Part shown: in pieces, positions 1 to 64,000 of the stretch
Layout: each line of letters starts with the position of its first letter
How positions within the stretch are numbered: position 1 is the stretch's first letter
From: Leucobacter triazinivorans
Lineage (GTDB): Bacteria > Actinomycetota > Actinomycetes > Actinomycetales > Microbacteriaceae
Reading direction: 5' to 3'
Length of the DNA stretch: 64,000 bases
Assembly (NCBI RefSeq): GCF_004208635.1
Contig: NZ_CP035806.1
Span: forward strand, 1,488,001 to 1,552,000
Notes under the pieces: model-generated
What the model saw: the letters and a program-made list of their open reading frames with translations, nothing else
Databases searched by the model: none
Told to the model about the DNA's origin: nothing
Program-made: the position numbers and the translations under genes

Positions 1-1
1 C

Positions 2-328
2 GCTGCAGAACGGGGTGTGGTGCTCGCCGACACCAAGTTCGAGTTCGGGCGGGATCCCCGCGCCGAGGCCGGCGATGCCGCGGGCGCACTGGTGCTCGCC
101 GACGAGGTGCTCACGAGCGATTCCTCGCGGTACTGGGACGCATCGGCCTACTTCGACGCCGCACTGCCGCGGGCGGATCGCCTGGCGTCGTTCGACAAGC
201 AGATCGTGCGCGACTGGCTCGCCGCCAACTGGGACAAGCAGGGCGAGCCGCCCGCGCTACCCGACGAGATCGTCGCGCAGACCTACGCCCGCTACGCCGA
301 GCTGCACGCCCGCCTCACCGGCGAGTAG
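2..328 (+). CDS. purC: SAICAR synthetase (PurC), C-terminal part
   Basis: Only the last 108 codons are in the window; the start lies to the left. PurC joins aspartate to CAIR using ATP in de novo purine synthesis in the cytoplasm. The visible part starts with VVLADTKFEFG, the conserved stretch of the family (IxDTKFEFG), continues through the conserved LTSDSSRYW block and ends with the usual helical tail (ARYAELHARLTGE). The next genes on the same strand are purS and purQ, which supports the purine assignment. The 237-bp gap to purS suggests that purS has its own signals rather than tight coupling to purC. Confidence 0.93.
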   Translation, partial: AAERGVVLADTKFEFGRDPRAEAGDAAGALVLADEVLTSDSSRYWDASAYFDAALPRADRLASFDKQIVRDWLAANWDKQGEPPALPDEIVAQTYARYAELHARLTGE

Positions 329-403
329 CACCCCTCCCCGGAAACCACATGGCACCCGGGGCCGGGTGTCCCGGAGCGGCCGGGTCGGCCTTTCATACGG
401 GAG

Positions 404-507
404 CGAGGTGACGGGATCCCGGTCCCGAGCGCATCAGGGTTGGCGGAGCGGAGCGACGACGCGGCGGGGTCCCCTGCCAAGCACGGGGACGGGATCCCTT
501 CACCTCG
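404..507. repeat. Interrupted 17-bp inverted repeat upstream of purS
   Basis: The arms are 404-420 (CGAGGTGACGGGATCCC) and 491-507, which match as an inverted repeat with one mismatch, 70 nt apart. It occupies the purC-purS gap and ends 58 nt before the purS start. It could fold in a purC read-through transcript as a terminator or leader structure, or be a regulator site. There is no T-tract after either arm, so the role is open. Confidence 0.4.
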
Positions 508-565
508 CGTGCTCGCCTCTGTGCGAGAATTGACTGAGCTTCACCTCGAGAAACGGAGACCCCGG

Positions 566-853
566 GTGCCCACGATTGTTGTTGATGTCATGCCCAAGGC
601 CGAGCTGCTCGACCCCCAGGGCAAGGCGACCACGGGGGCGCTGGATCGCCTGGGCCACGGCAAGTTCGAGAACGTGCGCATCGGCAAGCGCTTCGAGTTC
701 ACGGTGAACGGCGAGGTCACCGACGCGGTGCTCGACGAGGTGCGCCGGGTCGCCGACGAGATCCTGTCGAACTCCGTCATCGAGGACGTCGTCTCGATCG
801 CGGTCGACGGTGTCGCGGTCGACGGCGCCGCAGCCGACGTCGAGGCCCGCTGA
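566..853 (+). CDS. purS: Phosphoribosylformylglycinamidine synthase subunit PurS
   Basis: PurS is the small bridging subunit of the PurLSQ FGAM synthase complex (step 4 of purine synthesis). I chose the GTG at 566 because it gives a 95-residue protein beginning [20 protein letters not shown], as in other PurS proteins, and has GGAG seven bases upstream (555-558). Longer in-frame starts would add about 42 residues of low-quality sequence. The core [14 protein letters not shown] and the two-layer alpha/beta fold pattern are intact. A short Ala/Val-rich tail follows the domain. The stop overlaps the purQ start (TGATG), so the two are probably translationally coupled. Confidence 0.95.
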
Positions 854-1557
854 TGACCACCCGCATCGGCGTCGTCACCTTCCCCGGCTCGCTCGACGAC
901 CGCGACGCGCAGCGCGCGATCCGCATCGCCGGCGCCGAGCCGGTGGCGCTCTGGCACGCCGACCACGATCTGCAGGGCGTCGACGCGATCGTGCTGCCCG
1001 GCGGATTCAGCTACGGCGACTACCTCCGGCCGGGCGCCATCGCGGCGATCTCGCCCATCATGACCGAGGTGATCGAGGCCGCGAACAAGGGTCTCCCGGT
1101 GCTCGGCATCTGCAACGGCTTCCAGGTGCTGGTCGAGTCGCACCTGCTGCCGGGCGGGCTGATCCGCAACGCGCACCAGCAGTTCATCCGCCGCGACCAG
1201 CGGCTCGTGGTCGAGAACGCCGACACGGCGTGGACCACCGAGTTCGCGCAGGGCGAGGAGATCGTGATCCCGCTCAAGAACGGCGACGGCGGGTACATCG
1301 CCAACGCCGAGACGCTCAAGCGCCTCGAGGGCGAGGGGCTCATCGCCTTCCGCTATGCGGAGGTGAACCCCAACGGCTCGCTCGACGACATCGCCGGCCT
1401 CACCAACGAGCGGGGCAACGTCGTCGGGCTCATGCCGCACCCCGAGCACGCCGTCGAGCCGGGATTCGGTCCAGACATGGCTGAGGCGATGCGCTCCGGC
1501 GTCGATGGGCTGCGGTTCTTCACAAGCGCCGTGAACGCGCTCACCGCCCGGGTCTGA
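853..1557 (+). CDS. purQ: Phosphoribosylformylglycinamidine synthase subunit PurQ (glutaminase)
   Basis: PurQ is the class I glutamine amidotransferase of the PurLSQ complex. It releases ammonia from glutamine for conversion of FGAR to FGAM by PurL, encoded at 17-19.3 kb. The 234-residue protein has the nucleophile elbow GICNGFQ with Cys87 and the PHPEH motif with His196 and Glu198, completing the triad. Other family landmarks are [11 protein letters not shown] (49-59) and GLMPHPE. The ATG shares one base with the purS stop. A strong hairpin follows 16 bases after the stop, so the purS-purQ unit ends here. Confidence 0.96.
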
Positions 1558-1572
1558 CCCGCGGCGAATGCA

Positions 1573-1612
1573 CCGGAGGGGCGGCGGATCGCAGGATCCG
1601 CCGCCCCTCCGG
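1573..1612 (+). terminator. Terminator hairpin after purQ
   Basis: There is a perfect 18-bp stem, 1573-1590 paired with 1595-1612, around a GCAG loop. Only a short GGGTTTC follows, so the U-tract is weak, as is common in actinobacteria. It lies between the plus-strand purQ and the convergent hemL and could serve both directions. Confidence 0.75.
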
Positions 1613-1690
1613 CGGGTTTCGCGGCCCTCACCGCCGCGGATCAGGCACCGTCGCTACGACACCCGCCGCCGCCCGCGTCGCCGCGGATCA

Positions 1691-1744
1691 GGCCGGCCCA
1701 GCGCATCAGGCCACCCCAGCGCATCAGGCCGCCCCAGCGCATCA
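1691..1744. repeat. Three tandem copies of an 18-bp unit at the hemL 3' end
   Basis: The units at 1691-1708, 1709-1726 and 1727-1744 read GGCCGGCCCAGCGCATCA with one or two changes each. The last copy supplies the hemL stop codon (TCA on this strand at 1742-1744), so each repeat would supply a stop in the same register. It looks like slippage or duplication of the gene end, with no obvious function. Confidence 0.6.
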
Positions 1745-3088
1745 CGCCGCGGCCGCCGCCCGAGCCGCGGCCGGAAGCGCCCCGGCGATCCGTTCGAGCG
1801 CTGCGTCATCGTGCGCGGCCGTCACGAACCACGCCTCGAACGCGCTCGGCGGCAGGTTGACGCCCTGCTCGAGCATCGCGTGGAAGAACGCGCGATGGCG
1901 CTCCACCTCCTGCCGCTGCACCGCCGCGTAGTCGAGCGGCGGCTCGGCGAACTCCCCGAAGAGCACGCTGAACAGGCTGCCGGCGCGCTGCACGCGGAAC
2001 GGCACCCCGGCCGCCTCGAACGCGGTGGTCACCTCTCCGATGATCGCGTCGGCGGCGTTGCCCAGCGCGCGGTAGGCGGCGACGTCTGCGTGGCGCAGCG
2101 TCGTGAGCCCCGCGGTCACCGCGAGCGGATTCCCCGAGAGCGTGCCCGCCTGGTAGACGGGACCGAGCGGCGCCAGCAGCTCCATGAGCTCGGTGCGGCC
2201 GCCCAGCGCGGCGAGCGGAAGCCCCCCGCCCACCACCTTGCCGAAGGTGAAGAGGTCGGGCGCCGCACCGGACGGCACCCGGGCCTGCTCGATCCCCCAA
2301 TACCCCGAGGGGCCGGCCCGGAAGCCCGTGAGCACCTCGTCGAGGATCACGAGCGCCCCGTGCCGGTGGGCGATCTCGATCATCGCCGCGGTGAAGCCCG
2401 GCTCGGGCGGCAACACGCCCATGTTCGCCGCGGCGGCCTCGGCAATCACCGCGGCGATCCGGTCGCCGTGCTCGGCGAAGGCGGCGGCGAGCGCCGTGGG
2501 ATCGTTGTAGGGCAGCACGAGCGTCTGGCCGGCAGTTTCGGCGGTGACACCGGCCGATCCCGGCATGGCGAGCGTCGCGAGGCCGGACCCCGCTTCGGCC
2601 AGCAGCCCGTCGGAGTGCCCGTGGTAGTGCCCCGCGAACTTCACGACGAGCGGCCGGCCGGTGGCGCCGCGGGCGAGCCGGATCGCGGTCATGGTGGCCT
2701 CGGTACCGGTCGAGACGAGCCGCAGCCGCTCCACCTCGGGCACCCGCGCGATGATCTCCTCGGCGAGCTCGGCCTCCTCGGGGACCGACGCCCCGAAGCC
2801 GAGCCCGCGCCCGGCGGCCTCCTGCACCGCATCGACGACGGCCGGGTGCGCGTGCCCGAGCAGCGCCGGCCCCCACGAGGCGACGAGGTCGACGTACTCG
2901 GTGCCGTCGGCATCGGTGACATAGGCCCCCCGCCCGGAGACGAGGAATCGCGGGGTGCCGCCGACAGAGCCGTAGGCGCGCACGGGCGAGTTGACCCCGC
3001 CGGGGATCACCCGCGCGGCACGCTCGGCGAGCTCCGCGCTGCGCGCGGTGCCCGAGGCGGCGGGCCGCTCGTTCGACGCGGCGCTCAT
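1742..3088 (-). CDS. hemL: Glutamate-1-semialdehyde 2,1-aminomutase
   Basis: HemL is a PLP enzyme that converts glutamate-1-semialdehyde to 5-aminolevulinate, the step after HemA. The 448-residue product has the class III aminotransferase fold: [10 protein letters not shown] near residue 30, [15 protein letters not shown] at 126-140, [11 protein letters not shown] at 247-257 and the PLP lysine in [10 protein letters not shown] (Lys284). The ATG at 3088 overlaps the hemB stop as ATGA, which decides the start; a GTG nine bases upstream is the alternative. One variation is [15 protein letters not shown], where the family usually has an E-P-V-A-G-N run. It is the last gene of the hemE-G-C-D-B-L run. 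Confidence 0.95.
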
Positions 3089-4059
3089 CGGATCCACCCC
3101 GCGAGCTCGACGGCGAAGTAGCTCAGCACGGCATCGGCCCCCGCCCGCTTGATGCTCACCACGGACTCCTCGATCGCGCGGCGCCGGTCGATCCAGCCGT
3201 TGGCGGCCGCGGCCTCGATCATGGCGGCCTCGCCCGAGACCTGGTAGGCCCAGACCGGCACGGGGCTCGTCGCCGCGACGTCGGCGAGCACGTCGAGATA
3301 GCTCATGGCGGGCTTCACCATGACGATGTCGGCACCCTCGGCGACGTCGAGCTCGGCCTCGCGCAGGCCCTCCCGCCGATTGGCGGGATCCTGCTGGTAG
3401 CTGCGACGGTCACCCGTCAGCTGCGAGTCGACCGCCTCGCGGAAGGGCCCGTAGAAGGCCGAGGCGTACTTCGCCGAGTAGCCGAGGACCGCCGTGTCCT
3501 GGTGCCCGGCCTCGTCGAGCGCCTCGCGCACCGCTGCGACCTGCCCGTCCATCATGCCGGACAGGCCGAGCAGCGCGGATCCCGCGTCGGCCTGCGCGAC
3601 CGCCATCGCGCGGTAGCGGTCGAGGGTCGCGTCATTGGCGACCGCGCCGCGCGCGTCGAGCACCCCGCAGTGGCCGTGATCGGTGAACTCGTCGAGGCAG
3701 AGGTCGGTCTGCACGACGAGCGCATCCCCGGCTTCGGAGACGACGGCGCGAGTGGCGAGGTTGAGGATCCCCTCCGGGTCGTCGGCGGCGCTGCCGTGCG
3801 CGTCGCGCACCGCGGGCACGCCGAACAGCATGATGCCGCCCACTCCGGCCTCCGCGGCATCCGCGGCGGCGCGGCGCAACGAGTCGAGGGTGTGCTGGAG
3901 CACGCCGGGCATCGAGCCGATGGCCCGGGGCTCGGAGATCCCCTCGCGCACGAATGCGGGCAGGATCAGCTCGGCCGGGTGCACCCGGGTCTCGGCGACG
4001 AGTCGGCGCATGGCCGGGGTCGTGCGCAGGCGGCGCGGTCGGACGGTGGGGGGCATCAT
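3085..4059 (-). CDS. hemB: Delta-aminolevulinic acid dehydratase (porphobilinogen synthase)
   Basis: HemB condenses two 5-aminolevulinates to porphobilinogen. Counting from the ATG at 4059 the protein has 324 residues. The Schiff-base lysines are in [17 protein letters not shown] (Lys197) and [11 protein letters not shown] (Lys249), and the Cys-rich metal site is in [14 protein letters not shown] (Cys121, Cys131). An AGGAGG Shine-Dalgarno sequence at 4074-4069, nine bases before the ATG, supports independent initiation. However, the hemD frame runs into this gene with no stop codon, so some or all HemB may be made as a HemD-HemB fusion. The stop overlaps the hemL ATG. Confidence 0.93.
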
Positions 4060-5061
4060 GCTGCGGGTCCTCCTGGGGGGTGCGGGGTCGATGGCGGGTG
4101 CGGCGTCGGGTGCGGCCTTGGTGGCGGCTTCGGGTGCGGCTTCGGTGCCGGGAGTGCCGGCGGTGGCCGACGTGCGGGCGCCGGAACGGGGCGCGATGCG
4201 GGGCGTGCTCCGGGATCCCTCCCGGGCGGAGCCCCGGGATCCGGGATCCGCGATGTGCTCCGCGAGCGCGTCGAGCAGCCCGTCGACGGTGTGCCGTGCG
4301 GCGACGACGTCGGCCCGCAGGCCGTGGTCCGCGAGCGCCCGGGCCGTGGGTGCGCCGATGGCGGCCAGCATCGCGCCGCCGGGGAGCCCGTTGCCGCCGG
4401 CCGGGCCGAAGCGCCGAGCGAGCTCGGCGGCGCCGGATCCGCTGAGCACGAGGATCGCATCGACTCCGCCCGCGGCGATCCGCGCCTCCTGCGCCGCGTC
4501 GCGCGGTGCCGGCACGGTGCGGTAGGCGGCGATGCGCTCGGGAGCGTGCCCCGCGCGGAGGAGCGCCTCTTCGAGCTCGGTCGATGCGATCTCTGAGAGG
4601 GGCAGCAGCAGGCGCTGCGAGCGGGGAGCCCGGTCGCCGATCACGTCGATCAGGGCGGCAGCGATCCCGACCGCCGAGAAGTCGTGCTCCGGCTGCAGCG
4701 CCACCGCGAAGCCGCGCTCGCGCAGCGCCTCGGCGGTGGCCGGCCCCACGGCCGCGACCCGTGCCGCCCCTGCTGCTGCCGCCGGGCGAGCGCCCGCGTC
4801 GGCGACGGCGTGCGCCCCGTTGGCGCTCGTCACGACGAGCCAGTCGTATTGCCCGCGATTCCACCGCTCCACGGCGGCGGTGAGCGGGCCTGGGTCCTGC
4901 GGCGCGGCGGTCTCGGTGAGCGCCGCCACGACGGGTTCGCCGCCGCGCTCGCGGACGGCCTGCGCCCACCGCTCGCCCGCTGCGCCGCCGCGCGGCACGA
5001 GGATGCGCCGGCCGGAGAGGCCGAGCGCATCGGCGCGCTCTGCCGACGCGCCGGAGATCAT
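3085..5061 (-). CDS. hemD: Uroporphyrinogen-III synthase HemD, in frame with HemB (possible bifunctional fusion)
   Basis: HemD cyclises hydroxymethylbilane to uroporphyrinogen III. It starts at the ATG at 5061, which overlaps the hemC stop (ATGA). Residues 1 to about 255 form the two-lobed HemD domain ([12 protein letters not shown] at the start, [14 protein letters not shown], then [15 protein letters not shown]). The frame stays open through an Ala/Pro/Thr-rich linker of about 80 residues (256-334) straight into HemB, giving 658 residues in total. Tandem AGG AGG arginine codons in the linker are also the hemB Shine-Dalgarno sequence. HemD is poorly conserved, so I rely partly on operon position. 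Whether the cell makes a fusion, separate proteins or both cannot be told from sequence. Confidence 0.75.
4069..4074 (-). promoter_or_regulatory. Internal Shine-Dalgarno AGGAGG for hemB inside the hemD frame
   Basis: AGGAGG, read on the minus strand, lies nine bases before ATG 4059. In the hemD frame it codes for Arg-Arg with AGG, a rare codon in this GC-rich genome, which suggests selection for ribosome binding rather than for the residues. Confidence 0.65.
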
Positions 5062-6164
5062 CCGGTCCTCTCGGACGGCGCGGCCCCGGGTCGTCGCCCA
5101 CCGGAGTCCGTCGCCCCTGCACCGGATTCGCCGAGCGGGGCGAGCGGGGCGAGCGGGGCGATCGTCGCAGCGCCCATCTCGAGGAGCCGCACGGCGACGG
5201 CTCGGCCCAGGCGCTCCGACGTCCGCGCGCGATCGGGGTCGTCGGCCGCCCAGGGCATCGCCTCCTCGGCCGCGAGCCGATGCGTACCGTCGAGGCTCGC
5301 GACCTCGGCACGCAGCGAGAGCCGAGCGTCGCCCGCGGCACCCCCGGCGCCCTCGACACGAGCGGTCGCGCCGATGGGGGCGGCGCATCCCGCCTCGAGC
5401 GTGGCGAGCACCGCCCGCTCGGCGAGCGCACCGGCACGGGCCTGCGGGTCGTCGAGCGCGGCGAGCGCCTCCGCGTACGGTGCGCGCGCTGCGTCGTCGG
5501 CGCGCACCTCGATCGCAAGGGCTCCCTGCCCCGGCGCGGCGGGGACCTCGTCGAGCGGGAAGCGCTCGGTGATGACGCCGGAGCGGCCGAGGCGATCGAG
5601 CCCGGCGCAGGCGAGAATCACCGCGTCGAGATCCGCGCCCACGCGTGCCAACCGCGTGTCGACGTTGCCGCGCAGGTCGTGCACCTCGAGATCGGGCCGG
5701 CGGGCGAGCAGCTGCGCGACGCGGCGGGGCGATCCGGTGCCGACACGGGCGCCCTCCGGCAGCGTCGCGAGCGTGAGCCCGTCGCGCGCGCACAGCGCGT
5801 CGCGGGCGTCGGCCCGCTCGGGCACGGCGCCCAGCACGATCCCCGGGCACGGCCCCGTGGGGAGGTCTTTGAGCGAGTGGACGGCGAGGTCGCACTCCCC
5901 CGCGAGCAGAGCATCGCGCAGCGCGCTCACGAAGACGCCCGTGCCGCCGAGCTGCGACAGCGGGGCACGCGAGGTGTCGCCCTGCGTCGTCACGATGACG
6001 AGCACCGCTTCGAGCCCCGAAGCGGCGGCCACGCGCTCGGCGACGGTGGTGCTCTGCGCGACCGCGAGGGCGCTGCCCCGGGTGCCGATGCGGATCACGC
6101 CGGGATCGGCTGCCACGGGCGCATCGGATCGACGCACCCGCGCGGCGTGTCGGTGCTCGTTCAT
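5058..6164 (-). CDS. hemC: Porphobilinogen deaminase (hydroxymethylbilane synthase)
   Basis: HemC polymerises four porphobilinogens into hydroxymethylbilane. The 368-residue protein has [13 protein letters not shown] at 25-37, HSLKDLP at 96-102, GTGSPRR and the active-site Cys260 in [11 protein letters not shown], which carries the dipyrromethane cofactor. The ATG at 6164 overlaps the hemG stop, with AAGGAG ten bases upstream, and fixes the start. The N-terminus carries about 20 extra residues. The C-terminus has a low-complexity tail containing an APLAPLAPL repeat. Both are unusual but lie outside the catalytic domains. Confidence 0.95.
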
Positions 6165-7804
6165 CTCTCCTGGACTCCTTCGCGGTGCGGCTCGGTGGGG
6201 TGCGGCTCGGTGCGGCTCGATGCGCTGCGGTGCGATGCGGTGCGGCTCGCCGCGACGGCAGCCGATCGACCGGACACCGGATCCGAGCGCGTCGGTTCCA
6301 TGATCCTCCTCGCGGCTGCGCGAGCGCCGGGCACGACCGAGGCGAGCCCGGTACCGCTCACCCAGTCCCCCGCGCAGGCGATGCCGCGCGGTTCGGGCAT
6401 CGGCGCCGCGGCGACGGTCGAGGATCCCGCGATCCACGCCCGTCGGCGCACGGCGCGAACCGCCCCCGGTTCGAGCTCGACGCCGAGGATGCGCGAGGCA
6501 TCCCGGAGGGCGAGGCGGGTCGTCTCCTCGTCGTTCAGGCCGTCGGTCGCCGGGGCGCTGCCGACGCGGCCGTACGAGAGGCGGAGGATGTGGCGGCCGG
6601 CGCCGAGAGCCGCCGCGCGGGCGGGCCACTTCGCGGTGACGTGCGTGAGCGCCTTCGCGGCGATGCGCGACCCGGCGTCCTCGGCGACCAGCGCGCCCGT
6701 GCCGCGCGGGGCACGATTCAGGCGCGGATCCTCCACGAGCAGGGCGACGACCTCGACACGCCCCTCGGGCGCGGACGGGGGCGCGTCGAGCAGGCGTCGG
6801 GCGACGCTCTCGGGGACGGCGAGGATCACGGCGTCGACGTCGAGAGCGGTGGCTTCGGCGGCGCCCGCGGGCCCGGTCTCGGGCCCGGTCTCGGGCCCGG
6901 TCAGCACCGTCCAACCCCCGCCGGCGTCGCGGCTGCGCAGGGCGCTCACCGCGGTTTCGGCGCGCACCGCCACTCCCAGGCGGTCGAGCTCGGCGACGAG
7001 CGCCGCGACGAGAGCCCCCATCCCCGCACGGAGCCCCGCCACGGCGCCCCCGGCAGCGGTGCGGCTGTCGCGCAGCTCGCGAGCGGCGGCCACGAGCGAT
7101 CCGCGGCGATCGAACGCGTCCGCGAGGCCGGGCACCGCCGAGATCGACAGCTCGGCCGGGTCGCTGGAGTGCACGCCGAGCACCACCGGTCGCACGAGGC
7201 GCTCGAGCACGCGCGCTCCGAGGCGGGCTCGCACGAGTTCGGCGAGGGATCCCCCGCGGCCCGCACTGCGCGGCAGCGCCGGCTCGAGCGCGGCGCGCAG
7301 CGCCCCGACGAGGCCGAGCACCCGCACCGCATCTCGCGAGAGGGGCGCCGCCGGGATCCCGATGGTCCCCGCCGCCGGCAGCGGCACGGCGCGCGCAGCG
7401 GACACGACCCACGAGCCGAGCGGCGCCGGGTTCACGATCTCGGCGCCCAGGCCGAGTTCGGCGAGCAGATCGGCGACGCCGCCGCCCCGGGTGGCGAAGG
7501 CCTCGGCTCCGATGTCGATGGTCGCGTCGGCGACGGTCTCGCTGCGCACGCGGCCGCCGAGACGGTCATCCGCCTCGAACAGCAGCACGTGCGCACCTGC
7601 GAGCGCGAGCTCCCGCGCCGCGACGAGCCCCGAGATCCCTCCGCCGACGACCGCGACCGTGCGCGCGCCAGCCGGGTCGGCCGATCCGGTGCCGCTCGGG
7701 GCCGAGCCGCGGGACCCGGCATCGGAGGGATCCGCGCCGACGGATCCCTCGCCATCGCGATTCCCGTCATCGGCGCCTGCAGCCGCGACTCGGTCAGCGG
7801 GCAT
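6161..7804 (-). CDS. hemG: Protoporphyrinogen / coproporphyrinogen III oxidase (HemG/HemY, CgoX-type)
   Basis: This FAD-dependent six-electron oxidase acts late in haem synthesis. In actinobacteria the family usually oxidises coproporphyrinogen III (coproporphyrin-dependent route), which I infer here. The dinucleotide-binding motif [16 protein letters not shown] lies near residue 50, followed by [18 protein letters not shown]-terminal [18 protein letters not shown] segment is the second FAD contact. The 547 residues are long for the family, with an acidic/Gly/Ser leader of about 45 residues and a His/Arg/Ser tail encoded by repeats. The ATG at 7804 overlaps hemE by 11 bases. The partners hemH and hemQ are not in this window. 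Confidence 0.9.
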
Positions 7805-8912
7805 GCGCAAGTTCGACGATGCGGGTGAGCACGGCGGGATCGGTCTCGGGCGGCACGCCGTGGCCCAGGTTCAGGATGTGCGCGGGTGCCCGCGAGCCGC
7901 GCCGCAGCACCTCGTCGAGATGCGCCTCGAGCTGCGCCGCGGGAGCGCCGAGGAAGGCGGGGTCGAGATTGCCCTGCAGGGGCAGGGCGTCGCCGAGCCG
8001 GCGGCTGGCGTCGTCGAGCGGGGTGCGCCAGTCGACGCCGAGCGCGCTGACGCCCACCTCGGCGAGCTCCTCGAGCAGGTGCCCGGAGCCGACCGCGAAG
8101 TGGATCATGGGGACGGTCTCCTGCTGCACGGCGTAGCCGTCGCGCAGCGGATGCCGGTAGGCGATCCCACGCACCGCGTCGAGGGTGCGGCGGGAGGCGG
8201 GCGCGACGTGCTCCCGGTAGTCCGCGGCGCTCAGCGAGCCCGCCCAGGAGTCGAACAGCTGCACCGCACTCGCCCCGGCCTCGACCTGCGCCTCGAGGAA
8301 CGCCCCGCTGAGCTCGGCGGCCCAGTCGAGCAGCTCGCGCCAGGCAGCGGGGTCGGCGTGCATGAGCGTGCGAGCGCGCAGATGGTCCCGGGACGGCCCG
8401 CCCTCCACGAGATAGGCGGCGAGCGTGAACGGGGCGCCGGCGAAGCCGATGAGCGGCGTGCCGCCGAGCTGCGCGACCGTCAGGCGCACCGCCTCGCGCA
8501 CGGGTTCGAGCGCCTCGCGGAGCCGATCCGCAGTGAACTCGGCCCGGCACCGCGCCACGTCGGCCGCGCTGCGCACGGGCTGAGCGAAGACGGGGCCGCG
8601 CCCCGCGACCAGATCGACGTCGACCCCGGCCAGCATCAGCGGCACCACGATGTCGCTGAAGAAGACCGCGGCGTCCACCCCGTGGCGCCGCACCGGCTGC
8701 AGCGTGATCTCGCTCGCGAGGTCGGGATTCACGCAGGCGTCGAGCATACGATGATCGGCGCGGATACTGCGGTATTCGGGCAGCGAGCGGCCCGCCTGGC
8801 GCATGAACCAGACGGGCACGCGCTCGGGCCGATCGCCGCGGAGGGCGCGGATCAGGGTGGCGTCGCTCGTGCGGCCGTCGACGAGGGGGTGCGAAGCTGG
8901 GAGGAAGTTCAT
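7794..8912 (-). CDS. hemE: Uroporphyrinogen decarboxylase
   Basis: HemE removes four acetate carboxyls from uroporphyrinogen III to give coproporphyrinogen III. The 372-residue product from ATG 8912 shows the signature PVWFMRQAGRSLPEYR, the catalytic aspartate in FFSDIVVPL, the GFAGAPFTLAAYLVEGG block and the C-terminal GNLDP and LNLGHGV motifs. It is the first gene of the minus-strand haem run and faces hemA across a 117-bp region with a palindrome. In-frame codons upstream of 8912 run into that region and look non-coding, so ATG 8912 is preferred. Confidence 0.95.
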   Translation of the reverse strand: MNFLPASHPLVDGRTSDATLIRALRGDRPERVPVWFMRQAGRSLPEYRSIRADHRMLDACVNPDLASEITLQPVRRHGVDAAVFFSDIVVPLMLAGVDVDLVAGRGPVFAQPVRSAADVARCRAEFTADRLREALEPVREAVRLTVAQLGGTPLIGFAGAPFTLAAYLVEGGPSRDHLRARTLMHADPAAWRELLDWAAELSGAFLEAQVEAGASAVQLFDSWAGSLSAADYREHVAPASRRTLDAVRGIAYRHPLRDGYAVQQETVPMIHFAVGSGHLLEELAEVGVSALGVDWRTPLDDASRRLGDALPLQGNLDPAFLGAPAAQLEAHLDEVLRRGSRAPAHILNLGHGVPPETDPAVLTRIVELAHAR

Positions 8913-8932
8913 CGTTCGAGATGCTAGCTTAT

Positions 8933-8957
8933 AGATCTGATGTGAAACATCTGATCT
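8933..8957. promoter_or_regulatory. 25-bp palindrome between hemE and hemA (candidate operator)
   Basis: The arms AGATCTGATGT (8933-8943) and ACATCTGATCT (8947-8957) are inverted around GAA with one mismatch. The site is AT-rich against its surroundings and lies 20 bp before hemE and 72 bp before hemA, in the only region that can hold both divergent promoters. It fits a dimeric repressor or activator that co-regulates all haem genes here. The protein is not identified. Confidence 0.55.
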
Positions 8958-9029
8958 GCTCAGCTCGGGGTGAGACTCCGGGCCTCGATCCACGAATACC
9001 CCCGGTCACGACACTTCTCGAGAATCTTC

Positions 9030-10319
9030 ATGCTGCTTTGCCTCTCCGTCGATCATCGGAACGCCGATCTCGACCTGCTCGAACGCATCGAGCGCCGCAC
9101 TGAATCGGTGACGACGGCGCTGAGCGATACCGGGATCGCCCGCGGCGCCGTCGTGCTGGCGACCTGCAACCGGTTCGAGGCCTACCTCGACGCCCCCGGC
9201 CTCGCTCCCGAGGAAGCGTTGGACGGGCTGGCGCGCGCGGCCGATCTCGCCCCCTCCGAGCTCGCGAACGCCTGCGCCGTGCACCGTGGGGACGCGGTGG
9301 CGGAGCACCTCTTCGCCGTCTCGAGCGGCCTCGAGTCGGCTTCAGTCGGCGAGGGCGAGATCTCCGGGCAGGTGCGTCGCGCCATCGACGCGGCCCGCGC
9401 CTCGGGCCGGTCGAGCACGGAGCTCGAGCGCCTCTTCCAGCACGCCGTCGTCGTCTCGAAGCAGGTGAAGCACCGCACCGGTCTGCAGACCCAGGGCCGC
9501 TCGCTCGTGCAGCTCGCCCTCGCGATGGTCGACAGCCGCGTCGGCGACTGGCGGGCGGCGCGCATCCTCCTCATCGGAACCGGCGCATACGCCGGCGCAA
9601 GCCTCGCCGCGCTGCGCTCCCGCGGGGCCCAGCTCGTCAGCGTCTACTCGCCGTCGGGCCGCGCCGCGGGCTTCGCGGACTCGCACGGCATTCGCGCGGT
9701 CGCACCCGAGACCTTGGACGCCGAGCTGCGCAGCACCGACCTCGTGGTGGCGTGCAGCAGCGTGAACGAACCGCTGCTCACCCGCGGCCGATTCGACGAG
9801 ACCGTCACCGAGGGCAGCGCGCCGTTCTGCGCGCGCTTCGGCCGTCTCGAGACGCCGGAGCCGCCACGCGCGAGACCGCGTCTGCTCATCGACATGGGCC
9901 TGCCGCGCAACATCTCGCCCGACGTCGCCGGCGTCGCAGGTGTGGAACTGCTCGACCTGGAGACGATCGCGCTGCACGCGCCGATCCCCGAGCTCGGCGC
10001 CGAGCTCGAGGCGCGCGACATCGTGCGCACCGCCGCAGCGGAGTTCGCCGCGGTGCGGGCCGAGCGCGACGCCGTACCCGCGCTGCGCGAGCTGCGTGCG
10101 TTCGTCGACGAGATCCTCGAGGAGGAAGTCGCGCGGCGGCGCGGCCGAGCCGCGGACGGCGAACGCGCCGGCGAGGTGGAGGCGGCCCTGCGGCACCTGG
10201 CGGGGCGGCTGCTGCACCGCCCGACCGTACGGCTGCGCGAGCTCGGGCGCGGGGGTCGCGCCGCCGACGGGATCGCGGCAGTCTCGGCGCTGTTCGGGGA
10301 CGCGCCCGTCGGCTCATAG
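9030..10319 (+). CDS. hemA: Glutamyl-tRNA reductase
   Basis: HemA reduces glutamyl-tRNA(Glu) to glutamate-1-semialdehyde with NADPH, the committed step of C5 haem synthesis. From ATG 9030 the protein has 429 residues. The nucleophile Cys46 lies in VVLATCNRFEAYL, the catalytic-domain signature SSGLESASVGEGEISGQV follows, and the NADPH-binding motif is LLIGTGAYAGASL. A C-terminal helical dimerisation domain ends the protein. The upstream in-frame extension (from 8970) lacks similarity and was not used. It is transcribed away from hemE, so substrate supply and downstream steps share one control region. Confidence 0.95.
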   Translation: MLLCLSVDHRNADLDLLERIERRTESVTTALSDTGIARGAVVLATCNRFEAYLDAPGLAPEEALDGLARAADLAPSELANACAVHRGDAVAEHLFAVSSGLESASVGEGEISGQVRRAIDAARASGRSSTELERLFQHAVVVSKQVKHRTGLQTQGRSLVQLALAMVDSRVGDWRAARILLIGTGAYAGASLAALRSRGAQLVSVYSPSGRAAGFADSHGIRAVAPETLDAELRSTDLVVACSSVNEPLLTRGRFDETVTEGSAPFCARFGRLETPEPPRARPRLLIDMGLPRNISPDVAGVAGVELLDLETIALHAPIPELGAELEARDIVRTAAAEFAAVRAERDAVPALRELRAFVDEILEEEVARRRGRAADGERAGEVEAALRHLAGRLLHRPTVRLRELGRGGRAADGIAAVSALFGDAPVGS

Positions 10320-10376
10320 CCGGGTCCCGGCCCGCCCGGCACGCCCGGCACGCCCGCCCCGACCCGCCTCCGTCCC

Positions 10377-10443
10377 GATGCACGCGCGTCAGTAGTTGCT
10401 GTCTCGCGTCGGGTTTGGTGACAACTACTGGCGCGCGTGCATC
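10377..10443. repeat. Palindromic repeat element, copy 1 (between hemA and the siderophore operon)
   Basis: A 22-bp stem (10377-10398 with 10422-10443, one G-T pair) surrounds a 23-nt loop. The inner 51 bp (10384-10434) match 29642-29692 at 41 of 51 positions with no gap, with the core CAGTAGTTG and CTACTG ends kept. It lies between convergent genes, so it could act as a bidirectional terminator, but its conservation elsewhere suggests a dispersed REP-like family. Confidence 0.75.
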
Positions 10444-10459
10444 GGGCAGAACGGGCGCT

Positions 10460-10616
10460 GGACGGAGGCGGACGGCGGACGGAAGACGGCAGACGGCCAA
10501 TGGCGGACGGCAGACGGCGGACGGAAGACGGCAGACGGCCAACGGCAGACGGCCAACGGCAGACGGAAGACGGCAGACGGCCAACGGCAGACGGCCAACG
10601 GCAGACGGCAGACGGC
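10460..10616. repeat. Tandem 7-bp repeat tract
   Basis: About 157 bp are built on a 7-nt period (N-N-N-A-C-G-G), alternating units such as GCAGACG, GCCAACG and GAAGACG with few exceptions. It fills the gap between the palindrome and the 3' end of the siderophore ATPase gene. It does not look coding. The rest of this 324-bp gap holds only the palindrome and GC-rich spacer. Confidence 0.75.
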
Positions 10617-10643
10617 GCGACCGTGCGGAAGGAGCCGAAGCGT

Positions 10644-11552
10644 CTAGTGCCGGTAGTAGACCGCCACCCGCCGCCCGTCGCACTCGATCACGTCGACGGG
10701 CGTCTCGAAGACGCGCTCGAGAACCTCGGAGGTGATGATCTCCTCCGGCGTGCCCGACGCGACGACGCGCCCCTCCGAGAGCGCAACGATGCGGTCGGCG
10801 TACGCGGCCGCGAAGTTGACGTCGTGGATCACCAGCACCACCGTCTTTCCCAGCCCGTCAGCGGCAGCACGCACCTGCCCCATCATGCCGACCGCGTGCC
10901 GCATGTCGAGCCCCGTGAGCGGTTCGTCGAGCAGCACGTAGTCGGTGTCCTGCGCGAGCACCATCGCGACGAAGGCGCGCTGCCGCTGACCGCCCGAGAG
11001 CTCGTCGATGAACCGATCCTCCATCCCTGCGAGGTCGAGAAACGCGATCGCCGCGTGGATCGCCCGCTCGTCGGTCTCGGTAAGCCGGCCCGCCGAGTGC
11101 GGGAAGCGGCCGAACGCGACGAGCTGCCGCACGGTCAGCCGCGCCATGAAGTGGTTCTCCTGCTTGAGGATCGAGACCACCCGGGCGAGCTCCTTCGACT
11201 TCGCCGTGCGCACGTCGAGCCCGCCGACCGTCACGCGGCCGCTGTCGGCCTCGAGCAGGCGGCCGATGATCGTGAGCATCGTCGACTTGCCGGCGCCGTT
11301 GGGGCCGATGAGCGCCGTGACGCCGCCGCGCTCGATCGTGAGATCGACCGGGCCGAGCACGTGCCGACCCACGTAGGCTTTCTCGACGCCGCTCAGCGCG
11401 ATGCCCGACGCATCGGGGCCGTGCCCGACCACGGGGCCGGCCCCGGCCACCGGGCCGGGCCCGGCACCCGCACCTGCGGCGGCACGGGCACCGGCGCCCG
11501 CGTCGGCCGGAGCGCCGACCTCCGCTTCGATATCCACGCGCGATTCGCTCAC
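10644..11552 (-). CDS. Siderophore ABC transporter, ATP-binding protein (YclP/FecE-like)
   Basis: This is the cytoplasmic ATPase that powers the two membrane subunits encoded next to it. The Walker A motif GPNGAGKST lies near residue 83, the signature LSGGQRQRAF precedes the Walker B segment VLLDEPLTGLD, and the H-loop is VIHDVNF. The stretch SILKQENHFMARLTVRQLVAFGRFP resembles YclP-type petrobactin/catecholate importers. The first 45 or so residues are an Ala/Gly/Pro spacer absent from typical members. Its start overlaps the permease stop by four bases. It is the last gene of the operon. Confidence 0.9.
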   Translation of the reverse strand: MSESRVDIEAEVGAPADAGAGARAAAGAGAGPGPVAGAGPVVGHGPDASGIALSGVEKAYVGRHVLGPVDLTIERGGVTALIGPNGAGKSTMLTIIGRLLEADSGRVTVGGLDVRTAKSKELARVVSILKQENHFMARLTVRQLVAFGRFPHSAGRLTETDERAIHAAIAFLDLAGMEDRFIDELSGGQRQRAFVAMVLAQDTDYVLLDEPLTGLDMRHAVGMMGQVRAAADGLGKTVVLVIHDVNFAAAYADRIVALSEGRVVASGTPEEIITSEVLERVFETPVDVIECDGRRVAVYYRH

Positions 11553-12577
11553 CGCATCCCCTTCCTCAGCAGGACGATCAAGAACAGCAGGCCGCCCGCG
11601 AACTCGATGATCACGGTCACGAGCCCCGCTGCGCTGAATATGTGGCGCAGCACGAACGTGGCCCCCAGCAGGGTGACGAGGCCGATGCCGATCGCGAGCG
11701 GAATGATCTCCGCGTGCGAGTCGCCCCTGGCGAATTGATAGGCGAGCGTCGCCACCAGAAACCCGTAGAAGGTCATCGGCCCGACCATCGTCGCCGACAC
11801 CGACACCAGCACCGCGACGAGCACGAGCACGGTCACGACCTCGCGACGATAGTGCACCCCGAGCCCGATCGCCACGTCCCGGCCGAGCGCGACCACGTCG
11901 TAGGTGCGGCGGCGATTCCAGGTGAAGACGAGGATCGCAAGCACGACCGCCGCAGCGATGGGCAGATAGTCGGGGTTGCCCTTGCCGATGCTGCCGAAGA
12001 GCCTCGCGCTCAGCACATCGAACTCGCTCGGCGTGAGCATGCGCTGCATGAACGTGGAGACCGAGCCGAAGCCGATCCCGAGCACCACCCCGACGAGCAG
12101 CAGCAGGTGCAGATTGGCGCGCTTGCCCGAGAACAGCCAGCCGTAGAGCAGCGTCGCGAAGAGCACCATCAGCACGCTCTGCGCGATGATCTTGGGGATC
12201 CCCTCCATGCTCGCCGCGGCCGTGCCGAACACGAACACCAGCGCGGTCTGGATGAGCACGTAGAGCGCGTCGAAGCCCAGGATGGAGGGGGTGAGGATCC
12301 GGTTGGAGGTGGCCGTGTGGAAGAGCACGGTGGCGAGCGCCTGGCTCACGGCGACGAACGCAATGGTGCCGAGCGCGGTGAGGCGCGACTGCACGATGAT
12401 CCAGAACCCGGGGCTGCCCGCCGGCGCGGGATTGTCGTAGACGAGGATCGCGACGGCGAAGATCGCCGCCGCCGCGTAGACCGCGATGAACGGCAGCGCT
12501 TCGCGCCAGCGCGGACCGCGGGGAGCGCGCTCGATCGGCGGCGCGCCGGTGCTCGCGAGCTTCACGATGCTCTCCAT
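11549..12577 (-). CDS. Siderophore ABC transporter permease (FecCD family), second subunit
   Basis: This 342-residue inner-membrane permease has about nine or ten hydrophobic helices. The family block near TSNRILTPSILGFDALYVLIQT and the segment SATMVGPMTFYGFLVATLA mark it as FecCD/BtuC type, closest in pattern to YclO-like subunits. The ATG at 12577 shares one base with the preceding permease stop (TGATG), and its stop overlaps the ATPase start. With the other permease it would form a heterodimeric import channel for ferric siderophore. Confidence 0.9.
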   Translation of the reverse strand: MESIVKLASTGAPPIERAPRGPRWREALPFIAVYAAAAIFAVAILVYDNPAPAGSPGFWIIVQSRLTALGTIAFVAVSQALATVLFHTATSNRILTPSILGFDALYVLIQTALVFVFGTAAASMEGIPKIIAQSVLMVLFATLLYGWLFSGKRANLHLLLLVGVVLGIGFGSVSTFMQRMLTPSEFDVLSARLFGSIGKGNPDYLPIAAAVVLAILVFTWNRRRTYDVVALGRDVAIGLGVHYRREVVTVLVLVAVLVSVSATMVGPMTFYGFLVATLAYQFARGDSHAEIIPLAIGIGLVTLLGATFVLRHIFSAAGLVTVIIEFAGGLLFLIVLLRKGMR

Positions 12578-13752
12578 CACACGGCCCTCCGCTGCCTCAG
12601 CAGCAGCGTGATGAAGACCACGGCGCCGACGAGGCCGAGCACCATGGAGACCGGGATCTCGAAGGGCATGATGATGGTGCGCCCCACGAGGTCGCAGGCG
12701 ACCACGAGCGCGATGCCGCCGAGGCAGACCCAGGGCAGGTTGCTGCGCACGTTGTCGCCCCGGATCATCGAGACCATGTTCGGCACCACGAGACCGAGCA
12801 GGGGGAGGAATCCGACCACCACGGTGGTCACGCCGGCGGCAACCGCGACGAGCGCCGTGCCGCCGATGAGGATCGCCTCGTAGCGCACGCCGACGCTCGT
12901 CGCGACGTCCTTGCCGAGGCCGGCGACCGTGATGCGATCCGCCATCAGAAACACGAGCAGGGTGACGACGGCCACCACCCACAGCACCTCGTAGCGTCCG
13001 CGGACCACCGCGGTGAAGCTGCCCATGAACCAGGTCCCGAGCATCTGCAGCAGGTTGAACTGGGCGGCAAGGAAGGTGGTGAACGAACTGACGATCGCAC
13101 CGAGCATGATGCCGATCAGCGGCACGACGAGCGTCGTGCGGATCACGATCCGGCGCAGGATGAGCATGAAGAGCATCGCCCCGACGAATGCGAAACAGCT
13201 CGCGATCACCATCTTGCCGAAGAGACCCGTATCGGGCAGCAGCAGCGCGGTGAGCAGCAGGCCCAGCGCGGCCCATTCGGTAGTACCCGACGTCGTAGCG
13301 TCGACGAACCGGTTCTGCGTGAGCATCTGCATCACGAGACCGCTCGTGGCCATCGCAGCGCCAGCGAGCACGAGTGCCAGCGTGCGCGGCACCCGGGTGA
13401 TCCAGAACATCTCCGAGCCGAAGTCGCTCCCGGCGATGTCGTAGACGCCGATGGCGAGCGAGGCCACCAGCAACCCGAGGACCACGAGGATCGCGATGGC
13501 GAGCGCCCACGGCCGACGCTTCGGCGGGGCGATCTCGGGGGCGACCGGACGCGTGCCGCCGACGGCGACGATGCCGCGCGCGGCGTGCACCCCTTGCGGG
13601 GCCGAGCCGGATCCGCGTACGACCGGGCTGCCGGGACGCCCCGGGCCCCCCGCGCGGCGCGCATCGCGCGCACGCCCGTCGGGGCGTCCGCTCTCACGAG
13701 CGGACGCCCCGACGTCGCTACCCCGCGGGGTCGCAGCGGGTTCCCGACTCAT
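12577..13752 (-). CDS. Siderophore ABC transporter permease (FecCD family), first subunit
   Basis: This is a 391-residue permease. The first 80 residues are charged and Pro/Gly-rich with no membrane segment, an extension not usual in the family. The first helix follows (WALAIAILVVLGLLVASLAI). The family signature ITRVPRTLALVLAGAAMATSGLVMQ occurs near residues 118-142, followed by roughly eight further helices. The ATG at 13752 overlaps the binding-protein stop (ATGA), so the operon order is binding protein, permease, permease, ATPase. Substrate choice is set by the binding protein. Confidence 0.9.
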   Translation of the reverse strand: MSREPAATPRGSDVGASARESGRPDGRARDARRAGGPGRPGSPVVRGSGSAPQGVHAARGIVAVGGTRPVAPEIAPPKRRPWALAIAILVVLGLLVASLAIGVYDIAGSDFGSEMFWITRVPRTLALVLAGAAMATSGLVMQMLTQNRFVDATTSGTTEWAALGLLLTALLLPDTGLFGKMVIASCFAFVGAMLFMLILRRIVIRTTLVVPLIGIMLGAIVSSFTTFLAAQFNLLQMLGTWFMGSFTAVVRGRYEVLWVVAVVTLLVFLMADRITVAGLGKDVATSVGVRYEAILIGGTALVAVAAGVTTVVVGFLPLLGLVVPNMVSMIRGDNVRSNLPWVCLGGIALVVACDLVGRTIIMPFEIPVSMVLGLVGAVVFITLLLRQRRAV

Positions 13753-14759
13753 GCGGCCGAGAACGCCTCCTCGAGCTGTCCGAACAGCTCGGTGTAGGCC
13801 TGGATGCCCTCGGTGAGGTAGAAGTTCGGGTCGAGGATCACGATGCGGTCCTGCTGCACCGCGGTGACGTTCTGCAGCGCCTCGGAGTTCGTGAGCAGCT
13901 CATCGGCCGGTTCCGAGCCGGCCTCGCGGTCCTCGGGTGCGAAGGCCGCGTCGCGGTCGAGCGCCACGATCCAGTCGGGATTGGAATCCGCGATGGCCTC
14001 GACGTTGATGTCGTCGCCCTGGTGGTCGTCCGTCGCGCCCTCGACCTCGAGCGCGGGCTGCCAGCCGAGCGCCGGGAACACCGGTCCGAGACCGCGGCCC
14101 ACCACGGGCGCGAGGTAGCCGATCTGACCGGCCGAGGTGTTGACCGCCATCACGGTGTCGGTGCCGTTGTAGGCCTCCTTCGCGCCGGCGATCGCCGCGT
14201 CGAGGCCGTCGTTCAGCGCCGCGGCGTCGTCTTCGCGGTCGAAGATCTGGCCGAGGATCTCGGTCTGACGCTTGAGCTCCTCGAACTGGTCCTCGCCCTC
14301 GCGCGGCGCGATCTCGATGACGGCCGCCTGAGGGTTCTGCTCCTTGATCTGGTCGTAGTAGTCGCCGAAGCGGTAGCCGCCGATGATCAGGTCCGGCTGC
14401 TCGGCCACGATCACCTCGAGGTTCGGCTCGCGGTGATTGCCCACGTCGGCGACGTCCTCGTTGTCGGTGTAGCCGGGCCAGGCCGATCCCATGACGCCCT
14501 TGGGCACGGCGGCGAGCTCGACGCCCCACTCCTCCAGGGTGTCGAACGACGTGTTGTCGAGCGCGACGACCGTCGCGGGATCGACCGGCACCTCGACCTC
14601 GCCGTGGTTGTCGGTGATGACGATCGTGCCCGCGGCTTCACTCGCCCCGCTCGCGTCGGCGGAATCCTCCGGGGCGCTCGACGAGCAGGCCGAGAGCAGG
14701 AGTGCGGCGCTGAGCGTCAGCGCCGCGACGGAGGCGGTTCGGATGAGGCGGTTGGACAC
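13749..14759 (-). CDS. Siderophore-binding lipoprotein (FatB/YclQ-like)
   Basis: This is the extracellular binding lipoprotein that hands ferric siderophore to the permeases. The signal peptide ends in the lipobox LLSAC (Cys at about 25), followed by a Ser/Ala/Glu linker. The fold is the two-lobed class III binding protein: DNTSFDTLEEWG, then the PDLIIGGYR hinge region, with a C-terminal lobe ending YTELFGQLEEAF. The pattern resembles petrobactin-type binding proteins (FatB, YclQ), so a catecholate ligand is plausible but unproven. It is the first gene of the operon, about 100 bp downstream of an iron-box-like promoter. Confidence 0.9.
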   Translation of the reverse strand: MSNRLIRTASVAALTLSAALLLSACSSSAPEDSADASGASEAAGTIVITDNHGEVEVPVDPATVVALDNTSFDTLEEWGVELAAVPKGVMGSAWPGYTDNEDVADVGNHREPNLEVIVAEQPDLIIGGYRFGDYYDQIKEQNPQAAVIEIAPREGEDQFEELKRQTEILGQIFDREDDAAALNDGLDAAIAGAKEAYNGTDTVMAVNTSAGQIGYLAPVVGRGLGPVFPALGWQPALEVEGATDDHQGDDINVEAIADSNPDWIVALDRDAAFAPEDREAGSEPADELLTNSEALQNVTAVQQDRIVILDPNFYLTEGIQAYTELFGQLEEAFSAA

Positions 14760-14863
14760 GGGTATCTCCTCGATGTGAATGATTCACGGCACACGGCGCG
14801 CCGGCGCAGCGGCGCGGCGGTGCCCGGCGGTACTCGGCTCCGAGCCCCTCCGGGCCACACTGC

Positions 14864-14895
14864 TCAGCCTATGCTCACCTTCATCTGATGTTCAA
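14864..14895 (-). promoter_or_regulatory. Promoter with DtxR/IdeR-like iron box for the siderophore operon
   Basis: On the minus strand, TTGAAC (14895-14890) and TAGGCT (14871-14866) are 18 nt apart and read as -35 and -10 elements. Overlapping them, 14864-14882 matches the 19-bp DtxR/IdeR consensus at 11 of 19 positions, including AGGT on one side and AGGCT on the other. Repression by an iron-loaded DtxR-family regulator would block this promoter. Confidence 0.55.
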
Positions 14896-14938
14896 ATCGC
14901 AGCAATGAAGATCCTGATCGCATCGGCGTTTCTTGAAC

Positions 14939-15475
14939 TCAGACGCGGTTGTCGAGCCAGATCCCGTAGGCCATCAGCCGGCGCGTCTCGCCCGCGGCGA
15001 CGAACTCGCACTCGCGCTCCGGGATCCGCGTGAACCCCATCCGTTCGTAGAGCCGGATCGCGGCGCGCATCTGAGACGCCGTGTGCAGCACGAGTCGAGC
15101 CGCCCCTCGGCGGCGCGCCAGATCGACGCAGTGCAGCATGAGGCGTTCGCCGACCCCGCGGCCGCGCGCGTGGCGGGCGACCCCGAGCAGTCGCACGTCC
15201 ATCTCGTCCTCGGCGGTGTCCTCGTGCAGCCGCGTCCCGGGTCGCGGCACCGTGACAGTGCCGAGCAGAGCGCCGGATCCCGGATCCTCGGCCACCCACA
15301 CCTCAGCCGCAGCGGCTCTGCCGCGCACGTCTGCGATCTCGGCGAGGTAGGCCTCCTCGAGTCGGTAGTCGCCCTCATAGGCCTCGCGCACGAGCGCGCT
15401 CGCGGCGGCGATGTCCTGCTCCGCTGAGCCGAACGCGTCGGTATCGCCGGGGCGGGCGATCCTGCGGATGCGCAT
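14939..15475 (-). CDS. GNAT-family N-acetyltransferase
   Basis: This 178-residue GCN5-related acetyltransferase transfers acetyl from acetyl-CoA to an unknown amine. The acetyl-CoA loop is RHARGRGVGERLM near residue 105, following beta-4 (VRLLGVA), and motif B is AIRLYERMGFTRIPE. ATG 15475 has GGAGG upstream. It stands alone between the iron promoter and a membrane protein gene, with no partner that reveals its substrate. Confidence 0.85.
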   Translation of the reverse strand: MRIRRIARPGDTDAFGSAEQDIAAASALVREAYEGDYRLEEAYLAEIADVRGRAAAAEVWVAEDPGSGALLGTVTVPRPGTRLHEDTAEDEMDVRLLGVARHARGRGVGERLMLHCVDLARRRGAARLVLHTASQMRAAIRLYERMGFTRIPERECEFVAAGETRRLMAYGIWLDNRV

Positions 15476-15561
15476 CGCCGGGGCCTCCCCGGACTCATGG
15501 TCTCGGTCCGCTCGCGCGGGCGCACGATCTCCGAGTGGGCCGGAGTCGTGCAGTGCGCGCG

Positions 15562-16653
15562 TCACCTCGGGGCGTCGGGCTGCCCGTGGCCCAGCACCGA
15601 GAAGTCGGGCTGCCCGTCGGCGCGCGCCGGCAGCGGCCGACCGTCGGAGAACGTCGGCCACGGCAGCAGCGGCGGGGCCTGCTGCTGAGTCTGCTGAGTC
15701 TGCTGCGGCTGCTGAGTCTGCTGAGTCTGCTGCTGGGGCTGCGGCTGCTGCTGGGTCTGGGGCTGCGGCTGCTGCTGGGTCTGGGGCTGCGGCGGCTGCT
15801 GGGTCTGCGGCGGCTGCTGCTGCGCCGGCTGCGGAGCTCCCGCCTTCGCGGCGCGAGCCGCCTCCCGCGCATCCGCGCCGTAGGACCAGCGCAGCAGCAG
15901 CGTGATCGACAGGCCGAGCGCGGTGAGGATGAGCAGCGCGGTGGCGATCTTCCAGTAGAGATCGGGGATGTACAGGTCGAAGGCCTCGATGCCCACCGGA
16001 GCGGTGAAGAGGATGCCCGATAGCACCGCGAGCACGCTCGTCACGAACGCGAACCGGGTGACGACCGCCGTCGACCCGAGATGCAGCAGGAGCTGGCAGC
16101 AGAGGATCACGAGCCGTGTCACGAGGATCACGAACACCGACTTCCAGAAGATCTCCCACATGAGCGAGAAGGTGTCGTACGGCGTCATCCAGATCACGAT
16201 GAGCAGCAGGCCCAGGATGTAGGCGTTGGCGATCAGCGCGACGGGCGCGTACCATTCCGACTTCTGGCCGCGGCGGGTGTCGAGCGCGGTGAAGAGCACG
16301 AACACGGCGAAGAGGGCGAAGGTGGAGAACACCCGCTCGAACTTGCCCTCGAAGTCGCCGATGAAGAGCAGGGAGATCGAGGCGATCGTCAGGCCGGCCA
16401 GCAGCACGATGCTCACCTTGAGGAAGGTGGACAATCGCGGCGCCGAGGCGTCGGACCGTGCGCCTGCGGCGCGCGTCGGCGTCGCGGGCGCCGGCGGCTG
16501 CGACGCCGGCTGCGCGCCCGCGGCGGCGTCCGCCCCCCGCTGCCAGGAGAACGCCTCGGGCCGGTTCGCAGCCGGATCGGACGGCGGGTGCACCTCCGGG
16601 GCCGCGGCGGGCTCGGGCTGCGGATCGGGTGCGTTCGTGTTCGGATCGCTCAT
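15562..16653 (-). CDS. Membrane protein with Gln/Pro-rich tail, unknown function
   Basis: I do not recognise a named family. The 363-residue product starts with a Pro/Ala-rich cytoplasmic-type leader of about 75 residues. About six or seven hydrophobic helices follow (for example FLKVSIVLLAGLTIASISLLFIG in parts, AFVTSVLAVLSGILF and IATALLILTALGLSITLLLRW). The last 85 residues are almost entirely Gln, Pro and Thr, encoded by CAG/CAA-type trinucleotide repeats (about 15668-15830), and end in PWPTFSDGRPLPARADGQPDFS. The tail may bind a partner or the envelope. The tract should be length-variable. ATG 16653 is the natural start. Confidence 0.7.
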   Translation of the reverse strand: MSDPNTNAPDPQPEPAAAPEVHPPSDPAANRPEAFSWQRGADAAAGAQPASQPPAPATPTRAAGARSDASAPRLSTFLKVSIVLLAGLTIASISLLFIGDFEGKFERVFSTFALFAVFVLFTALDTRRGQKSEWYAPVALIANAYILGLLLIVIWMTPYDTFSLMWEIFWKSVFVILVTRLVILCCQLLLHLGSTAVVTRFAFVTSVLAVLSGILFTAPVGIEAFDLYIPDLYWKIATALLILTALGLSITLLLRWSYGADAREAARAAKAGAPQPAQQQPPQTQQPPQPQTQQQPQPQTQQQPQPQQQTQQTQQPQQTQQTQQQAPPLLPWPTFSDGRPLPARADGQPDFSVLGHGQPDAPR

Positions 16654-16709
16654 GCTCACAGTCTTTCGTGTTCGCCTGGGAATCGCTACCCGGCCGCCAC
16701 GGCGGATCC

Positions 16710-16812
16710 CGCCGACCCGGCCGCCGATCCAGCCGCCGACCCGGCCGCCGACCCGGTCGCCGATCCGGCCGCCGACCCGGTCGCCGATCCGGCCGCCGAC
16801 CCGGCCGCGGCC
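16710..16812. repeat. Tandem 12-bp GCCGCCGACCCG-type repeats
   Basis: Repeated units of the form G(C/T)CGCCGA(C/T)CCG fill the left part of the gap between the membrane protein gene and purL. The frame encodes A-A-D-P-type repeats but belongs to no gene I can support. The region is divergent and non-coding. Confidence 0.6.
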
Positions 16813-16830
16813 CCGGACCTCGCGGGATAC

Positions 16831-16883
16831 GGGAGTCGCAATCTGCCGCTTCGCCACTCGCGTAGCGGCAGATTGCGACTCCC
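16831..16883. repeat. Perfect 20-bp inverted repeat upstream of purL
   Basis: GGGAGTCGCAATCTGCCGCT (16831-16850) is repeated exactly in inverted form at 16864-16883 around a 13-nt loop. It sits between divergent genes, so it is not needed as a terminator. It could be a regulator site, a dispersed REP-like hairpin or a remnant of a small mobile element. No second copy is visible in this window. Confidence 0.75.
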
Positions 16884-16948
16884 ACTCGCCGGGTCCACCC
16901 CCGCGAGCGCCCCTCCCGCCGCAGGGCGCGGTCGCGACGGCGACGGCG

Positions 16949-16954
16949 TAGACT
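16949..16954 (+). promoter_or_regulatory. Possible -10 element of purL
   Basis: TAGACT fits the actinobacterial TANNNT -10 pattern, 65 bp before the purL GTG. No convincing -35 is visible. The same GTAGACTGG string precedes the Lrp gene at 41555. Confidence 0.35.
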
Positions 16955-17018
16955 GGAGGTCGTACGTCCGGCGCGCCCCGCGGCCGGTTCCGAACCCGAT
17001 CCACGGAGCACATCGAGC

Positions 17019-19349
17019 GTGACTGACACCGACGCAACCCCCGCCGGCCCCCGCCCCGACACCGTCGCCGATGCCATCGCGACGCCCGAGAAGGAGCAGC
17101 CGTACGGTGCGCTCGGCCTGAAGCCCGACGAGTACGAGCGGATCCGCGAGATCCTCGGCCGCCGCCCCACCTCGGGCGAGCTCGCCATGTACTCGGTGAT
17201 GTGGTCGGAGCACTGCTCGTACAAGTCGTCGAAGATCTACCTGCGCCAGTTCGGCAAGAAGGTCAACGACAAGATGCGCGAGCGCCTGCTCGTCGGCATG
17301 GGCGAGAACGCGGGCGTGATCGACATCGGTGAGGGCTGGGCCGTCACCTTCAAGGTCGAGAGCCACAACCATCCCTCGTACATCGAGCCGTTCCAGGGCG
17401 CCGCCACGGGCGTGGGCGGCATCATCCGCGACATCATCTCGATGGGCGCGCGCCCCGTCGCCGTCATGGACCAGCTGCGCTTCGGGGCCATCGACGACCC
17501 CGACACGGCCCGGGTGGTGCACGGCGTCGTGGCCGGCATCTCCTCCTACGCCAACTGCCTCGGTCTGCCCAACCTGGGCGGCGAGACCGTCTTCGACGGC
17601 GTCTACCAGCAGAACCCGCTCGTCAACGCGCTCGGCGTGGGCGTGCTGCGCCACGAGGACCTGCACCTCGCCAACGCCTCGGGCACGGGCAACAAGGTGG
17701 TGCTCTTCGGTGCGCGCACGGGCGGCGACGGCATCGGCGGCGCGTCGATCCTCGCATCCGACAGTTTCAGCGAGGGCGGCCCGACCAAGCGCCCCGCTGT
17801 GCAGGTGGGCGATCCCTTCGCCGAGAAGGTGCTCATCGAGTGCTGCCTCGAGCTGTTCCGCGGCGAGCTGGTCGAGGGCATCCAGGATCTCGGCGCGGCC
17901 GGCATCTCCTGCGCCACCTCCGAGCTCGCGGCCAACGGCGACGGCGGCATGTTCATCGAGCTCGACAGCGTGCTGCTGCGCGATCCCTCGCTCACCGCCG
18001 AGGAGATCCTCATGTCGGAGAGCCAGGAGCGCATGATGGCCGTCGTGGCCCCCGAGAAGCTCGACGCGTTCCTCGAGGTCACGAAGAAGTGGGACGTCGA
18101 GACGAGCGTGCTCGGCGAGGTCACCGACACCGGCCGCCTCGTCATCAACTGGCGCGGCGAGGAGATCGTCAACGTCGATCCCTCGACCGTCGCGGTCGAC
18201 GGCCCCGTCTACGAGCGTCCGGTCGCCTACCCGGCGTGGATCGACGCCCTGCAGGCGAACGGCGTGCGCGCGGCCGGTCTCACCCGTGCAGCCTCGGGCG
18301 ACGAGCTGCGCGCGCAGCTGATCGCGGTCGCCGCCTCGCCCAACCAGGCCGACGTGTCGTGGGTCACCAACCAGTACGACACCTACGTGCTCGGCAACAC
18401 CGCGCTCTCCTTCCCCGACGGTGCGGGCATGATCCGCGTCGACGAGGAGTCGGGCCTCGGCGTCTCGATCGCCACCGACGCCAACGGCCGCTACTGCCAG
18501 CTCGACCCCTACGTGGGATCGCAGCTCGCACTCGCCGAGGCGTACCGCAACGTCGCCACCTCGGGTGCCGTGCCCACGGCCGTGACCGACTGCCTCAACT
18601 TCGGCAGCCCCGAGAACCCCGAGGTCATGTGGCAGTTCTCGCGCTCCGTCGAGGGCCTCTCGGACGCGTGCCTCGCGCTTGAGGTGCCCGTGACCGGCGG
18701 CAACGTCTCGCTCTACAACCAGACCGGCGACACCCCGATCCATCCCACCCCCGTGGTGGGCGTGCTCGGCATCATCGACGACGTGGCGCGCCGCGTGCCG
18801 AGCGGCTGGCAGGACGAGGGCGAGCACCTCTACCTGCTCGGCGTGACGCGCGACGAGCTCGACGGCTCGGCGTGGGCGGGCACGGTGCACGACCACCTGG
18901 GCGGCACCCCGCCCGTGGCGGACCTCGAGGCCGAGCGCGCACTGGCCGAGCTGCTGCACGCCGCGACGCAGGGCGGGCTGCTCTCGGGCGCGGTGGATCT
19001 CTCCGAGGGCGGTCTCGCGCAGGCCCTCACCGACGGCGCCCTGCGCTTCGGCGTGGGCGCCCGCGTGTGGATCGACGAGATCGTCACGCGCGACGGCGTC
19101 GACGAGACCGCCGCGCTGTTCTCGGAGTCGCAGGCGCGCGTGCTCGTCGCGGTACCGCACGAGGAAGACGTGAAGTTCCGCGGGCTCTGCGAGGGGCGCG
19201 ACTTCCCGGTGCTGCGCATCGGCGTCACGGACGGCTCGGGCGACTCGGCCACCATCGAGGTGCAGGATCGCTTCACGCTGCCGCTCTCGGAGCTGCGCGC
19301 GGCCTCCGAGGCCACGCTGCCCGCGCGGTTCGGGCCCGTGATCGGCTGA
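17019..19349 (+). CDS. purL: Phosphoribosylformylglycinamidine synthase subunit PurL
   Basis: PurL is the synthetase subunit of the PurLSQ complex; it uses ATP and PurQ-derived ammonia to make FGAM from FGAR. The 776 residues match the small, bacterial PurL type. Landmarks are the conserved [11 protein letters not shown] early on, [27 protein letters not shown] (in two parts near residue 115), the repeated AIRS-like second half starting around residue 430, and [21 protein letters not shown] in parts near residue 560. GTG 17019 has GGAG ten bases upstream. purL is separated from purSQ by about 15 kb of unrelated genes, so expression must be coordinated in trans. Confidence 0.96.
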
Positions 19350-19374
19350 CGTTGCTTCTGCGCGGTCCCGGCGC

Positions 19375-19704
19375 TCAACTCCCGGGATCGCGGAGGCGGC
19401 GGATGCGGGCTTCGGCCTGCGCCAGCTTCTCGGCGGTCCGTCGCCGCTCCACCCGGTCGCGCGCGACCCGGCGGAGTCCGTCGGCGAGCAGCCAGCCGAA
19501 CACCGCTGCGCCCCCTCCGCACAGCAGCGCGACGATCCACGGCATCGCCGCGTCGCTCGCACCGGCGGGCTCGGCTGCGCCCGCGAGCGTGACGACGAGG
19601 ATCGCGACGCCCAGAGCGGTGAACGCGAGCACGATGGCCGCGGTCAGTCCGATCCAGAGCACCCGCCCCGCACGGCTGCTGGGCATTCCCCAGTACGGAA
19701 CCAT
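19375..19704 (-). CDS. Small two-helix membrane protein with basic coiled-coil tail
   Basis: No known family recognised. It has 109 residues with two clear transmembrane helices (residues about 15-40, VLWIGLTAAIVLAFTALGVA, and about 53-74, MPWIVALLCGGGAAVFGWLL). A C-terminal cytoplasmic helix of about 35 residues (LRRVARDRVERRRTAEKLAQ and on) is rich in Arg/Glu and could form a coiled coil. It lies just downstream of tmk on the same strand, 18 bp away, and convergent to purL. ATG 19704 gives the only sensible start. Confidence 0.6.
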   Translation of the reverse strand: MVPYWGMPSSRAGRVLWIGLTAAIVLAFTALGVAILVVTLAGAAEPAGASDAAMPWIVALLCGGGAAVFGWLLADGLRRVARDRVERRRTAEKLAQAEARIRRLRDPGS

Positions 19705-19722
19705 GATTCCCCGTTGCCGGGG

Positions 19723-20355
19723 TCAGAGGCGGATCGACGGCGCGACGCGGGCGAGGATCGCGGTGTGCAGCTCGTCGACCGGACGGGCGGCGTCGAGCAC
19801 GAGATACCGCTCGGGATCCGCGTGCGCGAGCGCGAGGAAGCCGTCGCGCACGGCCGTGTGGAACTCCGCGGCCTCGGCCTCGAGGCGATCGGCGGTGCCC
19901 CCGCGACTGCGACGACGAGCTGCGGCCGTGCCCGGGTCGAGATCGAGCAGCACGGTGAGGTCGGGCCAGAGTCCCTCGACCGCCCAGTCGCTGATGCGGC
20001 GCACGTCGTCGAGTTCGAGCACGCGTCCCGCACCCTGATAGGCGAGGGACGAGTCGATGTATCGATCCTGCACGACGACCGCGTTGCGCTCGAGCGCGGG
20101 TCGCACCACCTTGGCCACGTGCTGGGCCCGGTCGGCCGCGTAGAGCAGGGCCTCGGCGCGGGGATCCACCGCCCCGATCTCTTCACCGCCGTGAAGCAGC
20201 AGCTCGCGCAGCTGCGCCCCGAGCCGGGTTCCCCCGGGCTCCCGCGTGCGCACCACCTCGTGGCCCCGGCCCTCGAGCCAGGCGCCGAGCAGCTCGGCCT
20301 GCGTGCTCTTGCCCGCGCCGTCACCGCCCTCGAAGGTGATGAAGAGACCGGTCAT
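19723..20355 (-). CDS. tmk: Thymidylate kinase
   Basis: Tmk phosphorylates dTMP to dTDP for DNA synthesis. The 210 residues have the P-loop FEGGDGAGKST at 8-18, the DR(Y) motif VQDRYIDSSLAYQGAGR, and TREPGGT for substrate binding. The lid region carries the Arg-rich TAAARRRSRGG segment. I chose ATG 20355 because it places the P-loop at the usual distance; an upstream in-frame extension of 18 residues is built from a repeat sequence. It lies downstream of topA on the same strand. Confidence 0.95.
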   Translation of the reverse strand: MTGLFITFEGGDGAGKSTQAELLGAWLEGRGHEVVRTREPGGTRLGAQLRELLLHGGEEIGAVDPRAEALLYAADRAQHVAKVVRPALERNAVVVQDRYIDSSLAYQGAGRVLELDDVRRISDWAVEGLWPDLTVLLDLDPGTAAARRRSRGGTADRLEAEAAEFHTAVRDGFLALAHADPERYLVLDAARPVDELHTAILARVAPSIRL

Positions 20356-20370
20356 GCGCTCGTGCTCCTT

Positions 20371-20410
20371 GGTTTCGATACTTCGACTCGCTGGGCTCGC
20401 GCCGCTCAAT
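20371..20410. repeat. Dispersed repeat GGTTTCGA...GCTCAAT, copy 1
   Basis: GGTTTCGATACTTCGACTCG followed by GGGCTCGCGCCGCTCAATCG lies just upstream of tmk. A related block lies upstream of ackA at 50227-50268. The rest of the topA-tmk gap continues with similar TTCGCTGCGCTCAAG strings. This looks like a family of intergenic repeats. Confidence 0.45.
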
Positions 20411-20481
20411 CGGACTCGTTCGCTGCGCTCAAGCGCCGGCTCCTCATCGTCGGCGAAGCGCCGAACCCGCGAACGAAGCGC

Positions 20482-23325
20482 TCACCCCGCCGACTCGGCG
20501 GCCTTCTTCGCCGCGTTCGCGCGACGCGTCTCCGCGGCCTTCTTCGCGGCCGCCGATCTGGCGGGATCCACGGACTTCTTCGTGCTTCCGCTCGTTGCGG
20601 CGGCCTTCTTCGCCGGAGCTTTCTTCGCGGCGCTCTTGGCCGGAGCCTTCTTCTTGGCCGGAGCCTTCTTCTTGGCAGGCCCCTTGGCGCGCTTGATCGC
20701 GAGCAACTCGATCGCCCGTTCGAAGGTGATGTCTTCGACGCTGTCGCCGCGCGGGATCGTGGCGTTCGTCTCCCCGTCGGTGACGTACGGGCCGAATCGG
20801 CCGTCGCGCACCCGCACCGGCTTGCCGCTGACGGGATCGGCGTCGAACTCCTTCAGTGCGCTCGACGCCTTGCGGGCACCGTACTTCGGCTGCGCGAAGA
20901 GCTCCTGCGCCCCGGCCAGGTCGATGGAGAAGATCGCGTCCTCCCCCGGCAGGGAGCGCGTGTCGGTTCCCTTCTTGAGATAGGGTCCGTATCGCCCGTT
21001 CTGCGCGGTGATCTCGGTGCTCGACTCGGGGTCGACCCCGACGACTCGGGGAAGCTCGAGCAGCGCGACCGCGGTGTCGAGATCGACGGTGGCGGGATCC
21101 ATGCTCTTGAAGAGCGACGCGGTGCGCGGCTTCTGGCCCTTCGGGAGCTCTTCGCCCTCGTCCGGCAGCTCGGTCACATAGGGGCCGAAGCGGCCGTTCT
21201 TGGCGATGATGCGCTTGCCAGTGCCGGGGTGGAGCCCGACGACGCGATCCTCCGCGGGCTCCGCGTCGGCGAGCTCGTGCGCCTTCTCCGGGGTCAGCTC
21301 GTCGGGTGCCATCCCGTCAGGAATGTTGACGCTGCGCGGCTTGAGCACGCCGTCTTCGCCCGCCTCGCACTTCTCGTCGTACACCTCGAGGTAAGGGCCG
21401 TACTTGCCGTTGCGCAGCGAGATCTCGTCGTCGATCCTGATGGTGTTGATCGCGCGCGCGTCGATCTCTCCGAGGTTGTCCACCACGCCGCGCAGGCCCG
21501 GGTGGGTGTCGCTGCCGAAGTAGAACTCCCCGAGCCACTTGCCCCGCGCCTCGTCGCCGGCGGCGATGCGGTCGAGGTCGTTCTCCATCTCGGCGGTGAA
21601 GTCGTAGTCGACGAGCTCACTGAAATGCTCCTCGAGCAGCCGCACGACCGAGAAGGCGATCCAGCTGGGAACGAGCGCCTGCCCCTTCTTGGCCACGTAG
21701 CCGCGGTCCATGATAGTGCTGATGATCGCCGCGTAGGTCGACGGACGCCCGATGCCGAGTTCCTCGAGACGCTTGGTGAGGCTGGCCTCGGTGTAGCGCG
21801 GCGGCGGGCTCGTCTCGTGCCCCTTGGCCTCGGGACGCTCGATGCCGAGACGCTGGCCTGCGGCGAGCTGAGGCAGGGAGACGTTCTGGTCGCCTCCGCC
21901 CTTCTCGCCGTCGCCGCGCTTCTCGTCGCGGCCCTCCTCGTACGCGAGCAGGAAGCCGGGGAAGGTGATGACCGTGCCGCTGGCCGTGAACTCCGCGGCG
22001 GTGGGAGCGGGCGCTCCCGGCTCCGTCACGGAGACCGCCAGGGTGACCGTGTCGGTCGAACCTTTGGCGTCGGCCATCTGACTCGCGACCGTGCGCTTCC
22101 AGATCAGCTCGTAGAGCGCATACTCACCCTGGGAGAGCTTGCCCTTGAGCGCGCTGGGGCGCTGGAAGGTGTCGCCGGCGGGGCGGATGGCCTCGTGTGC
22201 CTCCTGCGCGCCCTTGGACTTCCCCGTGTAGACGCGCGGCTTCTCGGGCAGCGTCTGCGCGCCGTAGAGTTCGGCGGCCTGCGAACGCGCCGCCTGGATC
22301 GCCTGCTTCGAGAGCGTGGGCGAGTCGGTACGCATATAGGTGATATGGCCGTTCTCGTACAGCGACTGCGCGAACGACATCGTCTGCCGCGAACTGTATC
22401 GCAGCTTGCGCGAGGCCTCCTGCTGCAGCGTCGAGGTGGTGAACGGCGCTGCGGGACGTCGAGTGTGCGGCTTCGTCTCGACCGAGCGCACCTCTGCCGC
22501 GACGCCGTCGGCGAGCAGGGCCGCAAGCGTCTCGGCGCGCTGCTGCTCAAGGCGGATCACTCCGCCTTGAGCGGCCTTCTGCGTGAGCGCGCCGTCATCA
22601 CCGAAGTCGCCGCCGGTTGCGAGACGCTGCGCGTCGAGGCGGACGAGGCGCGCGTCGAAGGCCGTGGCGTCCGCCGCGTCGGCCGCGGGATGGAATGCGG
22701 CGGTGAGGCCCCAGTACTCGGCGGCGCGGAAGGCCTGCCGTTCGCGCTCCCGATCGACGACGAGCCGGGTGGCCGCGGACTGCACCCGGCCGGCCGACAA
22801 CTTCGGCGCCACCTTGCGCCAGAGCACCGGGGAGATGTCGTAGCCGTAGAGCCGATCGAGGATGCGGCGGGTCTCCTGAGCATCGACGAGCGCGATGTCG
22901 AGATCGCGCGTGTTCTGCTTCGCCTGCTCGATCGCGTCCTGCGTGATCTCGTGGAAGACCATGCGGCGCACGGGTACCTTCGGCTTGAGCACCTCGAGCA
23001 GGTGCCAGGCGATGGCCTCGCCCTCGCGGTCCTCATCGGTGGCGAGCCAGAGCTCGTCGGCTCCCTTCAGGGCGCGCTTGAGTTCGGCGACGGTCTTCTT
23101 CTTGTTGTCGTTCACCACGTAGTAGGGCGCGAAATCGTTCTCGACGTCGACCGCGAACTTGCCGAATGGGCCCTTCTTGAGCTCGCTGGGCAGCTCGGAG
23201 GGCTCTGCGAGGTCGCGCACGTGGCCGACCGACGCGATGACCTCGTAGTCCTCACCGAGGTAGCCGCCGATCGTCTTCGCCTTGGTCGGCGACTCGACGA
23301 TCACGAGTTTCTTCGTACCCGCCAC
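20482..23325 (-). CDS. topA: DNA topoisomerase I
   Basis: TopA relaxes negative supercoils by single-strand passage. The 947 residues have the N-terminal TOPRIM domain (KLVIVESPTKAKTIGGYLG, then ATDEDREGEAIAWHL) and the active-site Tyr330 in GHITYMRTDSPTLS. Several C-terminal repeat modules follow (RFGPYVTELPDEGE-like, each with GRFGPY or GRYGPY). The last 80 residues are a Lys/Ala-rich tail (PAKKKAPAKKKAPAKS and similar), typical of actinobacterial TopA and thought to aid DNA binding. There is no Cys4 zinc finger. ATG 23325 is preceded by GGAG. Confidence 0.97.
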   Translation of the reverse strand: MAGTKKLVIVESPTKAKTIGGYLGEDYEVIASVGHVRDLAEPSELPSELKKGPFGKFAVDVENDFAPYYVVNDNKKKTVAELKRALKGADELWLATDEDREGEAIAWHLLEVLKPKVPVRRMVFHEITQDAIEQAKQNTRDLDIALVDAQETRRILDRLYGYDISPVLWRKVAPKLSAGRVQSAATRLVVDRERERQAFRAAEYWGLTAAFHPAADAADATAFDARLVRLDAQRLATGGDFGDDGALTQKAAQGGVIRLEQQRAETLAALLADGVAAEVRSVETKPHTRRPAAPFTTSTLQQEASRKLRYSSRQTMSFAQSLYENGHITYMRTDSPTLSKQAIQAARSQAAELYGAQTLPEKPRVYTGKSKGAQEAHEAIRPAGDTFQRPSALKGKLSQGEYALYELIWKRTVASQMADAKGSTDTVTLAVSVTEPGAPAPTAAEFTASGTVITFPGFLLAYEEGRDEKRGDGEKGGGDQNVSLPQLAAGQRLGIERPEAKGHETSPPPRYTEASLTKRLEELGIGRPSTYAAIISTIMDRGYVAKKGQALVPSWIAFSVVRLLEEHFSELVDYDFTAEMENDLDRIAAGDEARGKWLGEFYFGSDTHPGLRGVVDNLGEIDARAINTIRIDDEISLRNGKYGPYLEVYDEKCEAGEDGVLKPRSVNIPDGMAPDELTPEKAHELADAEPAEDRVVGLHPGTGKRIIAKNGRFGPYVTELPDEGEELPKGQKPRTASLFKSMDPATVDLDTAVALLELPRVVGVDPESSTEITAQNGRYGPYLKKGTDTRSLPGEDAIFSIDLAGAQELFAQPKYGARKASSALKEFDADPVSGKPVRVRDGRFGPYVTDGETNATIPRGDSVEDITFERAIELLAIKRAKGPAKKKAPAKKKAPAKSAAKKAPAKKAAATSGSTKKSVDPARSAAAKKAAETRRANAAKKAAESAG

Positions 23326-23497
23326 GGGTCTCCTTCATTCGCTTCGAGCTCTGCGCTGCACGGCCCCTCGACTCGGGCGACCGTTCTGCATCGACACGAT
23401 ACACACTCTCGTGTGAGAATCCACCATCGCCGCGGGAACGGCAGTCTCGCCGAGGCACGGCGCGCCCCTCAATAGTACGGTCGATCAGCCCGGCGCC

Positions 23498-24295
23498 TCA
23501 GGGCGGCCCGAGGTACGCGAACGGGTCGATGTCGGGGTGCGCGTTCACCGGGTTCGAGGAGAGCGTGAAGTGCGTGTGCGGGCCCGACGTGCACCCGCTC
23601 ATGCCCGCCGTGGCGACCCGCTGCCCGGCCCGGACCGGGGTTCCCGGGGCGATGCCGAAGCGCTGGGGCGAGGCGGGGGCGACGTGATTGTGCGAGCTGA
23701 AGAGCACTCGCCCGCCGTACTCGTGGCGGATCACCACCGTGAAGTTGGGGCCGCGCCACCACTCGGGCCGCGCGAGGCACGGCTCGGGGATGCCCGCGCC
23801 GTCGGCACCGGCCAGCACCACCACCCCGGAGTAGGGTGCGAAAAGCGCCCCCTCTCCGGACACCGCCAGATCGATGGCCCACCCGTCGTGGAACCCCTGC
23901 GAGACAGAACGGGAGTCGGAGGGCCAGGCCCAGCCGCTCGGCCCGATCGGACCGTCGGATGCAACCGTCGACTCCGACCACGCGGGTCCGGCTCGCGCGG
24001 CGGCTCTCGCCGAGCCGAGCGGCGCCGCGAGAGACACCTCGACCGATGAGCTGCCACCTGCTCCGCTGGTGCGGCAGCTTTCCACACGCGCTCGATGCGC
24101 GACGGCGACCTGCTCCGCGATCTCGCACGGCTCGGCGTCGATCCAACCGCTCTGCGCGTCGGCCGCGGCGAGCGCAGCGGCATCTGCGATCGCCGCGGCC
24201 CGGTGTTCCTCCTCCACCTGCGACCCCACGACGATGACGGGCACCGCGAGGCAGAGCACCGCGCCAGCGCAGCCGAGCAGAGCCGGCGCGCTCAT
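23498..24295 (-). CDS. TadE-like N-terminus fused to M23 (LytM-type) peptidase domain
   Basis: The 265-residue protein begins with one membrane helix (ALLGCAGAVLCLAVPVIVVG) followed by EEEHRAAAIADAAALAAADA and a two-Cys region (Cys57, Cys74). This is the pattern of the Rv3654c/TadE-like proteins that end actinobacterial Tad loci. From about residue 120 it has an M23 metallopeptidase domain: His136 and Asp142 (GFHDGWAIDLA, two residues longer than the usual spacing), SHNH at 201-204 and GPHTHF with His240 and His242. The ATG overlaps the stop of the preceding tadE-like gene. It may trim peptidoglycan to let the appendage through; the fusion is unusual. Confidence 0.75.
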   Translation of the reverse strand: MSAPALLGCAGAVLCLAVPVIVVGSQVEEEHRAAAIADAAALAAADAQSGWIDAEPCEIAEQVAVAHRARVESCRTSGAGGSSSVEVSLAAPLGSARAAARAGPAWSESTVASDGPIGPSGWAWPSDSRSVSQGFHDGWAIDLAVSGEGALFAPYSGVVVLAGADGAGIPEPCLARPEWWRGPNFTVVIRHEYGGRVLFSSHNHVAPASPQRFGIAPGTPVRAGQRVATAGMSGCTSGPHTHFTLSSNPVNAHPDIDPFAYLGPP

Positions 24296-24783
24296 GCTCG
24301 TCGCCGTTCGCGCCAGCGGGGGCCGGGGAACGAACCGGGCTGCATGCCCGCGCGCTGCGGCGTCGCCCCGGGTGCGCCCTCGCCGCTGACCGCCGCGCAC
24401 GCGAGGGTCTCGACACGGATCCCGGCGAGCAGACCCTCGCCGGGGTGCGACCTCAGCGTGACGCAGTGCAGCCCGCCCTGCCTGCTGCGGTCGACCTCCA
24501 CGGACGACCCGTTCCACGCCTCCAGAGCGGACCGGGCCAGATCGGCGTCTCCGCGGGCCTCGAGGCGCGCCACCTGCGCTGCGAGGGAGACGAGGGCGAT
24601 GCGGTGCGCCGAGATGAGGATCCCGCCGATGGCCAGTCCGAGTACGACGAGCACCGCCGGCATCACGATCGCGAACTCGGCGGTGACCGATCCGCGATCG
24701 TCACCCAGCCTCGAGGCGCGCTCGCGAGCGGCGGCCGTGTCTGCGCATCGCCGATCGCCTCGAGGCCTCGCCGCCCCGTTCAC
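24292..24783 (-). CDS. TadE-family minor pilin / pseudopilin
   Basis: This 163-residue protein has the hallmark DDRGSVTAEFAIVMPAVLVV, with the Glu five residues into the hydrophobic helix as in type IV pilin-like proteins processed at Gly. One membrane helix is followed by a short extracytoplasmic part. I chose GTG 24783 because it overlaps the preceding stop (GTGA); this leaves a 25-residue basic leader. The C-terminal end is Arg/Pro-rich and overlaps the next start by four bases. It is probably secreted or inserted with the Flp-like pilin by the TadA machine. Confidence 0.8.
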   Translation of the reverse strand: MNGAARPRGDRRCADTAAARERASRLGDDRGSVTAEFAIVMPAVLVVLGLAIGGILISAHRIALVSLAAQVARLEARGDADLARSALEAWNGSSVEVDRSRQGGLHCVTLRSHPGEGLLAGIRVETLACAAVSGEGAPGATPQRAGMQPGSFPGPRWRERRRA

Positions 24784-25196
24784 CCGCCGGCGCCCAGGGC
24801 GTTCTCGACCAGTCGCACCAGCATGGCCCGAATCTCTTCTGACCGCATGATGGCCACGAGCAGCCCGGCGAACGCCACCGCGGCCATGATCACGATGGCG
24901 TACTCCGCGGTGACCGCACCGCGATCCTCGCCGAGTCGTCGCGCGAATCGGATGGCTGCAGGACGCAGTGCCGCGAGCCGCTCCGCAGCAGAGCGCCGGA
25001 GCGCAGGGCGCGCGGGGCGCGCGGGGAGCGCGGGGAGCGCGGGGCGCGCGGGGCGCCTGCCCGCACGGGTCGGGAGGAAGGCGAGGGCGCAGCCGGGTTC
25101 GTCGTCGACTGCGCGAGGCACCTCCGCCGGTTCTCGCGCGCTGCTCGGCATGGGCTTCGCGCTTCGATCGGAGACCAGTTCGAGTGTGGGGGTCAC
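24780..25196 (-). CDS. DUF4244 Flp-like pilin
   Basis: The C-terminal 55 residues, EDRGAVTAEYAIVIMAAVAF and onward to MLVRLVENALG, match DUF4244, the putative Flp pilin of actinobacterial Tad loci, with the conserved TAEYA. GTG 25196 is preferred to a TTG at 25229 because AAGGA sits five bases before it. The long N-terminal part (about 80 residues) contains a run of [19 protein letters not shown] repeats from a GC-only tandem tract at about 25005-25070. That leader is longer than usual for a pilin and may affect processing. Confidence 0.75.
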   Translation of the reverse strand: MTPTLELVSDRSAKPMPSSAREPAEVPRAVDDEPGCALAFLPTRAGRRPARPALPALPARPARPALRRSAAERLAALRPAAIRFARRLGEDRGAVTAEYAIVIMAAVAFAGLLVAIMRSEEIRAMLVRLVENALGAGG

Positions 25197-25362
25197 GGGA
25201 TTCCTTCCGTCGAGCACGGCTCCCGGCAAGGGCCGGTGATCTCATCCTGCGCTCTCGGCGGGTGCACGAAGCGGGTTCGGGCGGGATCTGTGGAGGAGTG
25301 GCCCGATCTCGGGTCTCGGGAGGGTTGTGGACGGAGAGCCCAGCCGGTCGCGTCTCACGCGG

Positions 25363-26343
25363 TCAGACCGCCCCGAGCATGGCCATGAGCACCGGTGCCA
25401 CGCCGAGCACGACGAACGAGGGCAGCACGCACACCCCCAGCGGGATCAGCACCCGCACCCCGAGCCGTTCCGCCGACCGCTCCAGCCGCGCCTCGGCCCG
25501 GCTCCTGGCGGCGATGCTCTCTTCCACCAGTATCGAGCCGAGCGGCGTTCCGGTGCGCTCCGCGGTCCTGATGGCGGCGCACAGCGTGCCATCGCGCAAG
25601 AATCCGTCGAAGGGGATCCACTCCGCGCCCAGGCGATCGACGCAGTCGACCGTGCGTCGCACGGCGATCCTGGGGTGCGCCCCGCCTCCGAGCGCGATCC
25701 GCACCAGTTCGAGCTCGAGTCCGTCGAGCCGGTCCCCGTGCTCGACGCGGCGGCGCAGTGCCGACGCCCAGGCGATGCCCGCGAGCAGCAGGACGACCCC
25801 GGTCGGCAGCAGTATCGCGCCCATCGGGCTCAACAGCACCGACATCGGATCGAACCCCAGCAGCCCGCCGAGCACCAGCGCGAGCGGCGGTAGTGCGCAG
25901 ACGAGCCGGACCGTCGCCCGGGGGCCCGCGAGGAGCACGCTCCGGCGCTCGCGCAGCCGTTCGAGCGCGCGCAACGCGGCCCCGATGCGATCGAGCGCGG
26001 GCGCGAGCGGAGCACCGCTCTCCTCGGCGGTGCTCCACGCAGCGGCGAGCACCCGCCACTCCGGGCTCCCTCCGGATGCGATCGCCTCCGGCATCGGTTC
26101 TCCGAGAGCCGCGCGCTCCGCGATCCGCAGCGCCGCGCTCCCCGGGCCCGACTCGTCGGCCAGCACGGAGAAGACCCTCGTCGGCGGGATGCCGCCGCGC
26201 AGCAGCGCAGCGCATCGAGATGCGCACTCCGCAGCGCCCGCCCGCCGCGCTTCCGCGGGCGCCCGACGACCCGTCGCGCCCGCCGCGCGGCGCGGGATCG
26301 CCCCGCCCCGCCACACAAGCCGTGGCGACCGCCCGCCCGTCAC
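25363..26343 (-). CDS. Type II secretion system F-family protein (TadB/TadC-like)
   Basis: This inner-membrane platform protein for the TadA ATPase has 326 residues. It reads as a T2SSF-type helical domain (CAALLRGGIPPTRVFSVLAD, then WSTAEESGAPLAPALDRI), a pair of membrane helices, a second half with GLELELVRIALGGGAHPRIA, and C-terminal helices. It may combine the roles of TadB and TadC, since no separate tadC is present. GTG 26343 overlaps the tadA stop (GTGA). The next gene starts 167 bp downstream, the only real gap in the locus. Confidence 0.8.
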   Translation of the reverse strand: MTGGRSPRLVWRGGAIPRRAAGATGRRAPAEARRAGAAECASRCAALLRGGIPPTRVFSVLADESGPGSAALRIAERAALGEPMPEAIASGGSPEWRVLAAAWSTAEESGAPLAPALDRIGAALRALERLRERRSVLLAGPRATVRLVCALPPLALVLGGLLGFDPMSVLLSPMGAILLPTGVVLLLAGIAWASALRRRVEHGDRLDGLELELVRIALGGGAHPRIAVRRTVDCVDRLGAEWIPFDGFLRDGTLCAAIRTAERTGTPLGSILVEESIAARSRAEARLERSAERLGVRVLIPLGVCVLPSFVVLGVAPVLMAMLGAV

Positions 26344-27344
26344 GGCCTCACCCGTTCGATGCCGAGCATCCTGTTCTGCGCGAGCACCAGGCGGCCGACC
26401 GCCGCGACTCGAGGCGCCGTGCCGCCGCGCACGAGGTGGATCACTCCGTGCAGCGCGGAGACCGCCTGACGCGCCAGCGCATCCGGACGCCACCCGGCCA
26501 GAGCGCCCAGCGCCTCGAGCCTGGCGGGCACGTCCTCCAGCCGGCTCGCGTGCAGCGTGCCGGCGCTCCCGTCGTGGCCGGTGTTCAGCGCGCCGAGCAG
26601 CGTCGAGACCTCTGCTCCGCGGCACTCCCCCAGAACGATGCGGTCGGGCCGCATGCGCAGCGCCTCGCGCAGCAGGCGATCGAGTGTCACCTCGCCCGTG
26701 CCCTCAGCGCTGGCCCGGCGCGCTTCGAGTGAGACGACGTGCGGGTGTCGAAGTCGCAGTTCGGTCACGTCCTCGATCACGAGTATGCGCTCATGCGCCG
26801 GCGCGAGCCCCAGGAGCGCGGCGAGCACGGTGGTCTTGCCGCTCCCCGTGCCACCCGTCACCAGCAGATTGCGGCGGGCGCGCACCGCCTGGCGCAGCGC
26901 CGCGGCCATGCCCGGGGCGCACAGCCCGGCCGCCACGAGCTCGTCGAAGCCCGGCGGCGAGATCCGTTGCACGCGGATCGACACCGCGGCGCCCGACACG
27001 GCGACGGGCGGAAGGACGGCGTGCACCCGGATCCCGTCGCCGAGACGTACGTCGGCGCACGGGTGCAGCTCGTCGAGGTGCCGCCCTCCCGCCGCGATGA
27101 GCTCGGTGGCCAAACGGTGCACCCTGCGCGGATCCGCCTGCCAATCGGCGACCGGTTGCACGGTTCCCCCGCGATCGATCCACAGTGTTCCCCGCTCTCC
27201 GCGCACCTGCACGAGCAGGTCGCGCAGCTCCGGATCGTCGAGCAGCGGCAGCAGCTCGCCCAGTGCGCGACGCGCCGCCGGGTCGAGGCCGGCCGTGCGG
27301 CTCGGCGGCGGCGAACGCGCGGGGATCTGGGGTGCGGAGTCCAT
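26340..27344 (-). CDS. TadA-type secretion ATPase (CpaF family)
   Basis: This cytoplasmic hexameric ATPase drives pilus or protein secretion. In 334 residues it shows Walker A GGTGSGKTT (164-172), the Walker B / catalytic glutamate in ILVIEDVTELRLRH (Glu191), the RMRPDRIVLGECRGAE block and the HDGSAGTLHASRLEDVPARL segment. ATG 27344 is chosen since upstream codons run into the divergent acs promoter region. In many actinobacteria an ssd gene precedes tadA; it is absent here and acs lies upstream instead. Confidence 0.9.
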   Translation of the reverse strand: MDSAPQIPARSPPPSRTAGLDPAARRALGELLPLLDDPELRDLLVQVRGERGTLWIDRGGTVQPVADWQADPRRVHRLATELIAAGGRHLDELHPCADVRLGDGIRVHAVLPPVAVSGAAVSIRVQRISPPGFDELVAAGLCAPGMAAALRQAVRARRNLLVTGGTGSGKTTVLAALLGLAPAHERILVIEDVTELRLRHPHVVSLEARRASAEGTGEVTLDRLLREALRMRPDRIVLGECRGAEVSTLLGALNTGHDGSAGTLHASRLEDVPARLEALGALAGWRPDALARQAVSALHGVIHLVRGGTAPRVAAVGRLVLAQNRMLGIERVRP

Positions 27345-27563
27345 ACGGTCGAGCGAAGCACGCAGACCGCCGAGACCGCGGCCGCGATCCCATCGATGTG
27401 GACAACTCGGCACCCATTCGGTTTTTCTCCAAGCGGTGAGCGAAGCACCGAGGCGCCTCGGCGAACGGTATACGCTGGGTAGCGCACTGCTCCGTCCGTC
27501 GGCACGCGGATTGGACCCCGCGCCGGCGGCGGTGCGCACTCGAACGATGGGATAAGGGTGTCC

Positions 27564-29552
<1,989 letters not shown>

Positions 29553-29576
29553 CACCGGCCCAGCGGCGGTAGACAG

Positions 29577-29613
29577 CTGAGGGGCGGATCCGAATCGCGG
29601 ATCCGCCCCTCAG
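29577..29613 (+). terminator. Terminator hairpin after acs
   Basis: There is a perfect 16-bp stem, 29577-29592 with 29598-29613, and a 5-nt loop (AATCG), 24 bp after the acs stop. Its core (GGGGCGG...ATCC) resembles the purQ terminator. No T-tract. Confidence 0.75.
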
Positions 29614-29641
29614 CCGTGCCGCCCTGCACCCCCTCCGCTAC

Positions 29642-29692
29642 GCGCGCCAGTAGTTGCGGCCTCGCGAGGGTTGAGGTGACATCTACTGACGC
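29642..29692. repeat. Palindromic repeat element, copy 2 (between acs and ridA)
   Basis: This 51-bp copy matches 10384-10434 at 41 of 51 positions. Its own stem (29644-29656 with 29680-29692) is weaker, with two mismatches. It is again between convergent genes and already follows a good terminator, so termination alone does not explain it. Confidence 0.7.
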
Positions 29693-29725
29693 TTCAAACG
29701 GCTGCGGCTGCGCCGCTGTGAGCCG

Positions 29726-30202
29726 TCAGTCCTCAACCTTGAAGACGAACTCGATCTCTACGGGGGCGTCGAGCGGAAGCACCGCCACGCCCACGGCCGA
29801 GCGCACGTGGATGCCGAGGTCTCCGAACACGCGTCCGAGGAAGACCGAGGCGCCGTTGGCGACCCCCGGCTGGCCCGTGAACGACGGATCCGACGCGACG
29901 AACGCGGTCACCTTGACGACCTGCGTGATCCGGTCGAGCGAACCGATGACGCCTCGCACCGCGGCGAGCGCATTGAGGGCGCAGAGCTGTGCCAGGTCGG
30001 TGGCCTGCTCGGGCGAGACGAGGCCCGCCCCCTCGCCCACCTTGCCGGTCGCGGGAAGCGCCCCGTCGACGAAGGGCAGCTGGCCGGCGGTGTAGACGTA
30101 ATTACCGTCGCGGATCGCAGGCACGTAGGCCGCGACCGCCGCGGCCACCTCGGGCACTTCGAAGCCGAGCTCGCTCAGGCGCTCCTCGATTACTGACGCC
30201 AT
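29726..30202 (-). CDS. RidA family protein (YjgF/YER057c/UK114)
   Basis: RidA-type proteins hydrolyse reactive enamine/imine intermediates formed by PLP enzymes. This 158-residue member has the fold landmarks YVPAIRDGNYVYTAGQLPFV, ALNALAAVRGVIGSLDRITQVVKVTAFV in parts, and VRSAVGVAVLPLDAPVEIEF at the end. It belongs to the longer actinobacterial subgroup in which the canonical catalytic Arg is not obvious (VRSAVGV in place of the RxxV...CRIEV arrangement), so deaminase activity is uncertain. It lies one base downstream of the DUF4177 gene, a pairing common in actinobacteria. Confidence 0.88.
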   Translation of the reverse strand: MASVIEERLSELGFEVPEVAAAVAAYVPAIRDGNYVYTAGQLPFVDGALPATGKVGEGAGLVSPEQATDLAQLCALNALAAVRGVIGSLDRITQVVKVTAFVASDPSFTGQPGVANGASVFLGRVFGDLGIHVRSAVGVAVLPLDAPVEIEFVFKVED

Positions 30203-30203
30203 A

Positions 30204-30371
30204 TCAGGCCTTCCTCTTCATGTATGCGACGTTTCCGCCGGCCGGGCCCTCGATGATCTGCACCAGCTCCCAGCCCTGGGCCCCCCAGTTGTTCAGGATC
30301 TGGGCCTCGTTGTGCAGCAGCAGCGGCGTCACGAAGTACTCCCAGCGCGGGGCTTCGGTCGTATCACTCAC
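30204..30371 (-). CDS. Small DUF4177-like protein
   Basis: This 55-residue protein reads WEYFVTPLLLHNEAQILNNW followed by GAQGWELVQ and ends in YMKRKA, the compact beta-sheet pattern of DUF4177. GTG 30371 is chosen because GGGAG lies eight bases upstream and the product then matches the usual short length; a longer frame to 30452 would be off-family. It probably forms a unit with ridA, one base away. Function unknown. Confidence 0.75.
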   Translation of the reverse strand: MSDTTEAPRWEYFVTPLLLHNEAQILNNWGAQGWELVQIIEGPAGGNVAYMKRKA

Positions 30372-30472
30372 GTGCGGATCTCCCTCAGTGGTCGGTGGCG
30401 GTGGATGGGCGACGAGGCGGCGGGCGCACCCGCTTCGTGGTTTTGTCAGCAACGTCGCTTACGCTTGATTCT

Positions 30473-33142
30473 ATGACCCGTCAGACATCACAGTCCTCGC
30501 GTGTGCGCTCGTTCAAGCCGCGCAGCGCGGGAGGTGCCCTCGGAGGCATCATCGGAGCCATCGCCATGAGCGTCATCGCGGGCGTGCTCGTCACCGCCGC
30601 CGTCACCCCGGTCGTCGCGCTGAGCGGCATCTCCGCGTCGTCGGCGATCGGCATCTTCGAGAAGCTTCCGAACCACCTCAACCCGGGCCGCCTGGCCGAG
30701 CCGTCGACGCTCTACGCCACCGATGCCGACGGCACCCCCCACAAGATCGCCGAGTTCTACGAGCAGGACCGTGAAACGGTGGGGTGGGACGAGATCTCCC
30801 AGTACGTGAAGGACGCCGCGGTGGCCGAGGAGGATCCTCGCTTCTACACGCACGGCGGGGTCGACGTACTCGCGAGCGGGCGCGCGGTCCTGCAGAACGC
30901 CGCGGGCCAGAACCTCTCGGGCGCCTCGACCATCACGATGCAGTACGTGCGCAACGTGCTCATCCAAGAGGCCTACGCCATCTCCGATCCGGAGGAGCAG
31001 AAGGCGGCCTACGACAAGGCGATGGAGCAGAACATGGAGCGCAAGCTCCAGGAGATGCGCTACGCCATCAGCATCGAGAAGAAGTACCCGAAGGACGACA
31101 TCCTGCTCGGCTACCTCAACATCGCGCTCTTCGGCCGACAGATCTACGGCATTGAGTCGGCTGCGAAGTACTACTACAGCAAGTCGGCGAAGGATCTGTC
31201 GCTCGCCGAGGCGGCAAGCCTCGTCGCCATCGTCAACAACCCCTCGCTGTATCAGCTCGACGTCGAGGAGAACCTCCCCGCCAACACGGAGCGGCGCAAC
31301 AAGATCCTCGGCAGCATGCTCGCGCACGGCAAGATCACCGAGGCGCAGCACGAGGAGGCGGTGAACACCCCGGTCGAGCCGAAGATCACTCCCCGCGAGC
31401 AGGGCTGCTTCCTCGCCGAGAAGAGCTACGGTCTCGGGCACTTCTGCGACTACGTGCAGCGCTACATCAAGCAGGATCCGAACTTCGGCGAGACCGAGGA
31501 GGAACGGACCTTCAACTTCGCCCGCGGCGGCTACGAGATCTACACGACGATCGACCTCGACATGCAGCGCGCCGGGCTCGACGCCATGCACAACACCGTG
31601 CCCGCGGTGATGGACGGCATCAAGCTGGGCGGCGCGACCGTCAGCGTCGGCGTCGGCACCGGCAAGGTGCTCGCGATGCTGCAGAACCGGCCGTACAACA
31701 ACGCGCAGGCGTTCCTCGACTCCAACCCGGAGTACACGAACATCAACTACAACACCGACTTCGAGTACGGCGGCTCGAGCGGGTTCCAGATCGGTTCGAC
31801 GTTCAAGCCGGTCACCCTCGCCGAGTGGATCCGCACCGGGCACTCGGTGCGCGACATCGTCAACGTCAACGGCCGCACGGTGCAGGAGAACACCTTCCGG
31901 GCGGGCTGCCTCGGCGACGGGGTCTACGGTTACGGCTCCTTCAAGTTCACCAACGACAACGAGGGCACCAGGGGCAATCAGCCCGTGCTCACGGCGATCT
32001 CGAACTCGGTCAATGGCGGCCTCGTGTCGATGCAGCAGCGCATGGATCTCTGCGATACGTTCTCGACGGCGCAGAAGCTCGGCTTGCACCGCGCGTCTGA
32101 CCTCCCGACCCTGGACGACGGCGTCACGCCTACGGTGCCCACGCTCAACGGCAATGTGCGCGACCTCTCCATGGTGCCGTCGAACGTGTACGGCGGCATC
32201 GACGAGATCGCGCCCATTTCGGTGGCCTCGGCCTACGCGGCATTCGCGGGCGACGGCACCGTCTGCACGCCCGTGCCGATCGACAAGATCCTCGGCCCCG
32301 ACGGAGAGCAGGTGCCGTTCACGAAGAGCGAGTGCACCGAGGGGATCGCCCCCGAGGTGGCGGCCGGCGTCGCCTACGCGCTCGAGTACACCGTGAACAA
32401 CGGGCTCGCGCGACACGCCCAGTCGCCCGCCGGTGTGCCGCACCTCGCGAAGACGGGCACCACCGACGATGTGGTCGACAACTGGACCGCCGGGGCGAGC
32501 AGCACCGTCGCGACGGCGACCTGGGTCGGCAACGCCGAGCCCGTCAAGCTGGCCGACGGGACCATGGGGCGCGTCTCCACCCAGGGCTTCTGGGGGCCGA
32601 GCGGTCCCATCATGACCGCGGACCAGACCATCTGGCCCGCCGTCATGAACGTCGCAGACCAGAAGTACGGTGGATCGGCGTTCCCCGAGCCGTCCGCGGC
32701 CTCGATCCGCCAGACGATGGTGACGGTCCCCGACGTGAAGGGCAAGTCCTTCGAAGAGGCCACCTCAATGCTCACCCAGGTCGGCTTCGACGTCGCCGAC
32801 GGCGGCGAGGTCGACTCGTCCGTGGCGAAGGACATGGTCGCCAAGAGCGACCCCGAGGGCGGCGCTTCCGTCGGCCTCGGCTCGCTGATCACGGTCTACC
32901 GCAGCAATGGCCGAGCCACCGAAGTGCCCGACGGGCTCACGGGTTCGACGGGCAGGGACGCGGAATCGGCGCTCAAGAGCGCAGGATTCTCGCACGTCGA
33001 CTTCACTTGCGAGAGCGGCGGACGCCCGGATCCGAAGCAGGACGAGGTCGTCTCGGTGAGCCCCGGCAGCGGCACCGAGGCCCGCACGAGCAGCGTGGTC
33101 ACCCTGACGCTGAGCTGCGGCACCGACGAGGACGACGACTGA
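30473..33142 (+). CDS. Class A penicillin-binding protein with two PASTA domains
   Basis: This is a bifunctional peptidoglycan glycosyltransferase and transpeptidase, anchored by one N-terminal helix (about residues 25-50). The glycosyltransferase signature AEEDPRFYTHGGVD has catalytic Glu120. The transpeptidase has Ser442 in GSTFKP (SxxK), SVN at 512-514 and KTGT starting at Lys660. Two PASTA domains follow (about 752-815 and 816-885) and a short acidic tail ends it (TDEDDD). The 889-residue length fits PonA-type proteins. No good Shine-Dalgarno sequence precedes ATG 30473, so a leaderless or unusual start is possible. Confidence 0.94.
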   Translation: MTRQTSQSSRVRSFKPRSAGGALGGIIGAIAMSVIAGVLVTAAVTPVVALSGISASSAIGIFEKLPNHLNPGRLAEPSTLYATDADGTPHKIAEFYEQDRETVGWDEISQYVKDAAVAEEDPRFYTHGGVDVLASGRAVLQNAAGQNLSGASTITMQYVRNVLIQEAYAISDPEEQKAAYDKAMEQNMERKLQEMRYAISIEKKYPKDDILLGYLNIALFGRQIYGIESAAKYYYSKSAKDLSLAEAASLVAIVNNPSLYQLDVEENLPANTERRNKILGSMLAHGKITEAQHEEAVNTPVEPKITPREQGCFLAEKSYGLGHFCDYVQRYIKQDPNFGETEEERTFNFARGGYEIYTTIDLDMQRAGLDAMHNTVPAVMDGIKLGGATVSVGVGTGKVLAMLQNRPYNNAQAFLDSNPEYTNINYNTDFEYGGSSGFQIGSTFKPVTLAEWIRTGHSVRDIVNVNGRTVQENTFRAGCLGDGVYGYGSFKFTNDNEGTRGNQPVLTAISNSVNGGLVSMQQRMDLCDTFSTAQKLGLHRASDLPTLDDGVTPTVPTLNGNVRDLSMVPSNVYGGIDEIAPISVASAYAAFAGDGTVCTPVPIDKILGPDGEQVPFTKSECTEGIAPEVAAGVAYALEYTVNNGLARHAQSPAGVPHLAKTGTTDDVVDNWTAGASSTVATATWVGNAEPVKLADGTMGRVSTQGFWGPSGPIMTADQTIWPAVMNVADQKYGGSAFPEPSAASIRQTMVTVPDVKGKSFEEATSMLTQVGFDVADGGEVDSSVAKDMVAKSDPEGGASVGLGSLITVYRSNGRATEVPDGLTGSTGRDAESALKSAGFSHVDFTCESGGRPDPKQDEVVSVSPGSGTEARTSSVVTLTLSCGTDEDDD

Positions 33143-33147
33143 GCGCC

Positions 33148-34086
33148 GTGCGACGCTCACCTCGCCCCGCCGCGGCGGCCCTCGGGCTGACCGCGGCGGG
33201 CGTCCTCCTCTGGTCCACCGTCATCGAGCGGCGGCTGTTCACCGTGCGCCGCCACACCCTCCCGCTGCTGGCCGACGGCGCCGCGCCGATCCGAGTGCTG
33301 CAGCTCTCGGATCTCCACCTCGCCCCCTGGCAGGCGCGCAAGGTCGACTGGGTGCGATCGCTCGCCGAGCTGCGCCCCGATCTCGTGGTGCTCACGGGCG
33401 ACCTGATGGGTCATCTGCAGGCGCGACCGATGCTGCTGCGAGCCCTGGCCCCGTTGGCCGAGAGCACCCCGACGGTGTTCGTCCACGGCTCCAACGACTA
33501 CTACGGCCCTCTCTTCAAGAACCCGTTCAAGTACCTCATGGCGCCCAGCAGGTTGAGCACGCGAGAACCGGATATCGATACCGAAGCGCTCACCGAGGGT
33601 CTGCAGCGGCTCGGTGCGATCGATCTGAACAATTCGGCGGTCGATCTCGAACTGCGCGGCACCCGCATCGAGCTGCTGGGCCTCAATGACCCGCACATCC
33701 GCTACGACGACGCGAGCGCCATGCGCGCAGCGCTCACCGCGCTGGGCGCGGAGCGCGGCACGGACGCCCCCGCGCAGCCCCCGCTGCGTCTCGGGGTCGT
33801 GCACGCCCCCTACCAGGAGGCCCTGGGCGAGCTGCTGGACGACGGCGCCCAGCTTATCCTCGCCGGCCACACCCATGGTGGACAGGTGCGCGTGCCGGGG
33901 GTCGGAGCCCTCACCGCGAACTGCGACCTGCCCACCGCGCAGGCGCGCGGCCTGAGCGTCTGGTACGACGCGCATCGGGCCGCATTCCTCAATGTGAGCG
34001 CCGGCCTCGGCAACTCCATCTACGCGCCCGTACGCTTCGCGTGCCGGCCCGAAGCGTCGCTCATCACGCTGGAAGCCGCACGGTAG
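33148..34086 (+). CDS. Membrane-anchored metallophosphoesterase
   Basis: This 312-residue calcineurin-like phosphoesterase has a short N-terminal hydrophobic segment (AAAALGLTAAGVLLWSTV). The two-metal site motifs are LQLSDLHLAPW, VVLTGDLMGH, HGSNDYYG (Asn-Asp in place of Asn-His-Asp) and LAGHTHGGQVRVPG. GTG 33148 follows the PBP stop by five bases, so the two are likely co-transcribed, as is usual for PBP-metallophosphoesterase pairs in actinobacteria. The substrate is unknown; relatives are often called YkuE-like. Confidence 0.88.
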   Translation: MRRSPRPAAAALGLTAAGVLLWSTVIERRLFTVRRHTLPLLADGAAPIRVLQLSDLHLAPWQARKVDWVRSLAELRPDLVVLTGDLMGHLQARPMLLRALAPLAESTPTVFVHGSNDYYGPLFKNPFKYLMAPSRLSTREPDIDTEALTEGLQRLGAIDLNNSAVDLELRGTRIELLGLNDPHIRYDDASAMRAALTALGAERGTDAPAQPPLRLGVVHAPYQEALGELLDDGAQLILAGHTHGGQVRVPGVGALTANCDLPTAQARGLSVWYDAHRAAFLNVSAGLGNSIYAPVRFACRPEASLITLEAAR

Positions 34087-34148
34087 TTCCGTCCTGCGCT
34101 GCCAGCGCTCGGGTTCTCGCGCAGATCCGGCCTGCCTCGCGCTCCGCA

Positions 34149-34189
34149 CGGCGCAGGGGAGCGACCCTGCGGGCCGCTCCCCTGCGCCG
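34149..34189. terminator. Bidirectional terminator between the phosphoesterase gene and asd
   Basis: A perfect 15-bp stem, 34149-34163 with 34175-34189, and an 11-nt loop, ending 7 bp before the asd stop codon on the other strand. The position between convergent genes fits termination in both directions. Confidence 0.7.
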
Positions 34190-34196
34190 GAAGGTG

Positions 34197-35384
<1,188 letters not shown>

Positions 35385-35398
35385 TCAGGAGCAGCGGG

Positions 35399-36676
<1,278 letters not shown>

Positions 36677-36753
36677 GCGGGTTCCTCCTCAACAGCTCTG
36701 CGAAGGACCAGTCTATCCGACGGCGGCCCGGGCGCGTCTCCGCACCCTCGGTG

Positions 36754-37107
36754 TCACCCCCGGTTCTCGATCAGCGCGCACAGCCAGACGCCGAGCAGGG
36801 CGACGAGGGCCATCGTCAGCATGCAGGCCGCGAGCCACCTCAGGCGGCGCGGGCCGGGCGGGATCGCGAACCGCAGCACCAGGAGCAGCGCGTAGAGCAG
36901 CACGACGAGCGCGCCGGCCGTCAGCGCGACGGGCTGCGACGGACCCGCAGAGACGGTCAGCATCGTGAACGGTACGAGGCTCAGGATCGCGAAGAGGCCG
37001 CCCATCACCACCCAGATGAGGCCGCTCGACGTCTGCAGCGCCGGCTGGTTCGCCATCTTCGTGGGGTCGGGGCGCGCGCTCGGACGGCCCTCCCCCGGGC
37101 CGGTCAT
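36754..37107 (-). CDS. Small membrane protein, unknown function
   Basis: This 117-residue protein has about three hydrophobic helices (LIWVVMGGLFAILSLVPFTM, VALTAGALVVLLYALLLVLR and WLAACMLTMALVALLGVWLC) and a short hydrophilic N-terminus. No family recognised. ATG 37107 overlaps the stop of the Cys-rich protein gene by four bases, so the two are translated together. Its stop lies 77 bp upstream of lysC. Confidence 0.65.
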   Translation of the reverse strand: MTGPGEGRPSARPDPTKMANQPALQTSSGLIWVVMGGLFAILSLVPFTMLTVSAGPSQPVALTAGALVVLLYALLLVLRFAIPPGPRRLRWLAACMLTMALVALLGVWLCALIENRG

Positions 37108-37337
37108 GCCCGGTCCACGAGCTCGTGCTCCCCCACCGCCCGGGCGCAGTGCGCGCAGCAGAAGATCGAACCCTCGGCCTCGACGCCGTGGCCGAGGATC
37201 CGGCAGCCGCAGTGCGCGCAGTCGGGGGCCATCGCCTGGGCGGCGCACTCGAAGCTGTCGAAGGTGCCGCGCTCCTCGCCCCTCGTCACGGTGAAGGTCT
37301 TGTCGTAGTGGTTTCCGCAGGTGTCGCAGCGAGCCAT
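37104..37337 (-). CDS. Cys-rich zinc-ribbon / metallothionein-like small protein
   Basis: The 77-residue protein starts MARCDTCGNHYDKTFTVTRG and contains FDSFECAAQAMAPDCAHCGC followed later by FCCAHCARA. Nine cysteines, mostly in CxxC pairs, plus several His suggest zinc binding. This pattern is widespread in actinobacteria and usually labelled hypothetical or prokaryotic metallothionein-like. It is translationally coupled to a three-helix membrane protein, so they may work together. Role unproven. Confidence 0.7.
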   Translation of the reverse strand: MARCDTCGNHYDKTFTVTRGEERGTFDSFECAAQAMAPDCAHCGCRILGHGVEAEGSIFCCAHCARAVGEHELVDRA

Positions 37338-37479
37338 GGTGGAGTCCTCCCTCAGACGTCCGGATGCCTACTCGATGCCTCCAGGCTCCTCTGCGGCGCC
37401 GCAGCCGGACAGGGGGTGGCGCGATCCGCACGACCCGCGTATCCTCGCGCAGCCCGCGGAACCTCGCGCAGCGCGCGGG

Positions 37480-38088
37480 TCACTCGACCTTGCGGCGCCC
37501 CTCGAACGCACGACCGAGCGTGACCTCGTCGGCGAACTCGAGGTCGCCGCCCACCGGCAGCCCCGAGGCGAGACGCGACACGGGGACCTCGATGCTCGTG
37601 AGCAGGCGGGAGAGATAGGCCGCCGTCGCCTCGCCCTCGAGGTTGGGATCGGTGGCGATGATCACCTCCTGCACGGCGTCCTCACCGGTTCCCGCCCCCA
37701 GTCGCCGCATGAGCGCGGGGATGCTGAGGTCGTCGGGCCCGATGCCGTCGATCGGACTGATCGCACCGCCCAGCACGTGATAGACCCCGCGGAACTGGCG
37801 GGTGCGCTCGATCGCCACCACGTCCTTGGGCTCTTCGACGACGCAGATGAGGCGCTGGTCGCGTCTGGGGTCACGGCAGATCGCGCACCGCTCCTGCTCG
37901 GTGATATTGCCGCACACCTCGCAGAAGCGCACCTTCTCGCGCACCTCGACCAGCAGCTCCGCGAGGCGGGACACATCGAAGTTCTGCGTCTGCAGGATGT
38001 GGAACGCGATGCGCTGGGCCGACTTGGGGCCGATTCCGGGGAGCCGGCCGAACTCGTCGATCAGGTCTTGGACGATGCCGTCGTACAC
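37480..38088 (-). CDS. recR: Recombination mediator RecR
   Basis: RecR works with RecF/RecO to load RecA on gapped DNA. The 202 residues contain the helix-hairpin-helix start ([20 protein letters not shown]), the Cys4 zinc finger (Cys56, 59, 68, 71) and a TOPRIM domain ([16 protein letters not shown] onward). GTG 38088 is preferred because AGGAG lies five bases upstream; a longer frame adds a non-conserved leader. It follows dnaX on the same strand with a 69-bp gap, the usual dnaX-recR order. Confidence 0.95.
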
Positions 38089-38157
38089 GGTGTCTCCTCG
38101 CGGGATCGGTGTGCTGCGGATGATGGGAGGGGAGCCGTGCGGTGACGGCGGCACGCG

Positions 38158-41100
38158 TCACTGACGCGTCGGGAGCGGGCGTTCCTCGACGAACCTCGCG
38201 CCGAGCACCTCGCGCACGACGGCCTCCCCGTAGCGGGTGAACGCGGGGGCGGTGCGCTGCGGCTGCTCGGGGGCGGGATCCGGAGCAGGGGCGGGATCCG
38301 GAGCCGGGGCGGGACCCGGAGCGGGAGCGGGGGCCGGGCCCGGGGCGCCAGCTGGTCCGGACTCGCGATCCCCGGCTTCCGCGGATTCGGCGGCGGGCGC
38401 GGCGGCGACATGGCTCGTCGCGACGTCATGGCCGGGATACGGATCGCCGCCCGCGTAGGGGTCGCCGTCGGTGTACGGATCGCCGCCCCCGTAGGGGTCG
38501 CCGTCGGCGTACGGATCGCCGCCCGCGTACGGATCGCCGCCCGCGTACGGATCGCCGTCGACGTACGGATCGCCGCCCCCGTAGGGATCGCCGTCGGCGG
38601 ACGCGCGGGCGACGCGGACTCCGGAATCGGCGCCGCCGGATCCGGACTCCTCAGCGGGAGCGCTTCTGGAGATCGGTGTTGCCGCGGGTGCCGACGGCGC
38701 CTCCTCCGTCGGCGAGCCGGGGGCAGGAGTCGGAGTCGGAGTCGGAGTCGGAGTCGGAGTCGACGGTGCGGGACCGCCGGCGTCGATGGTCTCCTGCGCC
38801 AAAGGGGGCCCGTCGACCGATACCCGATCCTGCGCGCTCGACGACTCATGCGCGCTCTCGTGCGACGCCGGCTCGGGCTGCGATGCATCGAGAGTGCCCG
38901 CGGTCTTTGGTTCGGCCGGCACGGGACCGGCCCAGGCGGGCGCGGCGAGCGCCGGGCCGAGCCCACTCAGCCTCGCAGCGGCTCGCTGCACGGGATCGCT
39001 CAGGTCGACCGCGGGGGCAGACGTGGAACCCGCTCGGTGAGGCTCCTCTGCGTCGGCCTGCGGCGCGCGCTGCTCGCCCGTTCCGGCTCCGGGCGCGGCG
39101 CCCTCGCGGCCCGCGATCCGTTTCGGCACGTACTTCACGCTGATGCCGACCGCCGAACTGATCGTCTCGCGCAACGGCCCGGCACCGACGCTCTTGAAGG
39201 CCGCGAGATCAGACTGCGAGGCGAGTCCGACCGTGAGCACGTCGCCCTCCAGAGCGAGCGGAGTCACCACGCGCACCGCGTTCCAGGCCTCACGATCCTG
39301 CTGCAGGATCTCCTCGAGCAGCTCGGGCCACAGCTCGACGAGGTCGTCGAAGCCGCCCGAGAGCGATTCGTCGCCCTCCGCGGAGGCGGCGAGCGTCTCC
39401 CCGGCTGCTGCGCCTTCGGAGGTCGAGGCACGGGTCGCCTCCGGTTCGGGCGCCGGCGCGGCGCTCGCCTGAGGGCCTTCGGCAGACCGCGGCTCGGCCG
39501 AGGATCCCGAGGGCGCCGGCGGCTCGGCGCCGATGCTCGCGATATCCGCTGCGCTCAGCACGTCGGAGATGGGACGTCCGAACGACGCGGCGGCCGCATT
39601 GGGGTGCCCGTCCACCGAGCGGCTTGAATCACGCTGCTCGGGCGCCGACGGCGGCTGCTCAGGAGCCGAGGGCTGCCGTTCCGGAACCGACGGCGGCTGC
39701 TCGGCAGCCGAGGCGCCCTGCCGCGATGGCGTCCCGGCCGAATCCTCCTGCAGGAAGCTCCGGATGGAGGCCGCGGTCTCGGCCGCGTTCGGCGCCGCCG
39801 GCGCGGGCGCGTCGGCGTGCGGCGGCGAGGTCTCGGTCTCGGCCCCGGCCGAGTGCGGCGGCGTCGCGGACGGCCCTGATTGCGCGGACTGCCCCGACTG
39901 CTGCTCGCCGTCGGGGCCGTTCACGGCGCTGCGAGCAGCCGCGAGCGCCGCGAGCGGATCCGGCTTGGCGCTCTGGCCGGGGTGCGTTCGATCGCCGGCA
40001 CCCGGCGCCCCCGGTACTCGCTGCGCACCGCTGCGATCGGCGCCCCCGTCGGGGCCCGCGGTGCCGGTCGCCCGGCCGGCCGCCGGCCGAGCGGCAGCCG
40101 GTGCGACGGCCGCCACCGGCGCTGCCTGTGCAGATGCGCCGGCCCCGGAGACACCGGCCTCGCCGTTCTGCACGAGGACGCGAGCGACCATCAATTCGAG
40201 CTGCAGCCGGGGTGCCGTGGCACCGGTCATCCTGTCGAGCGCGGCGCTCACGACGTCGGCGATGCGCGACAGCTCGCCCGGCCCGAAGCTCTGCGACTGC
40301 TCGAACATGCGGTCGAGCTGATCCTGCGGCACCCCGCGGAACACCGCCGCGGCCCCGTCGACGGTGGTGGCGCTCACGACGATGAGGTCGCGCAGCCGCT
40401 CCAGCAGATCCTCGACGAAGCGCCGCGGGTCCTGGCCCGTCTGCACCACACGATCCGTGGCGCGGAACGCAGCGGCGGGATCCTGGGCCCCGAACGCCGC
40501 GACGGCGTCGTCGAGCAGTTCGGCGTGCGTGAACCCGAGCAGACCGGCCGCGCGCTCGGCCGTCACCCGGTCGCCCTCTGAGCCGGCGATGAGCTGGTCG
40601 AGGATCGAGAGTGTGTCGCGAGGCGACCCCCCGCCGGCCCGCACCACCAGCGGCAGCACACCGGGCTCGACCTGCACGCCCTCGCTGTCGCAGAGCGACT
40701 GCACGTAGTCGATGAGGGCGCCGGGTGCGATGAGCCGGAACGGGTAGTGGTGGGTGCGCGAACGGATCGTGCCGATGACCTTGTCGGGTTCGGTCGTGGC
40801 GAAGACGAACTTCACATGCGGCGGCGGCTCCTCGACGATCTTGAGCAGCGCGTTGAACCCGGCGGCCGTGACCATGTGGGCCTCGTCGATGATGAAGATC
40901 TTGTAGCGATCCCGCGCAGGCGCGAACACGGCGCGCTCGCGCAGATCACGCGCGTCGTCGACGCCGCCGTGGCTCGCCGCGTCGATCTCGACGACGTCGA
41001 GCGAGCCGCCCCCGTCGCGGCTCAGCTCGACGCAGCTCGGGCAGGTGCCGCACGGGGTATCGGTCGGCCCCTCGGCGCAGTTGAGGCAGCGCGCCAGGAT

Positions 41101-41274
41101 GCGGGCCGAGGTGGTCTTGCCGCAGCCGCGCGGACCGCTGAAGAGATAGGCGTGACCGATGCGCCCCGTGCGCAGCGCGGTCATGAGCGGTTCGGTCACC
41201 TGGGACTGACCGATCATCTCGGCGAACGTTTCTGGCCGATAACGGCGATAGAGTGCGGCAACCACAGGGACCAT
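38158..41274 (-). CDS. dnaX: DNA polymerase III subunit gamma/tau
   Basis: DnaX is the clamp-loader ATPase. The first 370 residues are canonical: ALYRRYRPETFAEMIGQ, Walker A SGPRGCGKTT (46-55), zinc-binding cysteines 66, 75, 78 and 81, IIDEAHMVTAAGFNALLKIVEEPP (in parts) and the SRC arginine-finger region. The remaining two thirds of the 1038-residue chain are mostly low complexity (Pro/Ala/Ser/Glu), broken by a conserved tau-like segment near residues 640-720. Then come a TPTPTP run and GDPY repeats, ending in a short motif (FTRYGEAVVREVLGARFVEE). It is unusually long for the family. The start is less certain: ATG 41274 chosen, GTG codons nearby. Confidence 0.93.
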   Translation of the reverse strand: MVPVVAALYRRYRPETFAEMIGQSQVTEPLMTALRTGRIGHAYLFSGPRGCGKTTSARILARCLNCAEGPTDTPCGTCPSCVELSRDGGGSLDVVEIDAASHGGVDDARDLRERAVFAPARDRYKIFIIDEAHMVTAAGFNALLKIVEEPPPHVKFVFATTEPDKVIGTIRSRTHHYPFRLIAPGALIDYVQSLCDSEGVQVEPGVLPLVVRAGGGSPRDTLSILDQLIAGSEGDRVTAERAAGLLGFTHAELLDDAVAAFGAQDPAAAFRATDRVVQTGQDPRRFVEDLLERLRDLIVVSATTVDGAAAVFRGVPQDQLDRMFEQSQSFGPGELSRIADVVSAALDRMTGATAPRLQLELMVARVLVQNGEAGVSGAGASAQAAPVAAVAPAAARPAAGRATGTAGPDGGADRSGAQRVPGAPGAGDRTHPGQSAKPDPLAALAAARSAVNGPDGEQQSGQSAQSGPSATPPHSAGAETETSPPHADAPAPAAPNAAETAASIRSFLQEDSAGTPSRQGASAAEQPPSVPERQPSAPEQPPSAPEQRDSSRSVDGHPNAAAASFGRPISDVLSAADIASIGAEPPAPSGSSAEPRSAEGPQASAAPAPEPEATRASTSEGAAAGETLAASAEGDESLSGGFDDLVELWPELLEEILQQDREAWNAVRVVTPLALEGDVLTVGLASQSDLAAFKSVGAGPLRETISSAVGISVKYVPKRIAGREGAAPGAGTGEQRAPQADAEEPHRAGSTSAPAVDLSDPVQRAAARLSGLGPALAAPAWAGPVPAEPKTAGTLDASQPEPASHESAHESSSAQDRVSVDGPPLAQETIDAGGPAPSTPTPTPTPTPTPAPGSPTEEAPSAPAATPISRSAPAEESGSGGADSGVRVARASADGDPYGGGDPYVDGDPYAGGDPYAGGDPYADGDPYGGGDPYTDGDPYAGGDPYPGHDVATSHVAAAPAAESAEAGDRESGPAGAPGPAPAPAPGPAPAPDPAPAPDPAPEQPQRTAPAFTRYGEAVVREVLGARFVEERPLPTRQ
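38440..38600. repeat. 18-bp tandem repeats encoding GDPYxxG in dnaX
   Basis: Nine or so units of an 18-bp repeat such as GGATCGCCGCCCGCGTAC (plus-strand reading) encode G-D-P-Y-(A/G/V/T)-(G/D) repeats near DnaX residues 891-948. Copies differ at third positions and at one variable pair, suggesting selection for the peptide with slippage. Confidence 0.75.
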
Positions 41275-41371
41275 GCTACCGGCGACCACCGACGTTCGAC
41301 CTGAAACCGCCGGGCCGATCCGCGCCCTCCGCAGACCGGGGCAACCGACCGCGCGACGCGGTCACGCCGCC

Positions 41372-41449
41372 CGTGCAGGAGAAGACCATCCAAACAGGAC
41401 GGTTTCGGTGATTCGGTCCTGCACGACGGGCTTTCTCCTGCACGACGGG
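41372..41449. repeat. Nested inverted and direct repeats upstream of dnaX
   Basis: CGTGCAGGAGAA (41372-41383) is inverted at 41433-41444, and CCTGCACGACGGG occurs at 41418-41430 and 41437-41449. The cluster lies in the 280-bp gap before dnaX, eight bases from the left 42-bp direct repeat. It may be the dnaX control region or a junction of the inserted segment; no gene is visible in the gap. Confidence 0.55.
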
Positions 41450-41456
41450 TGCAGAG

Positions 41457-41498
41457 CCGCGCGCGCTCAGCCCACGAGGCGCAGCGTCTCGCGCGCGA
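41457..41498. repeat. 42-bp direct repeat, left copy (duplicate of the ackA 3' end)
   Basis: Identical to 49024-49065 at 41 of 42 positions and in the same orientation. It carries the last eight or nine codons of ackA (minus-strand ARETLRLVG plus stop) without the rest of the gene, so it is a duplicated gene end, not a pseudogene of independent origin. Homology stops sharply on both sides. Confidence 0.85.
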
Positions 41499-41542
41499 CG
41501 GTTCCCTCGGACGCGCTCCCGGGCCGGCGGGCGCGCCGCCGG

Positions 41543-41548
41543 TAGACT
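41543..41548 (+). promoter_or_regulatory. Possible -10 element for a leaderless Lrp gene
   Basis: TAGACT is followed by six bases and then ATG 41555, so transcription would start at or next to the start codon. No separate Shine-Dalgarno at normal spacing. Confidence 0.45.
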
Positions 41549-41554
41549 GGTGGG

Positions 41555-42082
41555 ATGGACGCGGCGAAGCAGCAGGAGGAAGCCCTCCTCGATGATGTCG
41601 ACCGGGACATCATCGACGAGCTCCGAGTGGACGGCCGCCTCTCGTTCTCCGAGATCGGCCGACGGATCGGGTTCTCGGAGCCCACGATCCGACAGCGCTA
41701 CAACCGGCTCGTCTCGCTCGGCATCATCTACGTGGCCGGAATGTACGACGAGACGAAGATCGGCGGGATCGCGGCCCACATCGGCATCCGGGTCGCTGAG
41801 GTTCCCGTCGCTCGCGTCGCGGAGGAGATCGCGGACCACCCGCAGGTGAAGTACGTCGCGTGCGCGCTCGGCTACTACGACATCATCCTCGACGTCATCG
41901 CTCAGGACGCCCAGGAACTCGGGAGGATCGTGCTGCAGGACCTGCGTCGGATCCGCGGCATCTCGGACTTGGAGACCCTCACCGTGCTCGAGGTGATGAA
42001 GGACACCTACCTGTGGCAGGGCTTCCGCGAGCCGCTCCCCGCGAACCGCGCGGGACGGCTGCTCAGCCGTCCGGGTCGCTGA
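41555..42082 (+). CDS. Lrp/AsnC-family transcriptional regulator (first)
   Basis: The 175-residue regulator has an N-terminal winged HTH (DDVDRDIIDELRVDGRLSFS, then EIGRRIGFSEPTIRQRYNRL) and a C-terminal RAM/ligand-binding domain (GGIAAHIGIRV through LETLTVLEVMKDTYLWQG). It is transcribed toward the second Lrp gene, and the two coding regions overlap by 20 bp at their 3' ends. The adjacent catabolic and transport operon suggests control by an amino acid or amine ligand. Confidence 0.9.
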   Translation: MDAAKQQEEALLDDVDRDIIDELRVDGRLSFSEIGRRIGFSEPTIRQRYNRLVSLGIIYVAGMYDETKIGGIAAHIGIRVAEVPVARVAEEIADHPQVKYVACALGYYDIILDVIAQDAQELGRIVLQDLRRIRGISDLETLTVLEVMKDTYLWQGFREPLPANRAGRLLSRPGR

Positions 42083-42539
42083 TGCTCTGACCGGCGGTGC
42101 CCCGAAGCCCCTCCCAGGTGTAGTCCTTGGCCAAGGAGGTGACGATAATCGGTTGGATCGCGGCGACGCCCGGGTGCCGCCGGATCTCGTCCATCAGGTC
42201 GATGAGCTGCGGCTGATCCCGGCACGTCGCCTCGAGATACAGGTCGTGCGACCCCGCCACCAGAGCCACGTGGTTGATCTGGGTGATCCCGAGCAGCCCG
42301 TTCGCCACGGAACGGGGGGTGAGATTGCGCACGCGCAGCAGCAGGCGGACGACCTGATGGCCGAGCAGCAGCGCGTTGCACAGCGCGACGATCTGCAGCG
42401 CATCGTCCTCCCGCAAACGGGCGAGTCGGGTGCGCACCGTCGATTGAGAGACGCCCGACTCCTCGGCGAGCGAGGCGAAGCTGCGCCGTCCGTCGCGCGC
42501 GAGCATCTCGATGAGCCGTCGATCCAGATCGTCCAGCAT
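42063..42539 (-). CDS. Lrp/AsnC-family transcriptional regulator (second)
   Basis: The 158-residue protein starts MLDDLDRRLIEMLARDGRRS with an HTH (LAEESGVSQSTVRTRLARL) and then a RAM domain ending VTSLAKDYTWEGL. It is a distant paralogue of the 41555 regulator rather than a recent copy; both end with a (D)TYLWQG or DYTWEG-like helix. ATG 42539 is the natural start. It is the last gene of the minus-strand run from potB, 77 bp after the DUF849 gene, so it is likely co-expressed with the genes it may control. Confidence 0.88.
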   Translation of the reverse strand: MLDDLDRRLIEMLARDGRRSFASLAEESGVSQSTVRTRLARLREDDALQIVALCNALLLGHQVVRLLLRVRNLTPRSVANGLLGITQINHVALVAGSHDLYLEATCRDQPQLIDLMDEIRRHPGVAAIQPIIVTSLAKDYTWEGLRGTAGQSISDPDG

Positions 42540-42616
42540 GCCGCCCGCCCCTCTCGCCGCTGCACTCCAGGGTAGCGGCTCGGGCGAGAGGGGCGGGCGC
42601 AGAGACGGCCGGTCGG

Positions 42617-43342
42617 TCAGAGGGATTCCCGGGAGCGTACAGCGCGGACGAGATCGGCATTGTCTCGAGGAACGGAACCGTCCGGCATCGCCACGCCGTC
42701 CTCGAACCCGATCCGGGTCTCGCAGCCGTCCTCGATCGCGGCATCGACGACCGGCCACACGGTCTCGTCGTAGCCGTGATAGAGGATCGGGGCAGTCACG
42801 CCGGACTCTCGGAGCACCGCCGCGATCTCGCGACACTGCGCGACAGCCTGGTCGGCGTCCTCGGTCTCGGGCTCGATGAGCACGCGGACGTTCTGATGCA
42901 GGGTCGGCGAGGCGAGCAGGGCGGGGACGTCGTCCATCGACCACACTGCGGACTCCAGGATCATGCCGCGCGCGAGGACGAGTTCGGCGGCCTCGGCGGC
43001 TCCCTGCTCGCAGAACGCGACGGACGCGAAATCGGGCAGCGCATCCGCGGGCCACGCGGCGACATGGGCCATCCGCTCCTCATGGGAGGAGACTGTCCAC
43101 AGGCCCGTCGTGGTACCGATGACGACCGCTGGGTCCGCCGCGCGCATGGCGCGCACCCAGGCTCCGACGTGATCAGGGTGAATGGTCTGCTCCCCCGAGT
43201 CGGTGATGACGTGCGCATGGACGACATCGGCGCCCGCGGCGATCACGGCGAGGCTGGCCTCGACGATCTCCTCGGTCGTGCGGGGAACCGAGGGGTGCTC
43301 CTCAGTGGGACGACCACCGTTGATGGCGGCTTTCAGCAGCAT
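42617..43342 (-). CDS. DUF849 / BKACE-family beta-keto acid cleavage enzyme
   Basis: BKACE enzymes split a beta-keto acid with acetyl-CoA; 3-keto-5-aminohexanoate cleavage is the founding case. This is a short, 241-residue member: MLLKAAINGGRPTEEHPSVP at the start, the metal-binding His pair HAH (42 and 44), IGTTTGLW, and ETRIGFEDGVAMPDG near the end. The Pro-Arg that often follows the HxH motif is Val-Ile here, so the substrate may differ. ATG 43342 has AAAGGA six bases upstream. Its neighbours (nitrilase, RraA-like, amine-type importer) suggest a nitrogen-containing acid. Confidence 0.82.
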   Translation of the reverse strand: MLLKAAINGGRPTEEHPSVPRTTEEIVEASLAVIAAGADVVHAHVITDSGEQTIHPDHVGAWVRAMRAADPAVVIGTTTGLWTVSSHEERMAHVAAWPADALPDFASVAFCEQGAAEAAELVLARGMILESAVWSMDDVPALLASPTLHQNVRVLIEPETEDADQAVAQCREIAAVLRESGVTAPILYHGYDETVWPVVDAAIEDGCETRIGFEDGVAMPDGSVPRDNADLVRAVRSRESL

Positions 43343-43426
43343 GATTGGTCCTTTCCAGTGTGTTTCGGGCACGGCGGAGCAACGGCCGTCTCGGCCGTGC
43401 CCGCCGCGCGGGGAGAGCGGGTGCTG

Positions 43427-44113
43427 CTACTGCGGGGTGTCGAGCGCGAGCAGGTCTGAAACCGTCGCGCTCGCGCCGGTCAGGCTTCCGAGCGGCGCTC
43501 CAGCACGGAGCTCGGCCACGAGCTCCGGCTCGTCGGCATCGTCGGCGAGCGCGATATCGACGATGCGCTCAAGCACCTCGACCGGCACCACGAGCACGCC
43601 GTTCGCGTCGGCGAGGACTACGTCTCCGGGACGGACGACCGCTCCGCCGCAGGTCACCGGCACGTTGACGCCACCGGCATCGATCCCGTGCAGCTTGGTG
43701 GTGAGCATGCTCGTGCCCCGGGCATGAACAGTGAGCCCGAGCGCTTCGATCTCGTCGACATCGGTGACCACGCCGTCTACCACGGCGCCGGCGGCCCCGC
43801 GCGCGGCCAGCTGGGCCGCAACGACCTCGCCGAGCGGCGCGTGCCGCACGTCGCCGCCGGTATCGATCACGAGCACCTGGCCCGGTTCGATCATGCCCGC
43901 CGCGTGGTGCAGCGCCGTGGAGTCTGTCGCGGTGGTGCGCACCGTGCACGCTGTGCCGATGACGCGGCCGCCCGCGGCGACCACGCGTCGGATCCCGGAG
44001 TCTGCGAAGCCCTCCTCGAGGTAGTGGCCGAGGGTGGGGAAGCTGAGTCGCTCGAGCTTGGCCCGGAGCTCGTCGGGAAGGCCGTTCGGAGTATCTCCGG
44101 CGTGGAAGAACAT
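43427..44113 (-). CDS. RraA-like protein (HMG/CHA aldolase fold), atypical active site
   Basis: The family includes 4-hydroxy-4-methyl-2-oxoglutarate aldolases, oxaloacetate decarboxylases and RNase E inhibitors. The 228 residues show the fold landmarks GTACTVRTTATDS, the VLVIDTGGDVRHAPLGEVVA loop and AAGAVVDGVVTDVDEI. In most enzymes the last motif is D-G-x-x-R-D; here Thr117 replaces the Arg that binds the substrate carboxylate, so ordinary aldolase activity is doubtful. It is placed between the nitrilase and DUF849 genes in the same run. Function is inferred from context only. Confidence 0.82.
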   Translation of the reverse strand: MFFHAGDTPNGLPDELRAKLERLSFPTLGHYLEEGFADSGIRRVVAAGGRVIGTACTVRTTATDSTALHHAAGMIEPGQVLVIDTGGDVRHAPLGEVVAAQLAARGAAGAVVDGVVTDVDEIEALGLTVHARGTSMLTTKLHGIDAGGVNVPVTCGGAVVRPGDVVLADANGVLVVPVEVLERIVDIALADDADEPELVAELRAGAPLGSLTGASATVSDLLALDTPQ

Positions 44114-44138
44114 CGCTGATTCCTTTCGGGGTGTGTGG

Positions 44139-44939
44139 CTATCGGATGCTGTAGTCGAGCTCGATGCGACGGTTCTCGAGGGCAGGCAGCATCCTGCGTG
44201 CCGAGCGGGTGCGCTCCTCGTCGATGTCGGCGATCACCAGCCCTTCGGCGTGTGCGTCAGCTGCGGCGACCACGACGCCGAGCGGGTCGATCACCCGGCT
44301 GAGGCCGACCGAATCGGCGCCCACCGTGCCGGACGCGAGGAACCAGCTCACGTTCTCGATGGCGCGGGCCTTGGTGAGCACCTCCCAGTGCTCCTCCTTG
44401 CCCTTGCCCGACACCCAGGCGGCCGACAGCGAGATCACGTCGACGCCGCGGTCGGCCATGCTTCGGAAGAGCTCGGGGAACCGCACGTCGTAGCAGTTCG
44501 CGATTCCCACGCGGACTCCGTCGACGTCGATGATGGGCGGGAGCTCCGAGCCGCGGGTCACGTACGCGGATTCCTGGTAGGCGAACGCATCATAGGTGTG
44601 CATCTTGTGATAGCGGGCGATCTCAGCACCCTCGGGGTCGACGGCGACGATCGTGTTGTACGGCCGCCCCGCCTCGTTCGGCTCGTACCCGGCCGCGATG
44701 ATCGTCACTCCGTGGTCCCGTGCGAGCTGCGCGAGCAGCGCCTCGAAACGGGGCCACACGTCGCGCAGGATCTCGGTCATGCGCGGCTTGATCTCGTCGT
44801 CGGCCAGCAGCGCGGCCTCCTCCGGGAAGACGACCAGACGCGCCCCGCGGGAGGCCGCCTCCTCGGTATAGCGCCGAATGGTGGAGAAATTGACGTCGAC
44901 ATCGATACCGGGCGACGTCTGGACTACGGCGACTCTCAT
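44139..44939 (-). CDS. Nitrilase-superfamily amidohydrolase
   Basis: This 266-residue carbon-nitrogen hydrolase has the Glu-Lys-Cys triad: Glu40 in VVFPEEA, Lys112 in YHKMHTYDAF and Cys149 in IANCYDVRFPE. The sequence resembles omega-amidase or N-carbamoyl-type branches more than true nitrilases (NCYDVRFPELF). It would act on an amide or carbamoyl group of an imported compound and release ammonia. It is the fifth gene from potB, 39 bp after potA. Confidence 0.88.
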   Translation of the reverse strand: MRVAVVQTSPGIDVDVNFSTIRRYTEEAASRGARLVVFPEEAALLADDEIKPRMTEILRDVWPRFEALLAQLARDHGVTIIAAGYEPNEAGRPYNTIVAVDPEGAEIARYHKMHTYDAFAYQESAYVTRGSELPPIIDVDGVRVGIANCYDVRFPELFRSMADRGVDVISLSAAWVSGKGKEEHWEVLTKARAIENVSWFLASGTVGADSVGLSRVIDPLGVVVAAADAHAEGLVIADIDEERTRSARRMLPALENRRIELDYSIR

Positions 44940-44978
44940 CGGTTCCCTCTTTCGTGGTGCGGAGTTGGTGCGGCAGGA

Positions 44979-46079
44979 TCAGCGGACGACGATGCGCGCG
45001 TCCTCGGGACGCCAACGCATGAGGAGTCTCTCTCCGGTGGCGAGGCCGGGAAGATCCCGCTCCTTCACGAGGCTCGGCAACGAGACCTTGACCATCGTCC
45101 GCGCGTCGATCGCCAGGTGCACGTGCCACTCCTCGCCCAGGAAGGTCAGCGTCTCGACGACGCCGGGCACGCCCTCGCCGTCTCGCCGCACCTCGATGCG
45201 CTCGGGACGGAGGAGGAGGGTGGCCGGCCGCTCGAGGGGAACATCCTCGGCCAGCACGCCCGGGAGCACCCCGACCCCGTCGAGCACCGCCTCCACCTCC
45301 TCACCGGCGGATCCCGCCCGCACCGTGACATCGAGCAGATTGCAGCTACCGATGAATCCGGCGACGAAGCGGGTCTCCGGGCGGTTGTAGATGTCCTCCG
45401 GGCCCGCGACCTGCTGCACGATGCCCTCCGACATGACCGCGATGCGGTCGGACATCGTGAGCGCTTCCTCCTGATCGTGCGTCACGTAGATGAACGTGAT
45501 GCCGACCTCTCGCTGCATGCGCTTCAGCTCGTACTGCATCTCCTTACGGAGCTGCTGATCGAGCGCGCCGAGCGGCTCGTCGAGCAGCACCACCTTGGGG
45601 CCGGAGACCACGGCGCGAGCCAGCGCGACGCGCTGCCGCTGACCGCCCGAGAGCTGGTCAGGCTTCCGGTCCCCGAGGTGGGACAGCTTCACGAGTTCAA
45701 GTGCCTCGTGCGCACGACGATCGGCCTCTGCGCGGGGCACTCGCCGCACCCGGAGCTCGAAGACCACGTTGTCGAACACCGTGAGGTGCGGGAACAGCGC
45801 GTAGCTCTGGAACAGCATGTTGAGATCACGGTTGCGCGTCGGCACATCCGTGACGTCCGCGCCACCGAGCCGCACCCGGCCGCTCGTCGGCGTCTCGAAC
45901 CCGGTGATCATACGCATGAGCGTCGTCTTCCCGCAGCCCGAGGGACCGAGGATGGAGAAGAACTCGTTCTCCCGGATCTCGAGATCGAGCGGGTGCACGG
46001 CGAGGTGCCCATCGAAGCTCTTCGAGATCCCCTCGATCTCGACGGCCGGTGCAGTGGTGGTCGTGGTCTGCGCAGTCAT
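44979..46079 (-). CDS. Polyamine-type ABC transporter ATP-binding protein (PotA-like)
   Basis: The 366 residues contain Walker A GPSGCGKTT, the signature LSGGQRQRVALARA, Walker B VVLLDEPLGALD and the H-loop IYVTHDQEEA. A C-terminal TOBE domain (from about residue 285) is typical of the PotA/CysA/MalK group. Two potB/potC-type permeases and a PotD-like binding protein precede it. The order binding protein then ATPase is 38 bp apart. The substrate could be putrescine, spermidine or another small amine. Confidence 0.9.
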   Translation of the reverse strand: MTAQTTTTTAPAVEIEGISKSFDGHLAVHPLDLEIRENEFFSILGPSGCGKTTLMRMITGFETPTSGRVRLGGADVTDVPTRNRDLNMLFQSYALFPHLTVFDNVVFELRVRRVPRAEADRRAHEALELVKLSHLGDRKPDQLSGGQRQRVALARAVVSGPKVVLLDEPLGALDQQLRKEMQYELKRMQREVGITFIYVTHDQEEALTMSDRIAVMSEGIVQQVAGPEDIYNRPETRFVAGFIGSCNLLDVTVRAGSAGEEVEAVLDGVGVLPGVLAEDVPLERPATLLLRPERIEVRRDGEGVPGVVETLTFLGEEWHVHLAIDARTMVKVSLPSLVKERDLPGLATGERLLMRWRPEDARIVVR

Positions 46080-46117
46080 GATCCCAATCGCTGTTCAGTC
46101 GAATCGGCGTGTGCCGG

Positions 46118-47170
46118 TCAGGAGGCCTTCACCCGGGTCCAGCCGTCCTGGTAGAACGTCATCGCGCTGCCCGGATCGACGATGAAGTCGGCGTTGGCCA
46201 CCTGCTCTTCAGAGGCGTAGACCGCGGCGTTCGACAGCAGTCCCTGATCGGTCACGTGCTCCTGCGCCGCCTGGTTGGCGCTCGCGAGGCCCCCGTCGTT
46301 CGTCGCCATCGCGGCGATCTCGGGCCGCAGCAGGAAGCTGATGAACTCGTAGGCCGCTTCTTGGTTCGGCGCACCCTTCGCGATCGCGAGACCGTCGACC
46401 CACAGGCTGCCGCCCTCTTCCGGGATCACATAGTGGACATTCTCGTTCTCCTCTACGATCTTCGCGGTGCTGGTGCCTCCCCACGCCTCGGAGATGCAGA
46501 CGTCGCCGTTGGCCACCAGCTCGCCGTAGTTGGTGGAGTTGTAGCCCGCCAGGATGTCTTTCTGCTCGATGAGCGACTCCGTCGCCTGGGCGATCTCCTG
46601 CTCGTCGGTGCTGTCGGCGTCGAATCCGTTGACCTGCAGACCGGCGATGTACGCGGCAAGCATGTTGTCGAGCATGTTCAGCTTCCCGTCCCACTTCGGG
46701 TCGAAGAGGGACGCCCAGCTCGTGATCTCCTCGCCGCCGGTGCACTCGGAGTTGTACATGAGGCCCGTGGTGCCCCATACCCAGGGCACCGAGTATTCGA
46801 GGCCGGGGTCGTAGCTCGGGTCGGCGAAGGTTGCCGCGATGTTGTCGAGGCCCTCGATCTGCGACTTGTCGAGGGGCTCGATGAGCTCCTGACCGACGAG
46901 CTGCTGCACCGCGTACTGGCTGGGCTCGACGATGTCGTAACCCGAGTTCCCCGCGGCGAGCTTCGAAATCATGGTCTCGTTGCTGTCGAAGTTGTCGACG
47001 TTGACCGCGATGCCGGTCTCCTCCGTGAACGCGTCGAACACGCTCTGGGGGATCTCGTCGGCCCACGCGTAGACATTGAGCTGCTGGGCGCCGCCCTCCG
47101 AGCTTCCGCTGCAGCCGGTCAGTGCCAGCGCGGCGACGATGCCGACGGCAGCGAGCGTCTTCTTCTTCAT
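46118..47170 (-). CDS. Polyamine-type substrate-binding lipoprotein (PotD/PotF-like)
   Basis: This is a 350-residue extracellular lipoprotein: signal peptide with lipobox LALTGC (Cys about 20), then QQLNVYAWADEIPQSVFDAF, the PotD-like first strand and helix. YDIVEPSQYAVQQLV and VPWVWGTTGLMYNSE are family blocks around the ligand cleft. PotD proteins hold amines with acidic and aromatic residues; I could not assign each ligand-binding residue. It gives the module its specificity. Confidence 0.88.
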   Translation of the reverse strand: MKKKTLAAVGIVAALALTGCSGSSEGGAQQLNVYAWADEIPQSVFDAFTEETGIAVNVDNFDSNETMISKLAAGNSGYDIVEPSQYAVQQLVGQELIEPLDKSQIEGLDNIAATFADPSYDPGLEYSVPWVWGTTGLMYNSECTGGEEITSWASLFDPKWDGKLNMLDNMLAAYIAGLQVNGFDADSTDEQEIAQATESLIEQKDILAGYNSTNYGELVANGDVCISEAWGGTSTAKIVEENENVHYVIPEEGGSLWVDGLAIAKGAPNQEAAYEFISFLLRPEIAAMATNDGGLASANQAAQEHVTDQGLLSNAAVYASEEQVANADFIVDPGSAMTFYQDGWTRVKAS

Positions 47171-47216
47171 GACGGTATTCCTTTCGGTGGGTGAAGGGGT
47201 GGAGCTGTGGGGCTCG

Positions 47217-47999
47217 TCAGGAGCGTGAATCGACGAGAATGCGTCGCATCTGAGTGACTCCGACCGCGAGCACGATCACGAGGGTGAGAAGGATGAGCAG
47301 TGCGCCGAGGGCGTTGATGCTCGGAGTGAGGCCGGTCTTCAGACTCGAGTAGATCTTCAACGGGAGCGTGGTCGACCCGACACCGCTCAGGAAGGTCGAC
47401 ATGACGATGTTGCTGAACGAAGTGGTGAAGCTCAACAGCCAGGCCGCGACGACCGCGGGGCGCAGCAGCGGCAGGTACACGCGTGTGAAGGTCTGCCACG
47501 GCGTGCAACCGAGATCGGTCGCCGCCTCCGGCAGGCTCGGGTCCAGCATCGCGGCCGAGCTCATGAGCACGAGCGTTGCCAGCGGGAGCGACACGATGAG
47601 GTGGCCGAGCACGAGTGTGGTGATCCCGAGCGGCACCTTGACAGCGCTGAAGACGCTCAGGAGCGCGACGCCCAGTACGATCTCGGGAACGATGAGGGGC
47701 AGCGCGATGAGTGCCAGGAGACCTCCCTTGCCGGCACCGCGGTAGCGCGACATCCCCAGCGCGAACATGATCCCGATCACGGTGGCAACGGTCGCGGTGA
47801 GTACGGCCACCACGGCGCTCGTGCGCAGTGTCTGCATGAGCGCCCCGTCCTGGAACAGGTCGGCGTACCACTGGAGCGTGAATCCTTCGAAGCGGGTGCT
47901 GGTTCCCGCGGCGTTGAAGGAGTAGATGATCACCGCGGCGATGGGCACGTAGAGGAAGACGAACACTCCACGGGCGATGCCGTTCACGATGCGGTCCAC
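47217..47999 (-). CDS. Polyamine-type ABC transporter permease (PotC-like)
   Basis: The 260-residue inner-membrane permease has about six helices and the EAA loop EAATDLGCTPWQTFTRVYLP near residue 160, which contacts the ATPase. ATG 47999 lies three bases after the potB stop, so translation is coupled. The downstream 46-bp gap precedes the binding protein gene. Confidence 0.88.
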   Translation of the reverse strand: MDRIVNGIARGVFVFLYVPIAAVIIYSFNAAGTSTRFEGFTLQWYADLFQDGALMQTLRTSAVVAVLTATVATVIGIMFALGMSRYRGAGKGGLLALIALPLIVPEIVLGVALLSVFSAVKVPLGITTLVLGHLIVSLPLATLVLMSSAAMLDPSLPEAATDLGCTPWQTFTRVYLPLLRPAVVAAWLLSFTTSFSNIVMSTFLSGVGSTTLPLKIYSSLKTGLTPSINALGALLILLTLVIVLAVGVTQMRRILVDSRS

Positions 48000-48002
48000 G
48001 GG

Positions 48003-48884
48003 CTACGCCCCCTTCTTGGTCGAGGTGCGCCTCATGAGGAGGCCGATCAGCCCCATCGAGAGCACCATGAGCACGAGCAGCACCATCGACACGGCGGCTC
48101 CCATCGGCTGGTTGCGGAACTCCGTGTAGAGAGTGACAATCAGGTTTCCGACGAGCGGATCCTTGCCCCCGCCGAGCAGCACCGGAATGACGAAGACGCC
48201 CATCGTAGGAATGAACGTCAGCAGGGCCGCTCCCAGGATGCCCGGCCGGCTCAGCGGCAGGATCACCCGCCGGTGCACCCCCCACCACCCGCATCCGAGA
48301 TCGGTCGCGGCCTCCTTGAGCGAGGGATCGATCGACCGCATCGAGGCGTAGATCGGGAAGATCGCCGTCGGGAGGAAGGCGTAGAGCAGCCCGAGCACCA
48401 CCGCGACGTTGCTCGGGATCATGGAGAACCCGGACAGCCCGAATATTCCCAGTACCCCTGCGATCGGGCCCCCCGAACCGAGGATCGTGATCCACGCAAA
48501 GGTACGCACGAGGAAGTCGGTCCAGAACGGGATGATGACCAGAAGCAGGAGCAGCCCCTGTCGCCCCTCAGGGCGGGACACGATGTAGTACGAGGTGAGA
48601 TAGCCGACCACGATGCAGACGACCGTGTTCAGCAGTCCGAGGCCGAGCGAGAACAGCAGGGTCTTCGTATACACGGGGTCGATCAGCTTGGTGTAGTGCT
48701 CCAGCGTGAAGCCCCCGACGATCCCGCCGTAGTTGTCGGCGACCGCGAAACTGTTCCGAGCGACGATGAACAGCGGGAGGATGCCCAGCAGTACGACCGA
48801 GGCCACTCCCGGGATCAGCAGGAGCAGCGATCCGCGTTTCGGACGCTCCTTCCGACCGAGGTGAATCATGCGTGTCGATGTCAC
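48003..48884 (-). CDS. Polyamine-type ABC transporter permease (PotB-like)
   Basis: The 293-residue permease has a first helix LLLLIPGVASVVLLGILPLF, about six helices in all, and the EAA loop KEAATDLGCGWWGVHRRVIL. GTG 48884 is chosen because AAGGGAG lies four bases before it; a later ATG or a longer frame to 48920 are alternatives. It is the first gene of the minus-strand run that ends with the Lrp gene at 42063. A small hairpin (48931-48954) lies upstream, before the right direct repeat. Confidence 0.87.
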   Translation of the reverse strand: MTSTRMIHLGRKERPKRGSLLLLIPGVASVVLLGILPLFIVARNSFAVADNYGGIVGGFTLEHYTKLIDPVYTKTLLFSLGLGLLNTVVCIVVGYLTSYYIVSRPEGRQGLLLLLVIIPFWTDFLVRTFAWITILGSGGPIAGVLGIFGLSGFSMIPSNVAVVLGLLYAFLPTAIFPIYASMRSIDPSLKEAATDLGCGWWGVHRRVILPLSRPGILGAALLTFIPTMGVFVIPVLLGGGKDPLVGNLIVTLYTEFRNQPMGAAVSMVLLVLMVLSMGLIGLLMRRTSTKKGA

Positions 48885-49023
48885 GTTGCTCCCTTGCGCT
48901 CGCCGTCGGTCTGTGTGCATTCACTATCCTGAGCGCCGGGCGAGGGCGGCGCTCACGAATGCACCGCGGAATCCGTGGCAGACTCCGCGAATCTTCACGC
49001 AGTCCGCACGAGTGGTCGGACGG

Positions 49024-49065
49024 CCCGCGCGCGCTCAGCCGACGAGGCGCAGCGTCTCGCGCGCG
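49024..49065. repeat. 42-bp direct repeat, right copy (native ackA 3' end)
   Basis: It spans the stop and last codons of ackA plus 11 bp beyond. One mismatch separates it from 41457-41498. The two copies enclose 7.5 kb that carries both Lrp genes and the uptake/catabolic run. No integrase gene lies between them. Confidence 0.85.
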
Positions 49066-50216
49066 ATCTCGGCCTCTTCGTCCGTGGGCACGACGAGGAT
49101 CTCGACGGGAGAGCCCTCGGCGCCGATGCGCCGCGCACCGCGCTCGGGGGATGCATTGCGCTCGGGGTCGATACGGATTCCGAAGCCCTCGAGATCCGCG
49201 CACACCGCCGCGCGCAGCTCGGCCTGATGCTCGCCCACGCCCGCCGTGAAGATGAGCGCGTCGAGCCCGCCGAGCTCGACGAGGTAGGCGCCGAGATAGT
49301 GCCGGATCCGGTGGACGGCGACCTCGATGGCCAGCGCTGCCTGGGAGTCACCCGCATCGGCCGCCGCCCGCACATCGCGGAAGTCGTTGCTCCCGGTGAA
49401 GCCGAGCAGTCCGGATCGGCCGTTGAGCAGTCGATCGAGCCCGCCGACGTCGTATCCGCCGCGCAGCAGATGCAGGAGCGCGCCCGGATCGATGTCGCCG
49501 CTGCGCGTGCCCATCACCAGCCCCTCGAGGGGCGTGAGACCCATGGACGTGTCGACCGAGCGGCCGCGGTCGACCGCGCACGCCGATGCCCCGTTGCCGA
49601 GGTGCAGCACGATCTGCCGCAGGCTTTCGAGCGGGCGCCCGAGGAACTCGGCTGCCCGGCGCGACACCACCTGGTGGGAGATCCCGTGGAATCCGTACCT
49701 GCGCACGCCGTGCTCCGCGGCGACCTCGGGATCGATGGCGTAGGTATATGCGCTCGGCGGCATGGTCTGGTGGAATGCGGTGTCGAACACCGCCACGTGC
49801 GGCACCCGGGGGAAGAGCGCCCGCGCGGCGACGATCGCCTGATACTGACCGGGGTTGTGCAGCGGGGCGAGCGCGCCCAGCTCAAGGATGCGCTCGGCGA
49901 CGGCGTCGTCGATCAGGGTGGGGGCGACGAACTCCTCGCCGCCCTGCACTACTCGGTGGCCCACGGCCGTGATCCCGAGGCCTTCGATCGGTGCGCCCTG
50001 TCTCGCGAACGCGGCGACGAGTTCGTCGAACGCCGCGCCGTGGTCCGGAACGACGACGGCGCGCTCCTCCTCCCGCACGCCGCGATGCACGATCCGGCCC
50101 TCGGCCTCGCCGATGCGCTCGACGAGGCCGGCTGCAGAGCGCTCACCGCTCGTCGGATCGATCAGCTGATACTTGATCGATGATGATCCGGCGTTGATCA
50201 CCAGGATGTGGTTCAT
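49035..50216 (-). CDS. ackA: Acetate kinase
   Basis: AckA interconverts acetyl phosphate and acetate with ADP/ATP. The 393 residues start MNHILVINAGSSSIKYQLID and contain VFDTAFHQTMPP, RRYGFHGISHQ, LGNGASACAVDRGRSVDTSM and FTAGVGEH, all conserved. It lies downstream of pta on the same strand with a 153-bp gap that contains two repeat tracts. Its last codons form the right 42-bp direct repeat, so the gene end is intact while a copy of it sits near dnaX. Confidence 0.96.
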   Translation of the reverse strand: MNHILVINAGSSSIKYQLIDPTSGERSAAGLVERIGEAEGRIVHRGVREEERAVVVPDHGAAFDELVAAFARQGAPIEGLGITAVGHRVVQGGEEFVAPTLIDDAVAERILELGALAPLHNPGQYQAIVAARALFPRVPHVAVFDTAFHQTMPPSAYTYAIDPEVAAEHGVRRYGFHGISHQVVSRRAAEFLGRPLESLRQIVLHLGNGASACAVDRGRSVDTSMGLTPLEGLVMGTRSGDIDPGALLHLLRGGYDVGGLDRLLNGRSGLLGFTGSNDFRDVRAAADAGDSQAALAIEVAVHRIRHYLGAYLVELGGLDALIFTAGVGEHQAELRAAVCADLEGFGIRIDPERNASPERGARRIGAEGSPVEILVVPTDEEAEIARETLRLVG

Positions 50217-50226
50217 GCTGCTCCTC

Positions 50227-50268
50227 GGTTTCGATTTCGACTTCGCTCCGCTCCGCTCAATGGGCGAG
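50227..50268. repeat. Dispersed repeat GGTTTCGA...GCTCAAT, copy 2
   Basis: It resembles 20371-20410 in start, end and GCTC-rich centre but is shuffled inside. In both places it lies directly upstream of a minus-strand gene start (tmk, ackA). Confidence 0.4.
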
Positions 50269-50293
50269 TGGGCTCGACTCCGCGACGCATCAG

Positions 50294-50347
50294 CCCACCG
50301 CGCCCACCGCGCCCACCGCGCCCACCGCGCCCACCGCGCCCACCGCT
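50294..50347. repeat. Six tandem copies of a 9-bp unit between pta and ackA
   Basis: CCCACCGCG is repeated five times exactly, and a sixth copy ends in T. The tract lies in the pta-ackA gap and could vary in copy number. Confidence 0.75.
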
Positions 50348-50369
50348 CCCGGTGCGGCCAGCGCGCCGC

Positions 50370-52487
50370 TCACCCTGCGGAACGTGCCGCGCCCGCCTGG
50401 ACGGCGGTGATGGCGACGGTGTTCAGGATGTCATCGACCGTCGCGCCGCGAGAGAGGTCGTTCACGGGCTTCGCGAGTCCCTGCAGCACCGGCCCGACCG
50501 CCACCGCGCCGGCCGAGCGCTGCACCGCCTTGTAGGTGTTGTTGCCCGTATTCAAGTCGGGGAATATGAATACCGTCGCCCGCCCGGCCACCTCCGACCC
50601 GGGCAGTTTGGCCTGTCCCGCGACGGGATCGACTGCGGCGTCGTACTGGATCGGGCCCTCGACGGGCAGATCGGGGCGCGCGGCCCGTGCCAGGGCCGTC
50701 GCCTCGCGCACCTTGTCGACGTCGGCGCCCGATCCCGACTCGCCCGTCGAATAGGAGAGCATCGCGATCCTCGGATCGACCCCGAACTGGGCGGCGGTAT
50801 CCGCCGACGACACCGCGATGTCGGCGAGTTGCGCGGCCGACGGGTCCGGGTTGACGGCGCAGTCGCCGTAGACGAGCACACGATCGGCGAGCGCCATGAA
50901 GAACACGCTCGAGACCACCGAGACGCCCGGCCGGGTCTTGATGATCTCGAGACTCGGGCGGATCGTGTGTGCGGTCGTGTTCGCCGCGCCCGAGACCATG
51001 CCGTCCGCCAGATCGAAGTGCACCATCATCGTGCCGAAGTAGCTGCCGTCGGCCATGACGTCCCTGGACTGCTCCAGGGTCACCCCCCGGTGCGCGCGGA
51101 GTCTGGCGTACTCGGCGGCGAAGCGATCCCGCAGCGGAGAGGTCGCGGGATCGATGACCTCGGCCGCGTCGATCGCGAGGCCGAGCTCTCCGCCGCGCTT
51201 GCGCACGTCGGCCTCGTCGCCGAGGATCGTGAGGCGCACCGTGCCTCGGGAGAGGAGCGTGCTCGCGGCGCGGAGGATGCGGTCGTCGTTGCCCTCGGGC
51301 AGCACGATGTGCGCGTTCGCCTCCGCGGCCCGGGCGAAGAGCTCGTAGGCGAACATGACGGGTGTGCGCACCCCGCCGCGGTGCAGGCGCAGACGCTCGC
51401 GGAGCGTCGCCCCGTCGACGTGCTGCGCGAAGAGGGCGAGCGCGGTGTCGAATTTGGCGGGCGACTCCTCGGTCAAGAGCCCCCGGGCCCGGGAGATGCG
51501 ACGGGCGGTGTCGAAGGTCCCGAACGGTGTGCGCACGACCGGGATGCGGGAGTCGATGCCGTCGAGCAGGCGCACGACGGCGGCCGGCAGCTCGAACTCG
51601 CCATTGAGCACCACTGCTGCGATGGTCGGGAACGTCGGCGCCTCGTGCGCCATCGTCACCGCCAGCAGCGTCTCCGAACGATCCGCTGCGATCACCACCA
51701 CAGACCCCTCGAGCAGTCGCGGCAGCACGTGCTCCATCGACATGCCCGCGACGACCACATCGCGCACCTCGCGCGCCAGCAGATCGGCGTCTCCGCGGAC
51801 CAGGCGGCCCTCCACCGCGTCGATCACCCCGGAGACCGGCGGAGCGACCAGCAGCACCTCCTCGGGCACGGCCCACACCGGCGCGCCCGCCGGCAGTGCG
51901 GCGGATACGGCGTGCTCGATCTGCTGCAGACGCTCCGGATCCGACCGGTTCACGAGCGCGGCGAGGAGGGAGGCGTGCTCCGCATGCAGCTCCGCGACGC
52001 CGAGCTCGGCGAGCTGGGCGATCTCCACCGGGGTGCGCGCGGGCTGCTGCCCGAGGTGCTCCGCCTCCTCGTTGGAGCGGCCGCCGAGCACCAGCAGGAC
52101 GGGCGTGTCGAGGTTCGCGGCGATCCGCGCGTTGACGGCCAGCTCGGTGGGCGCTGCGACGTCGGTGAAGTCGGAACCCACCACGATCACGGCGTCGCAG
52201 TGCTGCTGCAGCGCCCGATACGCCGCGACGATTCGCGTCATGGCGGCTTCCGGGTCTGCGTGCGCGTCCTCGTAGGTGACGCCGACGCAGGCGTCGTAGG
52301 GCACATCGGCCGTCGCGCGGGTGCGGAGCATCTCGAGCACTCGATCGCGTTCGCCGGAGGAGCGGATCAGCGGACGGAAGACGCCCACACGCGGGGCATC
52401 GGCGAGCAGCGCGTCGAGCACGCCGAGTGCGACGGCGCTCTTCCCGGTGCGGCCCTCGGCCGAGGTCAGGTAGATGCTTGCTGCCAC
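50370..52487 (-). CDS. pta: Phosphate acetyltransferase (long, DRTGG-domain form)
   Basis: Pta converts acetyl-CoA and phosphate to acetyl phosphate, partner of AckA. The 705 residues comprise an N-terminal dethiobiotin-synthetase-like P-loop domain (IYLTSAEGRTGKSAVALGVL), a DRTGG regulatory domain (about 210-320) and the C-terminal catalytic PTA domain (from about 375; MVSGAANTTAHTIRP and TVFIFPDLNTGNNTYKAVQR). The start is GTG 52487; its GGAGG lies unusually close. It is separated from ackA by repeats only. Confidence 0.95.
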   Translation of the reverse strand: MAASIYLTSAEGRTGKSAVALGVLDALLADAPRVGVFRPLIRSSGERDRVLEMLRTRATADVPYDACVGVTYEDAHADPEAAMTRIVAAYRALQQHCDAVIVVGSDFTDVAAPTELAVNARIAANLDTPVLLVLGGRSNEEAEHLGQQPARTPVEIAQLAELGVAELHAEHASLLAALVNRSDPERLQQIEHAVSAALPAGAPVWAVPEEVLLVAPPVSGVIDAVEGRLVRGDADLLAREVRDVVVAGMSMEHVLPRLLEGSVVVIAADRSETLLAVTMAHEAPTFPTIAAVVLNGEFELPAAVVRLLDGIDSRIPVVRTPFGTFDTARRISRARGLLTEESPAKFDTALALFAQHVDGATLRERLRLHRGGVRTPVMFAYELFARAAEANAHIVLPEGNDDRILRAASTLLSRGTVRLTILGDEADVRKRGGELGLAIDAAEVIDPATSPLRDRFAAEYARLRAHRGVTLEQSRDVMADGSYFGTMMVHFDLADGMVSGAANTTAHTIRPSLEIIKTRPGVSVVSSVFFMALADRVLVYGDCAVNPDPSAAQLADIAVSSADTAAQFGVDPRIAMLSYSTGESGSGADVDKVREATALARAARPDLPVEGPIQYDAAVDPVAGQAKLPGSEVAGRATVFIFPDLNTGNNTYKAVQRSAGAVAVGPVLQGLAKPVNDLSRGATVDDILNTVAITAVQAGAARSAG

Positions 52488-52496
52488 GCCTCCAGC

Positions 52497-53972
52497 CTAT
52501 TGCCCGAGACCCAGCTCGGGCGAGGGGAGCCCGTACTCGTGCCGCAGCGCCGAGCGTGCGGCGTACCAGCCGGAGAGTCCGTGCACACCGGGGCCGGGCG
52601 GCGTCGACGAGGAGCCCAGGTAGATGCCTTCCGCGGGTGCGCGCCAGGGGTCCGCAGACAGGACGGGGCGCGCGAAGAGCTGGCGCATGGTGATCGCCCC
52701 CGCGCTGAAATCGCCGCCGTGATAGTTGCGGTTGTAGCCCGCGAGCTGAGCGGCCGTGGTCACGCGAATGCCCTGGATCCGATCGCGGAAGCCGGGCGCG
52801 AAGCGCTCGATCTGGCCGATCACCGCTGATGAGACGTCCCGGGTCGAACCGCTGGGCACGTGGGTATAGCTCCAGACCGCGTTGACTCCGGGAGGGTTGC
52901 GGCCGGGATCGAAGTCGGCGGTCTGCGCCAGCAGCACGTACGGACGCGCGGGGTGCCGGCCGCGCGCCACCTCCCGCTCAGCTGCCGCCGTCTCCGCCCG
53001 GCTGCCGCCGAGGTGCACGGTGGCGGCAGCGGCGACACGCGCGTCTCGCCACGGAATCGGCCCGTCGAGCACGAAGTCGACCTTCGCCGCGGCGGCGCCG
53101 TAGCGGAAGCGGCCGAGCGCACGCCGATATCGCGCCGGGAGCACCGACCCGGCGATGCGCACCAGCCCCCTCGCCGAGGTGTCGAAGATCTTCACCCCGT
53201 AGGCCCCGAGCTGGCGCACGTCGGTGATCGCGTGCGACGTCTCGATGCGGCCGCCGTGCGCCAGCAGGTCGGCGGCCAGCGCATCGCTGATGGCCCGGGA
53301 TCCGCCGATCGGTACCGCCCACCCGCTCGCGTGACCGAGCGCTCCGAGCACCGCCCCGACCGCAGCTGAAGCCGGGTTCGGCAGGCGGCCGACGCTGTGC
53401 GCGGCGACACCGGTGACCAGCGCCGGTGCGGCATCCTCCCGGAATCGCAGGCTCCCGAAGGAGGTGGCCTGCTCGAGGGTGCGCAGGCCGGTCACGAGCG
53501 CCGCGCGCGGATCGCGGGGAAGTCGCAGCATCCCACCGCCGAGCGCGGTGTCGAGGACGCCGTCGAGGCGGCGCAGCAGCGGCCGGTAGAAGCGCGCGTA
53601 GGCGGGTCCGTCTGCACCGAGCTCATCGCTCGTGCGCCCGAGGTCCCGGTAGGCGATCGCCGCGCGATCCGCCCCTCCCCCGTGAACGCCGTCGAGCGGA
53701 TTCGCGTAGGACGCCTCGGGGATCACGAACCCCGTGCGTCGCTCGAGTTCGAACGCCCGGAAGAAGCCCGTGGCGAGTGCCATGGGATGGATCGCCGAGC
53801 AGACGTCGTGCAGCACGCCGGGCTCCACTACCTCCGCTGTGCGGGTGCCCCCGCCGATGGTCTCAGCCGCCTCGAACACCGTCACCGGGACCCCGGCTCG
53901 GGCCAGCGTGACCGCAGCGGCGAGCCCGTTGGGGCCCGCTCCGATCACCGCGGCATCACGACAGGACGACAT
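52497..53972 (-). CDS. FAD-dependent oxidoreductase, phytoene desaturase-like (CrtI/PYROXD2 type)
   Basis: This 491-residue flavoprotein has the N-terminal motif AAVIGAGPNGLAAAVTLARAG followed by VFEAAETIGGGTRT, and a C-terminal YLGSSSTPPGPGVHGLSGW FAD-contact region. The middle matches NAD(P)/FAD-dependent oxidoreductases annotated as phytoene dehydrogenase-like. There are no carotenoid genes beside it, so the substrate is unknown. It stands ten bases upstream of pta on the same strand, which may mean co-transcription. Confidence 0.85.
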   Translation of the reverse strand: MSSCRDAAVIGAGPNGLAAAVTLARAGVPVTVFEAAETIGGGTRTAEVVEPGVLHDVCSAIHPMALATGFFRAFELERRTGFVIPEASYANPLDGVHGGGADRAAIAYRDLGRTSDELGADGPAYARFYRPLLRRLDGVLDTALGGGMLRLPRDPRAALVTGLRTLEQATSFGSLRFREDAAPALVTGVAAHSVGRLPNPASAAVGAVLGALGHASGWAVPIGGSRAISDALAADLLAHGGRIETSHAITDVRQLGAYGVKIFDTSARGLVRIAGSVLPARYRRALGRFRYGAAAAKVDFVLDGPIPWRDARVAAAATVHLGGSRAETAAAEREVARGRHPARPYVLLAQTADFDPGRNPPGVNAVWSYTHVPSGSTRDVSSAVIGQIERFAPGFRDRIQGIRVTTAAQLAGYNRNYHGGDFSAGAITMRQLFARPVLSADPWRAPAEGIYLGSSSTPPGPGVHGLSGWYAARSALRHEYGLPSPELGLGQ

Positions 53973-54129
53973 GTCCTCAGCCTAGGCGAGCCGTGCAGGC
54001 GGCGGGGGCGGGCGCGGTGCGGGGCGGGGCGGAAAGCATGACCCCGGCGTCGCAGAGCACGCGCGATTTCGGGCCAGTTCGGGCGAGTTCGCGCGACTTC
54101 GCCCGATTTCGGGGAAACCCGGAAAAAGT

Positions 54130-54221
54130 AAGACTCCCCACGCACCCGCCAGAGCCCGAGTACCCTTGCTGCATTTCTGCCCTGGGGGAGTTTCCCGAGA
54201 TAGCGCCACGTGGGGAGCTCG
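54130..54221 (-). ncRNA. ffs: Small signal recognition particle RNA (4.5S type)
   Basis: Read on the minus strand, the apical loop is CCAGGGCAGAAATGCAGCAAGGG in two halves (CCAGGGCAGAAATGC and AGCAAGGG), matching the conserved Ffh-binding hairpin, and CTCGGGCTCTGG follows. The ends CTCCCCACG (54217-54209) and CGTGGGGAG (54142-54134) pair to close the rod. A CTTTTT tract lies directly downstream (to about 54123) as terminator. Exact ends are estimated. SRP RNA guides Ffh to ribosomes for membrane insertion. Confidence 0.9.
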
Positions 54222-54325
54222 ACCAGTCTACCGGAAATCATCGCGGTGCTCGCACGCGCTCTCACACGCTCGCACCCCCGCCCGGTTCCGCGGCGGCGCG
54301 GGCACGGCGGCGCCCGCAGCCGCCG

Positions 54326-56392
54326 CTACTCCGCCGCGCCGACGACGTCGACGGAGCCCGTGGTCGCAGCGACCGGGCCCGCGGCCGTCGGGACCGACCC
54401 GGTGAGCAGTTCCTCGGCCCGTTCTTCGGCGTCCTCGCCCGCGAACTGTGCCTGATAGAGCGCGAAGTAGGCGCCCTTCCGCCGCAGCAGCTCGTCGTGA
54501 GCACCCTGCTCGACGATGCTGCCGTTCTCCATCATGAGGATGGTGTCGGCGTCGCGGATCGTGGAGAGCCGATGGGCGATCACGAACGACGTGCGATCTG
54601 CGCGCAGCGCCCGCATCGCCTGCTGCACGAGCACCTCGGTGCGCGTATCGACCGACGACGTGGCCTCGTCGAGGATCAGCAGCGACGGGTTCGCGATGAA
54701 CGCGCGCGCGATGGTCAGCAACTGTCGTTCGCCGGCGGAGAGCGACGACGCGTTCTCCGAGATCACCGTGTCGTAGCCGTCAGGCAGCTGGCGCACGAAG
54801 CGATCCACCATCGTCGCCCGCGCGGCTTCGACCACCTCTTCCTCGGTCGCGTCGAGACGGCCGTACCGGATGTTCTCGCGAATCGATCCCTCGAACAGCC
54901 ACGCGTCCTGCAGCACCATGCCCACGTGCCCGCGGAGTTCGGCCCGCGAGAGATCCGTGATGTCGGTTCCGTCGAGCAGGATCCGGCCCCCGTTCAGCTC
55001 GTAGAACCGCATGATGAGGTTGACCAGCGTGGTCTTGCCGGCGCCTGTCGGGCCCACGATCGCGATCGTGTGGCCGGGCCGGGCCTCCAGCGAGAGGTGC
55101 TCGATGAGCGGCTGATCCGGGAGGTATCTGAACGACACGTCCTCGAACTCCACGTGCCCCTCGGCGCGCTCGGGCAGCCGCGCCGAGGCGGTGTCGGGAT
55201 CCTGCTCCTCTGCGTCGATGAGCTCGAACGTGCGCTCTGCCGAGGCCACCCCCGACTGCAGCATGTTCGCCATTCCCGCCATCTCGCTGATGGGCTGCGA
55301 GAACTCGCGCGAGTACTGGATGAACGCGGTGACGTCGCCGAGCGTCATCTGCCCCGCAGTCACGCGCAGGGCACCGACCACGGCGATGAGCACGTAGCTG
55401 AGGTACTGCACGAACTGCATCGACGGCATGATGGTGCCGGAGAGTGCCTGAGCGCGGTAGGCGGCGTTGAAGAGCCCCTCGTTGCGGCGATCGAACTCCT
55501 CGATCATCTCGGCGTCGCGGTTGAAGATGCGCACGAGCTCGTGCCCGGTGAACGACTCCTCGATGTGCCCGTTGAGGTCTCCCGTGTGCTTCCACTGCGC
55601 CACGAAGAGCTTCTGGGCGCGGACGCCGACCACCCCGGCGATGATGGCCGACAGCGGCAGCGCGATGAGCGCGATGAGCGCGAGCTGCCACGAGACGATG
55701 AACATCATCGCGGCGATGCCGATCACGGTCAGCACCGACTGCACCAGCTGCGAGAACGCTTGCTGCAGCGCCTGCTGAATGTTGTCGACGTCGTTCGTGA
55801 CGCGCGAGAGCACGTCGCCTCGCTGGCGCCCGTCGAAGTAGCTGAGCGGCAGCCGATTGATCTTCGCCTCGATCTCCTCGCGCAGCCGATAGATGATGCG
55901 CATCACGAGGCGGTTGAGGAGGAAGCCCTGCAGCCACATGAGGAACGAGGCGACGAGATAGAGCGCCAGCACGGCGATGATCAACCGGCTGAGCAGGCCG
56001 AAGTCGATCCCCTGGCCGGGCACGACGTTCGTTCCCTCGAGCATGTCGGCGAACTGCACGTTGCCGTCGGCTCGGGCGCCCGCGATCACCTGCTCGAGCG
56101 GCACGCCCGCGGGCAGCTGTTTGCCGAGCACGCCGTTGAAGACGACGTCCATCGCCTGTCCGAGCACCTTGGGCGCGATGACGGTGAGCGCCACCGATCC
56201 GATCACGAGGAGCACGACGAACGAGAACAGCCACTTCTCCGGCGCGAGCAGCCCGATCAGGCGCTTGGCGGCAGGCCAGAAGTGCTTCGCCTTCTTCGTC
56301 GGCTGGTCTCCGAACCAATCGTCGGGGTCGGGCTGGTAGTCGTCGGGCAGCTCGAATTCTTCCGTCTGCGGATTCACCTGCTTCTCGGCCAT
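54326..56392 (-). CDS. ABC exporter subunit with intact ATPase site (multidrug/lipid type)
   Basis: This 688-residue half-transporter has a charged N-terminus (Asp/Pro/Gln-rich, about 40 residues), six membrane helices, and a nucleotide-binding domain with Walker A GPTGAGKTT, signature LSAGERQLLTIARA and Walker B LLILDEATSSVD with catalytic Glu. ATG 56392 has GGAGGT six bases upstream and overlaps the stop of the partner gene (TGATG). It pairs with the product of 56392-58128 as a heterodimer. The exported substrate is unknown. Confidence 0.92.
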   Translation of the reverse strand: MAEKQVNPQTEEFELPDDYQPDPDDWFGDQPTKKAKHFWPAAKRLIGLLAPEKWLFSFVVLLVIGSVALTVIAPKVLGQAMDVVFNGVLGKQLPAGVPLEQVIAGARADGNVQFADMLEGTNVVPGQGIDFGLLSRLIIAVLALYLVASFLMWLQGFLLNRLVMRIIYRLREEIEAKINRLPLSYFDGRQRGDVLSRVTNDVDNIQQALQQAFSQLVQSVLTVIGIAAMMFIVSWQLALIALIALPLSAIIAGVVGVRAQKLFVAQWKHTGDLNGHIEESFTGHELVRIFNRDAEMIEEFDRRNEGLFNAAYRAQALSGTIMPSMQFVQYLSYVLIAVVGALRVTAGQMTLGDVTAFIQYSREFSQPISEMAGMANMLQSGVASAERTFELIDAEEQDPDTASARLPERAEGHVEFEDVSFRYLPDQPLIEHLSLEARPGHTIAIVGPTGAGKTTLVNLIMRFYELNGGRILLDGTDITDLSRAELRGHVGMVLQDAWLFEGSIRENIRYGRLDATEEEVVEAARATMVDRFVRQLPDGYDTVISENASSLSAGERQLLTIARAFIANPSLLILDEATSSVDTRTEVLVQQAMRALRADRTSFVIAHRLSTIRDADTILMMENGSIVEQGAHDELLRRKGAYFALYQAQFAGEDAEERAEELLTGSVPTAAGPVAATTGSVDVVGAAE

Positions 56393-58128
56393 CACGCCAC
56401 CTCCGCCTCTTCGAGCTGCGAGCGCACGATCTCGCGGTACACCTCGTTCGTCTCGAGCAATTGCTCGTGGGTGCCGCGCCCCACGAGCTCTCCCGCCTCG
56501 ATCACGAGGATCTGATCCGCCTCGGTGATCGTGGAGACCCGCTGCGCGACGATGATGGTCGTCGCGCCCCTGGTGGCATCGGGAAGCGCGGCCCGGAGCT
56601 TCGCGTCGGTCGCCACGTCGAGCGCTGAGAACGAGTCGTCGAAAAGGTAGACCCGAGGCCTCGCGACGAGCGCCCGGGCGATCGACAGGCGTTGGCGCTG
56701 GCCGCCGGAAACGCTGGTGCCGCCCTGGGAGACCGGTTCGTCGAGCCCGTGCTCCTTCTCACGCACGAAGTCGTCGCCCTGAGCCACTCGCAGCGCCTCC
56801 CAGAGATCGTCGTCGCTCGCGTCGCTGCGCCCGAACCGGAGGTTCGACCCGATGGTGCCCGAGAACAGATAGGGCCGCTGCGGCACGAGACTCGCGGTCG
56901 CGGCCAACTGCGCCCGGGTGAGCGCGGACACGGGAACGCCGTCGACGGTGATCGATCCCTCCTGAGGGTCGTAGAGGCGCAGCATGAGGTTCAACAGGAC
57001 CGACTTGCCAGACCCCGTCGACCCGATGATGGCCGTGGTCTTTCCGGGTTCTGCGACGAAGCTCACGTCCGTGATGACCGGCTTCTCGGCCCCAGGGAAC
57101 CCGAAGGTCACTCCGGAGAACTCGACCCGCCCCGCGTCCGGCGTCGGCGCCGTCTCCGCGTCGGGGAAGGCGAGCGTGGACTCCGTGTCGAGCAGCTCCC
57201 GGATCCGCTCCGCGCAGACGACCGCGCGAGGGATCATCATCGTCATGAAGACGCCCATCATCACCGCGATGAGGATCTGCAGCAGGTACTGGAGGAACGC
57301 GGTGAGCGAGCCCACCTCGACGAGCCCCTGGTCCACACGGTGCCCGCCGAACCAGAGCACCGCCGCAGTGGCGACGTGCAGCACCATCATGATGACCGGG
57401 AACATCAGCACGAAGATGTTGCCCACTCGCACCGACACATCGGTGATGTTGCGGTTGGCCACCCGGTAGCGCTCGACCTCGAAGTCCTCCCGCACGAAGG
57501 CGCGCACGACTCGGATCCCCATGATCTGCTCGCGGAGCACGCTGTTGATCGAGTCCACTCGCTCCTGCATCTGGCGGAACAGCGGCAGCAGCAACCAGAC
57601 CAGGAAGCTGACGATCACCGCGAGCACGGCGACCGAGAGCCAGACCAGCCAGGACATGCCCGCGTCTTCCCGCAGTGCCATGATGATGCCGCCGATCGCC
57701 ATGATCGGCGCCGAGACCATGAAGTTGAGGGTCATGAGCACGAGCATCTGGATCTGCTGCACATCGTTGGTGCCGCGCGTGATCAGGGTGCCCGCGCCGA
57801 ACTTCGTCGCCTCGAGCGTGCTGAGCGAATCGACCTTCCGGTAGACCTCGCGGCGGAGGTCGCGACCCACGCCCATCGACGTGCGTGCGCCGAAGTAGAC
57901 TGCCGCGACGGCCGTGACCAGTTGGCCGAGCGACACGATCAGCATGAAGCCGCCCGTGCGCCAGATGAAGTCGGTGTCGCCCCGCGCGATGCCGCGATCG
58001 ATGATCTGCGCGTTGAGGCTGGGCAGCCAGAGCGCTGCGATGGTCGAGAGCAGCTGCAGCACGAGAACCGCCACGATGAAGGGCCAGTACTTCTTGGCGT
58101 GACGGAGCGCGAGTGAGATGAGGGCCAC
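56392..58128 (-). CDS. ABC exporter subunit with degenerate ATPase site
   Basis: This 578-residue half-transporter has six helices from ALRHAKKYWPFIVAVLV and a C-terminal ATPase domain (Walker A GSTGSGKSV, signature VSGGQRQRLSIARA). In Walker B the catalytic Glu is Asp (VYLFDDSFSALD), the known mark of the degenerate site in heterodimeric exporters such as TM287/288. GTG 58128 is chosen: AAAGGA lies five bases before it and it aligns with the family start; two ATGs further up (58152, 58173) are alternatives. It is co-translated with the 54326 gene. Confidence 0.92.
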   Translation of the reverse strand: MALISLALRHAKKYWPFIVAVLVLQLLSTIAALWLPSLNAQIIDRGIARGDTDFIWRTGGFMLIVSLGQLVTAVAAVYFGARTSMGVGRDLRREVYRKVDSLSTLEATKFGAGTLITRGTNDVQQIQMLVLMTLNFMVSAPIMAIGGIIMALREDAGMSWLVWLSVAVLAVIVSFLVWLLLPLFRQMQERVDSINSVLREQIMGIRVVRAFVREDFEVERYRVANRNITDVSVRVGNIFVLMFPVIMMVLHVATAAVLWFGGHRVDQGLVEVGSLTAFLQYLLQILIAVMMGVFMTMMIPRAVVCAERIRELLDTESTLAFPDAETAPTPDAGRVEFSGVTFGFPGAEKPVITDVSFVAEPGKTTAIIGSTGSGKSVLLNLMLRLYDPQEGSITVDGVPVSALTRAQLAATASLVPQRPYLFSGTIGSNLRFGRSDASDDDLWEALRVAQGDDFVREKEHGLDEPVSQGGTSVSGGQRQRLSIARALVARPRVYLFDDSFSALDVATDAKLRAALPDATRGATTIIVAQRVSTITEADQILVIEAGELVGRGTHEQLLETNEVYREIVRSQLEEAEVA

Positions 58129-58246
58129 GAGGATCCTTTCGTCCTGTGCCATCCTGGCCCGGACCTCGGACATTCACGAACGATGCGACGCGGAGCGGGG
58201 AGTCGCGGCGGTGGAGATGAGCGACCGGATCAGAAGCGGCCGAGTC

Positions 58247-58252
58247 ACGATA
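58247..58252 (-). promoter_or_regulatory. Possible extended -10 of the ABC exporter operon
   Basis: TGCTATCGT on the minus strand is an extended -10 (TATCGT), about 120 bp before the GTG start. No clear -35. The 58129-58391 stretch shows nothing else. Confidence 0.3.
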
Positions 58253-58391
58253 GCAGAGTTGCCGCTCGATCGCCAGTCCCGATCCGTGGACGCTCGGACG
58301 GCTCACGGCCCCAGGGCTGACGCCCCACCGGCACAGGAGTGCGGGGCCGGCAGCCGACGTGCGCGGCACGGAGCATAAGCGGGAACAGCAC

Positions 58392-58425
58392 AGAGGCGGG
58401 ATCACCCGAAGGTGATCCCGCCTCT
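58392..58425 (-). terminator. Terminator after rplL
   Basis: There is a 15-bp stem (58392-58406 with 58411-58425) around a CGAA (TTCG on the minus strand) tetraloop, 14 bp after the rplL stop. The T-rich tail is weak. Confidence 0.75.
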
Positions 58426-58438
58426 TCAGCGAAAGGAC

Positions 58439-58822
58439 TCAGACGAGCTTGACGCCCGCGCCGGCCTCCTCGAGCTTGGCCTTGGCCTCCTCGGCGGCCT
58501 CCTTCTTCGCGCCCTCGAGCACGTTCTTGGGAGCCTCCTCGACGAGGGCCTTCGCCTCGCCCAGGCCCAGGCCGGTCAGCTCGCGCACGACCTTGATGAC
58601 CTGGATCTTCTTGTCGCCGGCCGACTCGAGGACGACGTCGAACTCGTCCTTCTCCTCGACGGCCTCAGCGGCGCCACCGGCTGCCGGAGCAGCGGCGACG
58701 GCCACGGGGGCGGCGGCCGAGACGTCGAAGGTCTCCTCGAAGGCCTTCACGAACTCGGAGAGCTCGATGAGGGTGAGCTCCTTGAACTGCTCGAGCAGCT
58801 CCTCGGTCGAAAGCTTAGCCAT
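58439..58822 (-). CDS. rplL: 50S ribosomal protein L7/L12
   Basis: L7/L12 forms the stalk that recruits translation factors. The 127 residues show the N-terminal dimerisation domain ([20 protein letters not shown]), the Ala/Pro-rich hinge and the C-terminal domain ([20 protein letters not shown] onward, ending [13 protein letters not shown]). It follows rplJ with an 80-bp gap and is normally made at higher levels; a terminator hairpin closes the unit. Confidence 0.98.
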
Positions 58823-58902
58823 TGTGTTTCTCCTTGATGTCTGCCCTCACGCGGCGCGTGACAGGCGGGTCTTGTTGGTACGGGACCGGCGCGAGCCGAT
58901 CC

Positions 58903-59412
58903 TTACGCGTCCTGCTTCTCCTGCAGCGCGCCGAAGCCGCGTGCGGCCTTGGCGGGCAGTGCGTTGAACAGCTGCGCAGCGCCGACCAGAGCGGCCTGCA
59001 TGGCGCCTGCGGCCTTGGCCAGCAGCACCTCGCGGCTCTCCAGATCGGCAAGCTTGCCTACCTCAGCAGCGGTCAGGGCGTTGCCATCGAAGTAGCCCGC
59101 CTTCACCACCAGCAGAGGGTGTGCCTTAGCGAAGTCACGCAGAGCCTTTGCGACCGCGACGGTGTCACCGTGCACGAAGGCGAGCGCCGAAGGGCCGGCG
59201 AGCTCGTCATCGAAAGCGGTGATCCCGGCGTTGTTGGCCGCAATCTTGGTCAGCGTGTTCTTCGCCACAGCGTACGTCGCGTGCTCTCGGATGCTGTTGC
59301 GGAGATCCCGCAGCTGGGCAACCGTGAGACCGCGGTACTCAGTCAGCAGAACGGCGTCCGACTCTTCAAACTTGCGCTGAAGATCGGCGACCGTAGCGTC
59401 CTTCGTAGCCAT
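58903..59412 (-). CDS. rplJ: 50S ribosomal protein L10
   Basis: L10 anchors L7/L12 dimers to the stalk base. The 169 residues start MATKDATVADLQRKFEESDA and include TEYRGLTVAQLRDLRNSIRE and the C-terminal helix binding L7/L12 (AAQLFNALPAKAARGFGALQEK). ATG 59412 has AGGGAG just upstream. A 235-nt leader with a terminator hairpin precedes it, consistent with autoregulation by the L10-L12 complex. Confidence 0.97.
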   Translation of the reverse strand: MATKDATVADLQRKFEESDAVLLTEYRGLTVAQLRDLRNSIREHATYAVAKNTLTKIAANNAGITAFDDELAGPSALAFVHGDTVAVAKALRDFAKAHPLLVVKAGYFDGNALTAAEVGKLADLESREVLLAKAAGAMQAALVGAAQLFNALPAKAARGFGALQEKQDA

Positions 59413-59647
59413 GGCGCTCCCTAGCTTGTCGTACCCGCGCGGCGGTTGCCGCTCGGGGGCCGCGCCGCTCGGAGTGTCCCCGCGCTGAGACGTGCTCAGA
59501 AACGAGAAAAGCTCCGGCGCGCACGCACGGAGCTTCGATGAGTTCGGGATCAGGACCCGCTCCTCAAGGAGTTCTGCACCTGCGCTGGTCCCTGCGAGTG
59601 CAGGCGTTCCGGGATCCTTGCGAATCCGTACCGGCGGTCTTTGGCCA
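59413..59647 (-). promoter_or_regulatory. rplJ leader (L10-type autoregulatory leader)
   Basis: This is the transcribed region between the predicted start (about 59647) and rplJ. It contains several complementary segments and the terminator hairpin at 59509-59535. L10 leaders bind the L10-L12 complex; the position and structure fit, but I cannot match the consensus base by base. Confidence 0.6.
59509..59535 (-). terminator. Attenuator-like terminator in the rplJ leader
   Basis: On the minus strand AAGCTCCG (59535-59528) pairs with CGGAGCTT (59516-59509), and TTCTCGTTTCT continues downstream. It is the most typical intrinsic terminator in the window, lies about 100 bp before rplJ, and so must be conditional. 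Confidence 0.7.
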
Positions 59648-59653
59648 AAGAGA

Positions 59654-59682
59654 ACTCTATCACACTTTCTCGGGGCACCGAA
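59654..59682 (-). promoter_or_regulatory. rplJ promoter
   Basis: TTCGGT (-35, 59682-59677) and TAGAGT (-10, 59659-59654) are separated by 17 nt, giving a start near 59647. Confidence 0.5.
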
Positions 59683-59743
59683 TCTCCTCGGCGGGTGAGG
59701 GTCGGATCGGTACGCCTCGCTCAATCAGCGGAGGGCCGCGAGG

Positions 59744-60466
59744 TCAGCTCACGGGCTTGAGCATGTAGCCCGCGCCGCGGACCGTGTGGAGCATGGGCTC
59801 GCGGCCCGAGTCGATCTTCTTGCGCAGGTACGAGATGTACAGCTCGACGACGGTGGACTTGCCGCTGAAGTCGTATGCCCACACACGGTCGAGGATCTGG
59901 GCCTTCGACAGCACTCGATTCGGATTGCGCATGAGGTATCGGAGCAGCTCGAACTCGGTGTTGGTGACCGTGATCGGCTCCCCGCCCCGCTCCACGTCGT
60001 AACTGTCTTCGTTGAGCGTGAGGTCGCCCACCCGCAGCACCGGATCCGGCTGCTGCGCGAGCGTCAGCTGCGAGCGGCGCACGAGCCCGCGCAACCGGGC
60101 GATCAGCTCCTCGAGGCTGAATGGCTTGACGACGTAATCGTCGCCGCCGGCGGTGAGGCCGTTGACGCGATCCTCGACGGAGTCGAGAGCGGTGAGGAAC
60201 AGCACGGGGAACATCTCCCCCGCGCTGCGGAGGCGCGCCAGCAGCTGCATCCCGTCGAAATCGGGCAGCATGATGTCGAGCACCGCCACGTCCGGCTCGA
60301 ACGACTTGATCTTGTCGAGCGCCTCCTGGCCGGTGGACGCGGTGTCGACATCCCACCCCTCGTAGCGCAGCGCCATCGCCACCAGTTGCGTGATCGACTC
60401 CTCGTCGTCGACCACCAGAGCGCGGATCTTGCCGCCGTCTGCTCGCTTCAGTGCCTGCGAATCCAT
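59744..60466 (-). CDS. OmpR/PhoP-family response regulator (orphan)
   Basis: This 240-residue DNA-binding response regulator has a receiver domain with Asp20, Asp21, phospho-acceptor Asp64 (VAVLDIMLPDFDG), Thr92 and Lys114 (VVKPFSLEEL). The winged-helix effector domain begins around residue 140 (LTLNEDSYDVERGGEPITVT, then RGAGYMLKPVS). The closest pattern is actinobacterial PhoP-type regulators. No histidine kinase gene is adjacent, so its partner is elsewhere. ATG 60466 is followed by a 10-residue leader. Confidence 0.9.
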   Translation of the reverse strand: MDSQALKRADGGKIRALVVDDEESITQLVAMALRYEGWDVDTASTGQEALDKIKSFEPDVAVLDIMLPDFDGMQLLARLRSAGEMFPVLFLTALDSVEDRVNGLTAGGDDYVVKPFSLEELIARLRGLVRRSQLTLAQQPDPVLRVGDLTLNEDSYDVERGGEPITVTNTEFELLRYLMRNPNRVLSKAQILDRVWAYDFSGKSTVVELYISYLRKKIDSGREPMLHTVRGAGYMLKPVS

Positions 60467-60941
60467 GTTGCCGGATGCTCCTTCTCCGGGCCGGACCGCG
60501 CACGAGACGCCCCGCGCGCCGGCCTCCCCATAGCCCCTTGAGTCCTCATGCTCCGCCGTATCGTTCCCGCGAGGGTCACTAGGCGGATCTCTCGTCGCCG
60601 AGCCTATCGCCTCGCGTTCGCAGGCCCCACCGCAGTTTTCGCCGATCCCGTGCCACCGCGCCCGAACCAATCCGGAGCACTCACACACTATCCATGGGAG
60701 ATCCGCGCGACTCCGCGGCTCACGCATCCGCAGCCGCTCGGATCGATCCGGGAATCACTTCGCGAACTCCCAGGAAACTCACTGCCGAGGATCCGCGGCG
60801 GAGGCGTGTCGGCGACCGAGATCGCGCTCGTTTCGTCGCCCCTGCAGGACTTTTCCATCACCTGTCGCCCGAATCCGCCTGCTCGCCCAGCGGCGCGACG
60901 CGCCGCTGTCGACCGCGTGCGCAGAAGCATGGGAGACTGAG
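60467..60941. other. 475-bp gap between divergent regulator and nuclease genes
   Basis: No gene is supported. Open frames on both strands here have no conserved pattern or start signals. The AT-richer part near 60620-60710 is the likely place for the promoter of the response regulator and possibly of the nuclease gene, but no -10/-35 pair is convincing. Nothing else recognised. Confidence 0.5.
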
Positions 60942-61532
60942 GTGGTGTCCGATCCGATGCCGAGCTACCTGAGTCGAGTCGTGACCGACGGCACCGATCG
61001 CATGGCCTGGATGCGCGCACGCGCACGCGGGATCACCGCCACCGACGTGGCCAAGCTCTCGACGCAGCGCTCGATCGAATCCGCGGCCCACGAGAAGCTG
61101 CACGGCAGCCGTTTCACGGGAAACGCCTACACGACGCACGGCAAAGCGCGCGAACCGGAGATCGCATCGTGGGTGTTGCGCGAGCACGGGATCGCCCCCA
61201 GCCAGGCGCTGTTCCACGCCGAGCGCGACCTGCGGCACCTGGCCACGCCCGACGGCCTCGCGCAGCGCGACACCGGAACGATCGAGCTCGCCGAGATCAA
61301 GACCACGAACAAGGAGTGGCGCTCGATCCCGCGCAACTACCTGCGCCAGGTCTGGTGGCAGCAGTACGTGCTCGGCGCCGAGCGCACGCTCATGGTGTGG
61401 GAGCGGCACGAAGACTTCGTGCCGGTCGGCGACCCGGAATGCCGATGGGTGGACCGCGACGAGAGCGAGATCGAACGCCTCGTGACTCTCGCGAGCCAGC
61501 TCATCGACGTGCTCATCGCCCGCACGAGCTGA
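60942..61532 (+). CDS. YqaJ-like viral-recombinase-type nuclease
   Basis: This 196-residue protein is in the YqaJ / RecB-like exonuclease superfamily. Motifs: GITATDVAKL (I), HGKAREPEIA with Glu71 (G..xEP), TPDGLAQ with Asp104, the ELAEIKTT core with Glu118 and Lys120 (ExK), and YLRQVWWQQ. These residues fit a two-metal nuclease. YqaJ proteins usually sit in prophages beside an annealing protein (RecT); none is here, so this one may be domesticated. GTG 60942 chosen (GGGAG upstream); ATG 60957 possible. Confidence 0.8.
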   Translation: MVSDPMPSYLSRVVTDGTDRMAWMRARARGITATDVAKLSTQRSIESAAHEKLHGSRFTGNAYTTHGKAREPEIASWVLREHGIAPSQALFHAERDLRHLATPDGLAQRDTGTIELAEIKTTNKEWRSIPRNYLRQVWWQQYVLGAERTLMVWERHEDFVPVGDPECRWVDRDESEIERLVTLASQLIDVLIARTS

Positions 61533-61577
61533 CCGCCAAGGCTCGCGGGCCCTGGCGGGTGAGCACACGCCGCAGGG

Positions 61578-62216
61578 TCAGAAGAAGCCGCGCGCGGAAT
61601 CGGGATCCGGATCGGGACCCGCGCCCGCGTCGAGCGACCCTCCAGGAGCGGGTGCTGCACCCGCGACCGACGCCGCGAGACGCTGCTCCAGGCGCGTGGC
61701 GTGCACGTAATTGCGCTCGACGAGCTCGCGGAGCGCGTCTGCGATGCCCTGCACCCCGGGGAGGTCGTCGAGGCGCAAACTCTCGGCGCCGTGGAGCAAC
61801 TCGATATCGCCGGCACCCCGCACCCGCTGCAGCACGCCGCGCCGGGTCTTCACCTCGCGCACCCGCCCGAGCGCGAGCTCCGAACGCTGATGCACGAACA
61901 GTCCGCGGCGAACGATCACACGTCGCGTCGTGATCGTGGTGCGATGCGCGAGCCAGGCGAGCACCGGCAGCACCCCGAGCAGCAGGCCCAGCAGCACGGC
62001 GACCCCCGCGGCGAGCAGGTTCATCCAGGCTTCGGGCAGGTTGCCCACCCAGTACCCGGCCGCGGCCGCCACGGCCGCCAACGCGATCACCGGCGGTGCG
62101 AGTCTCCACCCGTGGCGCCGGAATCGGAGCACCACGGCTTCGGGCTGCGTGTAGCCGGCAGGAGCGGGGCCGAGAATCGATTCGACCTCGGCCGTGACCG
62201 AGCGCGGGGTGGACAT
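61578..62216 (-). CDS. PH-domain (bPH2/YdbS-like) membrane protein
   Basis: This is a 212-residue protein with two membrane helices (WRLAPPVIALAAVAAAAGYW and LLAAGVAVLLGLLLGVLPVL, residues about 37-95). A bacterial PH domain follows (TTITTRRVIVRRGLFVHQRS, REVKTRRGVLQRVRGAGDIE). The C-terminus is Ala/Gly/Asp-rich. Related proteins are common and of unknown role. It starts five bases after the flotillin stop, so it is in the same transcript. Confidence 0.8.
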   Translation of the reverse strand: MSTPRSVTAEVESILGPAPAGYTQPEAVVLRFRRHGWRLAPPVIALAAVAAAAGYWVGNLPEAWMNLLAAGVAVLLGLLLGVLPVLAWLAHRTTITTRRVIVRRGLFVHQRSELALGRVREVKTRRGVLQRVRGAGDIELLHGAESLRLDDLPGVQGIADALRELVERNYVHATRLEQRLAASVAGAAPAPGGSLDAGAGPDPDPDSARGFF

Positions 62217-62220
62217 GCCC

Positions 62221-63912
62221 CTATTCTGCCCGGTCCGCCTGCGACGAATCGCCGGAGGCGCTCAGCCGCTCCGAGGCCGCGGCGCCGGCGCGGCGCGCCG
62301 CGCTCCCCGCGGCCGAGGCGGCCTCCGCGGCGGCCGCGGCCGCGTCGTCCGCTGCGGCCGACGCGGCCGATGCCAGGCCCCGCGCGGTCTCAGACGGCCC
62401 GTCTCCCGATGCGCCGGTCTCGCCGGCGCCGGAATCCTCGGCGCCGATGCCCTCGGCGCCGGTCGCCCGGGCGCTCCGATCGGCATCACGGCCACGGCCC
62501 TCCGCGTTGGCCGCCGCCCGCCCGGCTGCCGCGCCGGTGACCCCGCCGGTCACGGCACCGTTGAGCATTCCGACCAGGTCGACCCCCACCGTGTCCTTGG
62601 CCATCTCGAGCAGCCCCTTGATGTTGCCCATCGCCTCGCCGGCGACCTTCGAGGTGCCGTCGGCCGAGACCACGGTCATGCTGTCGATCGCGCCGATGGC
62701 CTGCGCGTACTCGCCCGCGATCTCGGGCAGCAGATGGATGAGCTCCTGCGCGAGCACGGCCTGCGACTGCGTCTCGAGCGCACGCGCACGGGCGTCGATG
62801 GCGGCCGCCTCCGCGGTGCCCTTGGCCTCGATCGCCGCGGCCTCCGCGCGGCCCTCGGCCTCGAGCGCCTCGGACGCCGCGATACGGGCGGCACGGCTCG
62901 CGAGCCCCTCGCGCTCGACCGCCTTCGCGCGGCCCTCGGCTGCGGAGACGGATGCGGCGGCCTCGGCTCGAGCGAGGGCCTCGACGCGATACGCCTCGGC
63001 CTCGGCGACGGCGCGCACGTCGGCGTTGAGCTGCTCGGTCTTGAGCGAGACCTCCTTCTGAGCGGTGATCTGCTGCTGCTCGACGATGGCCTGCTGCTGG
63101 ATCGCCTGCTCGAGCGGCTCGGCCGCTGACGCCTGCGCGGTCGCCTTGTCGGTCTCGACCTGCACGGCGGCCTGGCGGAGCTTGAGCTCGCGGTTGCGGT
63201 CGACCAGCACCTGCTCGGCAGCGATCTTGGCCTCCTGCGACGCCTGATACGCGTTGGTCTCGGCGATATCTGCGGCCTGGCGCACCTTCGCGGCCTCGGG
63301 GCGCCCGATGTTCGCGATGTAGTCGGCGCCGTCGCGGATCTCCTGGATCTGCAGGGTATCGACCACGAGGCCCTGCTTGGTGAGCGCCTCCTCGGCCGCC
63401 TCGAGCACGCTCTGGGCGACGACCGCGCGATCCCGAATGATCTGCAGCACCGTGAGTCCGCCGATGATCGAGCGCAGCGAGCCGGAGAGCACCTCCTGCG
63501 TCGACTCGTCGATCTCGTCCGAGTTCGAGAGGAAGCGCTGCGCCGCGGCCCGGATCATCTCCTGCGTGCCGCCGACCTTCACGACCGCCACAGCCTGGGC
63601 CTGGATGGTGATTCCGTCCGTGGTCTGCGCCTCGGTGGTGATCGAGAGACGGCGCGAGCGGAGCGAGATGGTGAACGACTTCTGCACGAAGGGCAGCACG
63701 AAGACGCCGCCGCCCGTGACCACCTTCTGCCCCGACAGGTCGCGCGAGCGCTTGCCGGTGGCGTCGACCACCTCCTTGCCCTTGCCCCCGGTGACGATGA
63801 TCGCCTCGTCCGGCTTGGCGATGCGATATCGCTTGATGATGACGAGCGCCACGAGCACCAGTGCGATGACCGCGCCGAAGATGCCGACGATCGCCGGGCT
63901 TGCGAGGAACAT
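62221..63912 (-). CDS. Flotillin-like SPFH-domain protein
   Basis: This 563-residue membrane-associated scaffold is the bacterial flotillin type (YuaG/FloT). It has one N-terminal helix (IVGIFGAVIALVLVALVII), an SPFH/Band 7 domain (about 30-200) and a long Ala/Glu/Gln coiled coil (EAYRVEALARAEAAASVSAA and neighbours, about 210-400) with EA repeats. The C-terminus is Ala-rich. Such proteins organise membrane microdomains. GGAG lies five bases before ATG 63912, and an upstream gene ends 11 bases away. Confidence 0.9.
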   Translation of the reverse strand: MFLASPAIVGIFGAVIALVLVALVIIKRYRIAKPDEAIIVTGGKGKEVVDATGKRSRDLSGQKVVTGGGVFVLPFVQKSFTISLRSRRLSITTEAQTTDGITIQAQAVAVVKVGGTQEMIRAAAQRFLSNSDEIDESTQEVLSGSLRSIIGGLTVLQIIRDRAVVAQSVLEAAEEALTKQGLVVDTLQIQEIRDGADYIANIGRPEAAKVRQAADIAETNAYQASQEAKIAAEQVLVDRNRELKLRQAAVQVETDKATAQASAAEPLEQAIQQQAIVEQQQITAQKEVSLKTEQLNADVRAVAEAEAYRVEALARAEAAASVSAAEGRAKAVEREGLASRAARIAASEALEAEGRAEAAAIEAKGTAEAAAIDARARALETQSQAVLAQELIHLLPEIAGEYAQAIGAIDSMTVVSADGTSKVAGEAMGNIKGLLEMAKDTVGVDLVGMLNGAVTGGVTGAAAGRAAANAEGRGRDADRSARATGAEGIGAEDSGAGETGASGDGPSETARGLASAASAAADDAAAAAAEAASAAGSAARRAGAAASERLSASGDSSQADRAE

Positions 63913-63923
63913 TCAGTCTCCGT

Positions 63924-64000
63924 TCATTCGGAATCGGGAGTGGGAGCGGGGTCGGGAGTGGGAGCGGGAGCCGCGGGCGCCGCGGGCTCGACCGGTTCGA
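63924..64000 (-). CDS. C-terminal end of an upstream gene, Pro/Ala/Thr-rich tail
   Basis: Only the last 25 codons are visible: VEPAAPAAPAPTPDPAPTPD, then S-E and a stop at 63924. The frame is open to the window edge and ends 11 bases before the flotillin start, so it is probably in the same operon. Flotillin genes are often preceded by an NfeD-like gene; that is a guess from context, as the tail itself is uninformative. Confidence 0.5.
   Translation of the reverse strand, partial: EPVEPAAPAAPAPTPDPAPTPDSE

Follow-up and report, generated by a model that had tools for sequence, protein, structure and literature searches.

What does the run of genes potB-potC-potD-potA-nit-rraA-duf849-lrp take up and break down? 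The run lies on the minus strand at positions 42063 to 48884 of the window (the whole 64,000-nucleotide stretch of Leucobacter triazinivorans DNA that was analyzed, part of a 3.48-Mb genome) and faces a second lrp gene. The initial annotation had described these eight genes, their order and strand, the gaps of 3 to 84 bp and the facing lrp gene, all of which we recovered (Table 1), and its domain calls (ABC importer, CN_hydrolase, RraA-like, PF05853, and Lrp/AsnC) matched our Pfam scan. The individual gaps are 3 bp (potB-potC), 46 bp (potC-potD), 38 bp (potD-potA), 39 bp (potA-nit), 25 bp (nit-rraA), 84 bp (rraA-duf849), and 77 bp (duf849-lrp2), and the 3′ ends of lrp1 and lrp2 overlap by 20 bp. 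The GTG start of potB is preceded by a good ribosome-binding site (AAGGGAGCAAC); an alternative ATG start lies at 48920.

Table 1. Genes of the run and the facing regulator gene, in window positions
Gene	Product	Position	Strand	Profile matches and remarks
potB	ABC importer permease	48003..48884	-	PF00528, 41.6 bits; likely GTG start at 48884
potC	ABC importer permease	47217..47999	-	PF00528, 45.9 bits
potD-like	Substrate-binding protein, altered ligand site	46118..47170	-	PF13416, 120.3 bits
potA	ABC importer ATPase	44979..46079	-	PF00005, TOBE_2; TIGR01187
nit	Carbon-nitrogen hydrolase (amidase)	44139..44939	-	PF00795, 176.8 bits
rraA	RraA-like protein, Thr117-Asp118 replacing Arg-Asp	43427..44113	-	
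duf849	Short DUF849/PF05853 protein, 241 aa	42617..43342	-	
lrp2	Lrp/AsnC-family regulator, final gene of run	42063..42539	-	PF13404, PF01037
lrp1	Second Lrp/AsnC-family regulator, convergent	41555..42082	+	PF13404, PF01037

Conservation of the gene run

Scanning genome contigs with a profile from a 20-sequence DUF849 alignment gave 52 loci. At 45 of them, which span 15 actinobacterial genera, potB, potC, potD, potA, nit, rraA, and duf849 lie on one strand in the same order, so that the DUF849 and RraA-like proteins co-occur there with a PotD-type protein. The seven exceptions are L031, whose contig ends within nit; L065, a partial gene; L069 and L070, which have a variant arrangement; and L076 to L078, whose DUF849 relatives (31 to 40% identity) occur without the cluster. 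Since the block recurs at 45 of 52 loci, the arrangement reflects more than chance, and the earlier proposal of a single uptake-and-catabolism unit with Lrp genes holds up: the eight-gene run is a real unit, best read as a self-contained catabolic operon with the role proposed below.

The operon is patchily distributed: across 199 genomes from the family, a DUF849 match at E ≤ 1e-60 occurs in 7, one of them its own genome. In the other six, nit, rraA, and lrp2 all adjoin duf849, on stretches that do not extend far enough to include the importer. By DUF849 protein, the nearest named relatives belong to Leucobacter; among 36 same-genus genomes searched, seven carry the window type (≥82% identity) and five a second DUF849 type (57 to 63% identity), with one genome (G034) carrying both.

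A short DUF849 protein with an altered active site

The duf849 product, the only PF05853 match in the genome, scores above the curated cutoff of that profile and has the TIM-barrel/Kce fold, which makes it a member of the family. Its start is most likely the ATG at 43342 rather than the GTG at 43372, given the lengths of its relatives. Like the BKACEs, it keeps the HxH and Glu zinc-ligand residues together with Arg210 and Asp215. The presumed ligands (H42, H44, and E214), R210 and D215, and also E112, R153, E157, and H189 are present in 48/48 relatives, and the protein presumably binds zinc.

The accessible part of PMC11961710 gives Glu171 (PdKce numbering) as the base of BKACEs and reports that an E171L variant is inactive. 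In the short proteins this position is Ala132 (20/20 aligned relatives), whereas it is Glu in 11/11 aligned rows of full-length DUF849 proteins; these rows represent 10 distinct genes, leave out PdKce and Kce themselves, and had the Glu171 equivalent placed through the Glu-x-Tyr spacing. The Tyr (Tyr173/Tyr145) to which the available part of PMC12871164 assigns a role in BKACEs is replaced by W134 in 48/48 relatives, although the Tyr alone is a weak criterion, since 7 of the 11 full-length rows have Phe there. These losses were read from alignments with relatives at 20 to 25% identity. Also absent from the short proteins are two loops rich in glycine and, at the C terminus, about 35 residues of the BKACEs.

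The initial annotation had taken the missing Arg after HxH as telling. The observation is correct for the window protein (HAHVI), but it fails as a mark of the subfamily, since 36 of 48 relatives (a count that leaves out L065 and L076 to L078) do have Arg; Ile or Leu follows HxH in 12 of the 48, all from Leucobacter or Agromyces. Judging from the alignment, the loss of this Arg is a change within Leucobacter/Agromyces, and the marks of the subfamily are Ala132/Trp134 and Thr117 of the RraA-like protein. The earlier suspicion of unusual chemistry is supported.

A pathway ending in ordinary, acetyl-CoA-dependent beta-keto acid cleavage would fit the PF05853 membership, the Kce fold, the presumed zinc ligands, Arg210, and Asp215, and an Arg had earlier been proposed as the base of BKACEs, as recounted in the part of PMC11961710 available. 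We nevertheless consider such an ending unlikely: Ala stands at the base position and Trp at the Tyr position, the loops and C-terminal residues are absent, and no dehydrogenase group that would make a beta-keto acid occurs in the flanks of more than three genera. The acetyl-CoA-dependent cleavage first suggested for this locus is therefore not supported.

A PotD-type binding protein without the acidic pair

The importer resembles the PotABCD spermidine/putrescine importer in its gene set. Its PotA scores 382.1 bits against TIGR01187 (cutoff, 355.6 bits), the sole model above cutoff among the NCBIfam matches listed (for three transport components with longer lists, the 25 best). PotB/PotH models score best for the potB product and the PotC model for the potC product, in each case below the equivalog cutoffs. 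The best solved relative of the binding protein is PotD, and all 12 cluster PotD proteins compared, of 45, retain Trp34, Trp255, and Asp257; the latter two are residues that we take to belong to the functional site of polyamine-binding PotD.

In contrast to PotABCD, however, the binding protein has Asp168, Glu171, Glu36, and Tyr37 replaced. Its site reads N168, A171, and E37 in PotD numbering; in 45/45 cluster proteins, position 168 holds Asn instead of the Asp of PotD (1pot) and position 171 holds Ala or Ser instead of Glu, and Tyr37 is replaced by Glu in the cluster. Asp168 and Glu171 are presumably the acidic pair of polyamine-binding PotD, and their loss implies that the operon protein is probably not a polyamine binder, so the PotD-like binding of small amines assumed at the outset is not supported. 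Both acids are kept in a Natronorubrum PotD homologue (38.6% identity).

The altered signature recurs in the PotD proteins of plasmid loci L161 (51.8% identity to the window protein) and L174 (50.6%), which have this importer in common with the window, and proteins encoded on pTiS4 and pTiQ15/94 (about 50% identity) have N168, Ser171, and E37. In PMC10410297 and PMC8554961, a role in rideopine catabolism is proposed for the RIC region of pTiS4 and pTiAB2/73. By analogy, the signature shared with the pTiS4 protein hints that the ligand may be a conjugate with one free amine. One could accordingly imagine an opine-like diamine conjugate, for example one resembling rideopine or its lactam, that this PotD clade takes up and Nit then opens. 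We regard this as improbable, to the same degree as ordinary beta-keto acid cleavage, since in the literature, too, the link to rideopine is a hypothesis, 50% identity is too little to settle the ligand, and an opine-type oxidase lies beside the actinobacterial operon in a few genera at most.

Nit and its fusion to DUF849

Nit far exceeds the PF00795 cutoff of 23.2 bits, which places it in the nitrilase superfamily, and its residues Glu40-Lys112-Glu123-Cys149, which we take to be the catalytic residues of carbon-nitrogen hydrolases, are kept in 48/48 relatives. Profile and residues thus agree with the amide-hydrolase step that the initial annotation had envisaged. The Glu-Lys-Glu-Cys residues and a CYDxRFPE motif are shared with the Nit-branch nitrilases (NIT-FHIT, NIT2, and deaminated glutathione amidase), and the best solved-structure relative is 1ems. 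Unlike others of this branch, the protein stays below cutoff for all 10 NCBIfam models listed, among them its best, deaminated-glutathione amidase (232 bits; cutoff, 355), and N-carbamoylputrescine amidase (101.5 bits; cutoff, 410.25), and it is fused to DUF849 in some Leucobacter.

The fusion is seen at all five same-genus loci of the second, Opp-type kind, where Nit and DUF849 form a single stop-free reading frame; in the one scanned, PF00795 matches at 2 to 248 and PF05853 at 267 to 511. Given this fusion, Nit and DUF849 very likely act in consecutive steps, probably with Nit first. The importer at the fusion loci is of the oligopeptide type. These loci also encode an AAT (PF03417) protein, an RpiR regulator, and a hydrolase-looking protein with no Pfam match, and the stretches from G034 and G029, both long enough, also contain an RraA-like gene (62 to 65% identity). 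Thus, the enzyme trio has been kept while the importer has been exchanged.

The RraA-like protein and modules around its relatives

The RraA-like protein keeps the fold and the metal-site Asp124 of HMG/CHA aldolase (RraA family, 3noj), but its Thr117 replaces Arg123. This Arg is essential in the aldolase, with activity of R123A below detection, according to the part of PMC5065237 at hand. As had been noted from the window sequence, Thr stands in for the usual Arg, and it does so in 48/48 relatives (L065 left out). Since the metal-site Asp is kept and the enolate-stabilizing Arg is lost, the protein would catalyze a step other than pyruvate aldol cleavage.

Among RraA relatives without the Arg, a Nit homologue is present at 10 of 18 fetched loci and absent from 8, compared with 0/4 loci of relatives that have it. 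The Arg-type control comprises just these four loci, and at two of them a PotA-like ATPase is also encoded within 8 kb.

An HpcH/HpaI-type aldolase gene accompanies the RraA-like gene at L153, L161, L163, L171, and L174, where DUF849 was not found by tblastn or, for L174, in the annotation. L153 combines an HpaI/GarL-like aldolase (below cutoffs), Nit, a TRAP importer, and RraA, while at the plasmid loci L161 (Shinella), L163, L171, and L174 a gene annotated as aldolase/citrate lyase or as hydroxy-oxovalerate aldolase lies close to the RraA-like gene. The Shinella locus, an example of the RraA-centered importer modules of Rhizobiales, resembles the window in its PotBCDA proteins (47 to 52% identity) and Thr-type RraA; it differs in that the place of Nit and DUF849 is taken by a protein of the aldolase/citrate lyase family and one annotated as 5-guanidino-2-oxopentanoate decarboxylase. 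DUF849 thus seems to take the place of the HpcH/HpaI-type aldolase of some other modules, which argues for a role in C-C cleavage. L155, which lacks DUF849, has the order PotD-like, PotA, PotB, PotC, RraA, Nit, and its binding protein scores best, below cutoff, with aminoethylphosphonate-binding models. Modules of similar build occur in most of 12 plasmid regions around RraA relatives.

The exchange with an aldolase would also suit an omega-amide of a 2-oxo or hydroxy dicarboxylic acid (of the 4-methylene-2-oxoglutaramate type) that Nit would cut before it is split to products of the pyruvate type, as would the known substrates of omega-amidases and the best-scoring model for Nit. We rate this route as slightly less probable than the two alternatives above, because the RraA-like protein lacks the Arg for a pyruvate enolate and the flanks show no recurring transaminase group. 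An operon simply for polyamine uptake and breakdown is very improbable: although Pot models score best for the transport genes, the acidic pair is lost in all 45 cluster proteins, both acids are kept in another PotD homologue of the same genome (L139, 33% identity), and genes for an oxidase, a transaminase, or the gamma-glutamyl pathway are absent from the operon.

Proposed pathway

The reading that we favor, with moderate confidence, is that an amidated small acid is imported, its amide is hydrolyzed by Nit, and its carbon skeleton is then cleaved by a noncanonical DUF849 protein. The ABC importer with the altered PotD-type protein would take up a small carboxylic acid in amidated or carbamoylated form; Nit would remove the amide or carbamoyl group and pass the acid to DUF849; and the short, presumably zinc-binding DUF849 protein would cleave or rearrange the skeleton by a mechanism other than that of BKACEs, with no Glu base and perhaps no acetyl-CoA. 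The RraA-like protein may provide a second metal-dependent step, and the two Lrp proteins may regulate the operon.

More speculatively, and as a possibility toward which we do not yet lean, the short DUF849 proteins could be CoA-independent zinc lyases or hydrolases acting on the product of a partner nitrilase, and RraA proteins whose Arg123 is replaced by Thr or Asn could form an unrecognized class of non-aldolase metal enzymes that marks importer-plus-amidase modules in bacteria and haloarchaea, the two together defining an undescribed pathway for amidated acids.

In the parts of the open-licence literature that were available, we found no described pathway with this gene set, in line with the initial annotation, and neither of the two papers found on beta-keto acid cleavage and nitrilases concerned it, judging by title and the opening of the abstract. 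Searches of the open-licence literature likewise found nothing pairing DUF849 or "cleavage protein" with RraA, RraA with carbon-nitrogen hydrolase, or an RraA-like protein with an aldolase in a catabolic gene cluster, and nothing combining RraA with nitrilase, aldolase, and TRAP transporter. Public records name such proteins 3-keto-5-aminohexanoate cleavage protein, 4-hydroxy-4-methyl-2-oxoglutarate aldolase, and spermidine/putrescine-binding protein; the residues of the DUF849, RraA-like, and PotD proteins speak against each of these names here. The operon is a convenient starting point for finding at least one new enzyme activity and, for a PotD-type receptor, a new ligand.

Flanking genes and the Lrp pair

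Using a crude gene finder, we found that the Lrp pair is the only flanking group to recur in all 15 genera; the next, an ABC-type group, recurs in 5. Since no other group exceeds this number, the three enzymes may suffice, although helper proteins encoded outside the operon may contribute, for example from the SDR-like and AMP-binding-like groups found in three genera each, up to 8 kb away. Both the AsnC helix-turn-helix and the Lrp ligand-binding domain score above cutoff in the lrp1 and lrp2 products. A search for Lrp gave no match at L042 and L043. The Lrp genes lie downstream of the cluster at most loci but precede potB in Microtetraspora, in the Streptomyces loci, in a Marmoricola MAG, and at one of three Mycolicibacterium loci; lrp1 accompanies the cluster in other genera too, in an orientation that differs between loci.

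Putative operator and flanking genes of potB

A GTGGAAA...TTTCCAC dyad lies 5' of potB in two Streptomyces loci (L051 and L061), and one half or both halves of it are present in 8 of the 45 DUF849 loci that carry the seven-gene block. This dyad is possibly an operator. In the window, ackA and a phosphate acetyltransferase-like gene (49035-52487) adjoin potB; ackA is close to potB in four loci from elsewhere as well (L029, L030, L037, and L079).

Operon components in other contexts

Site comparison by alignment revealed that the altered ligand site of the operon's PotD-like binding protein (N168/Ser171/Glu37, PotD numbering) recurs in PotD homologues of Ti plasmids. A Nit-RraA pair accompanies a TRAP importer in Nitratireductor (L164:7069-8648), with a thiamine biosynthesis run directly 3'. 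As judged by eye, distant short DUF849 genes (40% identity) in two Gemmatimonadota MAGs are close to allantoinase-like, OHCU decarboxylase-like, PuuD-like urate oxidase-like, and xanthine dehydrogenase-like genes in one (L076:9992-20127) and a xanthine dehydrogenase-like gene in the other (L077). On a Pantoea plasmid, an arginase-family gene adjoins a short DUF849 gene (L114:6937-8720).

Features located in the window and on Ti plasmids
Feature	Location	Strand	Score or site residues
Bacterial small SRP RNA	window 54126-54222	(-)	58.5 bits
Ti-plasmid PotD homologue	L172 (pTiS4) 7932-8969		N168/Ser171/Glu37
Ti-plasmid PotD homologue	L173 6932-7969		N168/Ser171/Glu37
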